Source: Thomasclavelia ramosa DSM 1402
Lineage (GTDB): Bacteria > Bacillota_I > Bacilli_A > Erysipelotrichales > Coprobacillaceae
Reading direction: 5' to 3'
Length of the DNA stretch: 64,000 bases
Assembly: GCF_014131695.1 (NCBI RefSeq)
Contig: NZ_CP036346.1
Location: 2,790,001-2,854,000 of the forward strand
The notes below the pieces were generated by a model. That model searched no databases. It had not been told where the DNA came from and saw nothing but the letters and a program-made list of their open reading frames with translations. The translations under genes were made by a program, and so were the position numbers. Every line of letters begins with the position of its first letter. Within the stretch, counting starts at the first letter, position 1. Of this stretch, positions 1-64,000 are shown in pieces.

Positions 1-2509
1 TATTTAAATAATCGTTATAATAACCTGCCCCCGGCACCATATATAAAGTTCCATCAACCATATTAATTAAATCAAAACCTTGTTTATACATTTCATTGGG
101 GTTAGCCCAACTTGTATTCCAAATGTTCATTTGCACATTTTCAGAACGAACTGGTGTAGAACCTTTGCGCATTGATAAACTTCCCCACAAACGAACATCG
201 CGTCCTGTATCTTGAATAAATTTTAACATATCATCAGTATATTGACGGAAGTTTTCTGCGTACTTACCATCATATTCATCAGTACCTACATTAACTGTTG
301 TATTTTGATCAAAAACCGGATCATCACCATTCATATATTCATTAAAAATTGATTGAGTAAAAGCTAAACTCTCATCATACATACTATCTAGATCCAAATG
401 ATCCCAGTGACGTGCTACAGATTTATCTTTCATCGCTAAGTCTGGACGAACCTTCGTTAAAGCTAGAGAATGAGCTGGCGTATCAAATTCAGGAACAACC
501 GCTACCCCCATATCCCGACATTCTTGGATAAATGTCCGGAACTGATCTTTTGTATAAAAAACATCTTTGCTAGTTAGATCAGCTTGATTTAATCCACCAT
601 TACCACCCGCTTTTATATCTGATTCTAGTCTAAACCCAGAATAAGCATCAAAAGCATTATCACCATAATCTTCAACCCAAATATAGTTATCATTTAAATG
701 TACTTGGAAATCATTCATTTTATAATAAGCCATATTTTTTGCAATATCTTTTAATATATCTAATGAATATGGCATTCTTCCAACATCCAGCATGAATCCC
801 CGAACTTCATATTTAGGGTAATCACGAGTTTGCCCATTAGGGATCGTATTACTATTTTGCTTTAAAATTTGTAAAATTGATTGTGTTGCCCAGAAAGCCC
901 CTGTTTTGTCGACTGCTTCAACTTTAACACTATCTCCAACAGTCATTAAATAACCTTCTTCTTTTAACCCGGTATCACTACTTCCTAATGTAAAATAGAA
1001 ATCATGCGCCCCTGGTGTATTGGCATATACTACTTCAATTTCTTTACCAGTTTGTGCTTGATAATCAGCCTTAAATGTTTTAGCTAAATATGCTAAATCA
1101 TCTTTATAAGCTGGATTGATCACAATCCGAGAATCATCGCTAATTGTAAAGCTTCCTTCTGTTCCTACCCATTCAGCTAATTCTGGAACTACTTTAGGCT
1201 TAGCATTAATGCTGACATCAGGACTATTTTTTCCTGGAATCGTGACATTATATGCACCTGTGATCTTTTCTTGATCACCTTTTTTTACTTTATAATTTAC
1301 AGATACTATTGTATCCACAATTGGCTGATGAATCGTTAAATCACGATCTAAGATTTGTTCATAATCAGCACCAATAAACTCAATTTCAAATCCCTCGGGA
1401 ACTTGGGGCAAAGCCATCTTTGTATCTCCTTTAGCTACCGCTGGAATTACTAGATTATTAATTACATCATCAATCGTTACAATCTGTTCGCTATCTACCT
1501 GTTGTTTAACTGCATATGCTTCGAATTCATATAATGATACTGTAGGCCAATTAACACTCTTACCATCTCGATCTTCCGCTAGATTTTCAAAATCTGAAAC
1601 AACAACTCTTAAATAACGAGTATTAATCGTATTGTCAAAATTAATAATATCATCAAATTCTCTAGGTGCTTTAGTAAGTGTTTTTACATCTTCCCAGCTT
1701 GTCCCATTTTTTGACGATTGAATTTTGTACTTTGTTGCATTACGGCGTTCCCATTTCAAAGTGACTGAAGCAATATCTTTAGCAGTTCCAAAATCTAAAC
1801 TAATCCATTTATCATCATCATGATTAGCCGTACTTGCCCAACGTGTTTTCATATTTTCATCAACAACGTTAGCTGGGCCAAAACTAGTTGTTTCAGAACC
1901 ACTAGCTACAGCCGTTGCCCCAACAGCTAAATTTTCATAAGATTCCTCACCTAAAACTTCAAATTCATATAGCGATACAGAAGCCCAGCCAGCTGCCTCA
2001 GTATCATCATAATTATCTACTGTTAATTTAACATAACGTGCACTCACACTATTTTCTAATGTTACTGTTGTAGTTAACGAAGTGATATTGCTATCATCTG
2101 GTTTAGTATATACTGGTGTATATTCATTATTATCATTAGAAATACTAATATTAAAACCTTTAATATTTTTTCTTTCCCATTCAATTTTAAATTCACTAAA
2201 CGCTTTTTCTTCCTTTAAATCAATGGTTAAAACCATCGGTGTTGTTCCCATATTCGTTGACCAGCGTGACTGATCAGGTTTAGCAGCATCGCGATTTACG
2301 ATTCCATCAATTGCTTTATCTGGCCCCCAATAACTTGTCTCGCTATTGTTTGCCGTTGCTGTCCCATTCAACGCATGATTGACTTTAGTTACAATATCAC
2401 GAGGTTTTACATCATCAGTTGCAAAAACCATACTTGGCGCCAATGTACTAAATGCCATTGATAGTGTAATTGCTGAAGTCACTAGTTTTTTTACTTTCGT
2501 TTTCTCCAT
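1..2509 (-). CDS. Secreted GH20 beta-N-acetylhexosaminidase with two discoidin domains (3' end outside window)
   Basis: An open frame of 836 codons runs from an ATG at 2509 off the left edge with no stop, so the C-terminus is missing. The start is preceded by a GAGGAG ribosome-binding site. Residues 1-31 form a signal peptide ending near VFA. Two F5/8-type C (discoidin, CBM32-like) domains follow at roughly 45-185 and 190-330, each ending in a strand like VSLYEFE. A GH20b-like domain lies at about 430-550, then the GH20 barrel. The catalytic Asp-Glu pair of GH20 is D744-E745 in VGTDEYDGKY. GH20 enzymes remove terminal GlcNAc or GalNAc by substrate-assisted catalysis, and the discoidin modules suggest binding to host or complex glycans outside the cell. 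Expression is probably controlled by the RAT antiterminator upstream. Exact substrate is unknown. Confidence 0.9.
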   Translation of the reverse strand, partial: MEKTKVKKLVTSAITLSMAFSTLAPSMVFATDDVKPRDIVTKVNHALNGTATANNSETSYWGPDKAIDGIVNRDAAKPDQSRWSTNMGTTPMVLTIDLKEEKAFSEFKIEWERKNIKGFNISISNDNNEYTPVYTKPDDSNITSLTTTVTLENSVSARYVKLTVDNYDDTEAAGWASVSLYEFEVLGEESYENLAVGATAVASGSETTSFGPANVVDENMKTRWASTANHDDDKWISLDFGTAKDIASVTLKWERRNATKYKIQSSKNGTSWEDVKTLTKAPREFDDIINFDNTINTRYLRVVVSDFENLAEDRDGKSVNWPTVSLYEFEAYAVKQQVDSEQIVTIDDVINNLVIPAVAKGDTKMALPQVPEGFEIEFIGADYEQILDRDLTIHQPIVDTIVSVNYKVKKGDQEKITGAYNVTIPGKNSPDVSINAKPKVVPELAEWVGTEGSFTISDDSRIVINPAYKDDLAYLAKTFKADYQAQTGKEIEVVYANTPGAHDFYFTLGSSDTGLKEEGYLMTVGDSVKVEAVDKTGAFWATQSILQILKQNSNTIPNGQTRDYPKYEVRGFMLDVGRMPYSLDILKDIAKNMAYYKMNDFQVHLNDNYIWVEDYGDNAFDAYSGFRLESDIKAGGNGGLNQADLTSKDVFYTKDQFRTFIQECRDMGVAVVPEFDTPAHSLALTKVRPDLAMKDKSVARHWDHLDLDSMYDESLAFTQSIFNEYMNGDDPVFDQNTTVNVGTDEYDGKYAENFRQYTDDMLKFIQDTGRDVRLWGSLSMRKGSTPVRSENVQMNIWNTSWANPNEMYKQGFDLINMVDGTLYMVPGAGYYNDYLN

Positions 2510-2546
2510 ACCCGTTTCTCCTCATTTTCCCGTATCATTACTAAAT

Positions 2547-2598
2547 AAAAACAAAAGACCAAAAATCAACAGTAAAAAACTGTATGATTCTTGGTCTT
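2547..2598 (-). terminator. Leader terminator overlapping the RAT
   Basis: On the minus strand AAGACCAAGAATCA can pair with TGATTTTTGGTCTT across an AT-rich loop and is followed by a T-rich run. It lies between promoter and start codon of the GH20 gene, as expected for an attenuator released by a bound antiterminator. Confidence 0.75.
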
Positions 2599-2619
2599 GC
2601 CTACTTAAAGTAACAATCC
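2593..2619 (-). promoter_or_regulatory. RAT antiterminator (BglG/LicT family) in GH20 leader
   Basis: On the minus strand the leader contains GGATTGTTAC, a short apical part, then AGGCAAGACC. This is the ribonucleic antiterminator signature bound by BglG/SacY/LicT proteins. Its 3' end (AAGACCAA) is also the left arm of a downstream terminator, so the two structures exclude each other. A second copy lies at 32993-33021 before the other GH20 gene. The antiterminator protein itself is not in this window. Confidence 0.88.
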
Positions 2620-2631
2620 TATTTCTATTTT

Positions 2632-2659
2632 AGTATACCACTTTATAAGTCCACGTCAA
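2632..2659 (-). promoter_or_regulatory. Sigma-A promoter of the first GH20 gene
   Basis: Minus-strand TTGACG (2659-2654), a 16-base spacer and TATACT (2637-2632) with an upstream TGG that extends the -10. It lies just upstream of the RAT, so the leader is transcribed from here. Confidence 0.8.
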
Positions 2660-2731
2660 CTATTTTTCAGTAAATTTAGTCGCAATAATCGACATTTTTA
2701 AGTAAAATAAATTATTTGTTTTACTTACTCA

Positions 2732-2765
2732 TAAAAAAAGATTTGTAGATAAATTCTACAAATCT
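2732..2765 (-). terminator. Terminator after nusG
   Basis: An 11-bp perfect stem (AGATTTGTAGA with TCTACAAATCT, loop of 5) followed by seven T on the minus strand. It begins inside the last codons of nusG and ends the rpmG-secE-nusG transcript. Confidence 0.9.
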
Positions 2766-3313
2766 GCTTTTTCTAATTGTACTAATTCAATTTCCATTGG
2801 TGTTAAGTTGCCTAAGAAGTCCACTAATACTTTAGCAGTTTCTTTTTCTAAATCAATTGATTCAACCTTACCACTTTTACCAGCAAATGGTCCAGAGATG
2901 ACATTAACTTCATCACCTGCAGCATAATCAACCTCAATACTTGATGTACTTAATCCCATTTTCTTTAAAATTGGATCTAACTCACTTTTTTGTAATGGGA
3001 AAGGTTTTGCTCCACCACCTGATGATCCAATAAATCCTGTAACCCCAGAAGTATTACGGACAACATACCATGCTTCATCAGTCATGATCATCTCAACTAA
3101 TACATAACCTGGGAACATGTTTTTAGTCTTATTGATTTTCTTACCATCTTTAATTTCAGTTTCAACATGTTCAGGAATAACAATTTGAAATAGGATATCT
3201 TGTAATCCCATTGATTCAACACGTTTTTCCAAGTTTTCTTTTACTTTATTTTCATGACCAGAGTATGTATTAACAACATACCATTGTCTTCCTTCATCAT
3301 TCATTCCTGTCAT
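2756..3313 (-). CDS. nusG: Transcription termination/antitermination factor NusG
   Basis: A 185-residue protein of usual NusG length. The N-terminal NGN domain begins WYVVNTYSGHE (about 11-21) and contains MFPGYVLVEM. The C-terminal KOW motif is at about 130-160 (GDEVNVISGPFAGKSGKVESI). NusG binds the RNA polymerase clamp and modulates pausing and termination. It lies 1 base downstream of secE, the classic secE-nusG pair, and a strong terminator follows. Identification is secure. Confidence 0.97.
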   Translation of the reverse strand: MTGMNDEGRQWYVVNTYSGHENKVKENLEKRVESMGLQDILFQIVIPEHVETEIKDGKKINKTKNMFPGYVLVEMIMTDEAWYVVRNTSGVTGFIGSSGGGAKPFPLQKSELDPILKKMGLSTSSIEVDYAAGDEVNVISGPFAGKSGKVESIDLEKETAKVLVDFLGNLTPMEIELVQLEKADL

Positions 3314-3314
3314 T

Positions 3315-3503
3315 TTAGTTCATCCCCAATGTCTTTAAAATAAATGCAATAATTGCGTCACCGGCAAAGAAATATAACCCCATTACAAAGCAAAATAGTA
3401 GTACTATTGCTGAATTTTGAGCTAGTTCTTTTTTTGATAACCAACTGACATTTTTAATTTCTTTTCTAATCCCTTTTAAACTAAACCAATCGCGAAATTT
3501 CAC
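3315..3503 (-). CDS. secE: Preprotein translocase subunit SecE
   Basis: A 62-residue SecE of the short single-span type. The amphipathic segment is WFSLKGIRKEIKNVSW, followed by one membrane helix at about 30-58. It stabilises SecY in the SecYEG channel. The start is GTG at 3503, chosen because a GGAGG at 3515-3511 lies seven bases upstream and overlaps the rpmG stop. It sits between rpmG and nusG, as in many Firmicutes. Confidence 0.93.
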   Translation of the reverse strand: MKFRDWFSLKGIRKEIKNVSWLSKKELAQNSAIVLLFCFVMGLYFFAGDAIIAFILKTLGMN

Positions 3504-3514
3504 ACTTAGTCCTC

Positions 3515-3664
3515 CTATTTCGTTTCCTTATGCAAGGTATGCTTCCCGCATTTTTTACAGTATTTGTTTAATTCCAGTCTTTCTACATTTACACGTTTGT
3601 TTTTTGTAATGGTGTAGTTCCGTGACAAACACTCACTACACACTAAAATAACTTTTTGTTTCAT
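3515..3664 (-). CDS. rpmG: Ribosomal protein bL33 (zinc-binding form)
   Basis: A 49-codon ORF starting with ATG at 3664 and ending with TAG. The protein begins [18 protein letters not shown] and carries two Cys pairs, C9-x2-C12 and C36-x2-C39, so this is the zinc-binding (C+) form of L33. It is a large-subunit ribosomal protein. Position between the sigH-like gene and secE matches Bacillus order. A short coding gene of this size is easily missed by gene callers. Confidence 0.95.
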
Positions 3665-3712
3665 ATAATCAGCTCATTTCTACGCTATTATAATTTATCA
3701 TAAATATACAGA

Positions 3713-4318
3713 CTAGTCAAATAGATTTGAATTTTCCATCTTTTTTTGAATCCGATAATTAGCATTATAGATACTTCTAATGTCTTTATTAAGCTTCAAA
3801 GCAATATCCTGGTCTTTAAAACCACACTTATGATAAGCAATTACCGTTTGTTCCCAAGCCGAGCAAACATTTAAAATATACGCATCAACCCTCTTTTGTT
3901 GTTCTTGATCAATTAATAGTAGATCTGGACTCTTATTATCAGCGATTGCATCTACATATCTGATTCGCTCATCATCACTACAATAATCATCCAAAGAAAA
4001 TAAAGTTTGCCGTTCCCTAACTACTTTACCTTGGTTTTTGACAATTAAAGAACTAATCGTATTTTGGATCACCATTGAAATAAAACTTCTAACCTGCATG
4101 CCACGATCAGGACGATAATTATCCAAAGCCAATAAACAACGAATAATTACTACTTGAAGATAATCTTTATAATCACTCTGATATGATGTCATCGTATAAC
4201 AATACGCCGGCATCATCATCTTAATTTGCCAGTAGCAATATTCAATCAAAAGTGCCTGTGCAATCGGACACCCCTGACGATATAAATAATACAATTCTTC
4301 GATTTCGTAACCATTCAT
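3713..4318 (-). CDS. SigH-like sigma-70 family factor
   Basis: A 201-residue protein with features of a small sigma-70 factor. A region-2-like helical stretch is at about 45-115 (DNYRPDRGMQVRSFISMVIQNTISS). A C-terminal helix-turn-helix-like segment is at about 165-195 (FKDQDIALKLNKDIRSIYNANYRIQKKM). Its place between rlmB and rpmG is that of sigH in Bacillus and Clostridium, whose product starts the switch to sporulation. Sequence divergence from SigH looks high, so orthology rests mainly on synteny. The PIN-domain gene yacP, usual between rlmB and sigH, is absent; only 16 bases separate the two genes. Confidence 0.75.
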   Translation of the reverse strand: MNGYEIEELYYLYRQGCPIAQALLIEYCYWQIKMMMPAYCYTMTSYQSDYKDYLQVVIIRCLLALDNYRPDRGMQVRSFISMVIQNTISSLIVKNQGKVVRERQTLFSLDDYCSDDERIRYVDAIADNKSPDLLLIDQEQQKRVDAYILNVCSAWEQTVIAYHKCGFKDQDIALKLNKDIRSIYNANYRIQKKMENSNLFD

Positions 4319-4334
4319 GGTTACCTCCTTCCTA

Positions 4335-5060
4335 CTATAAAGGATTACGAGAATTATATACCTGATATAAAATCACTGCTGTTGCCACAGAAGCATTTAA
4401 CGAATTAATATGCCCTACCATGGGCAAGACAACATTGATATCACAACTTTTTTTAACTAGTCTTGATATTCCAAAACCTTCTGAACCGATTACTATTACC
4501 AAAGGCATATTATAATCAACCTGACGATAATCTTGGGATTTATCTAAATCACAGCCAACAACCCAAAAAGAACGCTTTTTTAAATCCTCTAATGTTCTAG
4601 TCAAATTTGTAACTTGAGCAACCTTAACATGATCAATAGCACCTGTTGAAACCTTTGCAACCGTCCCATTTAAACCAACACTACGATTTTTCCCAATGAT
4701 AACACCATCAACCCCAATAGCATCACAAGTTCTTAAAATTGCTCCTAGATTATGTGGATCTTCTAACCCGTCAAGCATTAATAATAGTGGCTGTTTACCA
4801 TCAGGAATAGTATTGATGATCTCATCAATACTATAATAGCGATATTCTTCAATTTCCGCCATCACTCCCTGATGACTAACATTTCCAAGTTTCTTGATAA
4901 ATTCAGACTTATCAACAATCTTGAATGGAATTTTTTTTCTTTTACATTGCTCAATTATGCCATTATCTTTAGCATTGTTTTGGACATACACAGTATATAC
5001 ACTCTTATCTCCCTTTAAAGCTTCTAATATTGTGTTTTTACCATATATATATTGTTTCAT
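4335..5060 (-). CDS. rlmB: 23S rRNA (guanosine-2'-O-)-methyltransferase RlmB / TrmH family
   Basis: A SpoU/TrmH-type SPOUT methyltransferase of 241 residues. The N-terminal substrate-binding domain (YIYGKNTILEAL) precedes the knotted catalytic domain with motif 1 DPHNLGAILRTCDA, motif 2 VIGSEGFGIS and motif 3 NSLNASVATAVILY. RlmB methylates a ribose in 23S rRNA. The start ATG at 5060 is chosen because an AGGTGA lies five bases upstream; a GTG three codons earlier lacks such a site. It is co-transcribed with mrnC and cysS. Confidence 0.92.
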   Translation of the reverse strand: MKQYIYGKNTILEALKGDKSVYTVYVQNNAKDNGIIEQCKRKKIPFKIVDKSEFIKKLGNVSHQGVMAEIEEYRYYSIDEIINTIPDGKQPLLLMLDGLEDPHNLGAILRTCDAIGVDGVIIGKNRSVGLNGTVAKVSTGAIDHVKVAQVTNLTRTLEDLKKRSFWVVGCDLDKSQDYRQVDYNMPLVIVIGSEGFGISRLVKKSCDINVVLPMVGHINSLNASVATAVILYQVYNSRNPL

Positions 5061-5097
5061 ATTTTTCACCTAATTTCGTCTCAAATTTATCTCGATT

Positions 5098-5475
5098 TTA
5101 TTTATTATTAATATATTGTTTATACCGCTCAAAGATCACTTTAATTCGATCAAAGTTTTCTTCTAAGTATAAAGTCCCAATGACTGCTTCAAATCCTGTT
5201 GAATGCATATGATCAAGACTTTCATTTTTACTCCCTTTGGTATTGCGTCCCCGTTTATAAGTTCCAACTTCATCAGCACTAAAAAATTCTTCATCCAGCA
5301 TATCATGCATAAATGCAGCATGTGAGCTTGCCGATACATATTTTACTGCTTCACGCTGAAGATCGTTCGGTTTAACAAAACCACTTTCTTTAACTAAATA
5401 ATCACGTACTAGCACCTCAAAAATACTGTCACCCAGATAAGCTAATACACTTGCATTGATTAATTCCGGGCGCAT
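5098..5475 (-). CDS. mrnC: Mini-ribonuclease III
   Basis: A 125-residue RNase III catalytic domain without the dsRNA-binding domain, as in MrnC of Bacillus. The signature is LAYLGDSIFEVLVRDYLV near the N-terminus, with the second metal-binding motif in FEAVIGTLYLEE. Mini-III trims 23S rRNA ends. The ATG overlaps the cysS stop codon by one base (TAATG), showing translational coupling, and cysS-mrnC-rlmB order is conserved in Firmicutes. Confidence 0.93.
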   Translation of the reverse strand: MRPELINASVLAYLGDSIFEVLVRDYLVKESGFVKPNDLQREAVKYVSASSHAAFMHDMLDEEFFSADEVGTYKRGRNTKGSKNESLDHMHSTGFEAVIGTLYLEENFDRIKVIFERYKQYINNK

Positions 5476-6812
5476 TAAATGATCCCCTTTTCAATTAATT
5501 GAGTTCTTAATTTGTCAGCAGTTTCAAAATCCTTATTTTGTTTAGCTTCAAGCCATGCTTGATATATCTCTAGTTCCGCTGCATTTAATTTACGCGGTTC
5601 AAAAACAAAGCCAATCACTGCAGTCATTTTTAATAGTGTTTGATATTCAATTGCTATAGCTTTATCATTCTTTTCTTTTTGACGGAAAGCCAGATTCAAT
5701 TTTTTTACTTGATCAAGAATTTTAGTTAAAGCCAGCGATGTATTTAAATCATCTTCTAAAGCTCCAACCATCCCATCAACTGCCGCTTTATTATAATTTT
5801 CATTAGCGATATGATTAACTTGTAAATACAAAGAAACTGATTTGATTACATTATCAACTTTAGCAACTTCTTTTTTCACGCTATTCAAAACTTCTTCCGT
5901 TAAATTTAATGGATTACGATAATGACTTGATAACATAAACCATTTAACTACATTACAGCCCAATTCAGCAACCATATCTTTTGCCCAAATAACATTTCCT
6001 AGGGATTTAGACATTTTTTGATTATCAATATTGATCATTTGGTTATGCATCCAAGTATGTGCAATCGGATGATGATGACAAGCCATTGATTGAGCAATTT
6101 CATTTTCATGATGTGGGAATTTCAAATCCTGTCCCCCACCGTGAATATCAATCTTACCACCTTCAAAAATATCGTTGATCATAACTACACATTCAGTATG
6201 CCAGCCAGGACGTCCTTTTGACCATGGACTATCAAAGCGAATACCCTCATCCGTCTTTTTCCATAATGCAAAATCAGTTGATTCTTCTTTTTTATCATTT
6301 TCATCGATTCGTTCACTCGCTCCAGCTACTAAATCTTCGATTTTGATCCCTGATAATTGTCCATACTCATCAATTTTAGATACTCTAAAATAAACATCCC
6401 CGTCAACCTCATAAGCATAACCACTCTTAACTAAATTATCAATAAATTTTATGATTGCATCCATCGTATTCGTAACTCTAGGTGCATAAGTTGGGAATAA
6501 TAAATTCAAATTCCGACGAACATCTTCATAAGCAGCAATATATTTATCAGTAAGTTCTTTTTCAGTTATTCCTTCTGCCTTAGCCGCCTTAATGATTTTA
6601 TCATCAACATCAGTAAAGTTTGATACAAAAGTCACTTTATATCCTAAATACTCAAATGTTCTTCTAAGTACATCAAAGACGATCATCGGGCGAGTATTAC
6701 CAATGTGAACATAATTATAAACCGTTGGCCCACATACATAAATACTTACTTCACCTTCGCGAAGCGGTTTAAATTCTTCCTTCTTATTTGTAAGGGTGTT
6801 AAATATTTTCAT
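5475..6812 (-). CDS. cysS: Cysteinyl-tRNA synthetase
   Basis: A class I aminoacyl-tRNA synthetase of 445 residues. The HIGH signature is HIGN, the zinc/Cys-binding motif includes CGPTVYNYVHIGNTRP and GWHTECVVM, and the KMSKS loop is present as KMSKS. The C-terminal DALR domain ends with ADKLRTQLIEKGI. The start is taken at 6812, five bases after GGAGG; the ATG four codons earlier overlaps that site. The gene lies behind a T-box leader with a UGC specifier, so it is induced when tRNA-Cys is uncharged. Confidence 0.96.
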   Translation of the reverse strand: MKIFNTLTNKKEEFKPLREGEVSIYVCGPTVYNYVHIGNTRPMIVFDVLRRTFEYLGYKVTFVSNFTDVDDKIIKAAKAEGITEKELTDKYIAAYEDVRRNLNLLFPTYAPRVTNTMDAIIKFIDNLVKSGYAYEVDGDVYFRVSKIDEYGQLSGIKIEDLVAGASERIDENDKKEESTDFALWKKTDEGIRFDSPWSKGRPGWHTECVVMINDIFEGGKIDIHGGGQDLKFPHHENEIAQSMACHHHPIAHTWMHNQMINIDNQKMSKSLGNVIWAKDMVAELGCNVVKWFMLSSHYRNPLNLTEEVLNSVKKEVAKVDNVIKSVSLYLQVNHIANENYNKAAVDGMVGALEDDLNTSLALTKILDQVKKLNLAFRQKEKNDKAIAIEYQTLLKMTAVIGFVFEPRKLNAAELEIYQAWLEAKQNKDFETADKLRTQLIEKGII

Positions 6813-6826
6813 CATTACCTCCATAA

Positions 6827-7014
6827 ATAAAAAAGCATATTACTATCAGGACACCATTGTGTTCTTCCACCCGATAATAGATGCTTTAAGATTACTATTA
6901 ACGCTAGTTCACGTTCTTTCTTTTCAAAAGACTCAGATAAGGGCAGTTCAATTATTTCCATTTAGCCGTTTCCACCATCAGGCTATCTCTATTAACTTCT
7001 AATAATCTACTTCG
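6827..7014 (-). ncRNA. T-box riboswitch (tRNA-Cys) upstream of cysS
   Basis: The 190-base leader has T-box parts in order on the minus strand: a long Stem I with an AGAGA element near 6991, a specifier-like UGC (Cys) at 6945-6943 inside GAACUGCC, a GGGUGGA antiterminator motif at 6872-6866, and a terminator formed by AAAGCATCTATTATCGGG and CCTGATAGTAATATGCTTT with a T run. The UGGA bulge (6869-6866) complements UCCA, which fits the U73 discriminator of bacterial tRNA-Cys. Uncharged tRNA-Cys would stabilise the antiterminator. Confidence 0.88.
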
Positions 7015-7070
7015 TTTACCTATAATTTAAATATATGTTTATCTTAACAAAATCATTCATGAAATACAAC

Positions 7071-7592
7071 TTATTTACCTGTTGCCATAGAAAAACTCTG
7101 CAAATATACTGTCATATCTTTATCGTTATCCTCAAAATCATCTTTAGCAGCACGATATCCATAAATATAAGTATTATCATCACTAAAGTAAACTATCTCT
7201 TTGGCTCTAATTCCAGTATCACTATGAACAAATACATATTGATAAACATCAAGACCACTGTCTAAAACCGGTTTGGATACCTCAATCTCCGAAGCACCAC
7301 TTTGCTCAATTTCACCAGTATATAATTCATCTTTATCTTCAACAACATTATCAGTTTCATCTTTAATTACTTTAAAATACAATGTGTTGTTGTCCTTAGA
7401 GAATTCTACTGTATCTGTATCAGTTGCATTTGCAGTAATCTCATAATTACTTGGATAATAAAAACTAACTCCATCATCAGTACTATACTTAGTTCCACTT
7501 TTTTCTAAGTTAACATCTTTATCCCGCGCGCCACAAGCTGTCACAAGACACAAGCATAAAGTTGTAACAAGTATTTTCATTATTTTTTTCAT
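7071..7592 (-). CDS. Small lipoprotein of unknown function
   Basis: A 173-residue exported protein. A lipoprotein signal (MKKIMKILVTTLCLCLVTAC) ends at a lipobox VTAC, so Cys20 would be lipidated and membrane-anchored. The mature part is a small beta-rich domain rich in Asp and Thr, recalling PsbP/DUF-type lipoproteins (SYYYPSNYE-like segment DGVSFYYPSNYEI). The start at 7592 follows a GAGGAG site; a longer frame upstream would put 14 polar residues before the signal peptide. No family is claimed. Confidence 0.7.
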   Translation of the reverse strand: MKKIMKILVTTLCLCLVTACGARDKDVNLEKSGTKYSTDDGVSFYYPSNYEITANATDTDTVEFSKDNNTLYFKVIKDETDNVVEDKDELYTGEIEQSGASEIEVSKPVLDSGLDVYQYVFVHSDTGIRAKEIVYFSDDNTYIYGYRAAKDDFEDNDKDMTVYLQSFSMATGK

Positions 7593-7666
7593 TACAACCA
7601 CTCCTCTACTATCCCATTTTACACAACTCTCCAACCGATTACAACCTTATTTAGCCCACAATTATT

Positions 7667-8446
7667 TTATAATAAGCCAAAATATCGTAAAGCCGACACA
7701 ATCCCATCATTGTCGACATTATCTGTTATGTAATCACACACTGCCTTTGTTTCTGCACAGCCATTTTCCATACAAATTCCCGTACCAACAAACTGGAGCA
7801 TATCTATATCATTATGTCCATCACCAAAAGCCATCGTTTCCTCAACCTTGATTTTATAATGATCCAAGATAGCACTGATTCCTTCTTGCTTCCCACCTTG
7901 CTTGGGAATAATATCATAAGCTCCATCATGCCACTGAGTATATTTGCAATGTTGCGTTAAAGCTACCAGTTCTTCTATCTCCTCTTTTGTTACAAAAGGA
8001 TCGATTTGATAAACATCATTAATCAAGGCTCGTGAAACATCTTTTTTCGGTGGTAATGAGGTATTGATTGCCGTCTGTGCAGCAACAACCAGATCATTAA
8101 TTAAATTAATATACAAATCATCTCCTTCAACAAAACTACAAGCCAACTGATGTTTAGTTACATGATCAACGATTCTTTCTACATCTTTAGAATTAATGGG
8201 ATTTTTATAAATAACCCCTTCCTGATTAAAACAATACCCTCCGTTCAATGTTAGATAACCATCAAATGTAAATTGAGCATTTATCCCTAACTCATCTAAT
8301 TCTAAATAGTGACGTCCACTTGCAATAAATAATTTGATTCCCTTTTCTTGAAGCTGTTTTAAAGCTGCTATTACACCCTCACTAAGCACTGATCTGCTTT
8401 TAGAAATCAATGTTCCATCTACATCAAAAAAAATTGCTTTTATCAT
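7667..8446 (-). CDS. HAD-superfamily Cof-type phosphatase
   Basis: A 259-residue Cof/YbjI-type HAD hydrolase. Motif I is FFDVDGTL (catalytic Asp pair, residues 8 and 10), motif II is FIASGR, and motif IV is FGDGHNDIDML. The C2B cap sits between motifs II and III. Enzymes of this group dephosphorylate sugar phosphates, FMN or PLP; the substrate cannot be told from sequence. A GGAGAAGG site precedes the ATG. It follows glgA on the same strand but a hairpin separates them. Confidence 0.85.
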   Translation of the reverse strand: MIKAIFFDVDGTLISKSRSVLSEGVIAALKQLQEKGIKLFIASGRHYLELDELGINAQFTFDGYLTLNGGYCFNQEGVIYKNPINSKDVERIVDHVTKHQLACSFVEGDDLYINLINDLVVAAQTAINTSLPPKKDVSRALINDVYQIDPFVTKEEIEELVALTQHCKYTQWHDGAYDIIPKQGGKQEGISAILDHYKIKVEETMAFGDGHNDIDMLQFVGTGICMENGCAETKAVCDYITDNVDNDGIVSALRYFGLL

Positions 8447-8465
8447 ACCTTCTCCTTTGGAAAGG

Positions 8466-8489
8466 AAAAGACAGATTGCTCTGTCTTTT
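8466..8489 (-). terminator. Hairpin after glgA
   Basis: A 10-bp perfect stem AAAAGACAGA/TCTGTCTTTT with a four-base loop, overlapping the glgA stop codon. The stem itself supplies the T run, so it is probably a terminator of glgC-glgD-glgA, perhaps leaky into the HAD gene. Confidence 0.7.
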
Positions 8490-9918
8490 ATCCTATTAAC
8501 GAATTAAATACTTTTAAATATTGGTCAGCGCTAGCATCCCAATCTAACTTTGCCTGCATTGCTCTAGTCATGATTCCTTTCCATGCCTCAGGATCTTCAT
8601 CGTAAACCTTTAAAGCATAGTCAATTGTTTTCATCATTTCATGAGCGTTATAGTTTGCAAAACTAAATCCAGTTCCAGTATCAGCATATTCATCATATGG
8701 CTCAACGCTATCTTTTAAACCACCAGTTTCCCTTACGATTGGAATCGTTCCATATCGAAGAGACATCATCTGTGATAACCCACAAGGTTCAAATAACGAT
8801 GGCATTAAGAACATATCACACCCTGCATAAATACGACAAGATAACCCAAAATCGTATTTTAACTGTAATGAAACAGTATCTTGGTGGTGATATGCGATTC
8901 CTTTTAAAGCATCTTCATAAACCTGATCACCGGCACCAAGAATCAAGATTTGAACCTTACGACTGCACATTTCACTAAATTGATTGATAATTAAATCTAA
9001 TCCTTTTTGTTTAGTTAATCGTGTCACGATCCCAATTAGTGCAACATCTTTATCTTCAGGCAATCCCACTTCTTTTTGTAAAGCTAATTTATTTACAATT
9101 TTATCTTTAAACACCGTCTCTAAATCATAATTTTTAACGATTTGAGGATCTGTTGCTGGATTAATTACATCATAATCAACACCATTTAAAATACCATACA
9201 AATCATATTTTCGCATTTCTAAGATATTTTGTAAACCTTCTCCATACTCTGGAGTTAAAATTTCACGTGCATAAGTTGGTGAAACAGTTGTAATAATATC
9301 ACTATAGAAAATAGCTGCTTTCATCATATTTAAACATCCATCATTTCGACAATTACCATTATAGTATAAATAATTATCTAATCCAAATAACTCACTTAAC
9401 AATTTAGGGTCAGCTTTTCCCTGGAAAGCAATATTATGAATTGTAAAGACGATTTTAATATTATCGTAATGTTCATAATAACAATATCTTTCTTTATACA
9501 ACATCGCAATCATCGCTGTTTGCCAATCATGCAAATGAAGAACATCCGGCTTAATATCAAGATGAGAAATCAATTCAAGAACTGCAAAATCAAAATATGC
9601 AAATCTTTCATAATCATCATCATAGCCATACAAACCAGGTCTTCTAAAATATTGTTCATTATCAATAAAATAGAAACGTACCCCGTCTAATTCATAAGTA
9701 AACACACCACAATATACTTTTCGCCATCCTACCCAAATATCAAAACTAGTGACATATTCAATTTCATCAGCCAATTTCATATCTTGATACTTTGGCAGCA
9801 CTACAATACTTTCAACACCTTTCTTTACCATCTCTTTTGGTAAAGAACCTAGGACATCTGCAAGCCCACCCGATTTGATAAACGGCGTCGCTTCAGATGT
9901 TGCAAATAAAACTCGCAT
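8488..9918 (-). CDS. glgA: Glycogen synthase (ADP-glucose type)
   Basis: A GT5 glycogen/starch synthase of 476 residues, the usual length. The N-terminal ADP-glucose-binding loop is KSGGLADVLGSLPK (about 16-29), and the C-terminal GT-B half has LMPSLFEPCGLSQM with the conserved Glu. It extends alpha-1,4-glucan chains from ADP-glucose. Its ATG overlaps the glgD stop (TAATG), so the glg genes are translationally coupled. Neither glgB nor glgP is in this window. Confidence 0.96.
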   Translation of the reverse strand: MRVLFATSEATPFIKSGGLADVLGSLPKEMVKKGVESIVVLPKYQDMKLADEIEYVTSFDIWVGWRKVYCGVFTYELDGVRFYFIDNEQYFRRPGLYGYDDDYERFAYFDFAVLELISHLDIKPDVLHLHDWQTAMIAMLYKERYCYYEHYDNIKIVFTIHNIAFQGKADPKLLSELFGLDNYLYYNGNCRNDGCLNMMKAAIFYSDIITTVSPTYAREILTPEYGEGLQNILEMRKYDLYGILNGVDYDVINPATDPQIVKNYDLETVFKDKIVNKLALQKEVGLPEDKDVALIGIVTRLTKQKGLDLIINQFSEMCSRKVQILILGAGDQVYEDALKGIAYHHQDTVSLQLKYDFGLSCRIYAGCDMFLMPSLFEPCGLSQMMSLRYGTIPIVRETGGLKDSVEPYDEYADTGTGFSFANYNAHEMMKTIDYALKVYDEDPEAWKGIMTRAMQAKLDWDASADQYLKVFNSLIG

Positions 9919-11027
9919 TAAACCACATCTCCTTCTTTAATATACAATGGCGTAGTTGCATCACCTTTTAAATTCAATTGCCGTTGTACTTTAGAAGTCT
10001 TATCCATAATTACATTTTCTAGATGCGCTCCTGGATTAACCACTGAACCTGAGAATAGAATACAATTTTTTACTACTGCACCGGTCCCAATTACTACATC
10101 ACGTCCAATTATGCTATTTTCCACCGTCCCATTGATCATTGCTCCATTTGCAACAAATGATCTTGTTACATCTGATTCTGTTAAATATTTTGCTGGAGGT
10201 GTATCATTTGTGATTGTGTAAATCGGCCAGTTGCTTTTAAATACTGCTGATGACACATCTAAATCTAAGAACTCTAATGAATATTTATAATAATGTTCTA
10301 ATGAATCAATGCAGCGTGCATAACCTTTATATTCATAAGCATTAATTTGTTTTTCATCACATAAATAACCCAGTACATCTTTTAAACTAAAGAATGAACT
10401 GATTTTTTGCGCCTGCTTCATTACTTTTAATAAAGTTTTTGTATTAATTACATAAGTTTCTAATGAAATACTACGATCTTTACGACTACCCTTATTACGT
10501 TCTACAGCCGTTACAACTTTATCTTTGATCGTTAAGCAATCACATCCAATATATGCTTCATTAGCATCATGAACTTTCTTATATACCATTGTAATTTCAG
10601 CACCGGTTTTTTCGTGATTTTCAATTACATCTTCATAATCCATTGTTGTTATGATATGTGCTGGAGCAATCACAACATAATCAGCCTTATTAGCTTCTAA
10701 AAAAGCGATATTTTCAATTAAATTATTAATATCATGATTATAATTAGGGTTATTGGCGTATTTTTCATTATATAATAATGAAACCCCACCAGCTTTAGAG
10801 TTAAAGTTCCAAGAATCACCATTACCTAAGTGTTTAAATAATGATCTTGGTTTTTTTTGAATCAATACTCCGACTGCATCAATTGTTGAATTTGACATAT
10901 TAGATAATACGAAATCAATCAATGCATAACGTCCTAAAAAACTAACAGACGCTACTGGTCTTCTCTCTGTAAGACCGACAAAATCTACATCTGAGTGTAA
11001 ATTAACTATACCAATTGCTTTTACCAT
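9918..11027 (-). CDS. glgD: GlgD subunit of ADP-glucose pyrophosphorylase
   Basis: A 369-residue GlgC-like protein of the GlgD type. The N-terminal nucleotidyltransferase fold is present but the GGxGTRL pyrophosphate loop is replaced by VGLTERRPVASVSFLG, as in GlgD subunits that are thought to be regulatory. A left-handed beta-helix follows at about 290-350 (GAMINGTVENSIIGRDVVIGTGAVVKNCIL). It lies 14 bases after glgC and overlaps glgA. In Bacillus GlgD raises GlgC activity; the same role is inferred here. Confidence 0.93.
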   Translation of the reverse strand: MVKAIGIVNLHSDVDFVGLTERRPVASVSFLGRYALIDFVLSNMSNSTIDAVGVLIQKKPRSLFKHLGNGDSWNFNSKAGGVSLLYNEKYANNPNYNHDINNLIENIAFLEANKADYVVIAPAHIITTMDYEDVIENHEKTGAEITMVYKKVHDANEAYIGCDCLTIKDKVVTAVERNKGSRKDRSISLETYVINTKTLLKVMKQAQKISSFFSLKDVLGYLCDEKQINAYEYKGYARCIDSLEHYYKYSLEFLDLDVSSAVFKSNWPIYTITNDTPPAKYLTESDVTRSFVANGAMINGTVENSIIGRDVVIGTGAVVKNCILFSGSVVNPGAHLENVIMDKTSKVQRQLNLKGDATTPLYIKEGDVV

Positions 11028-11041
11028 CTCTATTTCCTCCC

Positions 11042-12166
11042 CTACTTATTATCACTAACCAAAGCGACTTCTTTAGCTTCTTTGTTGATCTTAGTTTTTG
11101 CACGAATAACTACACCTTCATCAACAATTGCTTTATACACTTCAGCGCCTTCTTCAACTAATACCCCTGGCATTAATACTGAATCAATAACTTTAGCCCC
11201 TTCACCAACATTAACGTTGTTGAATAAAACTGATCCTTCAACATTACCATTAACTAAACATCCTTGTGTAATCAAAGAATTTTTAACTTTAGCTTGATCC
11301 CCGATAATTTGTGGTTTTCCTAAAGTATCTTCAGTATAGATCTTCCAATCTTTCTTGATGTTATATAAATCAAGATCTTTATCTTTTAACAAGTCCATGT
11401 TAGCCTGCCATAAGCTTTCAACAGTTCCAACATCTTTCCAATATCCATCAAATTCATAAGCATATAATTTCTTGTTATCATTTAACATGTCAGGAATAAT
11501 GTTCATTCCAAAATCATGTTTACTATCTTCTTTTTTGGCATCTGCAATTAAATATTTTCTTAATTGCTTATAAGTAAAGATATAAATCCCCATTGATGCT
11601 AATGTAGATTTTGGTTTTTCTGGTTTTTCATCGAATTCATAAATAGTTCCATCTTCATAAGTATTCATGATTCCAAAACGGCTTGCTTCTTTTAATGATA
11701 CATTTAATACAGCGATAGTGGCATCAGCTTTACGTTGTTTATGAGCTGTAAGCATTTTATCATAATCCATTTTATAAATATGGTCCCCAGATAAAATCAA
11801 AACATATTCTGGATCATATTGATCGATAAAGCTAATGTTTTGATAAATAGCATCAGCCGTTCCAGCATACCAGGTTGCTCCTACTTCACCACGTTCACGA
11901 GCCGGTAAAATTGCAGCTAGTGATTGTTTTCCATCAAGTCCCCATTTAGTTCCGGCACCAACATAAGTACCTAACAATACAGATTCATATTGCGTAAGCA
12001 CCCCAACAATATCAATCCCCGAATTAGCGCAGTTACTTAAAGGAAAGTCAATAATACGATATTTACCTCCAAAGTGTACTGCTGGTTTAGCTACTTTAGC
12101 TGTTAGGGCTTCTAGACGTGTTCCACGTCCACCAGCTAAAATCATTGCGACAATCTCTCTTCCCAT
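11042..12166 (-). CDS. glgC: Glucose-1-phosphate adenylyltransferase
   Basis: A 374-residue ADP-glucose pyrophosphorylase. The pyrophosphorylase loop [11 protein letters not shown] is at about 13-23, the substrate motif [18 protein letters not shown] lies near 245, and a C-terminal beta-helix follows ([21 protein letters not shown]). It makes ADP-glucose from ATP and glucose-1-phosphate, the committed step of glycogen synthesis. It is the first gene of glgC-glgD-glgA. A cre-like site lies 23 bases upstream of its start. Confidence 0.96.
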
Positions 12167-12188
12167 TTTTAAATACCTCCTTGTCTAA

Positions 12189-12202
12189 TGTAAGCGCTTT
12201 AC
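12189..12202. promoter_or_regulatory. Probable cre (CcpA) site upstream of glgC
   Basis: TGTAAGCGCTTTAC on the plus strand matches one half of the catabolite-responsive element closely (TGTAAGCG) and the other half with a one-base shift. It lies between a possible -10 region and the glgC ribosome-binding site, a position typical of CcpA repression. Confidence 0.6.
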
Positions 12203-12379
12203 CTATAATTTAATTCTACCATAAATTAGAAATAAATTCGAGATTAATTATACGAAATATAATTATTGTATCTTGTCATATATTATACTCTCATTTATTT
12301 TTTAATAAAATGATATCATAATTTTTATCCCCGCAATTTTCCCTAAATTCAAACAACTATCATTTTTTATAAATAACTG

Positions 12380-12387
12380 CATATATT
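12380..12387 (+). promoter_or_regulatory. Possible SigE/SigK-type -10 upstream of cwlJ
   Basis: CATATATT 17 bases before the cwlJ start fits the CATAnnnT -10 pattern of mother-cell sigma factors. No convincing -35 was found at the proper distance, so this is weak and rests mainly on the sporulation role of the genes. Confidence 0.35.
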
Positions 12388-12403
12388 ATAACGGGGTGAT
12401 AAT

Positions 12404-12823
12404 TTGGCACGAATTAAATACTCAACCGAAGAAGTCGATTTACTAGCGCGGCTTATTAAATCTGAAGCTTTAGGTGAAGGAGAACAAGGTATGCTATTAG
12501 TTGGTAATGTAGTTATCAATCGCGTTGTTGCAAACTGTGATGTTTTTCGAAACACCCGAACCATCACTGAAGTAGTCTACCAAAAGAATGCTTTTTCCGG
12601 GGTCGGAACCCCACTCTTTAACGAACCAGTCAACGAACTGCTTCGGCAAATTGCATTACGCTGTATTAACGGCTATCGAAATGAACCGGCAACTAATGCC
12701 CTATGGTTTAAAAATCCCGGTACCAATGTCGCTTGCCCAGAAAAATTCTATGGCAATTTATCCGGTCGCTTTAAACAACACTGTTTTTATAACCCAGGCT
12801 TAAAATTAAATTGTGATTTATAA
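12404..12823 (+). CDS. cwlJ: Spore cortex-lytic cell wall hydrolase CwlJ
   Basis: A 139-residue hydrolase_2 (SleB/CwlJ catalytic) domain with no signal peptide or peptidoglycan-binding domain, matching CwlJ length (about 142). The conserved N-terminal helix LLARLIKSEALGEGEQGMLLVGNVVINRV carries the catalytic Glu. Start is TTG at 12404, set by GGGGTGAT three bases upstream. CwlJ degrades spore cortex during germination and is made in the mother cell. gerQ follows 23 bases downstream, and GerQ is needed to place CwlJ in the coat in Bacillus. Confidence 0.92.
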   Translation: MARIKYSTEEVDLLARLIKSEALGEGEQGMLLVGNVVINRVVANCDVFRNTRTITEVVYQKNAFSGVGTPLFNEPVNELLRQIALRCINGYRNEPATNALWFKNPGTNVACPEKFYGNLSGRFKQHCFYNPGLKLNCDL

Positions 12824-12846
12824 AAAATTATACGAGGAGATCGATT

Positions 12847-13245
12847 ATGGATTATTTTAATGACTTAAACCCTTATTTAGTACGGCAGGATCCAGCTCCA
12901 GCTGAAACCCCTGATACTACCCCAACGCCAGCTCCGGCCCCTACCCCTAACCAAACCCCAGGAACACCTTCTACACCTTCAGTAACTCCAGCACCAGTTA
13001 TTGATCAAGCATATGTTGAAAATATTTTACGGATCAACGTTGGGAAATTAGGTACCTTTTACTTTACGTATACCGGCAGCAATGAATGGCGGGACAGAAT
13101 CTTTAAAGGTATTATTGAACAGGCGGGACGAGATCATTTTATTCTTCACGATCCCAAAACCGGTAAACGCTACTTATTACAATTAGTCTATCTTGAATGG
13201 GCTGAATTTGATGAAGCGCTTAATTATCAATATCCATATCAATAA
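12847..13245 (+). CDS. gerQ: Spore coat protein GerQ
   Basis: A 132-residue protein whose C-terminal 75 residues match GerQ: YVENILRINVGKLGTFYFTY, then GIIEQAGRDHFILHDPKTGK and LVYLEWAEFDE. The N-terminal part (about 15-52) is a low-complexity Pro/Thr/Ala linker, longer on Pro-Thr repeats than the Gln-rich head of Bacillus GerQ. GerQ is a coat protein that recruits CwlJ. A GAGGAG site precedes the ATG. Adjacent to cwlJ as in the Bacillus cereus group. Confidence 0.92.
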   Translation: MDYFNDLNPYLVRQDPAPAETPDTTPTPAPAPTPNQTPGTPSTPSVTPAPVIDQAYVENILRINVGKLGTFYFTYTGSNEWRDRIFKGIIEQAGRDHFILHDPKTGKRYLLQLVYLEWAEFDEALNYQYPYQ

Positions 13246-13261
13246 GGACTAAGTCCTTATT
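13241..13261 (+). terminator. Hairpin after gerQ
   Basis: AATAAGGACT and AGTCCTTATT form a near-perfect palindrome overlapping the gerQ stop codon. The following sequence is T-rich but not a clean run, so termination efficiency is uncertain. Confidence 0.6.
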
Positions 13262-13374
13262 GATTCTTATTTATTCTTAATTTTTTCTTATCTATCTTAG
13301 CATTATTTAATAAAGCTTAACTTTTACCCATTTCTATTATTTAAAGCATATAATGCCACCATGGAGGTATTTAT

Positions 13375-15195
13375 ATGTGCGGAATTATTGGATATACTAA
13401 TAACGTTTCCAACAATCAAAGCGTTATTGAAAATATGTTACAAAAAATTAGTCATCGCGGACCAGATGATCAAGGATACTATCAAGATAGTAAAATCACA
13501 TTAGGGATGCGACGTTTAAGTATCATTGATTTAGACAGCGGTAACCAGCCTTTATTTAATGAAGATAAATCATTGATTCTCGTTTTTAATGGTGAAATAT
13601 ACAACTATCAAGTCTTACGAGCAAAACTCATCTCTTTAGGTCATACTTTCACGACTAATAGCGATAGCGAAGTAATCATCCACGGATACGAAGAATACGG
13701 TAATGATATTGTTAATCATTTACGAGGAATGTTTGCTTTTGCCATCTACAACATACATACTAAGGCGCTTTTTATAGCGCGTGATATTTTTGGAATTAAA
13801 CCATTATTTTATACAATTGTTAAAAATGAATTAGTTTTTGCTTCAGAGATCAAAGCATTGTTTGAATATCCGGGAGTTGAAAAAAAATTTAACGAGCAGT
13901 GCCTTTCAAGCTATTTAGCTTTTCAATATAATCCTTTAACAGAAACATTTTACCGAGGCATCTTTCAACTCTTACCAGCTCATTATCTTGAATTTACTGA
14001 TAATCTAAAACTAACCCATTACTTTAAATTCAATTATAATCTTGATGATAATTTAAAAGAAACCGATGCCCTCAATATGCTTGAATCAACGCTGAAAGAT
14101 TCAATCAGCCACCATCGCCTAGCAGATGTTGAAATGGGTTCTTTTCTATCTGGAGGTATCGATTCTTCTTACTTAGCAGCAAACAGCCAAGTAAAAAAAA
14201 CTTTTAGTGTCGGCTTTGAAGATCATCGTTGTAACGAACTCCCTTTAGCCCGAGAATTATCTCAATATTTAGATATTGAAAACTATCAAAAAGTAATTAC
14301 CAAAGATGAATTTTGGCATACTATCCCTACTATTTTAAATATTCTTGATGAACCAGTTGCCGATCCTTCGATCATCCCACTCTATCATTTAACTAAATTG
14401 GCTAGTCAACATGTAAAAGTAGTATTATCAGGAGAAGGCGCTGATGAATTATTCGGAGGTTATAATATCTATCAAACCCCCCTGACCCTAGCCCCAACGA
14501 AAATAATTCCTTTCTTTCTTCGTAAAGGTCTTAAAAATATTTTAATAAAGACCAATTATGAATTTAAAGGTAAACAATATTTAATCCGAGCTGGACAAAA
14601 GATAGAAGAACGATTTATTGGAAATGCATTTATTTTTCAAAACCATGAGCTAAAAAAACTAATTAAACCACAATGGCCTATATACCCACCACAAGTTTTA
14701 ACAAATGCTTACTACCGTGATGTTGCAAGAAAAGATGATATCACTAAAATGCAGTATATTGATTTAAACTTTTGGCTAAGGGGCGATATTTTGCGTAAAG
14801 CTGATCATATTTCCATGGCTAATTCACTTGAAGTGCGAGTACCCTATCTAGATAAAGAAGTATGGGCTATTAGTTCCATTTTACCAACAAATTTGCGGGT
14901 CAACAAAAAAGCAACTAAGTATATTTTTCGAAAAATGGCAGCAAAATCCCTTCCTCTTCAAAATAGTGAACGAAAAAAACTTGGTTTCCCTGTTCCCTTA
15001 AATGAATGGATCAAAGAAGAACAATATTATCAGCCTATTAAAGAACTCTTCAACAGTAAAAGTGCTCAAAAATATTTTAATTGTGACTATTTAAATTATC
15101 TTCTTGATGAACATTATCAAGGAATTCACAATAATGCGCGAAAAATTTGGACCGTCTATATTTTTCTAACTTGGTATAATCGTAATTTTGACTAA
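13375..15195 (+). CDS. asnB: Asparagine synthetase (glutamine-hydrolysing)
   Basis: A 606-residue AsnB. The N-terminal class II glutaminase begins MCGIIGY with nucleophile Cys2 and has RGPDDQG and NGEIYNY. The C-terminal synthetase domain has the PP-loop FLSGGIDSSYLA (about 257-268) and SGEGADELFGGY. It makes asparagine from aspartate, glutamine and ATP. A TATAAT at 13349-13354 and a GGAGG site precede the start. A terminator follows, so it is monocistronic. Confidence 0.96.
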   Translation: MCGIIGYTNNVSNNQSVIENMLQKISHRGPDDQGYYQDSKITLGMRRLSIIDLDSGNQPLFNEDKSLILVFNGEIYNYQVLRAKLISLGHTFTTNSDSEVIIHGYEEYGNDIVNHLRGMFAFAIYNIHTKALFIARDIFGIKPLFYTIVKNELVFASEIKALFEYPGVEKKFNEQCLSSYLAFQYNPLTETFYRGIFQLLPAHYLEFTDNLKLTHYFKFNYNLDDNLKETDALNMLESTLKDSISHHRLADVEMGSFLSGGIDSSYLAANSQVKKTFSVGFEDHRCNELPLARELSQYLDIENYQKVITKDEFWHTIPTILNILDEPVADPSIIPLYHLTKLASQHVKVVLSGEGADELFGGYNIYQTPLTLAPTKIIPFFLRKGLKNILIKTNYEFKGKQYLIRAGQKIEERFIGNAFIFQNHELKKLIKPQWPIYPPQVLTNAYYRDVARKDDITKMQYIDLNFWLRGDILRKADHISMANSLEVRVPYLDKEVWAISSILPTNLRVNKKATKYIFRKMAAKSLPLQNSERKKLGFPVPLNEWIKEEQYYQPIKELFNSKSAQKYFNCDYLNYLLDEHYQGIHNNARKIWTVYIFLTWYNRNFD

Positions 15196-15216
15196 GAAGA
15201 TTTTATCTTCTTTTTC
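15194..15216 (+). terminator. Terminator after asnB
   Basis: AAGAAGA and TCTTCTT form a 7-bp stem with a short loop, running into TTTTTC directly after the asnB stop codon. Confidence 0.8.
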
Positions 15217-15279
15217 TATGCTTTTTCATCTTATCTCTCTTTCAAGAATGCATAAGTTATATTAGAAAGGAGGGAAATA

Positions 15280-15672
15280 ATGAATTGTCTAAAAAAACAA
15301 TTATTAATCATTAGTTTTGCACTTATTGTTGCAATTGCTATATTTTTAATATTTGGTAGTTCAATTTATATCAATCAGATTTTCTTTATCATCAATGCAT
15401 TCCTCGGTATCTTTGGACTCGTCAGTATCTTAATCAGCGAAGCTTTAACCCCGCCAAATAACGCTTATACTTGTTGCGGTAATCTAGCTACGCTCGGCAG
15501 TAGTGGCTTAATCCTAATTTCTCTATTAGCAATTATCATTGAAGCCTATGCTTATACAAGTGTTATTAGCCTAATTCTCGCTGGGAGTTTTTTCTTCTTA
15601 GTTTTGATGCTAGGCGGTATATGGTGCTATCTCAACCTTCGCAATCACTGTCATCGTAACTATTATTGTTGA
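15280..15672 (+). CDS. Small Cys-containing membrane protein, unknown
   Basis: A 130-residue hydrophobic protein with about four predicted membrane helices (roughly 8-27, 33-55, 66-88, 92-116). Cys residues cluster outside the helices: YTCCGN near 66 and a basic tail CHRNYYC at the C-terminus. A strong AAGGAGGG site precedes the ATG, so translation is likely. No family recognised. It stands alone between asnB and the opposite-strand folC; the Cys pairs could bind metal or form disulfides, which is speculation. Confidence 0.65.
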   Translation: MNCLKKQLLIISFALIVAIAIFLIFGSSIYINQIFFIINAFLGIFGLVSILISEALTPPNNAYTCCGNLATLGSSGLILISLLAIIIEAYAYTSVISLILAGSFFFLVLMLGGIWCYLNLRNHCHRNYYC

Positions 15673-15698
15673 CAAACAAAAAGGCAGGTAAATTTGAA

Positions 15699-16868
15699 TC
15701 ATACCTGCTTTTCAATTAAATTATTTTGAAGATATTTACGGACCGTGCTAATAAAATGTAACGAGCCTGTAATAATTAAATGATCATATAGATCAATATT
15801 ATTTTTAATTGCTTCTTTAAAATCAATTCCTTCTAATTGTAGCCGTTCATCTGCAAATGTTGCTTGAATCAATGGATATTCACTTAATAAAGCTTCCATT
15901 TGTTCAATATCTTTATCCCCCAAAGCACTGAAGATAACTAATGCCTTTTTTATTTGTTGATCATGTAATGTCTTAATTAGTGCCTTGATTCCATCGATAT
16001 TATGTGCCCCATCTAAATAAATCTTTCCAAACTTTTCAAATCGGCCTGGCCAGCTAAATCCATCTAAAGCTCGTTGTACTAAGGAATGATCTAACTCAAT
16101 CAAATAGTCACATACATTAATCGCCAATGTCGCATTAGCAACCTGATAACTACCACAATTACTTAACTGGTAATCATAACCTAAACAGCTAAAATGATAA
16201 GGATATCGATAATCACAATCTATCTCCACACTAACTACTTGACTATTTTTAATTTCAGCTGCAGCTTTAAAAATATCAATCAAATCATTATTTATTTCGC
16301 TAGTAAAACAAGTTTGTTCAGGTTTAATGATTCCAGCTTTATGATGAGCTATTTGTGCTAAAGTATCACCTAACATAAACTGATGATCATAACCGATATT
16401 AGTTATCACACTGCAAACACTATCAATTACATTAGTTTTATCATTTAATCCCCCGATTCCTGTTTCAATAATTCGATAATCTAGTTCTTCTTCATCAAAA
16501 TAACGCAACATGATCAAAATATCAATTTCAAACATCGATAATTGTTCGCTTTCAATAATCTCAACAAGACTGTTAATAATCATCAGCAGTCGTTCATCAC
16601 TTATCATTTCCCCATTAATACAAATACGATCATTATGACAAATAAGATATGGTGATGTAAATGTTCCCACACGATACCCATGTTCAACCATAATATCTTT
16701 AATAAAATTAGTTGTTGAACCTTTACCATTAGTTCCAGCTATATGAATAATATTTTTTTGGTAAATGTTAAAGCCATATTTTTTAATTGTCTCTTTAAAC
16801 TGTTCCAAGGTCCGCTTAGTTCGCTTTGACTCTATATACACTAGCGCACTTTTAATATCATTAAACAT
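15699..16868 (-). CDS. folC: Folylpolyglutamate synthase / dihydrofolate synthase
   Basis: A Mur-ligase-family protein of 389 residues. The P-loop is IAGTNGKGST (about 43-52), with the family residues TSPYLICHNDRICINGE and the C-terminal DGAHNIDGIKAL. FolC adds glutamates to folates and may also make dihydrofolate. It is somewhat shorter than the Bacillus enzyme (about 430). A GAGGAG site precedes the start. It is convergent with the membrane-protein gene. Confidence 0.92.
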   Translation of the reverse strand: MFNDIKSALVYIESKRTKRTLEQFKETIKKYGFNIYQKNIIHIAGTNGKGSTTNFIKDIMVEHGYRVGTFTSPYLICHNDRICINGEMISDERLLMIINSLVEIIESEQLSMFEIDILIMLRYFDEEELDYRIIETGIGGLNDKTNVIDSVCSVITNIGYDHQFMLGDTLAQIAHHKAGIIKPEQTCFTSEINNDLIDIFKAAAEIKNSQVVSVEIDCDYRYPYHFSCLGYDYQLSNCGSYQVANATLAINVCDYLIELDHSLVQRALDGFSWPGRFEKFGKIYLDGAHNIDGIKALIKTLHDQQIKKALVIFSALGDKDIEQMEALLSEYPLIQATFADERLQLEGIDFKEAIKNNIDLYDHLIITGSLHFISTVRKYLQNNLIEKQV

Positions 16869-16941
16869 TATTTTCTCCTCTGCAAGTAATTTAACTTATT
16901 CTAATACAATTTATCTATAATGACAAATAAGGATTCAAAAT

Positions 16942-16972
16942 AAAAGGACTTCTTTTACGAAATCCCTCTTTT
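16942..16972 (-). terminator. Probable terminator of the 44-residue ORF
   Basis: An imperfect minus-strand stem (AAAAGAGGGATTTC with GAAGTCCTTTT, one G-U pair and a small bulge) ends in TTTTATTTT four bases after the small ORF stop. Confidence 0.5.
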
Positions 16973-16975
16973 ATC

Positions 16976-17110
16976 TTATAATTGAATCTTTTTTTTGAGC
17001 CGTTTAACAAACCACACCATTCCTACAACTGCAACAAATATTCCAAGTCCCCAAATAACCAATGTTCCAGCACTAACCGGTGCCCAAATAATCCCAATAC
17101 CACTATTCAT
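16976..17110 (-). CDS. 44-residue single-span membrane peptide
   Basis: ATG at 17110 follows a strong AAGGAGGGG site by seven bases; the frame ends with TAA at 16976. The protein starts MNSGIGIIWAPVSAG, has one hydrophobic helix at about 16-35 and ends in a basic cluster (KRLKKK), so it is probably inner-membrane with C-terminus inside. A weak terminator follows. No family recognised. The strong ribosome-binding site and clean topology support a real gene. Confidence 0.6.
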   Translation of the reverse strand: MNSGIGIIWAPVSAGTLVIWGLGIFVAVVGMVWFVKRLKKKIQL

Positions 17111-17197
17111 TTTAGTCCCCTCCTTTTTTCACTTTTAATTATAACATATTTAATATATTTTTTTAATGAATCCTATAACGATTAAGAAAACTTAAGA

Positions 17198-17242
17198 AAA
17201 AGGTTGCCTTTATCAGTATAATTACTGATAAACCAACCTTTA
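17198..17242 (-). terminator. Terminator after ung
   Basis: A long hairpin, AAAGGTTG plus TTTATCAGTA pairing with TACTGATAAA plus CAACCTTT with small internal mismatch, followed by TTTTTC on the minus strand. It overlaps the ung stop. Confidence 0.85.
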
Positions 17243-17899
17243 AATATTATCAATTTGCCAATCAATCATTGGCATTCCATTCCTAATCAAAAATTCATTT
17301 GCCTTACTAAAAGGATGTGAACCAAAGAATCCCCGATGTGCTGATAGTGGAGAAGGGTGCGCACTCTCTAAAACCAAATGACGTGAAGTGTCGATATATT
17401 GTTTTTTAGCACGGGCATTATTTCCCCATAAAATAAATACTAGCGGCTTTTGGCGTTTATTTAAAGCTTTAACAATATTTAAAGTAAAAGTTTCCCAACC
17501 TTTACCAGAATGACTATTAGCCCGCCCTTCTTCAACTGTTAACACATTATTAAGCAACAAGACTCCTTGCTTAGCCCATTTTGTGAGATCTCCATGATTA
17601 GGAATCATTGTTCCTAAATCATCTTGTAACTCTTTATAAATATTAACCAAACTTGGGGGAATCCGAACCCCCGGATAAACACTGAATGCCAATCCATTTG
17701 CCTGATGAAGTTCATGATAAGGGTCTTGTCCTAAAATAACTACTTTAACATTTTCATAATCACAAAGATTTAAAGCTCTAAAAATATTTTCTTTTGGGGG
17801 AAAAATCGTTTTATGTAAATATTCATTTTCAACAAACTGATGTAGCTGCTTATAATAATCTTGTTGAAACTCAATTTCAACAATATCTTTAAATCTCAT
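17240..17899 (-). CDS. ung: Uracil-DNA glycosylase
   Basis: A family 1 UDG of 219 residues. The water-activating motif GQDPYH is at 57-62 and the minor-groove loop HPSPLSAHRGF near the C-terminus. It excises uracil from DNA for base excision repair. I take the ATG at 17899: the frame is open to a TTG at 17917, but the shorter form aligns with other Ung N-termini. It overlaps the end of the upstream HAD gene by 11 bases. Confidence 0.95.
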   Translation of the reverse strand: MRFKDIVEIEFQQDYYKQLHQFVENEYLHKTIFPPKENIFRALNLCDYENVKVVILGQDPYHELHQANGLAFSVYPGVRIPPSLVNIYKELQDDLGTMIPNHGDLTKWAKQGVLLLNNVLTVEEGRANSHSGKGWETFTLNIVKALNKRQKPLVFILWGNNARAKKQYIDTSRHLVLESAHPSPLSAHRGFFGSHPFSKANEFLIRNGMPMIDWQIDNI

Positions 17900-18719
17900 T
17901 AAAAATAAATTTCTCAATCAATTCTGCCACAACACCTTCGTTGTTGTTAGCATTTGTTGTATAATCACATGCAGCTTTAACATCATCTACAGCATTGTTA
18001 GCAGCGACTGATAAGCCCGCCACTTTTAACATTGCCATATCATTATAATTATCACCAACAGCAATCGTTTCTTCAATAGCGATGCCTAATTTATTTGCTA
18101 AATCAATCAATCCTTGTCCTTTATCCACCCCAAGAGCATTGAATTCCATGTAACGATTTGATGAATAACTAACCGCACAATGTCCATCAGTAATTGGTTT
18201 TAACCCCTCTTCTAAACTCATTAAATAAGGAACATCAACATTTTGATACAAAATCTTAGAAATTGGTGTATCCTTTAAAAAATCAACACTATTAACTTCA
18301 GGATATACCGCTTCTAACTTTTGATTTTTAATTCTTTGGCGTTCCGATTCACTTAAATTAAACACATATAAATTATCAGGCGTATAAACATGGATACAAA
18401 CATCAAAATTTAATCCTGCTTCAAAAATTTCTTTCATCTTACTAAACTCTAAACCTTTGAACTCAATAATACGATTATTTTTATTTTCTGTTAAAGCTCC
18501 ACCATTAAAAGAAATTACATATTCACCCTCAAGGTCATATAATTGTAATTCTTTTAACTCTGGTTGAATTTGCATAAATCCTCGTCCTGTAGCTGGAACA
18601 AATTTCACGCCATATTCTTCTCGGGCTCTTTTGATTGCTGCGACATTTTTCGCTCCAACCAAATGCTCATCATTTAATAAGGTTTCATCTAAATCACATG
18701 CTATTAGTTTATATCCCAT
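17889..18719 (-). CDS. HAD-superfamily Cof-type phosphatase (tandem copy 2)
   Basis: A 276-residue Cof-type HAD phosphatase with motif I ACDLDETLL, motif II VPATGRG, and motif IV GDNYNDMAML. It is clearly paralogous to the gene directly upstream, with shared stretches such as VPATGR, SYSSxRYxEFNAxGxDKG and ETIAxGDNYND. It begins exactly where the upstream copy ends (ATGGGATA overlapping the stop). The substrate is unknown. It overlaps ung downstream, giving an operon of HAD-HAD-ung. Confidence 0.87.
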   Translation of the reverse strand: MGYKLIACDLDETLLNDEHLVGAKNVAAIKRAREEYGVKFVPATGRGFMQIQPELKELQLYDLEGEYVISFNGGALTENKNNRIIEFKGLEFSKMKEIFEAGLNFDVCIHVYTPDNLYVFNLSESERQRIKNQKLEAVYPEVNSVDFLKDTPISKILYQNVDVPYLMSLEEGLKPITDGHCAVSYSSNRYMEFNALGVDKGQGLIDLANKLGIAIEETIAVGDNYNDMAMLKVAGLSVAANNAVDDVKAACDYTTNANNNEGVVAELIEKFIFNEI

Positions 18720-19540
18720 TATTCTGCCTCCAATACAAATTTTTCTATTACTTCTTTTACTGCTCCTTGATCATAATCAACTTCAGTGACATACTGCGCT
18801 AATTCCTTAATGTCATCAGTCGCACATGTTACACATACCCCTAACTTAGCCGCTTTAATCATTTCAACATCATTATAATTATCACCAATTGCAATTGTTT
18901 CATTAATATCGATGCCTAAATAATTAGCTAGCCAGCGCAACCCAAAACCTTTATCAATTCCAATCGCATTAAATTCTAAATAACGCCCTGAAGAATAACT
19001 AGCACAAGCTTTTCCTTCAATCATCTCACTGACTTCCACTTCAATCGACTTTAAATACGGCATATCTCTTTTTTCATACAAAATCTTTGCTATCTTTTCA
19101 TCTTTCAAGTCATCCATATTGTATTCATCAATAACAACGAACGGTGCCTTTTGATCCGTTTTACGCTGTACCTCATCAGGATCAGCATTATAAATATAAC
19201 ACATGTCAATTGTGAAAATAAGTACACAAACATCAAACTCTCGAGCCTTTTCAAAAAGCATTTTAGTTGTTTCAAACGATATTCCCTCAAAATTTAAGAT
19301 ACGATTATTTTTATTTTCTACAATCAATGCCCCATTAAAACAAATTGAATATTCACCTTCTTGATCATATGCATCGATTTCCTTTAAAATCTCCGGAATC
19401 ATATTATAAGCCCGCCCTGTAGCTGGAACAAATTTTAATCCTTTTTTACGAGCAGCTTTGATTGCTTCAACATTAAATTCTGGTACGTGATGCTTTACCA
19501 ATAAAGTCTCATCTAAATCTGACAACATTAATTTATACAT
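18719..19540 (-). CDS. HAD-superfamily Cof-type phosphatase (tandem copy 1)
   Basis: A 273-residue Cof-type HAD phosphatase with motif I LSDLDETLL, motif II VPATGRA and motif IV GDNYNDVEMI. It is the first gene of the HAD-HAD-ung operon and is preceded by a GGAGG site. The close second copy downstream points to a local tandem duplication. Cap-domain differences (for example the segment 120-190) suggest different substrates, which is inference. Confidence 0.87.
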   Translation of the reverse strand: MYKLMLSDLDETLLVKHHVPEFNVEAIKAARKKGLKFVPATGRAYNMIPEILKEIDAYDQEGEYSICFNGALIVENKNNRILNFEGISFETTKMLFEKAREFDVCVLIFTIDMCYIYNADPDEVQRKTDQKAPFVVIDEYNMDDLKDEKIAKILYEKRDMPYLKSIEVEVSEMIEGKACASYSSGRYLEFNAIGIDKGFGLRWLANYLGIDINETIAIGDNYNDVEMIKAAKLGVCVTCATDDIKELAQYVTEVDYDQGAVKEVIEKFVLEAE

Positions 19541-19598
19541 AAAATATCCTCCAATACTTTAATAATAGCATAAATTATTAAAACCTCGAATTATTTTC

Positions 19599-20375
19599 TT
19601 ATTTGTAAAATAGGTCCATAAAAATCGGCACTCGTTGACGCCATTCATACTCATTGTGACCAGCTTCTTCAAAGAACCGTCCTTCGATCCGATTACTTTT
19701 CTTAATAAGCTCATTGTATATTGTCTCATTACTCTCATAGTAGATACGGCTCATCTCTTCATCACCATTACCTTCATTACCACCTAGATCAAGATAAAAA
19801 CATTGCGTAGCACTTAAATCACTCCGATGGATCAAATCAATAAGTTCATCCATATAAAACCAATATGCACTAGATAGCGATGCCGTCTTTTTAAAAATAT
19901 GGGGATATTTTAATCCTGCATAAGTTGTAATGATTCCACCCATTGAACTACCAACCATCGCACTATCTTCAACAATCGTAGGGAAATGAGTATCAATATA
20001 AGGTTTTAACTGCTTAATAATAAAGCGTAAATACTTGTCCCCTTCACCACCAATTTCTAAACTATCATCACCATATTCCATCATTAAAATTTCTTTACCA
20101 ATTCGCCATGGTCCATACTCATCTTCACGTTTATTTAAACGGTTATTGCAGGGAATCGCCACCATGATAACATCTAAGTTCTGCGCTTGAACATAATCAT
20201 AAAATCCCCAACTAATTTTCATATATGAAGTCTCATCAAAAAAAGCATTTTGACCATCATTTATGTACAAGACCGGATAACGCTTATTACTAGTTTCATA
20301 ATCATCAGGTACATAAATTGTGATTTTACGCTTTCTTCGCAATGATCTCATATACATATTCTCTTCTATAAACAT
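19599..20375 (-). CDS. Putative esterase (alpha/beta hydrolase, esterase D family)
   Basis: A 258-residue alpha/beta hydrolase of the Fes/EstD-like 'putative esterase' family. The nucleophile elbow is GSSMGG (Ser near 142), with the oxyanion region VLYINDGQNAFF near 35, and a C-terminal His in EAGHNEYEW. No signal peptide, so it is cytoplasmic. Such enzymes hydrolyse acyl esters, including siderophore esters or acetylated sugars; the substrate here is unknown. A GGAGG site precedes the ATG. Confidence 0.82.
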   Translation of the reverse strand: MFIEENMYMRSLRRKRKITIYVPDDYETSNKRYPVLYINDGQNAFFDETSYMKISWGFYDYVQAQNLDVIMVAIPCNNRLNKREDEYGPWRIGKEILMMEYGDDSLEIGGEGDKYLRFIIKQLKPYIDTHFPTIVEDSAMVGSSMGGIITTYAGLKYPHIFKKTASLSSAYWFYMDELIDLIHRSDLSATQCFYLDLGGNEGNGDEEMSRIYYESNETIYNELIKKSNRIEGRFFEEAGHNEYEWRQRVPIFMDLFYK

Positions 20376-20395
20376 AAATTACCTCCAATAAATAA

Positions 20396-20422
20396 TAAAA
20401 ATAAGCACAAAGTGCTTATTTA
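20396..20422 (-). terminator. Terminator after divIC
   Basis: Stem AATAAGCAC/GTGCTTATT with a 3-base loop, followed on the minus strand by TTTTATTATT. It overlaps the divIC stop region. Confidence 0.8.
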
Positions 20423-20704
20423 TTCTACGCCCGGAATGATCGCTACTTGTTCACCTTCACGCGTGAAAACATAATTTTCACGTGCGTAACGAGCTACGTA
20501 ATCATCATCATTCAATAAACTGATCTCATTTTCTAAAGCTTTTTTTTCTTTTTCTACTGCTTTCTTTTCCTTTTCCAAAACCGCAATTTCATCTTGACGC
20601 TGGAAGACAGTTATGGCGCTATTAAATAAAGTCAACATCAAGCCGCAGCCTATAATCATGTAGGCAAATCCTTTGACGGTTTTATAAACTTTTCTTTTAG
20701 CCAT
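20420..20704 (-). CDS. divIC: Cell division protein DivIC/FtsB family
   Basis: A 94-residue bitopic protein: short basic cytoplasmic tail (MAKRKVYKTVKG), one membrane helix (about 13-33), then a coiled coil rich in Glu and Lys (about 38-65) and the conserved end DDDYVARYARENYVFTREGE. It joins FtsL and DivIB at the division septum. Its start lies 49 bases inside yabQ in another frame. The yabP-yabQ-divIC order matches Bacillus, which supports the name. Confidence 0.9.
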   Translation of the reverse strand: MAKRKVYKTVKGFAYMIIGCGLMLTLFNSAITVFQRQDEIAVLEKEKKAVEKEKKALENEISLLNDDDYVARYARENYVFTREGEQVAIIPGVE

Positions 20705-21084
20705 TTTACCACCCTCTTCATGCGTTTTATTATACCACTTATTTTCCTAAAAATGAATATTATCGGTCTTAAAAGATATTTTAACATACTTACAATTATT
20801 TCAATCAAAAAAAACATATAATAGCTATAATAATTAAGATAGAGAACATATCCAATTACCATACTAATAATAAAATATATTCGAACGACCCCATTATTAA
20901 TAACTAACAGACCAAGATAATAGAGATACCCAAAAATAATACCAATAACAATCTGTAAAATGAGTCGAAAAATGCGTTTGTGGTATTTATAAAACAAACG
21001 ATTGATGAGACTGTAAATAAAAGTGAAAGTGAAACCAAAAACCAGTGAATAACTAATTCCTTGAATTTGTTTTACTAAGTCCAT
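20656..21084 (-). CDS. yabQ: Spore cortex protein YabQ
   Basis: A 142-residue membrane protein with four predicted helices in the first 105 residues and a basic cytoplasmic tail (KRMKRVVKWLKEKFIK). This topology and the place between yabP and divIC match YabQ, an outer forespore membrane protein needed for cortex synthesis. Its ATG overlaps the yabP stop (TAATG). It overlaps divIC by 49 bases, longer than usual. Confidence 0.85.
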   Translation of the reverse strand: MDLVKQIQGISYSLVFGFTFTFIYSLINRLFYKYHKRIFRLILQIVIGIIFGYLYYLGLLVINNGVVRIYFIISMVIGYVLYLNYYSYYMFFLIEIIVSMLKYLLRPIIFIFRKISGIIKRMKRVVKWLKEKFIKPSKDLPT

Positions 21085-21383
21085 TATTTAAGCAGTTTAT
21101 TAAAAACACTGTCTTTTCCTTTTTGATTCTTTTTATTTGAAACATAGGAAATAGCATCAATGTTGCCTTTAATACTAACCTCACATTTTTCTTGGTCTAA
21201 CCTTGTCAACGATAATTCGGTCCCCGTAATATTTAAAAAACCTAATGATGTTTCAATTAAAAATTCTAGCGAATCAAAACTTTCAATGTTTTTCACACCT
21301 GTTAATTCAATATTTTTACGGTCTTTTAAATAAACATTATGATAAGGTGTGTGTTCAAAACGAATACTGTTATTATTATCCAT
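21084..21383 (-). CDS. yabP: Sporulation protein YabP
   Basis: A 99-residue YabP/YqfC-family protein, with the beta-rich core ELTGVKNIESFDSLEFLIETSLGFLNITG typical of the family. It is required for spore formation and acts with YabQ. A GGAGG site precedes the ATG; that site lies in the right arm of a hairpin (21394-21419). It begins the yabP-yabQ-divIC operon. Confidence 0.9.
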   Translation of the reverse strand: MDNNNSIRFEHTPYHNVYLKDRKNIELTGVKNIESFDSLEFLIETSLGFLNITGTELSLTRLDQEKCEVSIKGNIDAISYVSNKKNQKGKDSVFNKLLK

Positions 21384-21393
21384 ATTATTACCT

Positions 21394-21419
21394 CCACTAA
21401 TTAATATGCTGATTAGTGG
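21394..21419 (-). promoter_or_regulatory. Hairpin overlapping the yabP ribosome-binding site
   Basis: On the minus strand CCACTAAT pairs with ATTAGTGG, and the right arm runs into the GGAGG of yabP. It could be the terminator of the upstream GrpB gene or it could mask the yabP site; the T run expected of a terminator is missing. Confidence 0.5.
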
Positions 21420-21432
21420 AATTAAGAACTAT

Positions 21433-21972
21433 TTATATCTGTTCGACATCTTTATGACGATACCATTTTAACGCTCTGGTTTGTATTTCTTTTGTAAAAG
21501 CTTCTTTACCCTTTTTATATTTTTTGATATTATCAGGATATTTTTTAGCTAATGAAAGCTTCAATTCACCATACTCCCTAGCAATATCAGGATTATCTTT
21601 TAAATAATCATAAAAAGAAATCAGCAATTCAATTTTATCATGACTTCTTTCATCAAATGCATGAACATGGATTGAACCATCGCTTTTATAATAAAAACGT
21701 CGACCTGAAATCCCGTCCTCCCCACAACATTCATAGTCTTCTTTTTTAAATAAAGGATCTAACTGATCTAATTTATTTATGTCTTCAACGATGATCAAAA
21801 TATCAATAATCGGTTTAGCAACTAATCCAGGAACTGCAGTTGAACCAACATGTGTAATTGTAATTAATTCATCTAAAACGATATTGCGAATCACATTTGC
21901 TTCCAGCGCATACTTACGAGGCCAATCTTCATTATACGGAACCACTTCAACTTTTACCACAATTTTCACCAT
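21433..21972 (-). CDS. GrpB/UPF0157 nucleotidyltransferase-like protein
   Basis: A GrpB-family protein of about 179 residues, with VEVVPYNEDWPRKYALEA, HVGSTAVPGLVAKPIIDILIIV and the C-terminal KKGKEAFTKEI. The HVGST and DxD-like PIIDIL resemble the nucleotidyltransferase fold; function is unproven, and some are linked to dephospho-CoA metabolism. The frame is open to 21984, but that ATG overlaps a TATAAT (21988-21983), so translation must begin later. The ATG at 21972 leaves a leader of only a few bases. Confidence 0.78.
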   Translation of the reverse strand: MVKIVVKVEVVPYNEDWPRKYALEANVIRNIVLDELITITHVGSTAVPGLVAKPIIDILIIVEDINKLDQLDPLFKKEDYECCGEDGISGRRFYYKSDGSIHVHAFDERSHDKIELLISFYDYLKDNPDIAREYGELKLSLAKKYPDNIKKYKKGKEAFTKEIQTRALKWYRHKDVEQI

Positions 21973-22054
21973 CCTTAATCCCATTATAGCATGACTTCTC
22001 TAGTTTAAAAATAGTTCTTTTTATCAACATTTTTGATAACTAAAACCGGATTCA

Positions 22055-23380
22055 TCAATCCCCCAGTTTAGTCCGTTTATAGCTAATATACAGTAATAAA
22101 GCAGCTCCAGTCCAAGCAACAATTTCTGCATAATAAATTCCTTCCTGCCCCATAAACAGTGGTAAGAAAAGTGCTATTCCTACACGCATCAATAATTCTA
22201 CAATTCCAGAAAACATTGGAATAACTGTATTTCCCAATCCCTGTAAAGCATTTCGATAAGTATGTAATATATATAAGATCGGTAGGCAGACCGCCATAAT
22301 AAACAAGTAGTGATAAGCAACCTCAAGAACCGCATTAATTTCATTTTGACTTCCTGATACAAATAAAGTTAAAATATTTCGGCCAAAAACAATCATAATA
22401 AGAGCGATTATTAATGAAGTAACAAGTGATATTAATGCTGAAGCATTAACACCTTCTCGAACCCGTTGATATTCAAGAGCTCCATAGTTTTGCGCATTAT
22501 AAGTAGTTAAAGCATAACCAAAAGAAATAGCAGCTGTTTCAAGTAAACCATATAATTTATTCGTTGCAGTAAAGCCGGCTACAAAAATAACTCCATAACC
22601 ATTCACCACAAATTGAACGATCATCCCACCAATTGAAATAATTCCGTTTTGCAAGGCTAAAGGAAGCCCTAATTTTACTAATTCAAAAATTAAATGCCGC
22701 TGAATTTTAAAGTGTTCAGACTTTAAGCTAAAAATGCTTTGTTTATATAAAACCAGTAAACAAAATAAGCTGGCAAATAGCTGAGCTAATATTGTTGCGA
22801 TCGCAGCTCCAGCTATTCCCAAATGAAAAACACAGACAAATAACAGATCCAGCCCCACATTTAATGAAGCTGCAATTACCATTGCAAGTAATGGTGTTTT
22901 ACTATTCCCAAAAGCCCGTAGAACACATGATAGCAAATTATACATCAAAGTAATTGTCACACCACCAGCCATCACTCGTAAATAAGCAATTGCCCCTTGA
23001 ATAATATCATTAGGTGTTTGTAAGAGTTTGAGAATTGGAATGATTATCAGCTCACCACTAATCGTTAAAAGTAGTGCAATTACAAGACAAGCAATAACAA
23101 TATTACCAATTGTTTTAGAAATTCCCTCATGGTTATTTGCACCATATAAATTAGCGACTTTAATCGAGAAGCCCTGTGCGAACCCCATAACAACACTAAG
23201 GAGCATCCATTGGATCCAGCCTGCAGCCCCCATACTAGCTAAAGCTTTTACCCCTAAAAATTGCCCAACAATAATCGTATCTACGATTGTATAAAACTCT
23301 TGTAAAATATTTCCTAACATCAGCGGCATAGAAAACATCAAAATCAATTTTAGGGGATTACCCTGAGTCATATTTTTCAT
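22055..23380 (-). CDS. MATE-family multidrug/Na+ efflux transporter
   Basis: A 441-residue MATE transporter with 12 predicted helices in two homologous halves. N-terminal signature is MTQGNPLKLILMFSMPLMLGNILQEFYTIVDTIIVGQFLG, typical of the DinF/NorM-like Firmicutes group. It exports drugs or metabolites by cation antiport. The start at 23380 is set by GGAGGTGG eight bases upstream; a TTG five codons earlier is not supported. Flanked by unrelated genes; substrate unknown. Confidence 0.92.
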   Translation of the reverse strand: MKNMTQGNPLKLILMFSMPLMLGNILQEFYTIVDTIIVGQFLGVKALASMGAAGWIQWMLLSVVMGFAQGFSIKVANLYGANNHEGISKTIGNIVIACLVIALLLTISGELIIIPILKLLQTPNDIIQGAIAYLRVMAGGVTITLMYNLLSCVLRAFGNSKTPLLAMVIAASLNVGLDLLFVCVFHLGIAGAAIATILAQLFASLFCLLVLYKQSIFSLKSEHFKIQRHLIFELVKLGLPLALQNGIISIGGMIVQFVVNGYGVIFVAGFTATNKLYGLLETAAISFGYALTTYNAQNYGALEYQRVREGVNASALISLVTSLIIALIMIVFGRNILTLFVSGSQNEINAVLEVAYHYLFIMAVCLPILYILHTYRNALQGLGNTVIPMFSGIVELLMRVGIALFLPLFMGQEGIYYAEIVAWTGAALLLYISYKRTKLGD

Positions 23381-23540
23381 CCATTCCACCTCCAAGCCTA
23401 AAACATTATAACTAAAATTACAATTCCTGCAAGTCTTTTTCTAAGCAAGAAAATGGTTTAATAAACGGGCAACTTTCTATAACTTATCACTGTTATCTGC
23501 AATTATCTTATGGTTTATCATCTTTAGTTCAAATCCAAAA

Positions 23541-23564
23541 ATAAAAGATATCCGAAGATATCTT
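23541..23564 (-). terminator. Terminator after the M18 aminopeptidase
   Basis: AAGATATC and GATATCTT pair around a TTCG tetraloop on the minus strand, followed by TTATTTTTGG. It starts inside the stop codon of the peptidase gene. Confidence 0.85.
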
Positions 23565-24930
23565 AAATTTGTTTCAAGAATGTGCGATATGCTAGATAAG
23601 CTTCATATACATCCACTTTACTAACAATTTCCATTGGTGCATGCATATTTAACACTGCTACTCCTGCATCTATTACATTCATATTATAATTTCCAAGGAT
23701 ATAAGCGATTGTTCCCCCACCACCTTGATCAACTTTACCTAATTCTGCTGTTTGGTAATAAATATTATCATCATCTAAGATTTTTCTAATTTCTGCCATA
23801 TATTCAGGATTAGCATCATTAGAACCACTTTTACCACGAGCTCCAGTATATTTATTAAAAACTATTCCCTTACCTAAATATGCAGCATTTTTCTTATCGT
23901 TAACACTTAAATACAATGGATCAACTCCAGCGCTAACATCACTTGATAACATTTTTGAATTAGCCATGGCTTTTCTTGTTTTAACGAAACTATCTGTTCC
24001 TTGTTTCAACAATAATTCGCTAACCGTATTTTCAAAGAATAAAGACTGTGCCCCAGTTGCTCCAACACTTCCTATTTCTTCTTTATCTACTAAAATACAG
24101 CAGCTTGTATAATCAGGCATTTCTATATCTAAAATAGCCATTAATGATGTATAAGCACAAACACGATCGTCATGCCCATAACCAGCAACCATACTACGAT
24201 CTATTCCATAGTCACGAGCTTTCCCACTAGGTACGATTTCAATTTCCGCACTTAAAAAATCTTCTTCATCAAAATCATATTTATCTTTTAGAATTTTTAA
24301 AACATTTGCCTTTACAGCATCTTTTTCATGATCCTTTAAAGGAATACTTCCAAAAGTAACATCTAGGTCTTCTCCTTCAATTACTTTCGCACCATCTTTT
24401 TTCAATTGATCAGCAGATAAATGAACTAACAGGTCACTAATTCCAACGACTGGATCATTTTCATCTTCACCAATATTTACATTTATCACAGTACCATCTT
24501 TTTTTACTACAACACCTACCATTGACAGTGGAATAGTTACCCATTGATATTTTTTTACCCCACCATAATAGTGTGTATCAAGCATTGCAAACCCTTCACT
24601 TTCATATAAAGGGTTTTGTTTAAGATCCATTCTTGGTGAATCAATATGAGCACCTAAGATTCGCATTCCATCTTCTAGCGGTTTTTTCCCAATAACAAAT
24701 AAAGCAATATTTTTTTTCATATTAGTAACATATACTTTATCACCCGGTTTTAAAATATCTACCTCATTTAACTCTTTATATCCATGTGCCATTGCCAGTT
24801 TAACAGTTTCACTGACACATAACCGTTCTGTTTTACCTTTGGTAATATAATTTTTATAACCTTCATTAAAAGTCATAATATCATTAATTTGTTCATCATT
24901 ATACTTTTCCCAAGCAAGTTTTCCGTACAT
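23563..24930 (-). CDS. M18-family aminopeptidase
   Basis: A 455-residue zinc aminopeptidase of family M18. Metal-binding signatures are GAHIDSPRMDLK (His and following Asp) near 92, DKEEIGSVGATGAQ near 298, and the C-terminal MHAPMEIVSKVDVYEAY with His. It removes acidic or other N-terminal residues from peptides in the cytoplasm. A GGAGAT site precedes the ATG. It is monocistronic. Confidence 0.92.
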   Translation of the reverse strand: MYGKLAWEKYNDEQINDIMTFNEGYKNYITKGKTERLCVSETVKLAMAHGYKELNEVDILKPGDKVYVTNMKKNIALFVIGKKPLEDGMRILGAHIDSPRMDLKQNPLYESEGFAMLDTHYYGGVKKYQWVTIPLSMVGVVVKKDGTVINVNIGEDENDPVVGISDLLVHLSADQLKKDGAKVIEGEDLDVTFGSIPLKDHEKDAVKANVLKILKDKYDFDEEDFLSAEIEIVPSGKARDYGIDRSMVAGYGHDDRVCAYTSLMAILDIEMPDYTSCCILVDKEEIGSVGATGAQSLFFENTVSELLLKQGTDSFVKTRKAMANSKMLSSDVSAGVDPLYLSVNDKKNAAYLGKGIVFNKYTGARGKSGSNDANPEYMAEIRKILDDDNIYYQTAELGKVDQGGGGTIAYILGNYNMNVIDAGVAVLNMHAPMEIVSKVDVYEAYLAYRTFLKQI

Positions 24931-25028
24931 ATATACATCTCCTTTTCTTATGATACATATAGTATACCAATTTTTTCCAACTTACAATCATAATACTCTA
25001 ACTGTTTTTTAGATTCATATAAAATCTT

Positions 25029-26810
25029 TTATTTAGCACTCTTAATATAAGCTGCTACATTTCTTTCAACAACTGTAAAAGGTGCATTTCCACTCTTTAA
25101 AATTGCCTCATGAAATTTCTTATCATTGAACTTATCACCCAATTTATTTTGAGCTGTTTCTTTTAAAAGCATAAATTCTTCATAACCAACATAATATGGC
25201 TCAAACGCAGCCGGATTAGCTTGCAATTGTTTATATTGAGTTTTTAAACTGTCCTCCTCTAGATTAATACCCTTTTCAGAGATAAAGTCACTAAAATCAT
25301 CAAGTGACCATCCCTCATAATGAATTCCAATATCACAAAGAATCATTATATCATAACTTGCTAATTCATTTTCCTTAAGCGCTTCTAATACATTTTTATC
25401 AATGCCTGTTAGATATTTATATGCATAAAATTGGGCATATACCGCATATCCTTCTGTATAAGCACTTGAATTAGCTAAAGCCTTTTGATATGGGGATTGA
25501 ATATTTTCATACATATATGCATACTGATACATATGCCCCGGATAACCTTCATGGGCTACTGTTGAAAAAGTATCAAGATCTGATACCTCACCAGTCGATG
25601 GATTGACCCGTAATTGTTTTATACCGTTACCATCCAAAGGCGGAATATTAAAATATGCTGCGACGCCAGAAGAAGATGCTATTTCTTCATTAATATCCCT
25701 AATATTATAAGATAAACTACTAACATTAGGAAAATCTTCAAATAGTTGAGCACTAATATCATCTAGAATTTCATCATAACTAGTATACTTTGTAGTTGGT
25801 ATTTCACCACCACTAGTAAGAAATTCTCTAACACTAGCATTTTTAATCACATTCTCCTGAAGCTTGGAAATATGTTTGTCTAAACTGTCTTCCATTAATT
25901 CTTTTATTTCCATTACTGATTTATCAGAACCAACGGCATTTTGCAATAACAGTTCATAATATTCTTTTCCATTTTTAAACTTGACTAATCCTTCTTCATT
26001 ATTGCCGGTTAGACTTACTTCATCCATTAAATCTTTAACAGCTTGATAAGCAGGAATAAAAGAAGAATTAAAAGCTGTTTTTAATTGCTCTTTATATGTA
26101 TTGCCAACACTCTCTTCTAAATTTAAAGTATCTATATTTTTATTTATATCAGATAAAATTAAACTATTTTCACCACTTTTAATCACATTATCACAATACT
26201 CTCTAACCGCATCAACATCTATCATTAGCAAATCACGTTTTGCCTGTTCTTTGGTATAGTCAATAGCTCCTTGTAAATATGGTAAGACATCATTCACTAA
26301 ACTAATAATATCCTTTACGTCTTGTTCATTTCTAAGCGACCAGTCAGCTAACATAGTAGGAATCTGATAATGTATTCCAGAAATACTCTCAAACAATTGT
26401 TGATAATAATCAAATTTATCATCGCTCATTTCACGAGCTAGATTATTTTGAAATTCATAAATATCATAAGTATCCTGCTGTTCTTTAGTTAGTTTTGAAC
26501 GCTCGAACTTCTTAAACTCCGCCCACGAATCAGCATCTTTCTTCTCCTGATTTCTCATGCTTTCTTCATCTAATCGCACCCCTAGATTTACTGTTAACTT
26601 TGAAATATCAACATCAAAATTCTCAGGATGTTCTAAAAAAACATGCGCAGTTGTATAATCACTTTCCATTGTTTCAATAAATTGTCTTTCAATAAATCGA
26701 TCAAAACTCGCTCGTTCATCTTTGTTGTTAGTATCTGCTGTACAGCCACTCAAAGATATTATCATTACTAATGATAATAATAGTAATGATATTCGTTTTA
26801 ATATTCGCAT
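25029..26810 (-). CDS. DUF885 zinc-peptidase-like lipoprotein
   Basis: A 593-residue DUF885 protein with a lipoprotein signal peptide ending at LSGC, so it should be anchored outside the cell. The zinc motif HEGYPGH is present in the last third, together with YTEGYAVYAQFYAYKYL. DUF885 proteins resemble carboxypeptidase Taq-type metallopeptidases, but the substrate is not known. The ATG at 26810 is chosen because GAGGAGG lies five bases upstream; the ATG five codons earlier overlaps it. Confidence 0.85.
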   Translation of the reverse strand: MRILKRISLLLLSLVMIISLSGCTADTNNKDERASFDRFIERQFIETMESDYTTAHVFLEHPENFDVDISKLTVNLGVRLDEESMRNQEKKDADSWAEFKKFERSKLTKEQQDTYDIYEFQNNLAREMSDDKFDYYQQLFESISGIHYQIPTMLADWSLRNEQDVKDIISLVNDVLPYLQGAIDYTKEQAKRDLLMIDVDAVREYCDNVIKSGENSLILSDINKNIDTLNLEESVGNTYKEQLKTAFNSSFIPAYQAVKDLMDEVSLTGNNEEGLVKFKNGKEYYELLLQNAVGSDKSVMEIKELMEDSLDKHISKLQENVIKNASVREFLTSGGEIPTTKYTSYDEILDDISAQLFEDFPNVSSLSYNIRDINEEIASSSGVAAYFNIPPLDGNGIKQLRVNPSTGEVSDLDTFSTVAHEGYPGHMYQYAYMYENIQSPYQKALANSSAYTEGYAVYAQFYAYKYLTGIDKNVLEALKENELASYDIMILCDIGIHYEGWSLDDFSDFISEKGINLEEDSLKTQYKQLQANPAAFEPYYVGYEEFMLLKETAQNKLGDKFNDKKFHEAILKSGNAPFTVVERNVAAYIKSAK

Positions 26811-26880
26811 AAATTGCCTCCTCATTGTGCCATATATTTATTATAACGTTTCTTTAAATACATAACCATGCATTATATCA

Positions 26881-26912
26881 AAAATAGTAACGAGAATTTA
26901 TCTCGTTACTAC
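26881..26912 (-). terminator. Terminator after the GH5 gene
   Basis: Perfect 10-bp stem AGTAACGAGA/TCTCGTTACT with 5-base loop, then ATTTTTG on the minus strand, 9 bases after the stop codon. Confidence 0.85.
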
Positions 26913-26918
26913 CTCTAA

Positions 26919-29900
26919 TTAAATTTCTTTTCTTCTTTTCAATAAGATAACACCTGCTATCATTGATAATCCTAAAATCATTAAATCACCAATAATATTT
27001 TCATTATCCCCTGTTTTGACCGGCTTATTTACTGAAACTTCTGATTTTGATGAATCTGGTTTTTCAACCACATCAGGATCAATAACTGTTTCTTCTTTAA
27101 CCGTAATTGTAAAAGCTGCTTCACTTATATTACCTGCTTTATCACTAGCTTCTACTGTTACTGTATATACCCCTGCTTTACTACAATCAAAATCAGTTGT
27201 AATATCTGCTTTCGCAATATCAATCACACCATCTTGATCATCCTTAATAAATAAGTCGAGGATTTCACTTACTGTTGCTTTTACACCAACCATAACAGCC
27301 GCATCATTACCTTCTATTACCGGAGCAATCAAATCACTACTTACTATTTTAAAATGTTTACTTAATACATCAGCAATACTAGTATTTCTCGTAAAGTCAA
27401 AATTTGACCATTTTGCTTTAACTGTTTCAAAATCATCAGTATTAATATTCACATTGGTACTGTCATTTTTAGGCATTGTGTACATTCCCCAGCTGCTATT
27501 TGCTCCAGCAACCTTATATGTCCAACTTGTATATGACCAGCCTTGTTCATCAAAAACACTTAAACCATATTCCCAACTATCCATATTTGTAAAGAAAGTG
27601 AACTCACCAACAAAAACCGGTACATTATAATTAGTATCTTCATTTACATATTTTATTTTACTATTAATAAAAGCTTTTTGATATTCTAAATTATTAATAT
27701 CATCCCATCCATAGAAATGATATTGATAAACAACATTTTCCCAGCCATATAATGTTGGAGCTGGTAGGTGCGTTGGTTCCCAAATTGCTTGAATTTGAAT
27801 GATATGATCTTGATCAATTGCTCTTACTGCCTTATAAATACGATCATACACTTCAAACTGTTCAGTACCTAATGCTCCACCTGGTTCATTTAATAAATCA
27901 TAACCAGCAACCCACTCATTTCCATTGTAACGAGCTGCAATTGCTTCCCACAATTTAATTGTTTTTTGAATATTTTCTTCTTTTCCAAAAAAATCACCTT
28001 GATCAGGATAAGTAATATCACCGGAATGATCTTTACCATTTTGTGAGCCAAATGCACCATGCATATCAATCAATGTATAGATTCCATGTTTAGCTGCTTC
28101 TTCTATAAACCAATCTAAACGATCAAATGCAGTCTCTTTAAGCGTTCCGTCTAAATTAGCCATCTCAAAATAAGTGATTGGTAATCTAAGACAATTTACT
28201 CCTTCTTCTTTTAAAGTTATAAAATCAGCTTCTGTAAACCAATTATCTTGATAAGTATTAATTAACTCCCAAGCTTTTGCTTCACCAAAACGTTTTGTAA
28301 ATGTTTCCAGCATTGTTTTTTGATCTGGTGCGCTAGTTGGACATTGCCATTCTTCCATAACGAGCCAGCCACCAACATTAGTTCCTTTTAATTGAATTTT
28401 TTCTCCAGCACCATAATTATTACGAATTACTTTTCCATCTGTTTTTAAGAAATTTGAAGCTTCTTGATTAACTTTAATTTCATTTACAGTTATCTCACTA
28501 ATACCATTTTTTGTTACTGTAATTGCTTTGACCACAGTATCTTGTTTAACATAAAACGGTTCCTTAAACTCCATACTGTCCCTAGAAGGTATTGAGCCAT
28601 CCACTGTATAATAAATCTTACTATCCTGAGTATCGCTGCTCATTGACACTAACTGCCTTTGACCATAAGTACCACTACCTGGCGTAATCACTGGGGCCTT
28701 AGCTTCAGTAATCGGATTAATTATATATGTGTGATTTGTAACCACACCAATATCATTACTATTTTTATATGTTGCTCCAACAGTAAAAGTTGTATTTTCA
28801 CTAACCCGTAGCGGTTGAGTATAATGATTTGATGCCACTGTTGGAACGCTGCCATCTGTTGTATAATAAATTTCTACTTGATCATTATTTGGAACTCTAA
28901 ATTCCACCACTACTGAACTATCATAAGTTCCCGCTGGTTTGTCAGCTTGAACAGCTACTGGCGCAATAATATAATCTAATGTTGTTACTGCACTTGTTTT
29001 ACCATCTCGTTCAGCAATTGCTTTAACTGTCATTGATTTACTAATTGTAAGAGGCTGATCATAGCGTGATGAAGTCAGACTTGGAACACTGCCATCTGTT
29101 GTATAATAAATATTCGCATCAATATCACTAATTAATTCAACCGTCTTACTACTAGTAAATTTAGTTTCCGGAATGCTCGCTGTAACTTCGGATGGCACTG
29201 TTGGGTATTGATATTTAAATGTCATTACATTTCCAGCACTATCACCTTGATAAGTTACCGCCTTAAGCACGGTAGTTTCACCTATAGAAATTGGCGTTGT
29301 ATATTTAGAACTTGTTTTTGAAGGAGTCGACCCATCAATCGTATAATAAATAGCAAGATTATCTTCATTACTTAATGTTACTTTAATTGGTTTTGTATAC
29401 TTTCCTGCTACTTTATCAGCTTTAACATCACTAGGGATATTTGTATCTTTTATATATGCTAATTCCACTACTTCACTATATTTTCCATTATCAAAACTAA
29501 CTGTTTTGAGTGTTGTTGTTTTAGATAATTCTATTTCACCGCTATATTTAGTACTATCAACATTTGGGGTACTACCATCCATTGTATAATACATTGGTGC
29601 ATTGTTATCATTTTTTAAAGTTACTGCTAACCTATCTTTAAAAATATAACCATCGCTTATATTGGCTTCCGGTTTAGTCGGTACTAAACTTGGCAATCCC
29701 GAATATAAATAATTATCAAAATAAATATCATCTAGATAATATGTTCCTGCGTTCCATTCACCAATTCTAATTCCCGCTATTTTAGTTTTATCGATCTTAT
29801 TAAAATCAGATACTTTGATACAATATTGGACCCATTTATCCTTTGTTGTACTTGGACTTCGCCATCCAAAATCTGACTCCTTTCCATCAGTATCAATCAA

Positions 29901-30980
29901 TGATACTTGAAGGGTGTTACTTCCTTGGGTATCTTTGATATAGAAAATTAAATATTTTAAATCTGCCGCATTAACAGCATGATTAAAATCAATTTTTATA
30001 CTTCCTTTACTAGTACTAGCGGCTTCACTCTTAGTTTTTACATATTTTAGACTTTGTTCACCACTATGTTTTTCATTTGTAACAATTGTCCCCGATGCCC
30101 CATTAGCTGCACTAAAATTATTTTGGTCTTCAAATGTTTGAACAACTACAGGTGTATAAATCCGATTATCTTGATGATCAATAATATAATCAAATTCATA
30201 AACTTCACTAATATTTTGATTATCGACTACAATTGCCTTTAAAGTCATAGACTCATCGATTGTAAGACTATTGCTATATTTAGTACTGCTAATAGTTGGC
30301 TGACTTCCATCAACTGTATAATAGATTGATTGTCCTTCTCCAGCCGTAAGGGTAACTTCAAAACTATCATTATATGTACCTGTGTTTTTACTTGCACTTA
30401 ATTTTAAATCTTTAGCCAAGACATCTGTAAATTGAACATCATCAATTAAATAACTACCTTTATTCCATTCACCGATAACAACACCAGTAATCTTACTTAA
30501 ATCAATATTTTTAAATTGATCTAAAGATACAGATAATTGACTCCATTTACCCGCCGTTACATTCCCTGTCCAGTTGCCACTAGTAGCATTACCACTGGCA
30601 TCAATTAAATGGACTTTAGCACTATTCGTTCCATTGTCTTTGATCCAAAAAGTTAAATACTTGTAGTTTGAAACATCGACTGATGTCTCTTTTGTTATTA
30701 CCAAACTACGTTCACTAATACTAGGATCACCACTATTGGCAAGCTCTAGTTTAGCTACTAATTTTCCCGTTCCTGTTGCAAATCCCTCAATAAAACTAAC
30801 CGCCGCATTGTTTGATCCGTCAACATTTGAATCATTACCTTCAAAATCCGCAAATACCAATGGTTCTTTATAATTGGACTCATTTAAGGCAAAAATTCCT
30901 GTCGGTACGAAACTTAACAGCATTGCTATAATAATTGCAATCGAACCAGCTTTTTTAATTTCTCTAATTACTCTCTTCAT
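26919..30980 (-). CDS. Surface-anchored GH5 beta-glucanase with six chitobiase-type repeats
   Basis: A 1353-residue secreted protein. Signal peptide 1-32. Two jelly-roll CBM-like domains (about 40-185 and 280-430, each with DLSKITGVVIGEW-type segments) alternate with six copies of a CHB_HEX_C-like repeat, each marked by YYTxDGSxP. A GH5 domain follows at about 865-1195: TNVGGWLVMEEW, acid/base E1032 in LLNEPGG, nucleophile E1126 in VGEF, most like exo-beta-1,3-glucanases. A DUF5011/HYR-like domain (about 1215-1300) precedes a sortase-type end: PVKTGD, a hydrophobic helix and KRRKE. The motif departs from LPxTG. It likely attacks beta-glucans at the cell surface. A GGAGGG site sets the ATG at 30980. 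Confidence 0.9.
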   Translation of the reverse strand: MKRVIREIKKAGSIAIIIAMLLSFVPTGIFALNESNYKEPLVFADFEGNDSNVDGSNNAAVSFIEGFATGTGKLVAKLELANSGDPSISERSLVITKETSVDVSNYKYLTFWIKDNGTNSAKVHLIDASGNATSGNWTGNVTAGKWSQLSVSLDQFKNIDLSKITGVVIGEWNKGSYLIDDVQFTDVLAKDLKLSASKNTGTYNDSFEVTLTAGEGQSIYYTVDGSQPTISSTKYSNSLTIDESMTLKAIVVDNQNISEVYEFDYIIDHQDNRIYTPVVVQTFEDQNNFSAANGASGTIVTNEKHSGEQSLKYVKTKSEAASTSKGSIKIDFNHAVNAADLKYLIFYIKDTQGSNTLQVSLIDTDGKESDFGWRSPSTTKDKWVQYCIKVSDFNKIDKTKIAGIRIGEWNAGTYYLDDIYFDNYLYSGLPSLVPTKPEANISDGYIFKDRLAVTLKNDNNAPMYYTMDGSTPNVDSTKYSGEIELSKTTTLKTVSFDNGKYSEVVELAYIKDTNIPSDVKADKVAGKYTKPIKVTLSNEDNLAIYYTIDGSTPSKTSSKYTTPISIGETTVLKAVTYQGDSAGNVMTFKYQYPTVPSEVTASIPETKFTSSKTVELISDIDANIYYTTDGSVPSLTSSRYDQPLTISKSMTVKAIAERDGKTSAVTTLDYIIAPVAVQADKPAGTYDSSVVVEFRVPNNDQVEIYYTTDGSVPTVASNHYTQPLRVSENTTFTVGATYKNSNDIGVVTNHTYIINPITEAKAPVITPGSGTYGQRQLVSMSSDTQDSKIYYTVDGSIPSRDSMEFKEPFYVKQDTVVKAITVTKNGISEITVNEIKVNQEASNFLKTDGKVIRNNYGAGEKIQLKGTNVGGWLVMEEWQCPTSAPDQKTMLETFTKRFGEAKAWELINTYQDNWFTEADFITLKEEGVNCLRLPITYFEMANLDGTLKETAFDRLDWFIEEAAKHGIYTLIDMHGAFGSQNGKDHSGDITYPDQGDFFGKEENIQKTIKLWEAIAARYNGNEWVAGYDLLNEPGGALGTEQFEVYDRIYKAVRAIDQDHIIQIQAIWEPTHLPAPTLYGWENVVYQYHFYGWDDINNLEYQKAFINSKIKYVNEDTNYNVPVFVGEFTFFTNMDSWEYGLSVFDEQGWSYTSWTYKVAGANSSWGMYTMPKNDSTNVNINTDDFETVKAKWSNFDFTRNTSIADVLSKHFKIVSSDLIAPVIEGNDAAVMVGVKATVSEILDLFIKDDQDGVIDIAKADITTDFDCSKAGVYTVTVEASDKAGNISEAAFTITVKEETVIDPDVVEKPDSSKSEVSVNKPVKTGDNENIIGDLMILGLSMIAGVILLKRRKEI

Positions 30981-31092
30981 AGTTCCCTCCATTTAATAGA
31001 ATGATTATAATTCATTGGTATAAATAAAGTTTATACTATATCATTATAAATGTAAAGGCTTTCTTTGTGCACTGCTAATATTTAACTGCAAT

Positions 31093-31130
31093 ATAAAAGA
31101 AGCCTAACTTTAATAAAATTAGACTTCTTA
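31093..31130 (-). terminator. Terminator after the second GH20 gene
   Basis: AAGAAGTCTAATTTT pairs with AAAGTTAGGCTTCTT (one mismatch, one G-U) and ends in TTTTATATTG on the minus strand. Confidence 0.8.
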
Positions 31131-31170
31131 TTATGAATCAATGACTATAACTATTTATTTTTATCGTCTA

Positions 31171-32862
31171 TTAATATGTTTTACGTTTTTTTAAAACTAA
31201 TGTGCTAGCTAAAATACTCATTGCCGCAAAACTTAACCAAACCATTGTATTTGTTGTATCACCTGTTTTTGGTGAATCTACTTTTTCTGAATTTGGTTTA
31301 TCTGGTGTTACTGCCTCTTTCTTTTCTAATGCCGCAAGAGCCTCATTAATAGCAGCTGCCATCGCATCAACATCTTTTTGTTTCGTGATATCTAAGCCCC
31401 GTTTAACAGCTTTAACAGCAGCATCAACTTTTGAAAAATCTGTATACTCATCTTTATTTAAAGCCTCAGCTTTTGCAATTGCTTCGTCAACTTTTGAATA
31501 ATCTGCATCTTTTAATGTTAGATCGATAATTGCCTGTTCAATAGCGGCTGCATACCCATCAACAATACTTTGTTCTGTAACTCGGATGCTACGATCAATA
31601 TTATCAATTGCTGTATTAAGCTTTTCTACTGACTCAGTTGTATAAATGCTTAGATCTTCAGGAATCTTAGCAATTGCTTCATCAACTTTTGTAAAATCTG
31701 CAGGACGAATCAAATAATCTGTATGTTTTTGTGAATAAAGATCCATTAACTTTATAATTCTATCCATATCATGCTCTTTGCTAGGAGTATCGCACCATAC
31801 ACATTGCATACTTCCAATAATTGGTAATTCATTTGAAGCACCTGTTACATCAGTAAATTTTTTATTGTTAATATTGTTTACAGTACTATTGTAGTTATAT
31901 CCTCCGGCATCAATATTTCCTAATACCCAATACCATGCATCATTAGTATTTAAGATCTTATGACCTTTATTTACAAGATATTCAGCTTTAGCGACATTGA
32001 ATCCCCACCAGCCAGCAGTCCAGTATGAAATGATAATATCTTGATCAAATGTTCCAGAACTATCTTTTTTATTATAGTAGATACCATCATTAAAACACAT
32101 TGGCTTCATTCCTGCATCTTTAATGATTTTTGCTAAATCGTTAGCATAAACAACAAATTCATCATATAAACCAATTTTTTGTAATTCTCCCCATCCTGGA
32201 TTACTGAACACATCATTGGCATATTCATCAGCACCAAAATTGAAGATTTCAGATACATTTGCATTTGCAAAATAGGTAACATATTTTTTTACTAACTCTT
32301 TAGTGAATGCAATAGCTTCATCACTTTCGATATTAACTGTACGTTCTGATTCTTTTCCATTATAACTATAACGTACATTTTTCATCCCTAATTCTTCCAT
32401 TGCAACTAAAATAGAATCCATATGACCAGGACTATTAATAACTGGAATAATGTGTAATCCTCTTTCTTTAGCATAAGCAACAATCCGATTCATTTCAGTC
32501 TCATTTAAAGCATTACCGTTTGGATCTTTATAATAATGATCATTTCCTGCTGTAATTGCTTTTTTCACCGCTTCACTTGCATATGTCTTACCATCAACAG
32601 TAATTGACATATCATCTAGGAAAAAACGTAATGCATCATTCCCTAACAAAATTTGAACATCTGTGTAACCATTTAAATAAGCTTTATCAATAATTTGTAA
32701 AAGCTGTTCTTCTGAAAAGTATTTTCTCCCGGCATCAATAGAAAACACCCGCTTCATTCCTTCTTCAGCTGCATAAATCTTTGCCATACCAACATTTGCA
32801 ATCGTCCCAAAAAGCATTGTCAGCACCAGCATAGCTGAAAATAATTTTTTTAATCCTTTCAT
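31171..32862 (-). CDS. Surface-anchored GH20 hexosaminidase-type protein with FIVAR repeats
   Basis: A 563-residue secreted protein. Signal peptide ends near YAA (about 32). The GH20 barrel spans about 36-400 with the catalytic pair D212-E213 in FGADEYAND and the substrate-binding end TNDAWYWVLG. Three FIVAR/alpha-helical repeats follow (about 405-530, marked by SKVDEAIAKAEALNKDEYTDF). The end has SPKTGD, a hydrophobic helix and KKRK, a sortase-type anchor with Ser in place of Leu. Related enzymes act as lacto-N-biosidase or hexosaminidase on host glycans; specificity is not shown here. Regulated by the RAT at 32993. Confidence 0.9.
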   Translation of the reverse strand: MKGLKKLFSAMLVLTMLFGTIANVGMAKIYAAEEGMKRVFSIDAGRKYFSEEQLLQIIDKAYLNGYTDVQILLGNDALRFFLDDMSITVDGKTYASEAVKKAITAGNDHYYKDPNGNALNETEMNRIVAYAKERGLHIIPVINSPGHMDSILVAMEELGMKNVRYSYNGKESERTVNIESDEAIAFTKELVKKYVTYFANANVSEIFNFGADEYANDVFSNPGWGELQKIGLYDEFVVYANDLAKIIKDAGMKPMCFNDGIYYNKKDSSGTFDQDIIISYWTAGWWGFNVAKAEYLVNKGHKILNTNDAWYWVLGNIDAGGYNYNSTVNNINNKKFTDVTGASNELPIIGSMQCVWCDTPSKEHDMDRIIKLMDLYSQKHTDYLIRPADFTKVDEAIAKIPEDLSIYTTESVEKLNTAIDNIDRSIRVTEQSIVDGYAAAIEQAIIDLTLKDADYSKVDEAIAKAEALNKDEYTDFSKVDAAVKAVKRGLDITKQKDVDAMAAAINEALAALEKKEAVTPDKPNSEKVDSPKTGDTTNTMVWLSFAAMSILASTLVLKKRKTY

Positions 32863-32919
32863 CTTATCCTCCTCTTCCGTATAGAACAGCGATAATATAA
32901 TTAATCCTATTAAATAAAA

Positions 32920-32998
32920 TATAAAAGACCAAATTGAAATTTATACGAAAACAACTGCATATAGCTACACGTTATTCGTATTTCTCCAATTTGGTCTT
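32920..32998 (-). terminator. Leader terminator of the second GH20 gene
   Basis: On the minus strand AAGACCAAATTG and a further ATACGAA arm pair with TTCGTAT and CAATTTGGTCTT, ending in TTTTAT. The left arm is the 3' side of the RAT, so terminator and antiterminator are mutually exclusive. Confidence 0.8.
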
Positions 32999-33021
32999 GC
33001 CTAATCTAATAGTAACAATCC
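32993..33021 (-). promoter_or_regulatory. RAT antiterminator before the second GH20 gene
   Basis: GGATTGTTAC, a nine-base apical part and AGGCAAGACC on the minus strand: 29 bases, the canonical RAT length and consensus. It shares its two flanks exactly with the RAT at 2593-2619 although the coding regions are unrelated in layout. Confidence 0.9.
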
Positions 33022-33035
33022 TATCGCCATATATT

Positions 33036-33065
33036 ATGATAACTTTTCTAATGAGTAAAAGTCAA
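33036..33065 (-). promoter_or_regulatory. Promoter of the second GH20 gene
   Basis: Minus-strand TTGACT (33065-33060), 18-base spacer, TATCAT (33041-33036). It lies 15 bases upstream of the RAT. Confidence 0.65.
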
Positions 33066-33093
33066 CCAATATAATAAAAATATATCATTTTAT

Positions 33094-33118
33094 AAAAAAG
33101 AAACCAATACTGGTTTCT
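33094..33118 (-). terminator. Terminator after the S4-domain gene
   Basis: Stem AGAAACCA/TGGTTTCT with a four-base loop followed by TTTTTT on the minus strand, overlapping the S4 gene stop. Confidence 0.9.
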
Positions 33119-33386
33119 AATTTAAATCTCGCTCAATTCGTTCTTCATTAATTATTTCATATAACATCGTACTATCTTCTTTTAAGACATGTTCGCGAAG
33201 TTCTTTAACCTTAACAGTCAGACGACTACGTCCAAATTCAATTTCGATTTCATCACCAACTTTAAGTTTTGTGCTTGGTTTAGCGACTTTACCATTAACT
33301 TTTACCCGTGAACTTTCACTAATTTCCTTTGATAAAGTACGACGCTTAATAATTCTCGATACTTTCAAAAATTTATCTAATCTCAT
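33117..33386 (-). CDS. S4-domain RNA-binding protein (RqcP/YabO-like)
   Basis: An 89-residue S4 RNA-binding protein: MRLDKFLKVSRIIKRRTLSKEISESSRVKVNGKVAKPSTKLKVGDEIEIEF. This matches RqcP (YlmH/YabO family), which helps the RqcH system add Ala tails on stalled 50S subunits, and also resembles Hsp15. In Bacillus yabO lies next to yabP; here it instead follows ppaC by one base. The name is based on size and motif only. Confidence 0.85.
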   Translation of the reverse strand: MRLDKFLKVSRIIKRRTLSKEISESSRVKVNGKVAKPSTKLKVGDEIEIEFGRSRLTVKVKELREHVLKEDSTMLYEIINEERIERDLN

Positions 33387-33387
33387 C

Positions 33388-35028
33388 TTATTTACTCATT
33401 ACTGCTGTGATTGCTGGAACAACTTGTTTTTTTCGAGAAATTACCCCTTTTAATGTCGCTTGATGATCATTTAATTTAATATTAAATGCTTCTTCAACCA
33501 AATATGGTTTAGGCCCAGCAACAAAGATTTCACTATTAGCATTAATAATATCTGTTAATAATAATAAAGTAAAATCTAAACGGTTGTCTTCTGCAAATTT
33601 GTCCATATAATCAAGCATATCTGCTTTATATGGCATAAATCCTTCAATATCCATTGAATTAACTTGTCCAACACCAACAGTTCCTTGTTCAAATGGGAAT
33701 TTTTTGAAATCTTGATTAAAGATTTCTTCAACTGTTTTACCAACTAATGAAGTTCCTGCTTTAAACATCTCCATAGCAAATTCTTCAATATCAACCCCAG
33801 CGATCTTAGCTAATTTACGAGCAGCCTTAGTGTCTACAGGTGTACATGTTGGTGATTTGAATAATAATGTATCTGAAATAATTGCTCCTAATAAAGCCCC
33901 AGCAATAGATTGAGGAATTTCTACATCATTTTCATCAAAAATCTTTGTTACGATCGTTGCCGTTGATCCTAATGGTTCACCCCTAAATAATAATGGTCCG
34001 ATCGTTTGAATATCGGCAACACGATGATGGTCAACAATTTCTAAAATATCAGCTTCTTCAATTCCAGGAATTGATTGACCACGCTCATTATGATCAACTA
34101 AAATAACTTTCTTTCTTAATCCTTTTAATAAAGCAAAACGAGAAATACTTCCAACGCAACGATTATTTAGATCAAGAACTGGATAACTACGATATCTTGT
34201 TTCACTCATGACCTCTTTTACATGATCTAATGTATCATCTGTTGAGAATAATTTTAAATCTCCCTTTTGCATGATATATTCTACCGGAATTGCCTGAATA
34301 ATTTGTTGTGAAGTTAAATATGTATTAAAAGAAGTTGAAATAACACTGATTCCCTTTTCTTTTAATTTATTTAGTACTTCAGCTTCAACACCCAAAGACC
34401 CAGTTAAAATAATCAATGAAACCTCAGCATCAATCATTGAATTAACAGCATCATCACGATCACCACCAATAATTACAATATCTCCTGGTCTAACACGTTT
34501 ACTAGCTTCTTCACCACGCATTGCTGCAATATGAAGATCACCTTCGATTGTTTTTAAATTATGGTTTAAATAAATTACTGATGCCTCTAATGTATCAATT
34601 ACATTTTCAATTGGTGTATGCGCATCTTTTAATAAACTACTATCCCATTTTTCCATATATCCTTCAACAATATTAGAAGTTGATAATAATCCTAATAATT
34701 GTCCATGATCATCTAAGATTGGTGCTGATTTTAAGTTCTGTTGTTTCATTAAAGACCATGCAGTCTTTAATGTTAATTCTTTTGAAAATACAGTTACTTT
34801 ATCATAGTTTAAATCTTCTACTTTTTGCTTAACAGTTTTTAATAAAGTTGGTATTTCTAAATTAAATCTTTTTAAAACATACTCAGTCTCCCGACTTACC
34901 TCACCCAATCTTACTGGTACGGCATTATAACGGTCAATTGCTTTTAATAAATAAGCATATCCAATTGCCGAACAGATTGAATCGGTATCAGGGTTTTTAT
35001 GACCACTTACATATACTAATTCTTTCAT
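33388..35028 (-). CDS. ppaC: Manganese-dependent inorganic pyrophosphatase with regulatory CBS/DRTGG insert
   Basis: A family II (DHH) pyrophosphatase of 546 residues. The N-terminal DHH part has GHKNPDTDSICSA (about 8-20). An insert of about 240 residues carries a CBS pair and a DRTGG domain between about 70 and 300. The catalytic DHHRVAD (about 335) and the C-terminal DHHA2 domain with SRKKQVVPA follow. In related CBS-pyrophosphatases adenine nucleotides control activity through the insert. It splits PPi to drive biosynthesis. Confidence 0.94.
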   Translation of the reverse strand: MKELVYVSGHKNPDTDSICSAIGYAYLLKAIDRYNAVPVRLGEVSRETEYVLKRFNLEIPTLLKTVKQKVEDLNYDKVTVFSKELTLKTAWSLMKQQNLKSAPILDDHGQLLGLLSTSNIVEGYMEKWDSSLLKDAHTPIENVIDTLEASVIYLNHNLKTIEGDLHIAAMRGEEASKRVRPGDIVIIGGDRDDAVNSMIDAEVSLIILTGSLGVEAEVLNKLKEKGISVISTSFNTYLTSQQIIQAIPVEYIMQKGDLKLFSTDDTLDHVKEVMSETRYRSYPVLDLNNRCVGSISRFALLKGLRKKVILVDHNERGQSIPGIEEADILEIVDHHRVADIQTIGPLLFRGEPLGSTATIVTKIFDENDVEIPQSIAGALLGAIISDTLLFKSPTCTPVDTKAARKLAKIAGVDIEEFAMEMFKAGTSLVGKTVEEIFNQDFKKFPFEQGTVGVGQVNSMDIEGFMPYKADMLDYMDKFAEDNRLDFTLLLLTDIINANSEIFVAGPKPYLVEEAFNIKLNDHQATLKGVISRKKQVVPAITAVMSK

Positions 35029-35037
35029 TTTACTCTC

Positions 35038-35703
35038 CTATTTTTCCATCTTTTTTAAATAGCGATATACTGTAGGTTCAGAAACTGCCAATTTTTCAGC
35101 TACTAAAACAATAGCTCCTTTTACTTTAAAAGTACCTTTTTCTTGTAAGTATTTAACAACCTTGATCTTTTCATCAACATTCAAACGTTCTGCTAAGAAA
35201 TAACTCGGGAAACCCATTTTCTCTAAACATTCTTTAATATAAAGATCAATCATTTCATCTAACGGTGAAGATAAAATTTCAACTGGATTATCCATCTTAA
35301 ACTCAATATCTTTTTCATCTTTAATACCTAAGATTTTTTTAATCGTCGATGTTAAATATTCTAAATCAGAAATATTTACATTGATACAAAGCATACCTAC
35401 TGGCATTTCCTTACCAGGCTCTTTAATAAAATAAGTTGCTGAACGCATTAATTTTCCATCTGGTCCAGTTGTCTTGTAATTCATTACATAATCATTATCT
35501 AAATACTGTTTTTCTTCTAAATAATGTAATGATAAATTTGATAATTTAGCCCCAACTTCTCTTCCTGAGTTATGGTTATTAGCAATTGCAACGATTTCTT
35601 GCTCTTTTGAAGTTAAATCATGTAACGCAATTTCAACGTTATCGCCTAAAGCCTTCCCTAAAAATTCTATCATTGCTGCATATGGTTCCAAATATTTATA
35701 CAT
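35038..35703 (-). CDS. YheO-type PAS/HTH transcriptional regulator
   Basis: A 221-residue regulator. The YheO-like PAS domain (about 1-115) has YAAMIEFLGKALGDNVEIALHDL and a conserved NHNSGREVG. The C-terminal HTH_22 domain (about 165-220) ends GAIVLVAEKLAVSEPTVYRYLKK. Such proteins sense small molecules (for example DauR binding amino-acid signals). The start at 35703 follows GAAGGAG; the longer frame would put ten unrelated residues before it. It opens the operon with ppaC and the S4 gene. Palindromes upstream may be its operators. Confidence 0.85.
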   Translation of the reverse strand: MYKYLEPYAAMIEFLGKALGDNVEIALHDLTSKEQEIVAIANNHNSGREVGAKLSNLSLHYLEEKQYLDNDYVMNYKTTGPDGKLMRSATYFIKEPGKEMPVGMLCINVNISDLEYLTSTIKKILGIKDEKDIEFKMDNPVEILSSPLDEMIDLYIKECLEKMGFPSYFLAERLNVDEKIKVVKYLQEKGTFKVKGAIVLVAEKLAVSEPTVYRYLKKMEK

Positions 35704-35760
35704 AGTTATCACTCCTTCATGGCAATTATACACGAATTCTAAACAAAATAACAGTATTTT

Positions 35761-35772
35761 TTATCATGATAA
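35761..35772. promoter_or_regulatory. Palindrome 1 upstream of the YheO-type gene
   Basis: TTATCATGATAA, a perfect 12-bp palindrome 58 bases before the start codon. An identical core recurs at 35831-35844. Likely an operator, by position only. Confidence 0.4.
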
Positions 35773-35780
35773 TAATTGTT

Positions 35781-35794
35781 TTAGAAATTTCTAA
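35781..35794. promoter_or_regulatory. Palindrome TTAGAAATTTCTAA
   Basis: A perfect 14-bp palindrome between the two TTATCATGATAA copies, near the likely promoter of the YheO-type operon. Function unknown. Confidence 0.35.
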
Positions 35795-35830
35795 CTTTAT
35801 TATCACTATAATATCTAAATGTTATTTAGT

Positions 35831-35844
35831 TTTATCATGATAAA
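35831..35844. promoter_or_regulatory. Palindrome 2 upstream of the YheO-type gene
   Basis: TTTATCATGATAAA, a perfect 14-bp palindrome sharing its 12-bp core with 35761-35772, centre-to-centre distance 71 bases. It adjoins the terminator of the convergent-side XRE gene. Confidence 0.4.
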
Positions 35845-35870
35845 AAGCACTAATATAATACTAGTGCTTT
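35842..35870 (-). terminator. Terminator after the first XRE gene
   Basis: Stem AAAGCACTA/TAGTGCTTT with T run on the minus strand, overlapping the stop region. Confidence 0.85.
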
Positions 35871-37023
35871 ATTCTTCATACAGACTAACTGAATCATCTA
35901 TAATTGCTACAATAAAATTCTTTTCAATTTGAGAAGTGATCCCCGTTTTATCGACCAAATTAATTACTATTTTTAGTTTATCACCATTCTTAAAGTCATT
36001 AGCAGGAATTGAAAAAAGAATATTTCTTTGCTTATCTGTTGTAACTTTAACAGTATGCTTCTGATCATTTAAATAATAAAACCCATCGAATTTTACTAAT
36101 TTATTATCTTTTTTATATTTTGACAATATACCACTCTCATTCAAATTTACAGTATCATCTGGGTTTAACGTAATGTTTAACGAATCCTGCTGATAGATTA
36201 TTTCATAAACTTCACCATAATTAAGTTTCAATTCAGGCAATATATAATCTGCAACATTTTTTAATAACTGTGCTTGTTTACTATCTGTTCCAATTGTCAC
36301 GGCAGCATTTAAAATATTATCAATAGGTAAATCTTCACTTGTCTTAAAATGTCCATCACTTAATGTTAATAGATATGACCGATCATCATAATGCTCATAA
36401 TCTAAAACAACTACCACACTACTAGTATCCTCATAATTCTTAACAACTAGATCAATTTTGACTTTCATTGTCTGTGTTTTAAAATCAATATCCTCAATTT
36501 GAAGCTCAAAAGAGCTTAGTAAAGAACCTTGGGCTTGTAATTGTTCTTGAAGCTGATCAAAAAGAGAATTTTCTAATGATGATAATTGGTTATTGATTAT
36601 ATTGATCTGATTACTTAAACCTGCATTATTATTTCCAATCGTGCTTTTAATTCCTTTAATATCATTTAAAACACTCCACATAACAAGAGCAAGAATTATA
36701 AATATTCCCGTCCCAATTACCAAACCCATTTTTAAATATTTCTTGTTTCTTATAATCTCATTATTTTGAGTTAACACCACTTGATTTAAAATACTTTCCA
36801 ACTTAGCATACTCATCATTTGAATCTTCTTCTAAACCAAGTAATTCATTAAGCGTGATTTCTAGAGCTTTTGCTACATCCATAATCTTATCAATATTGGG
36901 GACATTTATATCAGATTCCCATTTTGATAGGGCTTGTCTGGAAATATTTAATCTTGATGCCAGCTGCTCTTGTGATAATCCTTTTTGTTTTCGATACGAC
37001 TGAATCCGTTTTCCTAAGCTCAT
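35869..37023 (-). CDS. XRE-family membrane-bound regulator with extracytoplasmic domain
   Basis: A 384-residue protein. An XRE helix-turn-helix spans about 5-60 (LSQEQLASRLNISRQALSKWESD). A single membrane helix is at about 97-117, then a coiled coil (about 130-170, SLENSLFDQLQEQLQAQG) and a beta-rich extracytoplasmic domain of about 200 residues. The layout suggests a one-component sensor that reads an outside signal at the membrane. No named family for the C-terminal part. The next gene upstream has the same kind of HTH. Confidence 0.75.
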   Translation of the reverse strand: MSLGKRIQSYRKQKGLSQEQLASRLNISRQALSKWESDINVPNIDKIMDVAKALEITLNELLGLEEDSNDEYAKLESILNQVVLTQNNEIIRNKKYLKMGLVIGTGIFIILALVMWSVLNDIKGIKSTIGNNNAGLSNQINIINNQLSSLENSLFDQLQEQLQAQGSLLSSFELQIEDIDFKTQTMKVKIDLVVKNYEDTSSVVVVLDYEHYDDRSYLLTLSDGHFKTSEDLPIDNILNAAVTIGTDSKQAQLLKNVADYILPELKLNYGEVYEIIYQQDSLNITLNPDDTVNLNESGILSKYKKDNKLVKFDGFYYLNDQKHTVKVTTDKQRNILFSIPANDFKNGDKLKIVINLVDKTGITSQIEKNFIVAIIDDSVSLYEE

Positions 37024-37112
37024 AATTATCCCCTCCTACCCTTTAATCTTAACATGACCCTCTTAATATAACTACATACAATAATTTACATTTTGCTATT
37101 TATCCGCGCAAA

Positions 37113-37140
37113 ACAAAAAAGATTAGCATTTTTCTAATCT
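37113..37140 (-). terminator. Terminator after the second XRE gene
   Basis: Stem AGATTAG/CTAATCT with seven-base loop followed by TTTTTTG on the minus strand. Confidence 0.85.
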
Positions 37141-38009
37141 TCTTCATGTGCTTCAAAAAGGAGCCAAACAATGCCACAAATAATTCCCCCGATAGGATAA
37201 ACAATCCATGAAATATGCCAGGCGTTTGTAGTAAATGAGCAGCCAAGATAAATTGCTGTAACAATCATCATAATGATACCACAATATATTGAGACTTTTT
37301 TATTCCTTTTTTCTTGCTTAATAACTTTTAAATCAACTTGGTCATACTTACTTTTTAGTGTTCCAAAATATACAAAAATTCCAACTGCAATAGTAACAAA
37401 CACCATAAATAAACCATTAGCTAGATTTTCATTATATAAATTCTCTATTAAAATCTGTAAAACAACTGCAAATAAAATCACTCCTACCCCAGTTGCGATA
37501 CTCAATGAATATGTTTGATTAAATTCACTTCTTTGACTATCCGTATAATAATCTGTTATTTCAGAATGACTATTTTTAAAATGACTATCTTTCATTCCAA
37601 AATAAACAAATGTAATTACCCCAATTAAAACAAAAAACAAGAAAATAATTTCGCCAATAAACTCAGATTTTGTATTTTCCGAAAAATAAATTTCAGCAAA
37701 TAGATATGCGCATACCCCCAGCAAGATTGAAACAACTCCAAATGTATAGGCCTTTGCTATTAGACTATAATGTTTATCATACGCTTGTTTGGCTGTTGGA
37801 TTATGTTGAGTCAAATCATTTTTCAATAAATCATCAATAGTACATTCAAACAGGTCACTTAAAATAATTAACGATTCCATCTCTGGATAACCATTATCAC
37901 TTTCCCATTTCGAAACAGCTTGCCTAGAAACATTTAAACGCTCTGCCAATTGTTCTTGTGAATACCCCTTTTGTTTTCTTAAAGCTCTTAAGTTATCACT
38001 TAAACTCAT
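37134..38009 (-). CDS. XRE-family regulator with multi-span membrane domain
   Basis: A 291-residue protein. The XRE domain (about 1-60, MSLSDNLRALRKQKGYSQEQLAERLNVSRQAVSKWESD, given here in parts) precedes about seven predicted membrane helices from residue 80 on. Start at 38009 follows GGTGATAAAG; the longer frame is unlikely. Proteins of this plan are common in Firmicutes and their signals are unknown. It is adjacent to, and same-strand with, another membrane-linked XRE protein. Confidence 0.75.
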   Translation of the reverse strand: MSLSDNLRALRKQKGYSQEQLAERLNVSRQAVSKWESDNGYPEMESLIILSDLFECTIDDLLKNDLTQHNPTAKQAYDKHYSLIAKAYTFGVVSILLGVCAYLFAEIYFSENTKSEFIGEIIFLFFVLIGVITFVYFGMKDSHFKNSHSEITDYYTDSQRSEFNQTYSLSIATGVGVILFAVVLQILIENLYNENLANGLFMVFVTIAVGIFVYFGTLKSKYDQVDLKVIKQEKRNKKVSIYCGIIMMIVTAIYLGCSFTTNAWHISWIVYPIGGIICGIVWLLFEAHEED

Positions 38010-38114
38010 CTTTATCACCTCACCCAAATCATAATTATGCAGTTACTTTTTTACTACCAACTTGCCATTGCACTTTAATTATTTTTGTCAACTTTGCGTT
38101 GCAATAACGTGATA

Positions 38115-38657
38115 TCAACGTCTTTGCCACATTTCTTGAGTTATCGCGTAATGCACCACATCATGATAAAGGCCTTTTATTTTTAGCTCTTGAATTCCTA
38201 TTCCTTCTTGCTTCATTCCACATTTTGCCATCACTTTCCCAGAGGCCGGATTTAATCTATAATGAATTGCTTCAACCCGGTTTACTCTTATGTCTTCAAA
38301 ACAGTGTTTTAAAATTCGTGATAATACCTCACTCATATATCCTTGATTCCAGTAATCGGGATCCAATAAGTACCCAAAACTAGCTTTATCATTAGCTTCA
38401 TCTAAACGAATATCAATCGCTCCAATACATAAATCATTTTCTTTCAAAGCAATTGCATAAATTCCTGCACGACTTAAATAATATTCTTCAATGCTTATTC
38501 TAGCTTCCTCACGAGTAGTCACCCCAATCCATTCAAGATATTTTAGAGTTCGCGGATCTCTTCCATATTTATAAACTGCTTCTTTATCACTTAATTTAAA
38601 CTTTCTTAATCGTAATCTTGTGGTTTCTAAATTTTCTTTGACCCGTTCTTTATACAT
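38115..38657 (-). CDS. GNAT acetyltransferase (RimJ/RimL type)
   Basis: A 180-residue GNAT-family N-acetyltransferase, beginning TTRLRLRKFKLSDKEAVYKYGRDP with the acetyl-CoA-binding motif YLLDPDYWNQGYMSEVLSRI. RimJ/RimL-type enzymes acetylate protein N-termini or other amines; the target is unknown. It is 4 bases downstream of the quinone reductase gene and thus co-transcribed with it. Confidence 0.85.
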   Translation of the reverse strand: MYKERVKENLETTRLRLRKFKLSDKEAVYKYGRDPRTLKYLEWIGVTTREEARISIEEYYLSRAGIYAIALKENDLCIGAIDIRLDEANDKASFGYLLDPDYWNQGYMSEVLSRILKHCFEDIRVNRVEAIHYRLNPASGKVMAKCGMKQEGIGIQELKIKGLYHDVVHYAITQEMWQRR

Positions 38658-38661
38658 TCTT

Positions 38662-39249
38662 CTAAAATTCCTTTCCTAATAAGTAGGCACGTTTTAAGTT
38701 TTTCGAATAATTTACTTCACGTACCGGATAATCTCGGGACATACGGTCAAACACGATCATTTCCTTCGTTTTGGCACGTTCACCAATTCGATCTCCTAAC
38801 ATCACAACTTTCATTGCTGCAACCTGCTGCTGACGAATTTCTTCACTTAGGTCGCCACCCATCGTGACAAGCATCAGTACTTTATCTAACTGTTTCATTT
38901 TAGTCTCAGTCCCATAAGCAAAACCATAAGTCCAAACGCGTTGAAACCACCCGACCAGTTTTCCCGGTGCCTCGGTCCAAAAAACAGGATAAATAAACAC
39001 AACCGCATCATTTGCATTAATTAGTCTTTGATGTGCTTGAACATCCTCAGGCACTTTTAAGGCTTGATCATAAAAGGCTTCTCTTAAGTATTCTTCTTCA
39101 CTAAATGTTTCATCAAAATTAATTTGATACAAATCAATAAGTTGACAAGTATGCCCTCCGTCTTCCAATCCTCTAATAAACTCATCTTTCATCCTAGCTG
39201 TAAAACTTTTATTGCTGGGATGACAATAAATCACCAATACTTTCATCAT
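38662..39249 (-). CDS. Flavodoxin-fold NAD(P)H quinone reductase
   Basis: A 195-residue flavoprotein of the NQO/MdaB type. The flavodoxin-like start MKVLVIYCHPSNKSFTARMKDEF is followed by FIYPVFWTEAPGKLVGWFQRVW and the FMN/FAD-binding MLVTMGG. It would reduce quinones or azo compounds by two electrons. It is 15 bases downstream of the exonuclease gene and 4 bases before the GNAT gene, forming a three-gene operon. Confidence 0.88.
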   Translation of the reverse strand: MMKVLVIYCHPSNKSFTARMKDEFIRGLEDGGHTCQLIDLYQINFDETFSEEEYLREAFYDQALKVPEDVQAHQRLINANDAVVFIYPVFWTEAPGKLVGWFQRVWTYGFAYGTETKMKQLDKVLMLVTMGGDLSEEIRQQQVAAMKVVMLGDRIGERAKTKEMIVFDRMSRDYPVREVNYSKNLKRAYLLGKEF

Positions 39250-39264
39250 CTACCTCACATCAAT

Positions 39265-40596
39265 TTATTTAGAAAGTTTCAAAACTTCCATTAATCTGGC
39301 TTCACTAATTAATTCAATCTTATGACCTTCACTTTTCATTGTCAAAGCCTTATTTGTTTTAGCACCATACTTCCCATATTTATATCCAGCTGACCCTTTG
39401 CTTCCTAAAACCAGGTAATCAACTTTTTTTGTCACACTTTTACTTATAATTCCTTGTTTTAGAACAATAAGTTTTTCTAATTGACTTCGTTCCCCAAAAC
39501 AAAAATTACCGGTTAAACAAATAACTTTATTCTTGACATCAAATAAATCACCTTGATCAAGCTCTGGTTTAAAGAAATTTTTGATATAATATAACAACTC
39601 ATCTGTAACTATTGTACTTATTTGTTTATCAATGATAATCTTCTCTAATTTATTTAAAATTCGGTTGAAGGGATAAGTACCTTTAAATTGTTCATTTTCT
39701 TTCATCCACTTATTTAACTCCATAATTTCATCATCATTAATAACTTCATCACAACTGATCCCTTCCAAAATAGCCATAAACTCATATAATGAACGTATAT
39801 TTTTAGCTTTAATACTTTTCATATATTGGAGTTCATTAAGAATATGTAAATATTGATAATGTGTTATATATTCATTTTTCAAAACAGCTTTTAATTCCTT
39901 GACAATATTAGCATACTCATAAGGAAGCTGATTCTTAGTTAACCAGTTATTTAAAAAACTAATTTCTTTTTTATTTAAATAGTTATCAAATCCAATTCCG
40001 GTTAAAAGACCAATCAGTACCTCTAAATATTTTTTATTATCTTTATTTCCTTTGGTTGGTTCAAAGCATTTAACATACTGATCTAAAGTTTCCAAATTTG
40101 GTTCTTTTAATAAATAATAAAATATTTCCATACATGCTTTACTATCCGCTAAAGCATTATGATGATTATCCAAGGTTACATGATAATAACTACTTAAATC
40201 ATTTAATTTATAACTATTGGATGGAATCTTTAAAGCGCGACTGATTCGATAAGTACATGTATAAAAAATAGGGAAGATAGGCAGATCATAACGTTGCAGA
40301 CAAGCACTGATAACACTTAAATCAAAAACAGCATTATGGGCAACCACTAAACTATTTGTAAAATATGGTTCTATTTCAGACCACACTTCTTTGAAATTTG
40401 GTTGGTCAGCAACCATTTCTGGGGTTATTCCCGTTAATTCTATATTGAAACGGTCAAAATGTGCCTCGGGATCAACAAGAAAATATTTAGTTGTTACAAC
40501 ACCATCACCATCAACATTGATAACACCAATTGAACTAATACTATTATTTTGATAATTAGGTGTTTCTACATCCACAAATGTTATACTTTGTTCCAT
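39265..40596 (-). CDS. DnaQ-type 3'-5' exonuclease with C-terminal BRCT domain
   Basis: A 443-residue protein. A DEDDh exonuclease domain at about 5-165 has motif I FVDVETPN, motif II HNAVFDLSVI and motif III HHNALADSKA. A helical middle region of about 170 residues follows. The C-terminal BRCT domain (about 350-440) has LTGNFCFGERSQLEKLI and VDYLVLGSKGSAGYKYGKYG. Such proteins resemble epsilon-subunit-like repair exonucleases; exact role is not known. Start ATG has a GGAGGAGC site. Confidence 0.87.
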   Translation of the reverse strand: MEQSITFVDVETPNYQNNSISSIGVINVDGDGVVTTKYFLVDPEAHFDRFNIELTGITPEMVADQPNFKEVWSEIEPYFTNSLVVAHNAVFDLSVISACLQRYDLPIFPIFYTCTYRISRALKIPSNSYKLNDLSSYYHVTLDNHHNALADSKACMEIFYYLLKEPNLETLDQYVKCFEPTKGNKDNKKYLEVLIGLLTGIGFDNYLNKKEISFLNNWLTKNQLPYEYANIVKELKAVLKNEYITHYQYLHILNELQYMKSIKAKNIRSLYEFMAILEGISCDEVINDDEIMELNKWMKENEQFKGTYPFNRILNKLEKIIIDKQISTIVTDELLYYIKNFFKPELDQGDLFDVKNKVICLTGNFCFGERSQLEKLIVLKQGIISKSVTKKVDYLVLGSKGSAGYKYGKYGAKTNKALTMKSEGHKIELISEARLMEVLKLSK

Positions 40597-40641
40597 ATTT
40601 TGCTCCTCCTATTTACCATTATAACAAGAAAACCATTTTAT

Positions 40642-40674
40642 TTTAAAAAAATTCCTAGGGATTACCTAGGAATT
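40642..40674 (-). terminator. Terminator after the nfnAB operon
   Basis: Perfect 10-bp stem AATTCCTAGG/CCTAGGAATT with 5-base loop followed by TTTTTTT on the minus strand. Confidence 0.92.
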
Positions 40675-40677
40675 CAA

Positions 40678-42066
40678 TTATTTATTGGCAAGATATTCAT
40701 CCATTGCTTTAGCAGCTGTTTTACCAGCTCCCATTGCTAGAATTACTGTAGCTGCTCCAGTAACAACGTCACCACCAGCATATACGCCCTCTTTACTTGT
40801 TTTCATAGAATCTTCATCAACGATGATTCCACCCCATTTTTGAGTTTCTAATCCTGGTGTGGTTTGACGAATCAACGGATTAGGACTCTGTCCGATTGAA
40901 ACAATTACAGTTCCGGTTTCAATCACAAAATTCGATCCTTCTTTAACAACTGGTCTTCTTCTTCCTGATTCATCAGGTTCTCCAAGTTCCATTTCAACAC
41001 ATTCCATTGATTTGACCCATCCATCTTCACCATGAATTTCAACTGGGTTAGTTAATAATTTAAAAATAATGCCTTCTTCTTTAGCATGATGTACTTCTTC
41101 AGCACGAGCTGGAATTTCTTTATCACTACGGCGATAAACAATATAAACATTTTTTGCACCTAAACGTTTTGCTGTACGAGCACAGTCCATTGAAACGTTA
41201 CCAGCCCCAATTACACATACAGTATCAGTAATTTTAACTGGTGTTGGATGATTAGGGAATTCATAACCTTTCATTAAGTTGACCCGTGTTAAAAATTCAT
41301 TTGCTGCATATACACCATTTAAGTTTTCACCAGGAATATTTTGAAAACGTGGTAAGCCTGCCCCACTACCAATGAAAATACCTTGATATCCTTGTTCCTG
41401 AAGTTCATCAATTGTAATTGAACGCCCAACTACAACATTAGTTTCAAATTTAACACCTAAAGCAGCAACACTATCTACTTCTTTTTGGACTAAAGCTTTT
41501 GGTAAACGGAATTCAGGGATACCATAAGATAATACTCCACCTGTTTTATGAAGTGCTTCAAAAACAGTTACTTCATAACCTTTTTTGGCAAGTTCTCCAG
41601 CACAAGTAATTCCGGCTGGTCCAGAACCAATGATTGCAACTTTAATCCCGTTACTCTTAATATCTAATTCAGGGGCTTTTCCATTAGCCATATGATAATC
41701 TGCAACAAATCTTTCAAGTCGCCCAATACCAACTGCTTCACCTTTAATCCCACGGACACATTTACCTTCACATTGATTTTCTTGCGGACAAACACGACCA
41801 CAAATAGCTGGTAAAGCATTTTCGCTAGTGATGATCTTGTATGCTTCTTCCATATTTCCAGCAGCTACTTCTTGAATAAATTCAGGAATTGGTACGCCAA
41901 CTGGACACCCTTGTTTACATGGCTGATGTTTACAATTTAAACACCGTGTAGCTTCTTCCATTGCCATTTCTTTAGTGTATCCTAAAGCTACTTCTTCAAA
42001 ATTCTTATTTCTTACATCTGGTTCTTGTTCTGGCATTACTACCTTTGTTAATGACATGTTTGGCAT
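40678..42066 (-). CDS. nfnB: NfnB-type ferredoxin:NADP oxidoreductase subunit (glutamate synthase small-chain family)
   Basis: A 462-residue FAD/NADPH enzyme of the GltD family. N-terminal Cys for two iron-sulfur clusters are in CLNCKHQPCKQGCPVG, then FAD-binding GSGPAGITCAGE and NADPH-binding GAGNVSMDCAR. Because nfnA lies directly upstream (overlap at 42066) and no glutamate synthase large subunit is nearby, this is best read as NfnB of the electron-bifurcating NADH-dependent reduced ferredoxin:NADP+ oxidoreductase. It balances NADH, ferredoxin and NADPH in anaerobes. Confidence 0.87.
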   Translation of the reverse strand: MPNMSLTKVVMPEQEPDVRNKNFEEVALGYTKEMAMEEATRCLNCKHQPCKQGCPVGVPIPEFIQEVAAGNMEEAYKIITSENALPAICGRVCPQENQCEGKCVRGIKGEAVGIGRLERFVADYHMANGKAPELDIKSNGIKVAIIGSGPAGITCAGELAKKGYEVTVFEALHKTGGVLSYGIPEFRLPKALVQKEVDSVAALGVKFETNVVVGRSITIDELQEQGYQGIFIGSGAGLPRFQNIPGENLNGVYAANEFLTRVNLMKGYEFPNHPTPVKITDTVCVIGAGNVSMDCARTAKRLGAKNVYIVYRRSDKEIPARAEEVHHAKEEGIIFKLLTNPVEIHGEDGWVKSMECVEMELGEPDESGRRRPVVKEGSNFVIETGTVIVSIGQSPNPLIRQTTPGLETQKWGGIIVDEDSMKTSKEGVYAGGDVVTGAATVILAMGAGKTAAKAMDEYLANK

Positions 42067-42914
42067 TATTTGACACCTCCCATTAAATTACACATACGAT
42101 TAGCATTTTCACTAACAGTATGTTCTTCTTCCTTAAACATTCTTTGTCGCAGCATTAATTCATCAAAATCAACTTGAAGTCCATCAAAATCAGGACCATC
42201 AACACAAGCAAATTTAATTTTTCCATCAACACTGACACGACAGCATCCACACATCCCTGTTCCATCGATCATAATTGGATTTAAAGATACTGAAGTTTTT
42301 ATATTTTTAGGTTTAGTAACATTTACAACTGCTTTCATCATTGGCACTGGTCCAATCGCAATTACTTCATCAAAGCTTTCACCTTTTTCAATTAAATCAC
42401 TTAATACATTAGTAACAAAACCTTTAGTTCCTAATGAACCATCATCAGTTGCAATGTAAACATTTTTACAGAACTTTTTAAATTCATCAGCTAATAGTAC
42501 ATATTGAGCTTCACGTCCCCCAATGATTACATCAACATCAACACCACGGTTTGCTAATTCACGAAGTTGCGGGAATAATGGTGCACTACCAACCCCACCA
42601 GCTACACCGATTACATGTTTAGCCTCATGTAATACTGTTGGAACTCCTAATGGCCCAACAAAATCTGTCAATTCATCACCTTCATTTAATTTAGCTAATT
42701 CTTTAGTTGAATAACCAACAATCTGATAAATGATTGTAATTGTTTCTTTTTCACGGTCAAAATCAGCGATTGTTAATGGGATTCTTTCACCATCTTCACC
42801 AACGCGTAAAATAATAAATTGGCCTGGTTCGCACTTTTTAGCAACATATGGTGCATGAACTTCCATCAGTTCAACGACATCATTTAGTACTTCTTTTTTG
42901 ACAATCTTGTACAT
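42066..42914 (-). CDS. nfnA: NfnA-type FAD/NAD-binding subunit
   Basis: A 282-residue protein of the sulfide dehydrogenase/dihydroorotate-dehydrogenase electron-transfer family. It has an FAD-binding barrel (PGQFIILRVGEDGERIPLTIAD), NAD-binding GVAGGVGSAPLFPQLREL, and a 2Fe-2S-type Cys cluster DGTGMCGCCRVSVDG. In NfnAB this subunit holds the bifurcating partner site for NADH. The pair shares a one-base start/stop overlap. Confidence 0.87.
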   Translation of the reverse strand: MYKIVKKEVLNDVVELMEVHAPYVAKKCEPGQFIILRVGEDGERIPLTIADFDREKETITIIYQIVGYSTKELAKLNEGDELTDFVGPLGVPTVLHEAKHVIGVAGGVGSAPLFPQLRELANRGVDVDVIIGGREAQYVLLADEFKKFCKNVYIATDDGSLGTKGFVTNVLSDLIEKGESFDEVIAIGPVPMMKAVVNVTKPKNIKTSVSLNPIMIDGTGMCGCCRVSVDGKIKFACVDGPDFDGLQVDFDELMLRQRMFKEEEHTVSENANRMCNLMGGVK

Positions 42915-43079
42915 ACTATTTCCCCCTACATTATTTTATACTTTCATATTGTATCTTGCTTGAATAAAAAAAACAATGATAATTCGTAGTTTTTTGTAAG
43001 ATTGTATACATATTTTGATCATCTCTCTTTTCACTACTAATAAACTATACGATTATCTTTAACTTTAATACCAACAACA

Positions 43080-43103
43080 AAAAAAGCGTTAGTAATAACT
43101 AAC
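43080..43103 (-). terminator. Terminator after the AgrB-like gene
   Basis: Stem GTTAGT/ACTAAC with 4-base loop, followed by GCTTTTTTT on the minus strand, 39 bases past the stop. Confidence 0.8.
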
Positions 43104-43141
43104 CCTTATAAATATTTAAATAAATTAATTTGGAGAGGCAA

Positions 43142-43708
43142 TCAACTGCGACGATTGACTACCTTTCCTCCTAGCATTAGGATAGCAAGTAAAGAAAACG
43201 AATATGTTAGAATTGAATAAACTGGAATATTTAAAAATCTTAAAACAATACAGGAAATACCTACAATTATGGATAGCAAGGTACTATAGAGGTGATACTT
43301 TCTTTGTTCCAATTCAGTTAATTGTTGATCGTTCGATTGTACTGGTGAAAGACTAATAATAATTATTAATGATATTGCGATGGCTATGCAAACCATAACA
43401 ATCGATACTTTTAAATATTCCCTTAATACCATATAAAGAGTAAAAATTGCAATATACAGACTCATGCATTCAAAATGTGTTGTGCAATAATAGCCTCCCG
43501 TAAATCTTCTTAAAATAAAGAATACCGCCTCATATATTATTACCTCTAGTATACAATTAAAGATGATCCCCACAACCAACAATAATAAGATACTAGCTAA
43601 TGCAGAAATCCACGTCTCTATCCCATATTTATATATTGCCCGATCTCTTACAATGATATTTTTTGTTTCTAACACTTGCGTTATCTTCTCTGCTAAGAAT
43701 TCAAACAA
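43142..43708 (-). CDS. AgrB-like membrane protein with Tyr at the catalytic His position
   Basis: A 188-residue membrane protein of the AgrB family, with the family motif RRFTGGYYCTTHFEC and about five helices. In AgrB the motif is GGyH...C with His and Cys as cysteine-protease residues. Here Cys81 is kept but the aligned His position 74 is Tyr (codon TAT, one base from CAT), while another His stands four residues further (position 78). The start is set at TTG 43708, five bases after a GGTGA-type site; a GTG at 43717 overlaps that site. It is divergent from a LytTR regulator. No AgrD-like peptide is seen beside it. It may be inactive, use a shifted His, or do something else. Confidence 0.75.
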   Translation of the reverse strand: MFEFLAEKITQVLETKNIIVRDRAIYKYGIETWISALASILLLLVVGIIFNCILEVIIYEAVFFILRRFTGGYYCTTHFECMSLYIAIFTLYMVLREYLKVSIVMVCIAIAISLIIIISLSPVQSNDQQLTELEQRKYHLYSTLLSIIVGISCIVLRFLNIPVYSILTYSFSLLAILMLGGKVVNRRS

Positions 43709-43765
43709 AATCTTCACCCCTCGCTATTAAAATTATCATAATTTAAATGCCCTGTCCGCACTTTT

Positions 43766-43806
43766 ACAAATTCGGGCTATATTTTGACAAATTCGGTCAA
43801 AATATA
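43766..43806. promoter_or_regulatory. Direct repeat (21-bp phase) and 11-bp inverted repeat between AgrB-like and LytTR genes
   Basis: ACAAATTCGG occurs at 43766-43775 and 43787-43796, 21 bases apart (two DNA turns), the phasing of LytTR sites. An inverted repeat TATATTTTGAC/GTCAAAATATA (43778-43788 and 43796-43806, 7-base loop) overlaps the second copy. The nearer repeat ends about 38 bases upstream of the likely start of the AgrB-like transcript (-10 TATGAT at 43740-43735), which lacks a good -35, as for activator-dependent promoters. Confidence 0.6.
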
Positions 43807-43890
43807 ATTTTTTAGGCCAATTTAAAGTATCCTCAGCAACTATTTTATTGATTGTGTATAATAAGTAAGAGCATTTAAAAGGAGATAATT

Positions 43891-44595
43891 ATGTATAATA
43901 TTGCACTAGTTGATGATGATCAAAGAATTTTACAAATTGTTCAATATAAAGTAAAAAGTATTTTTAACAGTGTCGGTATTGACCCTACTATTACTTGTTT
44001 TAATAATCCTCAAAAACTTCATATGGATACATATTATGATGTGCTGTTCTTAGATATTGATATGCCATCATTAAATGGGATTGAATTAGCTCAAAACTAT
44101 CTCCAGAACCATGATGATACTACTATTATTTTCATTACTAATAAATATGATCTTGTTTTTAATGCTTTTAGTGTTCATCCCTTTGATTTCGTTAAAAAAG
44201 AAAATCTTGAAACAGGATTGATCCAGCCAATCAAACATTTAATTTCTAAATTAAATCGTGATAATCGTGTTATATCATTACAAGATAAAAATGGTTTAAC
44301 AACTATTAAATGTAAGAAAATTCTTTATTGTGAAAGTTATGGTCATATTTGTTATATTCACACAACTGATAGAGTTATTAAGACAAATAAATATAAACTA
44401 TCTAATATCGAAAGCATTATTAACTGTGAAGATTTTTATATGATCAACCAGTCTTACTTAGTTCACTGGAAATATGTTATCAATATTGAGAATAAAAGTA
44501 CAACTCTTGAAGATGGTACCGTGTTGCCTATTAGTAAACGTAGATTCAAAGATTCTCTTGCTTCATATAAGAAATATACTTTTAGAAATATTTAA
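43891..44595 (+). CDS. LytTR-type response regulator (AgrA-like)
   Basis: A 234-residue response regulator. The receiver domain has acidic residues D8-D10 (VDDDQ), phospho-acceptor D55 in LFLDIDMP, and Thr/Lys at ITN and FVKKEN. The C-terminal LytTR domain (about 130-228) contains KILYCESYGHICYIHTT. It is divergently paired with the AgrB-like gene and likely binds the repeat between them. A TATAAT at 43857-43862 and AAAGGAG precede it. No sensor kinase gene is adjacent. Terminator follows at 44587. Confidence 0.88.
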   Translation: MYNIALVDDDQRILQIVQYKVKSIFNSVGIDPTITCFNNPQKLHMDTYYDVLFLDIDMPSLNGIELAQNYLQNHDDTTIIFITNKYDLVFNAFSVHPFDFVKKENLETGLIQPIKHLISKLNRDNRVISLQDKNGLTTIKCKKILYCESYGHICYIHTTDRVIKTNKYKLSNIESIINCEDFYMINQSYLVHWKYVINIENKSTTLEDGTVLPISKRRFKDSLASYKKYTFRNI

Positions 44596-44617
44596 TTAGC
44601 GGCTTAATTAAATATTT
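44587..44617 (+). terminator. Terminator after the LytTR gene
   Basis: Stem ATATTTAATTA/TAATTAAATAT around GCGGC followed by TTTTTTC. Confidence 0.85.
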
Positions 44618-44637
44618 TTTCTATTTTAGATAATCAA

Positions 44638-44666
44638 TTGTTGATAAAAGTAAGTTATTGTATAAT
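44638..44666 (+). promoter_or_regulatory. Promoter of the HAD gene at 44688
   Basis: TTGTTG (44638-44643), 17-base spacer, TATAAT (44661-44666). Confidence 0.7.
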
Positions 44667-44687
44667 GCAATTATCATGGAGGTAATT

Positions 44688-45479
44688 ATGGCAACAAATA
44701 AAATTATGTTTTTTGATATAGATGGCACAATCTTATCAGAAACAACACACACTATCCCTAAAAGTACAGTTGAAGGACTACAAAAAGCAAAAGAACAAGG
44801 ACATTTGATTTTTATTAATACAGGCAGACCTTTTTCATCAATTGATGAGTGTATCAAGGAATTAGATCCTGATGGTTATGTTTGTGGTTGTGGAACATAT
44901 ATTCGTTATCATGATGAAGTGTTATTTTCAAAAACATTGAGTCAAGAAAGATGTTTTGAAGTTCGAGATTTGATTAGAAAAACTAATGTCGAAGGTGTTC
45001 TTGAAGGAAAAAATACCGTTTATTTTGATCAAAATATTCGTCACCCCTTTTTAAAAGGAGTCAAAGAGCGCTATGAAGCTACACCAACTTTTAACTTATC
45101 AACTTTTGATGACCCTAACCTGTCATTCGATAAACTAGCTGTCTGGTTTGATGAACATGGAGATATTGAAACTTTTAAGTCTGAGATTACAAAAGATTTT
45201 GAATATATTACTAGAGCAGAAGACTTTGGAGAAATTGTTCCTTTAGGATGCTCTAAAGCTACAGGAATTCAATTTTTACTAGATTACTTTGGTCTTGATA
45301 AAGATGATGCTTATGTTTTTGGTGATAGTTTTAACGATGAAGCAATGCTTAGATATGTTAAACATGCGATTGTGATGGGAAATGGTGAACCAGAATTATT
45401 TAAACTTGCTTATTATGTAACTAAAGATATTGAAGAAGATGGTATTTACCATGCTTTACAACATTTAAATCTTATTTAG
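44688..45479 (+). CDS. HAD-superfamily Cof-type phosphatase
   Basis: A 263-residue Cof-type HAD phosphatase: motif I MFFDIDGTIL, motif II FINTGRPFSS, motif IV FGDSFNDEAML. The start at 44688 follows GGAGGTAATT; earlier in-frame ATGs lie on or before the promoter and that site. It is monocistronic between its own TATAAT and a terminator. The substrate is unknown. Confidence 0.88.
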   Translation: MATNKIMFFDIDGTILSETTHTIPKSTVEGLQKAKEQGHLIFINTGRPFSSIDECIKELDPDGYVCGCGTYIRYHDEVLFSKTLSQERCFEVRDLIRKTNVEGVLEGKNTVYFDQNIRHPFLKGVKERYEATPTFNLSTFDDPNLSFDKLAVWFDEHGDIETFKSEITKDFEYITRAEDFGEIVPLGCSKATGIQFLLDYFGLDKDDAYVFGDSFNDEAMLRYVKHAIVMGNGEPELFKLAYYVTKDIEEDGIYHALQHLNLI

Positions 45480-45506
45480 CCCTATAATTTTATAGGGTTT
45501 TATTAT
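45480..45506 (+). terminator. Terminator after the HAD gene
   Basis: CCCTATA/TATAGGG with a short loop followed by TTTTATT. Confidence 0.85.
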
Positions 45507-45518
45507 TGCAAACTAAAA

Positions 45519-46709
<1,191 letters not shown>

Positions 46710-46710
46710 G

Positions 46711-47736
46711 ATGAAAATAAGTGAATTTGATTTTAATCTTCCTGAAGAACTAATTGCCCAAACCCCATTAGATAAACGCGATACTTCACGTTTAATGGTC
46801 TTAAATCGTAATCAGCAGACAATTGAACATAAACATTTTTATGATATTATAGATTATTTAAAACCTGGTGATATCCTAGTTAGAAATAATACTAAAGTAA
46901 TACCCGCTCGTTTATTTGGAATTAAAGAAGAAACTAACGGTCATGTGGAAGTCCTACTATTAAAAGATCAAGGCAACGATATGTGGGAATGTTTAGTTGG
47001 AAATGCTCGAATCGTTAAAATTGATACTATAATTACTTTTGGTGATGGCCTTTTAAAAGCTCAATGTGTCGAGATTAAAGAAGAAGGAATTCGAGTATTC
47101 AAGATGATCTATGAAGGAATTTTCTATGAAATCCTAGATCAATTGGGAACGATGCCACTTCCACCTTATATTAAAGAAAAACTAGATGATCAAAATCGTT
47201 ATCAAACTGTTTATGCTAAAATTGAAGGAAGTGCTGCTGCTCCAACCGCAGGACTTCATTTTACTGATGAAATTATTGAAAAAATTAAAGCTAAAGGAAT
47301 TGAAATCCTTGATGTAACTTTACATGTTGGGTTAGGAACTTTTAGACCGGTAAAAGTTGATGATGTTCTAGAACATCATATGCACAGTGAATATTATATG
47401 ATTGAACCTGATGTTGCTGACAAATTAAATCAAGCTAAACAAAACGGTCAACGAATTATCGCAGTTGGTACAACTTCAACAAGAACACTTGAAGCTAATA
47501 TGAAAAAATATGGAAAATTTACATCTGTTCATGAAAATACTGATATCTTTATTTATCCAGGTTATAAATATGAAGCAATCGACTGTTTGATTACCAACTT
47601 TCATTTGCCTAAGTCAACTTTATTAATGTTGATCAGTGCTTTTGCAAGTAAAGAATTTATTTTTAAAGCTTATCAGGAAGCAATCGATGAAAAATATCGT
47701 TTCTTTAGTTTTGGTGATAGTATGTTTATAATGTAA
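46711..47736 (+). CDS. queA: S-adenosylmethionine:tRNA ribosyltransferase-isomerase
   Basis: A 341-residue QueA. Family signatures: [25 protein letters not shown] in parts at the N-terminus, [16 protein letters not shown] and the C-terminal [18 protein letters not shown]. It moves the ribosyl group of SAM to preQ1-modified tRNA to form epoxyqueuosine, the substrate of QueH, whose gene is 0.8 kb downstream. Start at 46711, one base after tgt. Confidence 0.96.
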
Positions 47737-47763
47737 ATCTTAAAGAGATTTACATTTTTTTCT
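47732..47763 (+). terminator. Terminator after queA
   Basis: TGTAAATCT/AGATTTACA with 4-base loop followed by TTTTTTTC, overlapping the queA stop. Confidence 0.9.
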
Positions 47764-47801
47764 TTTATTATGATAGAATTAAAAGTAGAGGAAGTGAGAA
47801 C

Positions 47802-48170
47802 ATGTTTTCATATCATAAAGAAGATTTTATTATCCGTCAAATTCAAAGTGCTGCCAGAGCTTTAGCTAAATTATTTTTTAATAGCGAAACTGTAAGTTAT
47901 ACTATTAAAGATGAGTCTAATTATACTCAAAGCGATTTAATTTATTTAAAAATCAAAGAACTAATGGAGCAACATAAATATTTAGAAGCCCAAACATTAT
48001 TACTTGAGCATCTCGACTCAGATGATCTACAATATTTAAAATTAATTCTTTATTTCTATGATCAATTAGATCAAATGAATGACGAACAACTAGCTAAATA
48101 TTATTTAGAGCGCCAAATAATCACTAACAATTTTATAGATGCTACCAGTAAATACAATTGTTTAATTTAA
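47802..48170 (+). CDS. DUF6483-like helical protein
   Basis: A 122-residue alpha-helical protein, beginning FSYHKEDFIIRQIQSAARALAKLFF. The size and this N-terminus resemble DUF6483 proteins of Firmicutes, known only as conserved. Leu-rich helices at about 50-110 could form a TPR-like unit. A GAGGAAG site precedes the start; it lies with the next ORF between queA and queH. Function unknown. Confidence 0.65.
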   Translation: MFSYHKEDFIIRQIQSAARALAKLFFNSETVSYTIKDESNYTQSDLIYLKIKELMEQHKYLEAQTLLLEHLDSDDLQYLKLILYFYDQLDQMNDEQLAKYYLERQIITNNFIDATSKYNCLI

Positions 48171-48182
48171 TTAAAGGAGTAT

Positions 48183-48530
48183 ATGATGAAAATTATCTTT
48201 CATGTTGATGAATTAACAAAATGGCAACTTTGTTTAGGCAATGTTACTAATATGAGCAATTATTATCAAGTCCAAAATATCGATTATCAAATCGAAGTTC
48301 TTGCAAACAGTGAGGCAGTTATCGCCTATCAGCTCGATTATGATCATGAAATAGCAAAAATGTTTACCGCATTATCAAAAAAACACGTAACTTTTATAGC
48401 ATGTAACAATGCTTTAGCAGCTAATCACCTCACTGCTGCTGATATTTATCAATTTATTACGATCGTTCCAGCTGGTGTTGTTGAATTAGCACAAAAACAA
48501 ACTGAAGGTTTTGCATATATTAAACCATAA
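48183..48530 (+). CDS. DsrE-family-like small protein
   Basis: A 115-residue protein with the DsrE/DsrF-like pattern KIIFHVDELTKWQLCLGNVTNM and a hydrophobic core VTFIACNNALAANHL, containing Cys86-like residue in the position used by sulfur-carrying DsrE proteins. It could bind or move sulfur, by family analogy only. An AAGGAG site precedes it, 12 bases after the DUF6483 gene, so the two are co-transcribed. Confidence 0.7.
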   Translation: MMKIIFHVDELTKWQLCLGNVTNMSNYYQVQNIDYQIEVLANSEAVIAYQLDYDHEIAKMFTALSKKHVTFIACNNALAANHLTAADIYQFITIVPAGVVELAQKQTEGFAYIKP

Positions 48531-48562
48531 AATTTATTTATACGTTCAAGAATAAACTATGC

Positions 48563-48568
48563 TATAAT
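48563..48568 (+). promoter_or_regulatory. Extended -10 promoter right before queH
   Basis: TGCTATAAT, with TATAAT at 48563-48568. The ATG of queH begins seven bases after it, so the transcript should start at or within the start codon. No ribosome-binding site lies in between. Confidence 0.75.
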
Positions 48569-48574
48569 CAATTT

Positions 48575-49225
48575 ATGAAAATAAATTATGACTTAAAATT
48601 TAAAGAAGAATTAACAAAAATAAAAAATACGCGACCACGTCTCTTACTACATGTTTGTTGTGGTCCTTGTAGCGGCAATGTAATTAGAGAACTATCTGAT
48701 ATCTTTGAAATTACAATTTATTATTCAAATTCTAATATTTATCCAAATGCTGAATATCATCGTCGTTATCAAGAATTACTCAGCTTTATTAAACAGTTTA
48801 ATCAAGATTATCATCAAAATATCACAGTTATTGAACAACCTTATTTACCAAAAGAATATTTAAATAAGCTTAGTAGATACAAAGATGAACCAGAAGGAGG
48901 GAAACGTTGTTATCTTTGTTATCAAAAAAGGATGAATGATGCCTTTCAATATAGCTGTGAACACAATTTTGATTATTGGACAACTGTATTGAGTGTTTCA
49001 CCTCATAAAAATAGTCAATGGATCAATGAAATTGGAGCAAGTTTTGCTCAAAATAAAACAAAATTCTTATTTAGTGATTTTAAGAAAAATAATGGTTATT
49101 TAAAATCGGTAAGATTTGCTGACAGCTATCATCTTTATCGTCAAAGTTATTGTGGCTGCGTATATTCTTATCAAGATATGTTAAAACGAAAAAAGGATGT
49201 TGAAGATGATGGAACCAATTTATAG
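48575..49225 (+). CDS. queH: Epoxyqueuosine reductase QueH
   Basis: A 216-residue QueH (DUF208) protein. Cluster-binding Cys are in HVCCGPCSG near residue 27-33, CYLCYQKR near 110, and YRQSYCGCVYS near 190. It reduces epoxyqueuosine to queuosine in tRNA, replacing QueG. With tgt and queA 1-3 kb upstream it completes the late queuosine steps. The promoter abuts the ATG, so the mRNA is likely leaderless. The next gene starts before its stop. Confidence 0.92.
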   Translation: MKINYDLKFKEELTKIKNTRPRLLLHVCCGPCSGNVIRELSDIFEITIYYSNSNIYPNAEYHRRYQELLSFIKQFNQDYHQNITVIEQPYLPKEYLNKLSRYKDEPEGGKRCYLCYQKRMNDAFQYSCEHNFDYWTTVLSVSPHKNSQWINEIGASFAQNKTKFLFSDFKKNNGYLKSVRFADSYHLYRQSYCGCVYSYQDMLKRKKDVEDDGTNL

Positions 49226-49829
49226 ATGCGGCTATCAAATTCCCTCTTTAATCAAATTAGTATTTAAGTTAATTTGTTTTATTACTATTCCTTTTTTAAT
49301 TACCATGATGGTTAAGAATTTAATTGTGACTAACGGAATAGCAGTAGATCACTCATTTAGTTTTATTATTTATCCAATTTCCTTATTAATTACTCTAGGC
49401 TTTGTTTATAGTTATCGTAATTCTAGTATCTATTTATTTTATAATAATTTTATGTTATACAAAGAAAAACTAAATCTTCATGACCGGATGAAATTATTTT
49501 TTATGAAAGATGATCTTAATGAATTAGAGAATTACTTATCTAAACGTAATTATGCTAATCTTGAAGAACTAAATATTATAGTTAGAAAAGTTTCTTTTAT
49601 GCGAACTAATGATATCGGAATAGAAATAAAGTTTAAACTAATTTTTAACGATCAAAAAAATTTCATTATTACTGTCACTGAAGATACAAGAGAAGCTTAT
49701 ATACAATTTTTAGAGCCTTTTATTAAATATCATGTTAAAATCAATGATCCTAGTAATCTAATTGACGGTTTAAAACAGCCACTTAGATTAACTGAATATT
49801 TTATCCGTAATAAAAGCATGGAAGATTAA
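49206..49829 (+). CDS. Two-span membrane protein of unknown function
   Basis: A 207-residue protein with two predicted membrane helices at about 14-37 and 45-68 and a soluble C-terminal half (about 75-205). The C-terminal half has alternating strands (IGIEIKFKLIFNDQKNFIITVTED) like a small PH- or bPH-like fold. ATG at 49206 follows AAAAGGA by eight bases and lies inside the end of queH. Family not recognised. Confidence 0.65.
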   Translation: MMEPIYRCGYQIPSLIKLVFKLICFITIPFLITMMVKNLIVTNGIAVDHSFSFIIYPISLLITLGFVYSYRNSSIYLFYNNFMLYKEKLNLHDRMKLFFMKDDLNELENYLSKRNYANLEELNIIVRKVSFMRTNDIGIEIKFKLIFNDQKNFIITVTEDTREAYIQFLEPFIKYHVKINDPSNLIDGLKQPLRLTEYFIRNKSMED

Positions 49830-49845
49830 ACTCCATGCTTTTTCA
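49813..49845. terminator. Bidirectional terminator between convergent genes
   Basis: AAAGCATGGA/TCCATGCTTT with a 9-base loop and T runs on both sides. It serves the membrane-protein gene (plus) and the Rieske oxidoreductase (minus). Confidence 0.9.
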
Positions 49846-51210
49846 ATATTGTTTTAAATCTTTAGTTGCCGGTCCACTTACAAGTTTTCCATGACAATCA
49901 AAGATAGAACCATGACATGGACAATTCCATGTATTATCAATCTCATTATACTGCACCACACATTTTAAATGCGGACAATATGGCGAGAAATAAAATATTC
50001 GTTCCTGAGCATCTTTATAAACTGCTAATAATCGTCCTTGATGTCGAATAACTTTACCCTGCTGCTTCTTTAACTTTAATTTTTTACTAGAAACTAAACG
50101 ATTTTTTATCATCCCATGATAATTATTTTTAACTAGTTTCAGCATATCCGCCCCAGATTTTAAATAATTGCCATAACTAGGCTGATATAGAGAGGCATAT
50201 TTACTTTCATCATTAATAATTAAGTCATAAATTAATTTACTAGCAACATGACTTAACGTCATCCCCCACTTATTATAAGCATAGGCCACATATTCTTGTT
50301 CATTCATTTTACCAATATAAGGTATTTTTCTTAACGGCTTTCCATCTTGGGCATACCAGTAAACTTGATTAAGATCATCAATTCGTTTTATCATTAAAAT
50401 ATGCTGTTCATCTAAATATCGTTTAGAATAATTAGTCGATAAATCTAAAATACTATTACCATTACTCTGTCCTTCTTGAAAAATGACATGTTCTTTTTCT
50501 TGAATAATTCTAAAAAAATAACCATGTTGTAAATTAGGGGGATAGCGAGTCATCCAAACTACCTGTCTTGCCTGAACTTTAAACCCATTAACTTCCAAAC
50601 ATACCAATCCATCTTGATGCATGCTGCCTGTTACTAATGAATGTTCATAAATGTCAATATGCTTACATTGCGCTAGTAATCCTTTTAGGTATTTTAATGG
50701 ATGAAAAATAGCCTGCTGTTTAAGTCCCATAGAAATCTGACAATTCTTCAATCGATTTTCTAAAACCTCAAATCCCCAAGATTTAAATAATCTGATTTGA
50801 CAGTCAAGTTTCTTTGCATTTGTTGTATCACTTGCTCCTACATAAGCAATATTTTCTTTAAAATCACACTCGATTTGTTCCATTTCAATTATTTTTTTAA
50901 TATCCTGATAAGCTTCATAATTTGATTCTAAATACTGTTTTGCTTTACTCCGGCCATAGACCTGATAAATATCAGCATAAACAGCACCATGCAAATAAGT
51001 AACCTTAGCTGTAGTATGCCCAGTTGTTTTACTACCAAGTGTGTCACTTTCAAATAATGCTACTTTTAAATTACTGTTATTAAGACGATAAGCTAAACTT
51101 ACACCACTAATCCCACCGCCAACAATAACAACATCATAGTTACAATTTTTGTTTATCTGCGGGTATTTAGGCAGCGTAATCGTATGCTGCCAATATGATT
51201 CATTTTCCAT
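49843..51210 (-). CDS. FAD-dependent oxidoreductase with C-terminal Rieske domain
   Basis: A 455-residue protein. An N-terminal FAD-binding DAO fold starts VVIVGGGISGVSLAYRLNNS (about 29-48). The C-terminal Rieske domain has YCPHLKC and CPCHGSIFD, the two Cys-x-His ligands of a 2Fe-2S cluster. Proteins of this plan (glycine/D-amino-acid oxidase with Rieske) are found in many bacteria; substrate and partner unknown. Rieske domains are less common in strict anaerobes. Confidence 0.88.
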   Translation of the reverse strand: MENESYWQHTITLPKYPQINKNCNYDVVIVGGGISGVSLAYRLNNSNLKVALFESDTLGSKTTGHTTAKVTYLHGAVYADIYQVYGRSKAKQYLESNYEAYQDIKKIIEMEQIECDFKENIAYVGASDTTNAKKLDCQIRLFKSWGFEVLENRLKNCQISMGLKQQAIFHPLKYLKGLLAQCKHIDIYEHSLVTGSMHQDGLVCLEVNGFKVQARQVVWMTRYPPNLQHGYFFRIIQEKEHVIFQEGQSNGNSILDLSTNYSKRYLDEQHILMIKRIDDLNQVYWYAQDGKPLRKIPYIGKMNEQEYVAYAYNKWGMTLSHVASKLIYDLIINDESKYASLYQPSYGNYLKSGADMLKLVKNNYHGMIKNRLVSSKKLKLKKQQGKVIRHQGRLLAVYKDAQERIFYFSPYCPHLKCVVQYNEIDNTWNCPCHGSIFDCHGKLVSGPATKDLKQY

Positions 51211-51294
51211 TTTATCACCAGATTAAGTATGCCCTTTTAATTAGTCAATAAACTACACTTTTTTTAATTAATCATAAAATAATTTTTATTAACT

Positions 51295-51329
51295 AAAAAA
51301 GCTGATTTAAGATTATTCCTTAAACCAGC
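51295..51329 (-). terminator. Terminator after nadC
   Basis: GCTGGTTTAAG pairs with CTTAAATCAGC (one G-U) and ends in TTTTTT on the minus strand. Confidence 0.88.
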
Positions 51330-51347
51330 CCAATTAACTTTATCTAT

Positions 51348-52214
51348 TTAATATGGTCGTAAATTTTTCATTGAAAAATCTAGAATTGGAGCAGCATAAG
51401 TAATCGCACCTGAAGATACGAAATCAACCCCAATCTCTGCAATCTCCATTAAGCGCTCTTTAGTAACATTTCCAGAACATTCACTCTGAGCTTTATCACC
51501 AATCATTGCCACTGCTTCCTTCATAGTCGCATTATCCATATTATCCAGCATAATGATATCTGCTTTAGCCTCAAGTGCTTCTTGAAGTTGTTCTAAAGTT
51601 TCAACTTCAACTTCAATTTTACGAACAAATGGGGCATAGTCACGAGCCATTGCAACTGCTTTAGCAATGCTTCCAGCTGCTCCAATATGATTATCTTTAA
51701 TTAATACTCCATCTGATAAATTATAACGATGATTAGTTCCACCACCTATTTTAACCGCATATTTTTCGAAAATTCGATTGTTTGGTGTAGTTTTACGTGT
51801 ATCTAATAATTTTGTCTTAGATCCTTTTAAGATTGCTACTGATTCACTTGTATAAGTAGCGATCCCACTCATTCGTTGTAAATAATTTAAAGCAACACGC
51901 TCTCCAGATAATAAAACTCTAATATCACCAATTACTTCACCGATATAATCACCATTTTTGATTACATCACCATCTTTATATTTTGTTGTAAACTTACAAT
52001 TTTCATCTAATAATTTAAAAGTCCGTTCGAATACCTCTAAACCACAAACGATCCCATCCTGTTTACAAATCAAATCAACATGTCCTAATTTAGCTTCTGG
52101 CATTACTGCATTTGTTGTAACATCATCACTCGTGATATCTTCCTTCAACGCACTTAAGATGTAATCATCAATGTTTACCTTAAGATTTACACCATTTATC
52201 ATAGAATTCACCAT
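51348..52214 (-). CDS. nadC: Nicotinate-nucleotide pyrophosphorylase (quinolinate phosphoribosyltransferase)
   Basis: A QPRTase of about 288 residues. Signatures: EDITSDDVTTNAVMPE, LSGERVALNYLQRMSGIAT, TRKTTPNNRIFEKYAVKIGGGTNHR in parts, and the C-terminal SSGAITYAAPILDFSMKNL. It turns quinolinate plus PRPP into nicotinate mononucleotide. Its first ATG lies inside nadB; whether translation starts at 52214 or at the ATG at 52202 is unsettled. It ends the nadA-nadB-nadC operon. Confidence 0.94.
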   Translation of the reverse strand: MVNSMINGVNLKVNIDDYILSALKEDITSDDVTTNAVMPEAKLGHVDLICKQDGIVCGLEVFERTFKLLDENCKFTTKYKDGDVIKNGDYIGEVIGDIRVLLSGERVALNYLQRMSGIATYTSESVAILKGSKTKLLDTRKTTPNNRIFEKYAVKIGGGTNHRYNLSDGVLIKDNHIGAAGSIAKAVAMARDYAPFVRKIEVEVETLEQLQEALEAKADIIMLDNMDNATMKEAVAMIGDKAQSECSGNVTKERLMEIAEIGVDFVSSGAITYAAPILDFSMKNLRPY

Positions 52215-53481
52215 CTTTTCTTTTTATTTCATTCATAATTATTTCTTTATTTTCTTTTTTTAGCTTTTCTTTATCATAGCCATCTAAATCTACTACTTTT
52301 TCGTAAAGGCTAATCTTGTCAATACCATCAGCAATAACTTTGGCTGCTCGTTTAGCAAAAACTAAACTCTCTAATAAAGAATTACTTGCAAGACGATTAG
52401 CGCCATGAACCCCATTACAAGCAGTCTCTCCAACTGCAAAAAGATTATTCATTGAAGTTTGTCCGTAAGTATCACTCTTGATTCCTCCCATTAAATAATG
52501 TTGAGCCGGAACAACAGGAACTGGATCCGTAAACATATCATAACCCTCAGCAAGACATTGATCATATATGTGAGGAAATCTCCTTTTGATTTGCTTTGGA
52601 TCCATATGTGTAACAGATAAATAAACATGGGGTACATTATATTTATCCATCTCTTTTTTGATCGCATTACTTACAACATCACGAGGCAATAATTCATCAA
52701 CAAAACGCTCCATATCAGGATTTAATAAATGGGCCCCCTCACCACGAACCGATTCACTAATCAAAAAACTTCTACCCGGTTTAGTTGTATATAAAGTAGT
52801 TGGATGAATTTGTATATAATTAATATTCTCCAGTTCAATATTATTTCTTAAGGCAATTGCAAAACTGTCACCGGTGATATGTCTAAAATTAGATGAGTGG
52901 GTAAATAATCCACCAATCCCACCAGTTGCAAGAATAATAACTTTAGCATTAATTTGAATAATTTCACCATTATTTTCCATAACGATTCCTGTTGCAATAT
53001 TATCATGATTAATAATATCCAGCATTGTAGCATCTTCTACCATTGTGATATTATTCCGCATTTCAACTTGTTTAATTAATTTAGAAGTGATTTCTTTACC
53101 AGTAACATCCTGATGATGTAAAATCCGATATTCCGAGTGAGCACCTTCACGTGTATAAGCTAAATTTCCTTCAGTATCGCGATCAAATTCAACACCATAA
53201 TCCATCAAATCTTTCATAATTTGAGGTGCCTGCTGAATCATGATTTTAACTGATTCAGGATTGTTTTCGTTACGACCGGCTTTTAAAGTATCTTGATAAA
53301 ACGCATCAAAATCATCAGCACTCTTTAAAGTACAGATTCCTCCTTGAGCTAGATAAGAATCACTATTTTCAACTTTATCTTTAGTAATCATTAAAACTTT
53401 TAAATCAGCAGGTAAACATAACCCTGCAAATAACCCTGCAGCTCCTGTTCCAACAATGATTACGTCATAATTATTATTCAT
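52180..53481 (-). CDS. nadB: L-aspartate oxidase
   Basis: A 433-residue FAD enzyme. Signatures: VGTGAAGLFAGL (FAD), DSYLAQGGI, HPTTL and HGANRLASNSLLE. It oxidises L-aspartate to iminoaspartate, used by NadA. It is shorter than the 510-540 residues of Bacillus or E. coli, lacking most of the C-terminal helical domain, which is seen in other Firmicutes as well. It is between nadA and nadC. Confidence 0.94.
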   Translation of the reverse strand: MNNNYDVIIVGTGAAGLFAGLCLPADLKVLMITKDKVENSDSYLAQGGICTLKSADDFDAFYQDTLKAGRNENNPESVKIMIQQAPQIMKDLMDYGVEFDRDTEGNLAYTREGAHSEYRILHHQDVTGKEITSKLIKQVEMRNNITMVEDATMLDIINHDNIATGIVMENNGEIIQINAKVIILATGGIGGLFTHSSNFRHITGDSFAIALRNNIELENINYIQIHPTTLYTTKPGRSFLISESVRGEGAHLLNPDMERFVDELLPRDVVSNAIKKEMDKYNVPHVYLSVTHMDPKQIKRRFPHIYDQCLAEGYDMFTDPVPVVPAQHYLMGGIKSDTYGQTSMNNLFAVGETACNGVHGANRLASNSLLESLVFAKRAAKVIADGIDKISLYEKVVDLDGYDKEKLKKENKEIIMNEIKRKDGEFYDKWCKS

Positions 53482-53494
53482 TATTTACACCTTC

Positions 53495-54406
53495 TTATTT
53501 TGCTAATTCATGCATTCTTTCCAATGGTTTCTTAGCTTTTTCCATAAACTCTTCATCAAGCTCTACTTGATTAGTATTATTCTTTAGACAATCACGTACT
53601 TTTTCAAGCGTGTTTTTCTTCATATTTGGACATACTAATTTATCAGTTGCTGGATAGAATTTCTTTCCAGGATTACGTTTTTCCATTTCATGAATCACGC
53701 CTATTTCAGTGACAACAATGAACTCATCATGTTCCCGATCATTTGTTGCATAATCAATAATTCCCGAAGTGCTGCCAGCATAATCTGCCAACTCTACACA
53801 TTCTGGTTTACATTCAGGATGAATCAATACAGGTGCCCCCGGATGTTTTTCTTTAGCTGTTAAAATATCTTCTGGTGTAATCCGATAATGCGTTGGGCAA
53901 TATCCATTACAGAATAAGAAATTCTTGCTTGGTACTAATTCAGCAATATGTTTTCCTAGATTTTGATCTGGAATAAATAAAATATTTTTATTTGGTAGAG
54001 CTTCAACGATTCTCTTAGCATTTGATGATGTTACACAAACATCTGACATTGTTTTAATTTCAGCAGTTGAGTTAATATAGCATACAACACATAGATCTTC
54101 ATACTCTTTACGAAGACGGGCAATAAAATATTCATCAACCATATGAGCCATTGGACAATCAGCATCCTTATCAGGCATTAAAACTGTCTTATTTGGGCTT
54201 AATAATTTAGCACTTTCACCCATAAATTCAACTCCAGCAAAAACAATTACATCTTGTGGACAATCAACAGCAATTTTTGATAAATAGTAAGAATCACCTA
54301 AATAATCTGCAATATCCTGGATTGCACCATCAACATAATAATGTGCCAAAATGACAGCATTTTTTTCTTTTTTTAACTTTTGAATTTCTTCAATAATATC
54401 ATTCAT
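53495..54406 (-). CDS. nadA: Quinolinate synthase
   Basis: A 303-residue NadA, a 4Fe-4S enzyme. Signatures: LAHYYVDGAIQDIADYLGDS, FAGVEFMGESAKLLSP, PDxxLG in IPDQNLGKHI, HPEC, and three cluster Cys including those in FCNGYCPTH and KLVCPNMK. It joins iminoaspartate with dihydroxyacetone phosphate to make quinolinate. First gene of the nadABC operon; a promoter is proposed at 54456-54484. Confidence 0.95.
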   Translation of the reverse strand: MNDIIEEIQKLKKEKNAVILAHYYVDGAIQDIADYLGDSYYLSKIAVDCPQDVIVFAGVEFMGESAKLLSPNKTVLMPDKDADCPMAHMVDEYFIARLRKEYEDLCVVCYINSTAEIKTMSDVCVTSSNAKRIVEALPNKNILFIPDQNLGKHIAELVPSKNFLFCNGYCPTHYRITPEDILTAKEKHPGAPVLIHPECKPECVELADYAGSTSGIIDYATNDREHDEFIVVTEIGVIHEMEKRNPGKKFYPATDKLVCPNMKKNTLEKVRDCLKNNTNQVELDEEFMEKAKKPLERMHELAK

Positions 54407-54455
54407 TTAACTATTCCCCATTTACTTAATTTCAAAGTTCTCGTACATTAGATAA

Positions 54456-54484
54456 AATATCCCACAAATCATACTCATTGTCAA
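54456..54484 (-). promoter_or_regulatory. Probable promoter of nadABC
   Basis: Minus-strand TTGACA (54484-54479), 17-base spacer, GATATT (54461-54456), 50 bases before the nadA start. The leader was checked for a recognisable NiaR/NrtR operator; none could be named with confidence. Confidence 0.6.
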
Positions 54485-54563
54485 GTGAAATAGTTAACAA
54501 GACAAGATATATTAAGTTAAGATATTTCTACTTTTCCATTATACCGTATTTCTTTACATAATT

Positions 54564-54592
54564 AAAAGATTCTAGTAACAAAACTAGAATCT
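54564..54592 (-). terminator. Terminator after the carbonic anhydrase gene
   Basis: AGATTCTAG/CTAGAATCT with an 8-base loop, then TTTTAATT on the minus strand. Confidence 0.8.
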
Positions 54593-54617
54593 CATGATGC
54601 TCTTTAAACAAAAAAAA

Positions 54618-55166
54618 TCAATTTTTTTCCACTAAACTTAAAGCGCCCGTCCTTGAATCCATCACTAGTCCATGAATCTCAATATTTTTAGGCAACAGAG
54701 GATGTCGTCTTAACAAACTAACACTTTCTTTAACAGATATCTCAACATCATCAAAACCGCCCAGCCATTTATTAAAATCAATTCCACAATATCCAAGATC
54801 CCTAATAACCGTTTCACTGATTCCACGCTTTTCCATCTTCTTTAACATTGCCTCTATATCGATACTTCCTACTCCACAATCAGTATGTCCGATAATCATG
54901 ATTTCCTCAACATTCAATTCATAAATAGCAATCAATAAACTTCGTACCGCACTACCGAAAGGGTGAACAATAACTCCACCAGCATTTTTTATGATTTTTG
55001 CATCTCCGTTTTTTATTCCTAGAGCCGCTGGTAATAATTCAATCAAACGGGTATCCATACAAGTAACAATCGCTAATTTGCGATCAGGATATTTACTCGT
55101 CGTATAAGGCTTATATCCTTTATTAGTCACAAATGCCCGATTGTAAGCTAAAATCTCGTCTATCAT
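54618..55166 (-). CDS. Beta-class carbonic anhydrase
   Basis: A 182-residue beta-carbonic anhydrase. Zinc ligands are C36 (in TCMDTR with D38-R40), H94 and C97 (in GHTDCGVG). It interconverts CO2 and bicarbonate in the cytoplasm. It lies 38 bases after the dnaK terminator with its own GGAGGAAA site, so it may be transcribed by read-through or by a promoter in that gap. Confidence 0.93.
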   Translation of the reverse strand: MIDEILAYNRAFVTNKGYKPYTTSKYPDRKLAIVTCMDTRLIELLPAALGIKNGDAKIIKNAGGVIVHPFGSAVRSLLIAIYELNVEEIMIIGHTDCGVGSIDIEAMLKKMEKRGISETVIRDLGYCGIDFNKWLGGFDDVEISVKESVSLLRRHPLLPKNIEIHGLVMDSRTGALSLVEKN

Positions 55167-55176
55167 ATTTTCCTCC

Positions 55177-55205
55177 TAAAAAATCCTTGGTTATAACCAA
55201 GGATT
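55177..55205 (-). terminator. Terminator after dnaK
   Basis: Perfect stem AATCCTTGGTT/AACCAAGGATT with AT loop, followed by TTTTTT on the minus strand. Confidence 0.92.
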
Positions 55206-56964
55206 ATTGCATTGATAACAATGATGCTGCAACTGTTTCCAAATTAAGTTTTGCTGTTTTGATTTCATCAAACTGAATCTGATCACATGTTTCAAAATCA
55301 ACTTTTTTAGTTAACTTTTTAAAGCTTGCAAGTTCGTTTTTAATATTTGATTTCATTGCTTTATCAATTTGTTTACCATTTTTAGATAAAGCTGCTTCAA
55401 CCGTAAGAATCAAATTTTCAACTTCATTTTTAAAAACTAAACGCTCTTTAGTAACAGCATCTTGCTGTTCATACTGTTTAGCTTCATGAATAGCTCTTTC
55501 GATATCATCATCAGACATATTCGAAGTATTTTCAATAGTAATACTTTGCATATTTCCACTCGCTAAATCTTTAGCTGATACATTAACGATTCCGTTAGCA
55601 TCAATATCAAAAGTAACTTCAATTTGGGGTACCCCACGCATTGCCCGTTTAATTTTCTTTAGTTTAAATTTTCCTAAACTTTTATTATCTTTGGCTAATG
55701 GACGTTCCCCTTGAAGAACATTAATTTCTACCTGAGTTTGGAAGTTAGCAGAAGTTGTAAAAATTTGGCTATGACTCGTTGGAACTGTAGTATTACGCTC
55801 AATCAATGGCGTTGCCACACCACCCATCGTTTCAATTGATAAAGTCAATGGTGTAACATCAAGTAATAGAACATCAAAATTTCCAGTAGCTGCTATATCA
55901 CCAGACAACTTACCACCCTGAATACTAGCTCCTTGGGCTACACATTCATCTGGATTTAATGATTTACTTGCTTCCTTGCCAGTAATTTCTTTAATCTTAT
56001 CTTGAACAGCCGGAATTCTTGAAGAACCTCCAACTAAAATAATTTTATTTAATTCTTGTGGTGTTAAACGTGCATCGTTTAAAGCATTTTGCATTGGAAT
56101 AACAACCCGATCAACTAAGCCTTTTGTCAATTCATTAAATTTAGCTCGACTAATTTCAACCTCTAAATTTTTTGGTCCACTACTAGTATTAGTAATGAAA
56201 GGAAGATTCACAATAGTCGTAATCATTGTAGATAATTCTATTTTAGCTTTTTCACCAGCTTCGTTAATTCTTTGCATTGCTACTTGATCATGACTTAAAT
56301 CAATGCCTTCAATTCTTCTAAATTCATCAACAATATACTTAGCTATAATTTCATTGAAATCATCACCACCTAAATGATTATCTCCAGATGTTGATAAAAC
56401 TTCAATTACTCCATTTCCAATTTCGATAATAGAAACATCAAATGTTCCACCGCCTAAATCAAATACCATGATTTTTTGTCCATAGCTATTTTCTAAGCCA
56501 TAAGCTAAGGCTGCTGCTGTTGGCTCATTAATAATCCGTTTAACATTTAAACCAGCAATTCGCCCCGCATCTTTAGTTGCTTGACGTTGGGCATCATTAA
56601 AATAAGCAGGAACTGTAATGACTGCCTCTGTTACTGGTTCATGTAAATAAGCCTCAGCATCAATTTTTAACTTTTGTAAAATCATTGCTGAAATCTCTTG
56701 AGGGCTATAGTCTTTACCATTAATATTTTTACGATATGCAGTTCCCATTTCACGTTTAATTGATGCTACTGTATTTAACGGATTAGTAACAGCTTGACGT
56801 TTAGCATTTTCACCAACTAACCGTTTTCCATCATTAGTGAAAGCAACAACACTAGGGGTTGTTTTATTTCCCTCTGCATTCGGGATAATAATCCCTTTAC
56901 CATCTTCCATGTAAGCCATACAACTATTTGTTGTACCTAAGTCAATTCCAATTACTTTACTCAT
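55204..56964 (-). CDS. dnaK: Hsp70 chaperone DnaK
   Basis: A 586-residue Hsp70. Signatures: [26 protein letters not shown]-type [13 protein letters not shown] near 170 and [14 protein letters not shown] near 310. The C-terminal lid is about 25 residues shorter than usual and the acidic tail is missing. It refolds or holds client proteins with J-proteins. It is not next to hrcA or grpE but behind a J-domain gene, a DUF5685 gene and a zinc-ribbon membrane gene. Whether it is the only DnaK of the cell cannot be told here. Confidence 0.94.
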
Positions 56965-56979
56965 TAATCATATCTCCTT

Positions 56980-57612
56980 CTAGCACATCCGGCCACCACA
57001 ACAACAATTCATCATACAATTAAGTAACATAATACTATAACAGCACTGCATTGTACTGCCAAAAGGCGAACCATAAGTCTGCTGCCCTGTCTGGTACTGT
57101 CTTTGACCACCTTTTAACTGCTGTAAAAATAATAGATATTGCAAGTTTCCAGGTTCCATTTGGGCAGCCGTCTGCGCATATTCAACTGCTGTAATGTTAT
57201 TACCAATTCCATTCATTGCTACAGCACTATAATAAAACCACATTGCATTACGAGTCTTAATTTGTTCCAAAATATTAAGTGCTTCTTGAAATCTTCGAGC
57301 ATTAATAAATCCAGCAGCCTCATTAAAAGCAGCTTGATCATTACCATTATACTGATAGCTAGATTGTGATTGTCCATTATACCCCGCACCTTGGGTATTG
57401 CCATAAGTTCGATTTGTAAAACCACGCTTACGATCATCCATGATTGTTTTATAAGCTGTCTGCACCTCTTTAAACTTTTCGGTATACGCAGCTTGATTAG
57501 GATTATTAATATTCGCATCCGGATGATATTTTTTACTCAACGTACGATATGCTTTTTTTACTTCATCATCAGTTGCATCAGATGATATTCCTAATATTTG
57601 ATACGGGTTCAT
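56980..57612 (-). CDS. J-domain co-chaperone with TPR-like and Cys-rich tail
   Basis: A 210-residue protein. The J-domain (about 1-65) has the HPD motif at 30-32 (KKYHPDAN) which activates Hsp70 ATPase. A Tyr/Gln/Gly-rich linker (about 70-105) leads into a TPR-like pair (about 110-165, [24 protein letters not shown]). The end is Cys-rich ([20 protein letters not shown]). There is no zinc-finger DnaJ core. It is 15 bases before dnaK and overlaps DUF5685 by one base. Confidence 0.85.
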
Positions 57613-58445
57613 TATTTCCTACCTTCCAATCGTTTTTGTCTAACTAATTCATACTTATTCCATACCCCACCATACAAGATATTTCTTATAATTGCGGCAT
57701 TTTCAATAATTGGCAATCTTTCAAAAGCCATGGTTGCTTCAGATATCATTAATTCTAAAATATCTTTGCATTTATCCTCAAACTGATCCGTTTGATATAA
57801 TTCTTTAAACGGATTATATGTTCTCTTTTTTAAATCTTGTTCAATATCTTCATAAGCATCAATAAAATAAATAAACTTCCCTAAATAAAATCCAAATTCA
57901 TATAATTCATCATGCCATTCATCATCTTTATAAGCACATATTTCACCCATTACTTCACCAAAATATTTAGAAATCTCATCAAGATTTGTAATTCCTTGAC
58001 TTTCATAGTCATTAATACAATGTAAACAAGTTTCGATATGTGCCAACTTATCTGGATATTCTTCCTTAATTTCTTGATATGCTTTTCTTAACAACCTTTT
58101 ATATGCCTGTTTACTAATCTTACGCTCATCTAACCAATCATCTTCACATTTAAAATATGTTAAAACAATCGTCATTTTAGCGGCATAATCAACACATTCA
58201 TTGTAACGAGTCGTATGCTTACTTAAAGGGTGCATAACACATCGTGATTCCCCTATCTTAGTTTCCGGTTCATACAAGCCACTCAATAAGATACTAATAA
58301 AATTCAAATCAAAATTCAAAGAGATTTGAGCCCGGCTACCATACTTTTCCTTAAGAGTTTTGCATAATCCGCAGTAATATGACTGATAAACATCAAATTC
58401 TTTAAATTTTAATTCTGGTTTATTGATAACAACGTAGCCAAACAT
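57612..58445 (-). CDS. DUF5685 family protein
   Basis: A 277-residue protein starting [20 protein letters not shown] with YYCGLCKTL and a C/H set (CVMHPLSKH), as in DUF5685. Helices carry acidic runs such as DAYEDIEQD, reminiscent of the Asp-rich motifs of isoprenoid synthase-like folds, which is only a resemblance. Function unknown. It is repeatedly seen next to J-proteins and DnaK in Firmicutes, from memory. It is 2 bases after the zinc-ribbon gene. Confidence 0.78.
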
Positions 58446-58447
58446 CT

Positions 58448-58840
58448 TTATGTTCTCTTTTCAAACTTGTTTTGACAATTGGGACAAGTTACTACAACAG
58501 TTCCATGTCCTTTTGGCACTCTAACCATCTGCTTACATTTAGGACAGCTAAAATATTTGTTACTTGGATCTTGTTTACTCATCAATTTTAGTTTTAACCA
58601 CCGACTAAGTGGACTAAAGAAATTTAAATATTTGTCATTTTCTCGATTACGTGCATAAATATTTTTACTAAACATTCTAAATATTACAAATAGCCATGTT
58701 CCATAAGCAATAAAAGTTAAAACAATACTGCCAATAAACATATTTACGATAAAACAAATGACACAGACAATCATTAAAAAACTATTTAATTGATCAATGC
58801 CATACCTTCCTTGCATAAAGCGATAGAACTTTTCTTTCAT
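58448..58840 (-). CDS. Zinc-ribbon membrane protein
   Basis: A 130-residue protein with two predicted helices at about 18-37 and 42-60 and a C-terminal zinc ribbon C-P-K-C (about 100-103) and C-P-N-C (about 119-122). It is the first gene of the operon with DUF5685, J-protein and DnaK. Its role may be to bring the chaperones to the membrane; this is an inference from the layout. Confidence 0.75.
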   Translation of the reverse strand: MKEKFYRFMQGRYGIDQLNSFLMIVCVICFIVNMFIGSIVLTFIAYGTWLFVIFRMFSKNIYARNRENDKYLNFFSPLSRWLKLKLMSKQDPSNKYFSCPKCKQMVRVPKGHGTVVVTCPNCQNKFEKRT

Positions 58841-58934
58841 ATTTGCTCCCTAATTTTATTTTATACGACCTAAGTATATTTATTTATTATTAACTATTAA
58901 TGAACTTTTGATTAATACTATATAAAATAGTACT

Positions 58935-58943
58935 ATTATAGCA
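58935..58943 (-). promoter_or_regulatory. Extended -10 promoter of the DnaK operon
   Basis: TGCTATAAT on the minus strand (TATAAT 58940-58935). No consensus -35 and no CIRCE element are seen. An inverted repeat TACTAT/ATAGTA (58916-58932, 5-base spacer) spans the expected start of transcription. Confidence 0.65.
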
Positions 58944-58974
58944 TAAAAAACCATATCAGGATATCCTAACATGG
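58944..58974 (-). terminator. Terminator-like hairpin upstream of the DnaK operon
   Basis: CCATGTTAGGAT/ATCCTGATATGG with mismatches followed by TTTTTT on the minus strand, just before the promoter. It would stop transcripts from the intron side. Confidence 0.75.
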
Positions 58975-59059
58975 CTAATAATACTATATTATTTTTAACT
59001 TATTCCCTGGCTCATCAACAATTTAAATATTTTTTATTTTCTAAATAATCAGTAATAGG
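58975..59059. other. AT-rich spacer
   Basis: No ORF, repeat or motif I can support between the hairpin and the 3' end of the intron remnant. Confidence 0.5.
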
Positions 59060-59714
59060 TTAAAGGAATAAAATAATTTATTGCCCCACCGATTGAACTG
59101 TACGTGCAGGTCTAGTATACGGCTCTACATTTATATCAAATTACAAACTCTTAAGATAGTAATTTAGGCGATGTACCAATCCAGGTCTTTCCCTTTCTTA
59201 ATACCTAATATTTTCGGTAATATAATAAAGTTTATGACATTCATCCTACTATACCGCCCTAATTCTATATTAGCACATTTAAAGATGTCTTCATTACTAA
59301 ATTTGCACTCTATAAACGTTTTAGTCCTCCAGTATCTCTACCTACTATGACTTCATCTAACTTCTTACGATAAACCTTTTTCTACCGAGGATACTATCAT
59401 TGATTTTAAAGTTTACTAGACTTCCTCGTCCATAAAGCCTCTCGAAGTAGAGCATGAATCCTAATTCTTTCACAATGTCTTGATTTACTGTCTTAGTCTT
59501 ACATATACCATTTGGACTTTGGTTTGTAGCGCAACCTTATCCACCATTTAGCCTCATTAAGTTCCTGTTCACATGTTCAAAAGAATCGCTACATCACATT
59601 ACTTCCTTCACCCATGTCATTACTGTCAACAGGTTGTGGTTTTCTACGCTTGACGGTAACTACCTGTGGTTGGTTTATCTCTAACTGAATTCATGCCAGC
59701 CATGCCCGGCACAC
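59060..59714 (-). mobile_element. Decayed group IIC intron
   Basis: The minus strand begins GUGUGCCGGGCAUGGC at 59714, nearly that of the Oceanobacillus iheyensis group IIC intron, and continues with matching domain I blocks (GACAUGG..GAAGGAAG, GAACA.GUGAACAGGAACUU, AUGAGGCUA, UACAAACCAAAGUCC). A domain V-like hairpin GAGCCGUAUAC...GCACGUACAGUUC lies at 59092-59130. The reverse transcriptase is absent: only a short stretch with stops remains. The 5' end sits 3 bases after a terminator hairpin, the usual target of class C introns. The 3' boundary is approximate. Length is about 650 bases, against about 2 kb for a full copy. Confidence 0.87.
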
Positions 59715-59717
59715 GCT

Positions 59718-59751
59718 AAAAAGAGATATTAAATAATTAATATCTCTTTTT
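59718..59751. terminator. Long terminator palindrome at the intron 5' end
   Basis: AAAAAGAGATATTAA/TTAATATCTCTTTTT, a perfect 15-bp stem with a 4-base loop and T run on both strands. It is the insertion site of the intron and probably the terminator of the agr transcript. Confidence 0.85.
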
Positions 59752-60033
59752 AATCGAACATATTATTAATCCAGCTATTTTATAACATAATTTACTAAAC
59801 AAAGGTTCAAAATCTCGTCTCTATAATAAAAAAGCCATGCTAACAACCCTCAGTAATAATAAAAATCACTTTTTATTATATACGCTTTATCCCATTTAAT
59901 GTATATGTACGACGATTCTATCTTTATAGAAATTGATTATATTGAATCTTATTTATATAAATTTTTGCTTTGGCTATGCCATTAATAAATATTACTATTT
60001 AGTACATTTACCCTCTCCCAAAAGTTTGTACTA
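59752..60033. other. Non-coding region downstream of agrD
   Basis: No coding frame with a ribosome-binding site. It holds a 10-bp inverted repeat (ATAATAAAAA/TTTTTATTAT near 59855-59880) that may be a further terminator on the plus strand. Otherwise nothing that I can support. Confidence 0.5.
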
Positions 60034-60144
60034 TTATTTACTTGGTTTTTTTGGTCTATAATAATCACAAGGTGAACAATTATAACCATTAAGTTTTACT
60101 TTTTCTATTCTTTTTTTAATAACTTTTTTAATCATATTTTTCAT
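60034..60144 (-). CDS. agrD: AgrD-like cyclic peptide pheromone precursor
   Basis: A 36-codon ORF with GGAGG eight bases upstream of ATG 60144. It has AgrD layout: a basic amphipathic N-terminal helix (MKNMIKKVIKKRIEKVK), then NGYNCSPCDYY, then a short charged tail RPKKPSK with Pro spacing like the PxxP of AgrD tails. A Cys in the core (Cys23 or Cys26) would form the thiolactone ring with the carboxyl of a residue a few positions on. It follows agrC by 83 bases in the agrB-agrA-agrC-agrD order. The tail is basic, unlike the acidic staphylococcal type, and two Cys are present. Confidence 0.75.
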   Translation of the reverse strand: MKNMIKKVIKKRIEKVKLNGYNCSPCDYYRPKKPSK

Positions 60145-60210
60145 CTACATATCCTCCTCACTTCTAAAATATAACATAAATCGAGATAATGTTTTTTTAC
60201 ACCTCCTCAT
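60145..60210 (-). CDS. 21-residue ORF coupled to agrD
   Basis: ATG at 60210 with AAGGAGG 11 bases upstream; the frame ends with TAG at 60145, directly joined to the agrD ATG (TAGATG). The peptide starts MRRCKKTLSRF and ends RSEEDM. It may be a second small peptide or a translational-coupling leader for agrD. Its reality is open: short, and the ribosome-binding site is a bit far. Confidence 0.35.
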   Translation of the reverse strand: MRRCKKTLSRFMLYFRSEEDM

Positions 60211-60227
60211 ATGTTAAAAATACCTCC

Positions 60228-61463
60228 TTAAGTGTTTATTTTAATATTAAATATTACTTGATCATCATGATAATCGATAAACAAATCACCATGATATTTA
60301 TTAACAATATTTTTAATTATTTTTAATCCATACCCATGCCCTTCACCTTTATCCGTACTAAAATTAGGCTTAATCGGGCAAGTGTTCTTAATTCTAATGA
60401 TTAATAAATTATTAGTATATCTAATCATCACTGATACTAACTTATTGTGTTTTAATGCTTCGTTACATGCATTGTCAATTAAATTAAATATTAATGATGT
60501 TAAATCTTTTTCATTAAATACCAAACCCGCAACACTTATATCAAAATCAAAAATTATCTCAGGATATTCTTGTTGTTTAGCATATAAACAAGCATCAATA
60601 TAAATATTACCACTTTCAATATATGCTACTTGACCAATTCCCTTAAATACTTCATCAATATATTGAGTATATTGATTCTTTTTATCTAGACTTTCTAATA
60701 CAAGTTGATGATTCTTTAGGTCATGCTTTAATTTTCTTAAATTATCACTTTCCTGATTATAAAAATCAAGATACTTACTTATATATTTATTAGATATATC
60801 CTCCATTATCAATTCTTCATTTCTGATTGTTGTTTCAACATACATAGACAATATTTTTAAAAACATTATCCACAAAAATAATAGAATCAACACTAATACT
60901 GTAATTAAATTAACCAATCTTACCACACCAATATTATATATAATTACCATCGCATAATAAACTAATATATCGAGCATGATAAATAATTTTACTTGACGAT
61001 TTATTACTTTCTGAGTGGGAATAATCTTTAATTTATCCAAAACAACAATAAAAATAACTGTTAATATATTTATTAAAAAGACCATGATAAGCCTTTGAAT
61101 ACTAAATGATAATGTAACCTCACGGTTAAATCCAATAATAATATTAATAACATGGATTAGAGAATTAACAGTAAATATATAAAATAACTGGAATAAAGAA
61201 ACATAGAATATTACATTTGTTTTTTTAAATAAAATACAAATATAGCAAAAATCTATGACTATGATAATAGAATTCACAATCATGTATTCCCAAAAATTAT
61301 TACTAGTAGCCCCTGCTACAAGATAATTTACAATTGCATATAGCGGTGCCATTATAACTACTCTTTTAAATTTAACCTTTTCCTCTAATAGATAACTCGC
61401 AGTAAATGTAAGTGCGATAACATAAATTAAACAATAAAAATATTCACTAATAACTTCTATCAT
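60228..61463 (-). CDS. agrC: AgrC-type sensor histidine kinase
   Basis: A 411-residue kinase of the AgrC/GHKL type. About six or seven membrane helices fill residues 5-205, as in AgrC pheromone receptors. The H-box is LKHDLKNHQ at about 248, the N-box NLIDNACNEA, and the G-box GHGYGLKIIKN. It would sense the processed AgrD peptide and phosphorylate AgrA. Its ATG overlaps the agrA stop by four bases. Confidence 0.9.
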   Translation of the reverse strand: MIEVISEYFYCLIYVIALTFTASYLLEEKVKFKRVVIMAPLYAIVNYLVAGATSNNFWEYMIVNSIIIVIDFCYICILFKKTNVIFYVSLFQLFYIFTVNSLIHVINIIIGFNREVTLSFSIQRLIMVFLINILTVIFIVVLDKLKIIPTQKVINRQVKLFIMLDILVYYAMVIIYNIGVVRLVNLITVLVLILLFLWIMFLKILSMYVETTIRNEELIMEDISNKYISKYLDFYNQESDNLRKLKHDLKNHQLVLESLDKKNQYTQYIDEVFKGIGQVAYIESGNIYIDACLYAKQQEYPEIIFDFDISVAGLVFNEKDLTSLIFNLIDNACNEALKHNKLVSVMIRYTNNLLIIRIKNTCPIKPNFSTDKGEGHGYGLKIIKNIVNKYHGDLFIDYHDDQVIFNIKINT

Positions 61464-62125
61464 CTAAATGTCTCATAAAAACTTTTTCTCACTAACTTTC
61501 TTTTTCTTACACTTACTTCAAATTTACTGTTGATTCCATCTAGATACACATATCTATCTTCAAAATTAATAATTCGATGTTTATTTATTATTATATCCTG
61601 GCTTATTTCTATAAAATATTCATTCAAAACCTCTTTTACTTTCTTCAAAGAACTATTATTAATATTAATTTTTTTATCATGATAGACTATTGAAACAATA
61701 TGATTACCTAAATACTGACAGTAAATTATATCGTCAATCCTAATATTTATATCTATTCCATTTACCTTAAACGTAACATAATAATCACATTTGATTATCT
61801 CAATCACTTCTTTAACTTTCTCTACTAATTCTTCTTCAAGATTTCCTTTTGATACATATCCATATACATTAGGTCCAAAAGCTTCCTTGATCCGAGTATC
61901 ATAATTAGTCACAAATACAATTCTGTAATTACGATGTTGTTTTGAAAAAATAATTCCATCTATATCGGGCATATCAATATCAAGTAATATAAAATCTAGA
62001 TCATTATCTATTTTACTCGCAGAATTATACGAATAGACTCTAATGTCATCAAAATTTGTGATTAAAATATCTTTAATTTTATCTAAATATACTTGTTCAT
62101 CATCGATTATCCCAATAGAGATCAT
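61460..62125 (-). CDS. agrA: AgrA-type LytTR response regulator
   Basis: A 221-residue regulator. The receiver domain has D8-D9-E10, phospho-acceptor D49 in LLDIDMPDIDG and ITN-type Thr as VTNYD. The C-terminal LytTR domain (about 120-215) has IIYCQYLGNHIVSIVYH. It overlaps agrB by four bases and agrC by four bases, so the three genes form one tightly coupled unit. Confidence 0.9.
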   Translation of the reverse strand: MISIGIIDDEQVYLDKIKDILITNFDDIRVYSYNSASKIDNDLDFILLDIDMPDIDGIIFSKQHRNYRIVFVTNYDTRIKEAFGPNVYGYVSKGNLEEELVEKVKEVIEIIKCDYYVTFKVNGIDINIRIDDIIYCQYLGNHIVSIVYHDKKININNSSLKKVKEVLNEYFIEISQDIIINKHRIINFEDRYVYLDGINSKFEVSVRKRKLVRKSFYETFR

Positions 62126-62625
62126 TTTAATTCCTCCCCTCTTATCACTCTCATCAATACTATTACAAAATAATTAACCATATTGATTTGATAAACTATA
62201 CCTGTATTAAATAATACTATTATCAATATATAGAATAAATTAAAAATAATTATTTTTTTATATCTATATTTAAATAATAAATATAATGATATTCCTATTC
62301 CTATAAAATAAAATATTTCAACATATGCTACTATCCTACTCATAAAAATACAAAAAATAAAGTTTAACATCGTCAGTAAATAACAATTTCTAAAAGTATC
62401 GGCATGATAACCATCTAGATATTTTCGCCCGGCTACAAAACAGGCACAAATAATCAAGATACTCAGTGCATCCATAAATAATAGACCAATTATATAGACT
62501 GATATGATCGTTATAACCTGTGTCAAAATAAGTTCGAGCAAAAAGCGCAGATCTTCAACATTTTCTTTATCGACTAGCCCTCTATTATATAAGAGCCAGG
62601 CCATTTTGCGACAATAATTTTCCAT
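62122..62625 (-). CDS. agrB: AgrB-type pheromone-processing membrane protease
   Basis: A 167-residue AgrB with about five membrane helices. The catalytic His74 and Cys81 are in RKYLDGYHADTFRNC, fitting the GGyH...C pattern with six residues between. It cleaves and cyclises the AgrD precursor. First gene of the locus, preceded by a GGGGAG site. It has its own promoter and an inverted repeat in the gap to the GH1 gene. Confidence 0.9.
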   Translation of the reverse strand: MENYCRKMAWLLYNRGLVDKENVEDLRFLLELILTQVITIISVYIIGLLFMDALSILIICACFVAGRKYLDGYHADTFRNCYLLTMLNFIFCIFMSRIVAYVEIFYFIGIGISLYLLFKYRYKKIIIFNLFYILIIVLFNTGIVYQINMVNYFVIVLMRVIRGEELK

Positions 62626-62637
62626 AAAACTCTCCCC

Positions 62638-62663
62638 TTTGTAGAATATTTTAACACATTCTA

Positions 62664-62667
<4 letters not shown>
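62638..62667 (-). promoter_or_regulatory. agrB promoter with overlapping inverted repeat
   Basis: TTTGTAGAAT and ATTCTACAAA form a perfect 10-bp inverted repeat with a 10-base spacer. Inside the spacer is a -10 TAAAAT (62653-62648) paired with TTACAG (62676-62671) 17 bases upstream. A bound protein here would cover the promoter. The -35 lies in the terminator of the GH1 gene. Confidence 0.55.

Positions 62668-64000
<1,333 letters not shown>

Follow-up and report, generated by a model that had tools for sequence, protein, structure and literature searches.

An unannotated 36-codon reading frame of Thomasclavelia ramosa DSM 1402 is, judged from sequence, a real gene for an AgrD pheromone propeptide that annotation has overlooked. 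It stands last in a putative agrB-agrA-agrC-agrD operon, and its product is placed by profile comparison in a divergent AgrD subfamily of gut Erysipelotrichales. The best reading of the aligned peptides is that AgrB would remove the tail YRPKKPSK and that the pheromone ring would be closed through Ser24, giving a five-residue Ser24-Tyr28 lactone.

Little is charted of the agr pheromones that gut commensals make, and this type escapes searches that look for a ring Cys or rely on the standard AgrD model. Should Ser be the nucleophile, lactone autoinducing peptides (AIPs) would be the rule in a common gut order, not an oddity of a staphylococcal group and enterococci. An association of charge between AgrB and AgrD offers a simple candidate rule of substrate choice by AgrB.

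Loci and peptides compared

The window is the whole 64-kb stretch of DNA that was analyzed, from a genome in a single contig of 3.25 Mb. AgrB loci were gathered from the order with PF04647, which was present in 69 of 209 genomes, and the adjoining small ORFs were taken. Sixty-five peptides were gap-free in the core; 31 others, whose cores were read by eye, brought the total to 96. Some AgrDs entered the census through a pattern requiring Cys, Ser, or Thr ahead of the tail. Named members of the window's genus in the comparison were Erysipelatoclostridium sp. An173 and a Thomasclavelia MAG.

The operon and its propeptide gene

Features of the operon are listed in Table 1. The genes run agrB-agrA-agrC-agrD, all on the minus strand, with agrD last and 2 kb from agrB. 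The agrB/agrA and agrA/agrC junctions are 4-nt overlaps, and the propeptide start lies 83 nt past agrC. The AgrB motif stretch, RKYLDGYHADTFRNC, keeps the catalytic Arg, His, and Cys, with His and Cys seven apart. Consistent with an AgrC/AgrA pair, the sensor is a multi-pass GHKL protein (about seven hydrophobic segments; H-box KHDLKNH at 246) and the regulator is a LytTR protein with a phospho-Asp (Asp in LLDIDMPDIDG).

The propeptide ORF translates to MKNMIKKVIKKRIEKVKLNGYNCSPCDYYRPKKPSK. An earlier note on this DNA had reported a strong ribosome-binding site, a pair of Cys residues (positions 23 and 26), and an RPKKPSK tail, and all are read in the sequence, the site being GAGGAGG 8 nt from the ATG. 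Its proposal that an unannotated AgrD-like precursor completes agrB-agrA-agrC agrees with the operon, the domains, and the homologues described below. Only two ORFs in the window combine a strong Shine-Dalgarno sequence, an ATG, and a length of 28–60 aa, and the propeptide ORF is one of them. It alone among the window's 862 open frames carries [CST]x4Y[KR]P[KR][KR] near the C-terminus. These features, with homologues that follow agrC in other genomes, argue that the ORF did not arise by chance. The tail has a net charge of +4 and lacks Asp and Glu; the helical moment of the leader, 0.351, is reached by 39% of shuffles.

A 21-codon ORF (MRRCKKTLSRFMLYFRSEEDM; 60145–60210, minus strand) has AAGGAGG ahead of it, and its stop abuts the propeptide ATG (TAGATG). 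It could couple translation of the propeptide to agrC or be there by chance.

Table 1. Coordinates of the predicted agr operon and propeptide features in the window
Feature	Coordinates	Strand	Basis
agrB-like membrane peptidase, 167 aa	62122..62625	-	PF04647 57.0 bits against cut-off 23; R67/H74/C81 intact
AgrB Asp71 codon, three before catalytic His	62413..62415	-	co-varies with AgrD residue 30
agrA-like response regulator, 221 aa	61460..62125	-	Response_reg 38.1, LytTR 30.6 bits (Pfam)
agrC-like sensor kinase, 411 aa	60228..61463	-	HATPase_c_5 56.9 bits (Pfam), GHKL domain
Shine-Dalgarno GAGGAGG	60153..60159	-	8 nt before propeptide ATG; read from sequence
agrD-like propeptide gene, 36 aa	60034..60144	-	ATG start, TAA stop; homologues beside agr genes
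Presumed leader, residues 1-20, basic and hydrophobic	60085..60144	-	sequence
Cys23 codon (-8 from tail Pro)	60076..60078	-	Cys also in L058, L059, L061 of subfamily
Predicted ring S24-P-C-D-Y28	60061..60075	-	column S73/C18/T5 in 96 AgrD-like peptides
S24 codon, predicted lactone nucleophile	60073..60075	-	same alignment column of 96 peptides
Cys26 codon (-5 from tail Pro)	60067..60069	-	Cys in no other peptide of the set of 96
C-terminal tail Y29-RPKKPSK	60037..60060	-	predicted to be removed by AgrB; alignment and tail statistics

Homologues and family placement

A search of 98 related genomes found homologues in other genera with 55% and 44% identity (E 3.7e-7 and 8.9e-5). Both lie directly downstream of a homologous agrC (L058 in genome G013 and L059 in G019), and each has a strong ribosome-binding site; the peptides are MKLINKIANTLICQVKKSNYNCSPLGFYKPKK and MVLIKKVARIMIERVKETNYNCSPAGFYKPKKLFKKD, respectively. 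A profile of 12 peptides, run on 316 genomes of the order, matches 21 of them in nine genera, the three weakest matches being near chance, and nearly all the strong matches adjoin agr genes. Synonymous and nonsynonymous codon changes in close homologue pairs (7:4, 4:7, and 6:1) are compatible with coding and too few to serve as proof. A class-level peptide search outside the order returned chance-level matches only. A check of relatives, named in advance, finds the ORF conserved beside agrBCA genes. The suggestion of a new AIP type in gut Erysipelotrichia is borne out as a distinct subfamily in gut Erysipelotrichales.

The window peptide matched no Pfam or NCBIfam model, and the curated AgrD model, TIGR04223, gave no match at E 10. 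With that model three relatives score 13–14 bits, short of NCBI's cut-off of 19, which one subfamily member, the L072 type, narrowly passes with 19.3. By hhalign, the subfamily profile matches the profile of other AgrDs over its whole length (probability 90%, E 1.7e-7, score 40; 20 column-shuffled controls reached no more than 6.7), and S24 falls on the Ser column of the other AgrDs. The peptide thus has the agr-gene adjacency, profile-level homology, and Ser at −7 from the tail Pro that mark an AgrD, and lacks TIGR04223 recognition and an acidic C-terminal tail. Subfamily tails are 5–10 residues long and usually without Asp or Glu; in the other AgrDs the median length is 15, and only 2 of 50 tails are acid-free. 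The positive tail had been called unusual for AgrD, which is correct for AgrDs generally and incorrect within the subfamily, where a basic tail is normal. Literature accessible without subscription yielded no account of this AgrD type, of AgrDs with Thr, or of any AgrD from these bacteria.

A second agr locus (L068) lies at about 426 kb on the chromosome of the same genome. It resembles the window locus in its acid-type AgrB (DGYH), Ser-Pro core, and basic tail (DNYSPGGMYKPTRNKK). It differs in its gene order, A-C-B-D, in the overlap of the peptide with the agrB end, and in its peptide, MAIKKKVVSLVKKVSKKYADNYSPGGMYKPTRNKK, from which Cys is absent entirely. A locus of this type is also found in two congeners (L066 and L067).

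Around the window operon, the neighborhood is conserved in congeners and the agr cassette is not. At the same genomic spot, G001, G004, and G007 have an orphan LytTR response regulator with 46–48% identity to the window AgrA (L279:4872–5564, L281:9797–10465, and L283:8086–8778), and agrB, agrC, and the peptide are absent there. An intact agrB is missing next to three subfamily peptides (L059, L061, and L118). The cassette is probably often gained and lost, since congeners lack it and relatives have a broken or missing agrB. Searches for related loci gave no match in genome contigs with AgrB alone, only the two already-known congener loci with three congeners, and none in viral contigs; matches in the plasmid search were distant Paraclostridium AgrBs.

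Several relatives carry damaged copies. The agrB at L118:4280–4900 (minus strand) has three in-frame stops in an otherwise intact frame, and its agrC, agrA, and basic-tail peptide are intact; this locus possibly senses a signal that it has stopped making. Upstream, at L059:2214–3300, the end of agrC and the leader of the peptide recur in degenerate form, which suggests tandem duplication and then decay of an agrC-agrD module. At L063:4572–4700 (minus strand), the acid-type AgrD core SLSLWGLCKPTKKK is out of frame with the ATG, and this copy is therefore frameshifted or misassembled.

Ring nucleophile

Position −7 from the tail Pro, occupied by Ser24 in the window, is Ser in 73, Cys in 18, and Thr in 5 of the 96 AgrD-like peptides of the order, a 96 of 96 nucleophile column that is not wholly independent because of the pattern requiring Cys, Ser, or Thr and the by-eye reading of cores. 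The same column in the 65 aligned peptides holds 51 Ser, 9 Cys, and 5 Thr. Among the AgrB/AgrD pairs with an acid-type AgrB, 16 of 16 have Ser there, the second-locus pair included. The earlier note had supposed that a choice between Cys23 and Cys26 decides ring size; the constant nucleophile column is instead that of Ser24. Cys is present in the Cys23 column of 6 of the 96 peptides, and of only four in the subfamily (window, L058, L059, and L061), always as CSP. The Cys26 column varies freely, with Cys in the window peptide only. As a ring residue, this Cys, unique among 96 peptides, would give a ring of only three residues, and it is very unlikely to be the nucleophile.

Thr occupies the nucleophile column in L073, L236, L074, L241, and L242 (e.g., LPHTWIWMYEPEKP); in the AgrB tree these loci are spread over two or more distinct branches. 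These AgrDs are predicted to make Thr lactones.

We consider it fairly probable that the four genes form an agr quorum-sensing operon working through a Ser24 lactone, as follows. AgrB would bind the propeptide leader at the membrane and recognize the basic tail (Arg30 and its neighbors) via the acidic Asp71 near its catalytic His. Cleavage after Tyr28 would leave the peptide held as an acyl-enzyme on Cys81, and attack by Ser24 would release the lactone S-P-C-D-Y, preceded by exocyclic residues of which the last is Cys23. Another protease would remove the leader. The AgrC-like kinase would sense the lactone outside the cell, and the LytTR regulator would change transcription, probably including that of its own operon. 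Some observations fit this scheme poorly. The four closest peptides all retain Cys23, which would be unneeded if purely exocyclic, leader amphipathicity is no higher than that of shuffles, three subfamily peptides are without an intact adjacent agrB, and a search upstream in the window found no site for the regulator.

Cys23 is a possible nucleophile in place of Ser24. The same AgrD system would then yield a six-residue thiolactone, C-S-P-C-D-Y, with Ser24 inside the ring. Cys is chemically the better nucleophile, all four of the closest peptides share the CSP, and the nucleophile Cys of other Bacilli families occupies this same −8 position (e.g., GCAWWWFDEP). Against these points stand the order's nucleophile column at −7 and the remaining subfamily, including the genome's second locus, which can only use Ser because Cys is absent from the −8 column. 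On balance we regard closure through Cys23 as rather unlikely.

That the peptide stays uncyclised, as a linear signal or as a small cationic bacteriocin with AgrB or some other transporter as its exporter, is improbable. It is basic, short, and without the usual acidic tail, the homologues without an adjacent intact agrB would suit such a role, and an ABC transporter and a carrier-protein-like ORF lie near L061. However, S24, Y29, and P31 are invariant, the profile matches AgrDs, and the AgrB catalytic residues are intact. Very improbable is a bicyclic signal special to the species, in which the Ser24 lactone is joined by a Cys23-Cys26 disulfide: the CxxC spacing (CSPC) it calls for is found only in the window peptide among the 96, yet Cys26 is unique in a freely variable column, and we know of no bicyclic lactone and disulfide among AgrD products. 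A spurious ORF, suggested by nothing except short length, is scarcely credible and was rejected, given the conserved homologues, agr-adjacent position, and strong ribosome-binding site.

Charge association between AgrB and AgrD

The AgrBs of the order conserve the catalytic His and Cys in 106 of 108 and the Arg in 103 of 108. Three residues before the catalytic His, subfamily AgrBs have Asp or Glu (rarely Asn or Gln) and most other AgrBs have Gly. Subfamily AgrDs have Lys or Arg (once Thr) at the position of Staphylococcus aureus E34. A separate branch has Lys at that AgrB position and Glu in AgrD. In an unbiased scan, AgrB D71 with AgrD R30 ranked first of 3,444 column pairs (z 9.06; next 4.94). 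By charge, 13 pairs are acid/basic, 1 acid/other, 1 other/basic, and 75 other/other; L184, which pairs AgrB Asp with AgrD Glu, is a counterexample.

Acid-type AgrBs group together on the tree, which leaves too few independent events for a decisive tree-aware test; one independent pair was found on well-supported branches. A single candidate for a correlated reversion, L198/L204 with Gly and Gln, has moderate support. Other Bacilli families contained no acidic-AgrB case and so offered no replication of the charge rule outside the order. A sequence search of a PDB copy did not find a solved AgrB structure. The association is suggestive at the level of the clade, with its one counterexample. We tentatively propose, as a general picture on the doubtful side, that gut Erysipelotrichales make mainly Ser and, on a few branches, Thr lactone pheromones under a one-residue charge code, in which Asp/Glu, Lys, or Gly three before the AgrB His would pair with Lys/Arg, Glu, or Gln, respectively, before the AgrD tail Pro.

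Comparison with known agr systems

Like the AgrD/AgrB systems of staphylococci, Listeria, and Clostridium, the window locus has a short leader-core-tail propeptide beside agrB, agrC, and agrA. The register is that of S. aureus AgrD, in which the tail Pro is P35: the nucleophile stands seven before the tail Pro, and AgrB keeps its catalytic Arg, His, and Cys. In S. aureus, the ring residue is C28, the cut falls between M32 and D33, and cleavage requires D33 and E34 of the tail (PMC10196373). The window AgrD differs in having Ser for Cys and a basic 8-residue tail with Arg at the essential Glu34 position. It differs from TIGR04223-type systems in its failure to match the model and in its gene order, B-A-C-D.

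In the AIP of S. intermedius/pseudintermedius, Ser replaces the ring Cys to give a lactone (PMC10482373, PMC3673130). That Ser is an isolated switch in a Cys family, whereas Ser in Erysipelotrichales is the majority state of the order and is combined with another tail chemistry. Enterococcus faecalis GBAP is a Ser lactone closed from Ser3 to Met11 by an AgrB-type enzyme (PMC7028047). FsrD/GBAP has a nine-residue ring and fsrD lies within or in frame with fsrB, whereas the window has a predicted five-residue ring and a separate gene 2 kb from agrB.

Neighboring features

The operon is flanked by a GH1 glycosidase gene (62689 onward) on one side and a zinc-ribbon/DUF5685/DnaJ/DnaK set on the other. 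At 62626–62690 (minus strand), a terminator-like hairpin (CTGTAATGAC/GTCGTTACAG) with a T-run follows the GH1 gene. Past this hairpin, a perfect inverted repeat, TTGTAGAAT-N10-ATTCTACAA, overlaps the likely agrB promoter and is a possible operator. An upstream search for LytTR-type repeats found no regulator site in the window itself. The L059 peptide has an exact direct repeat upstream (ACGTTCGTTGC, 21-nt spacing), and weaker ones precede L061, L064, and L125. We claim no LytTR site, because the window has none and 25% of arbitrary 220-nt pieces match under the same rule.

In a second AgrB-like gene of the window (43143–43718, minus strand), Tyr replaces the catalytic His (GGYYC), and none of the neighboring frames resembles AgrD. 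This gene is probably inactive or repurposed. Group II intron RNA pieces (RF02001, 58.9 bits; weak RF01998) lie at 59324–59629 (minus strand), about 400 nt past the propeptide gene. They are a remnant, with no ORF for an intron-encoded protein nearby, and a stronger copy of the same intron family is found in congener locus L282 (9252–9546).
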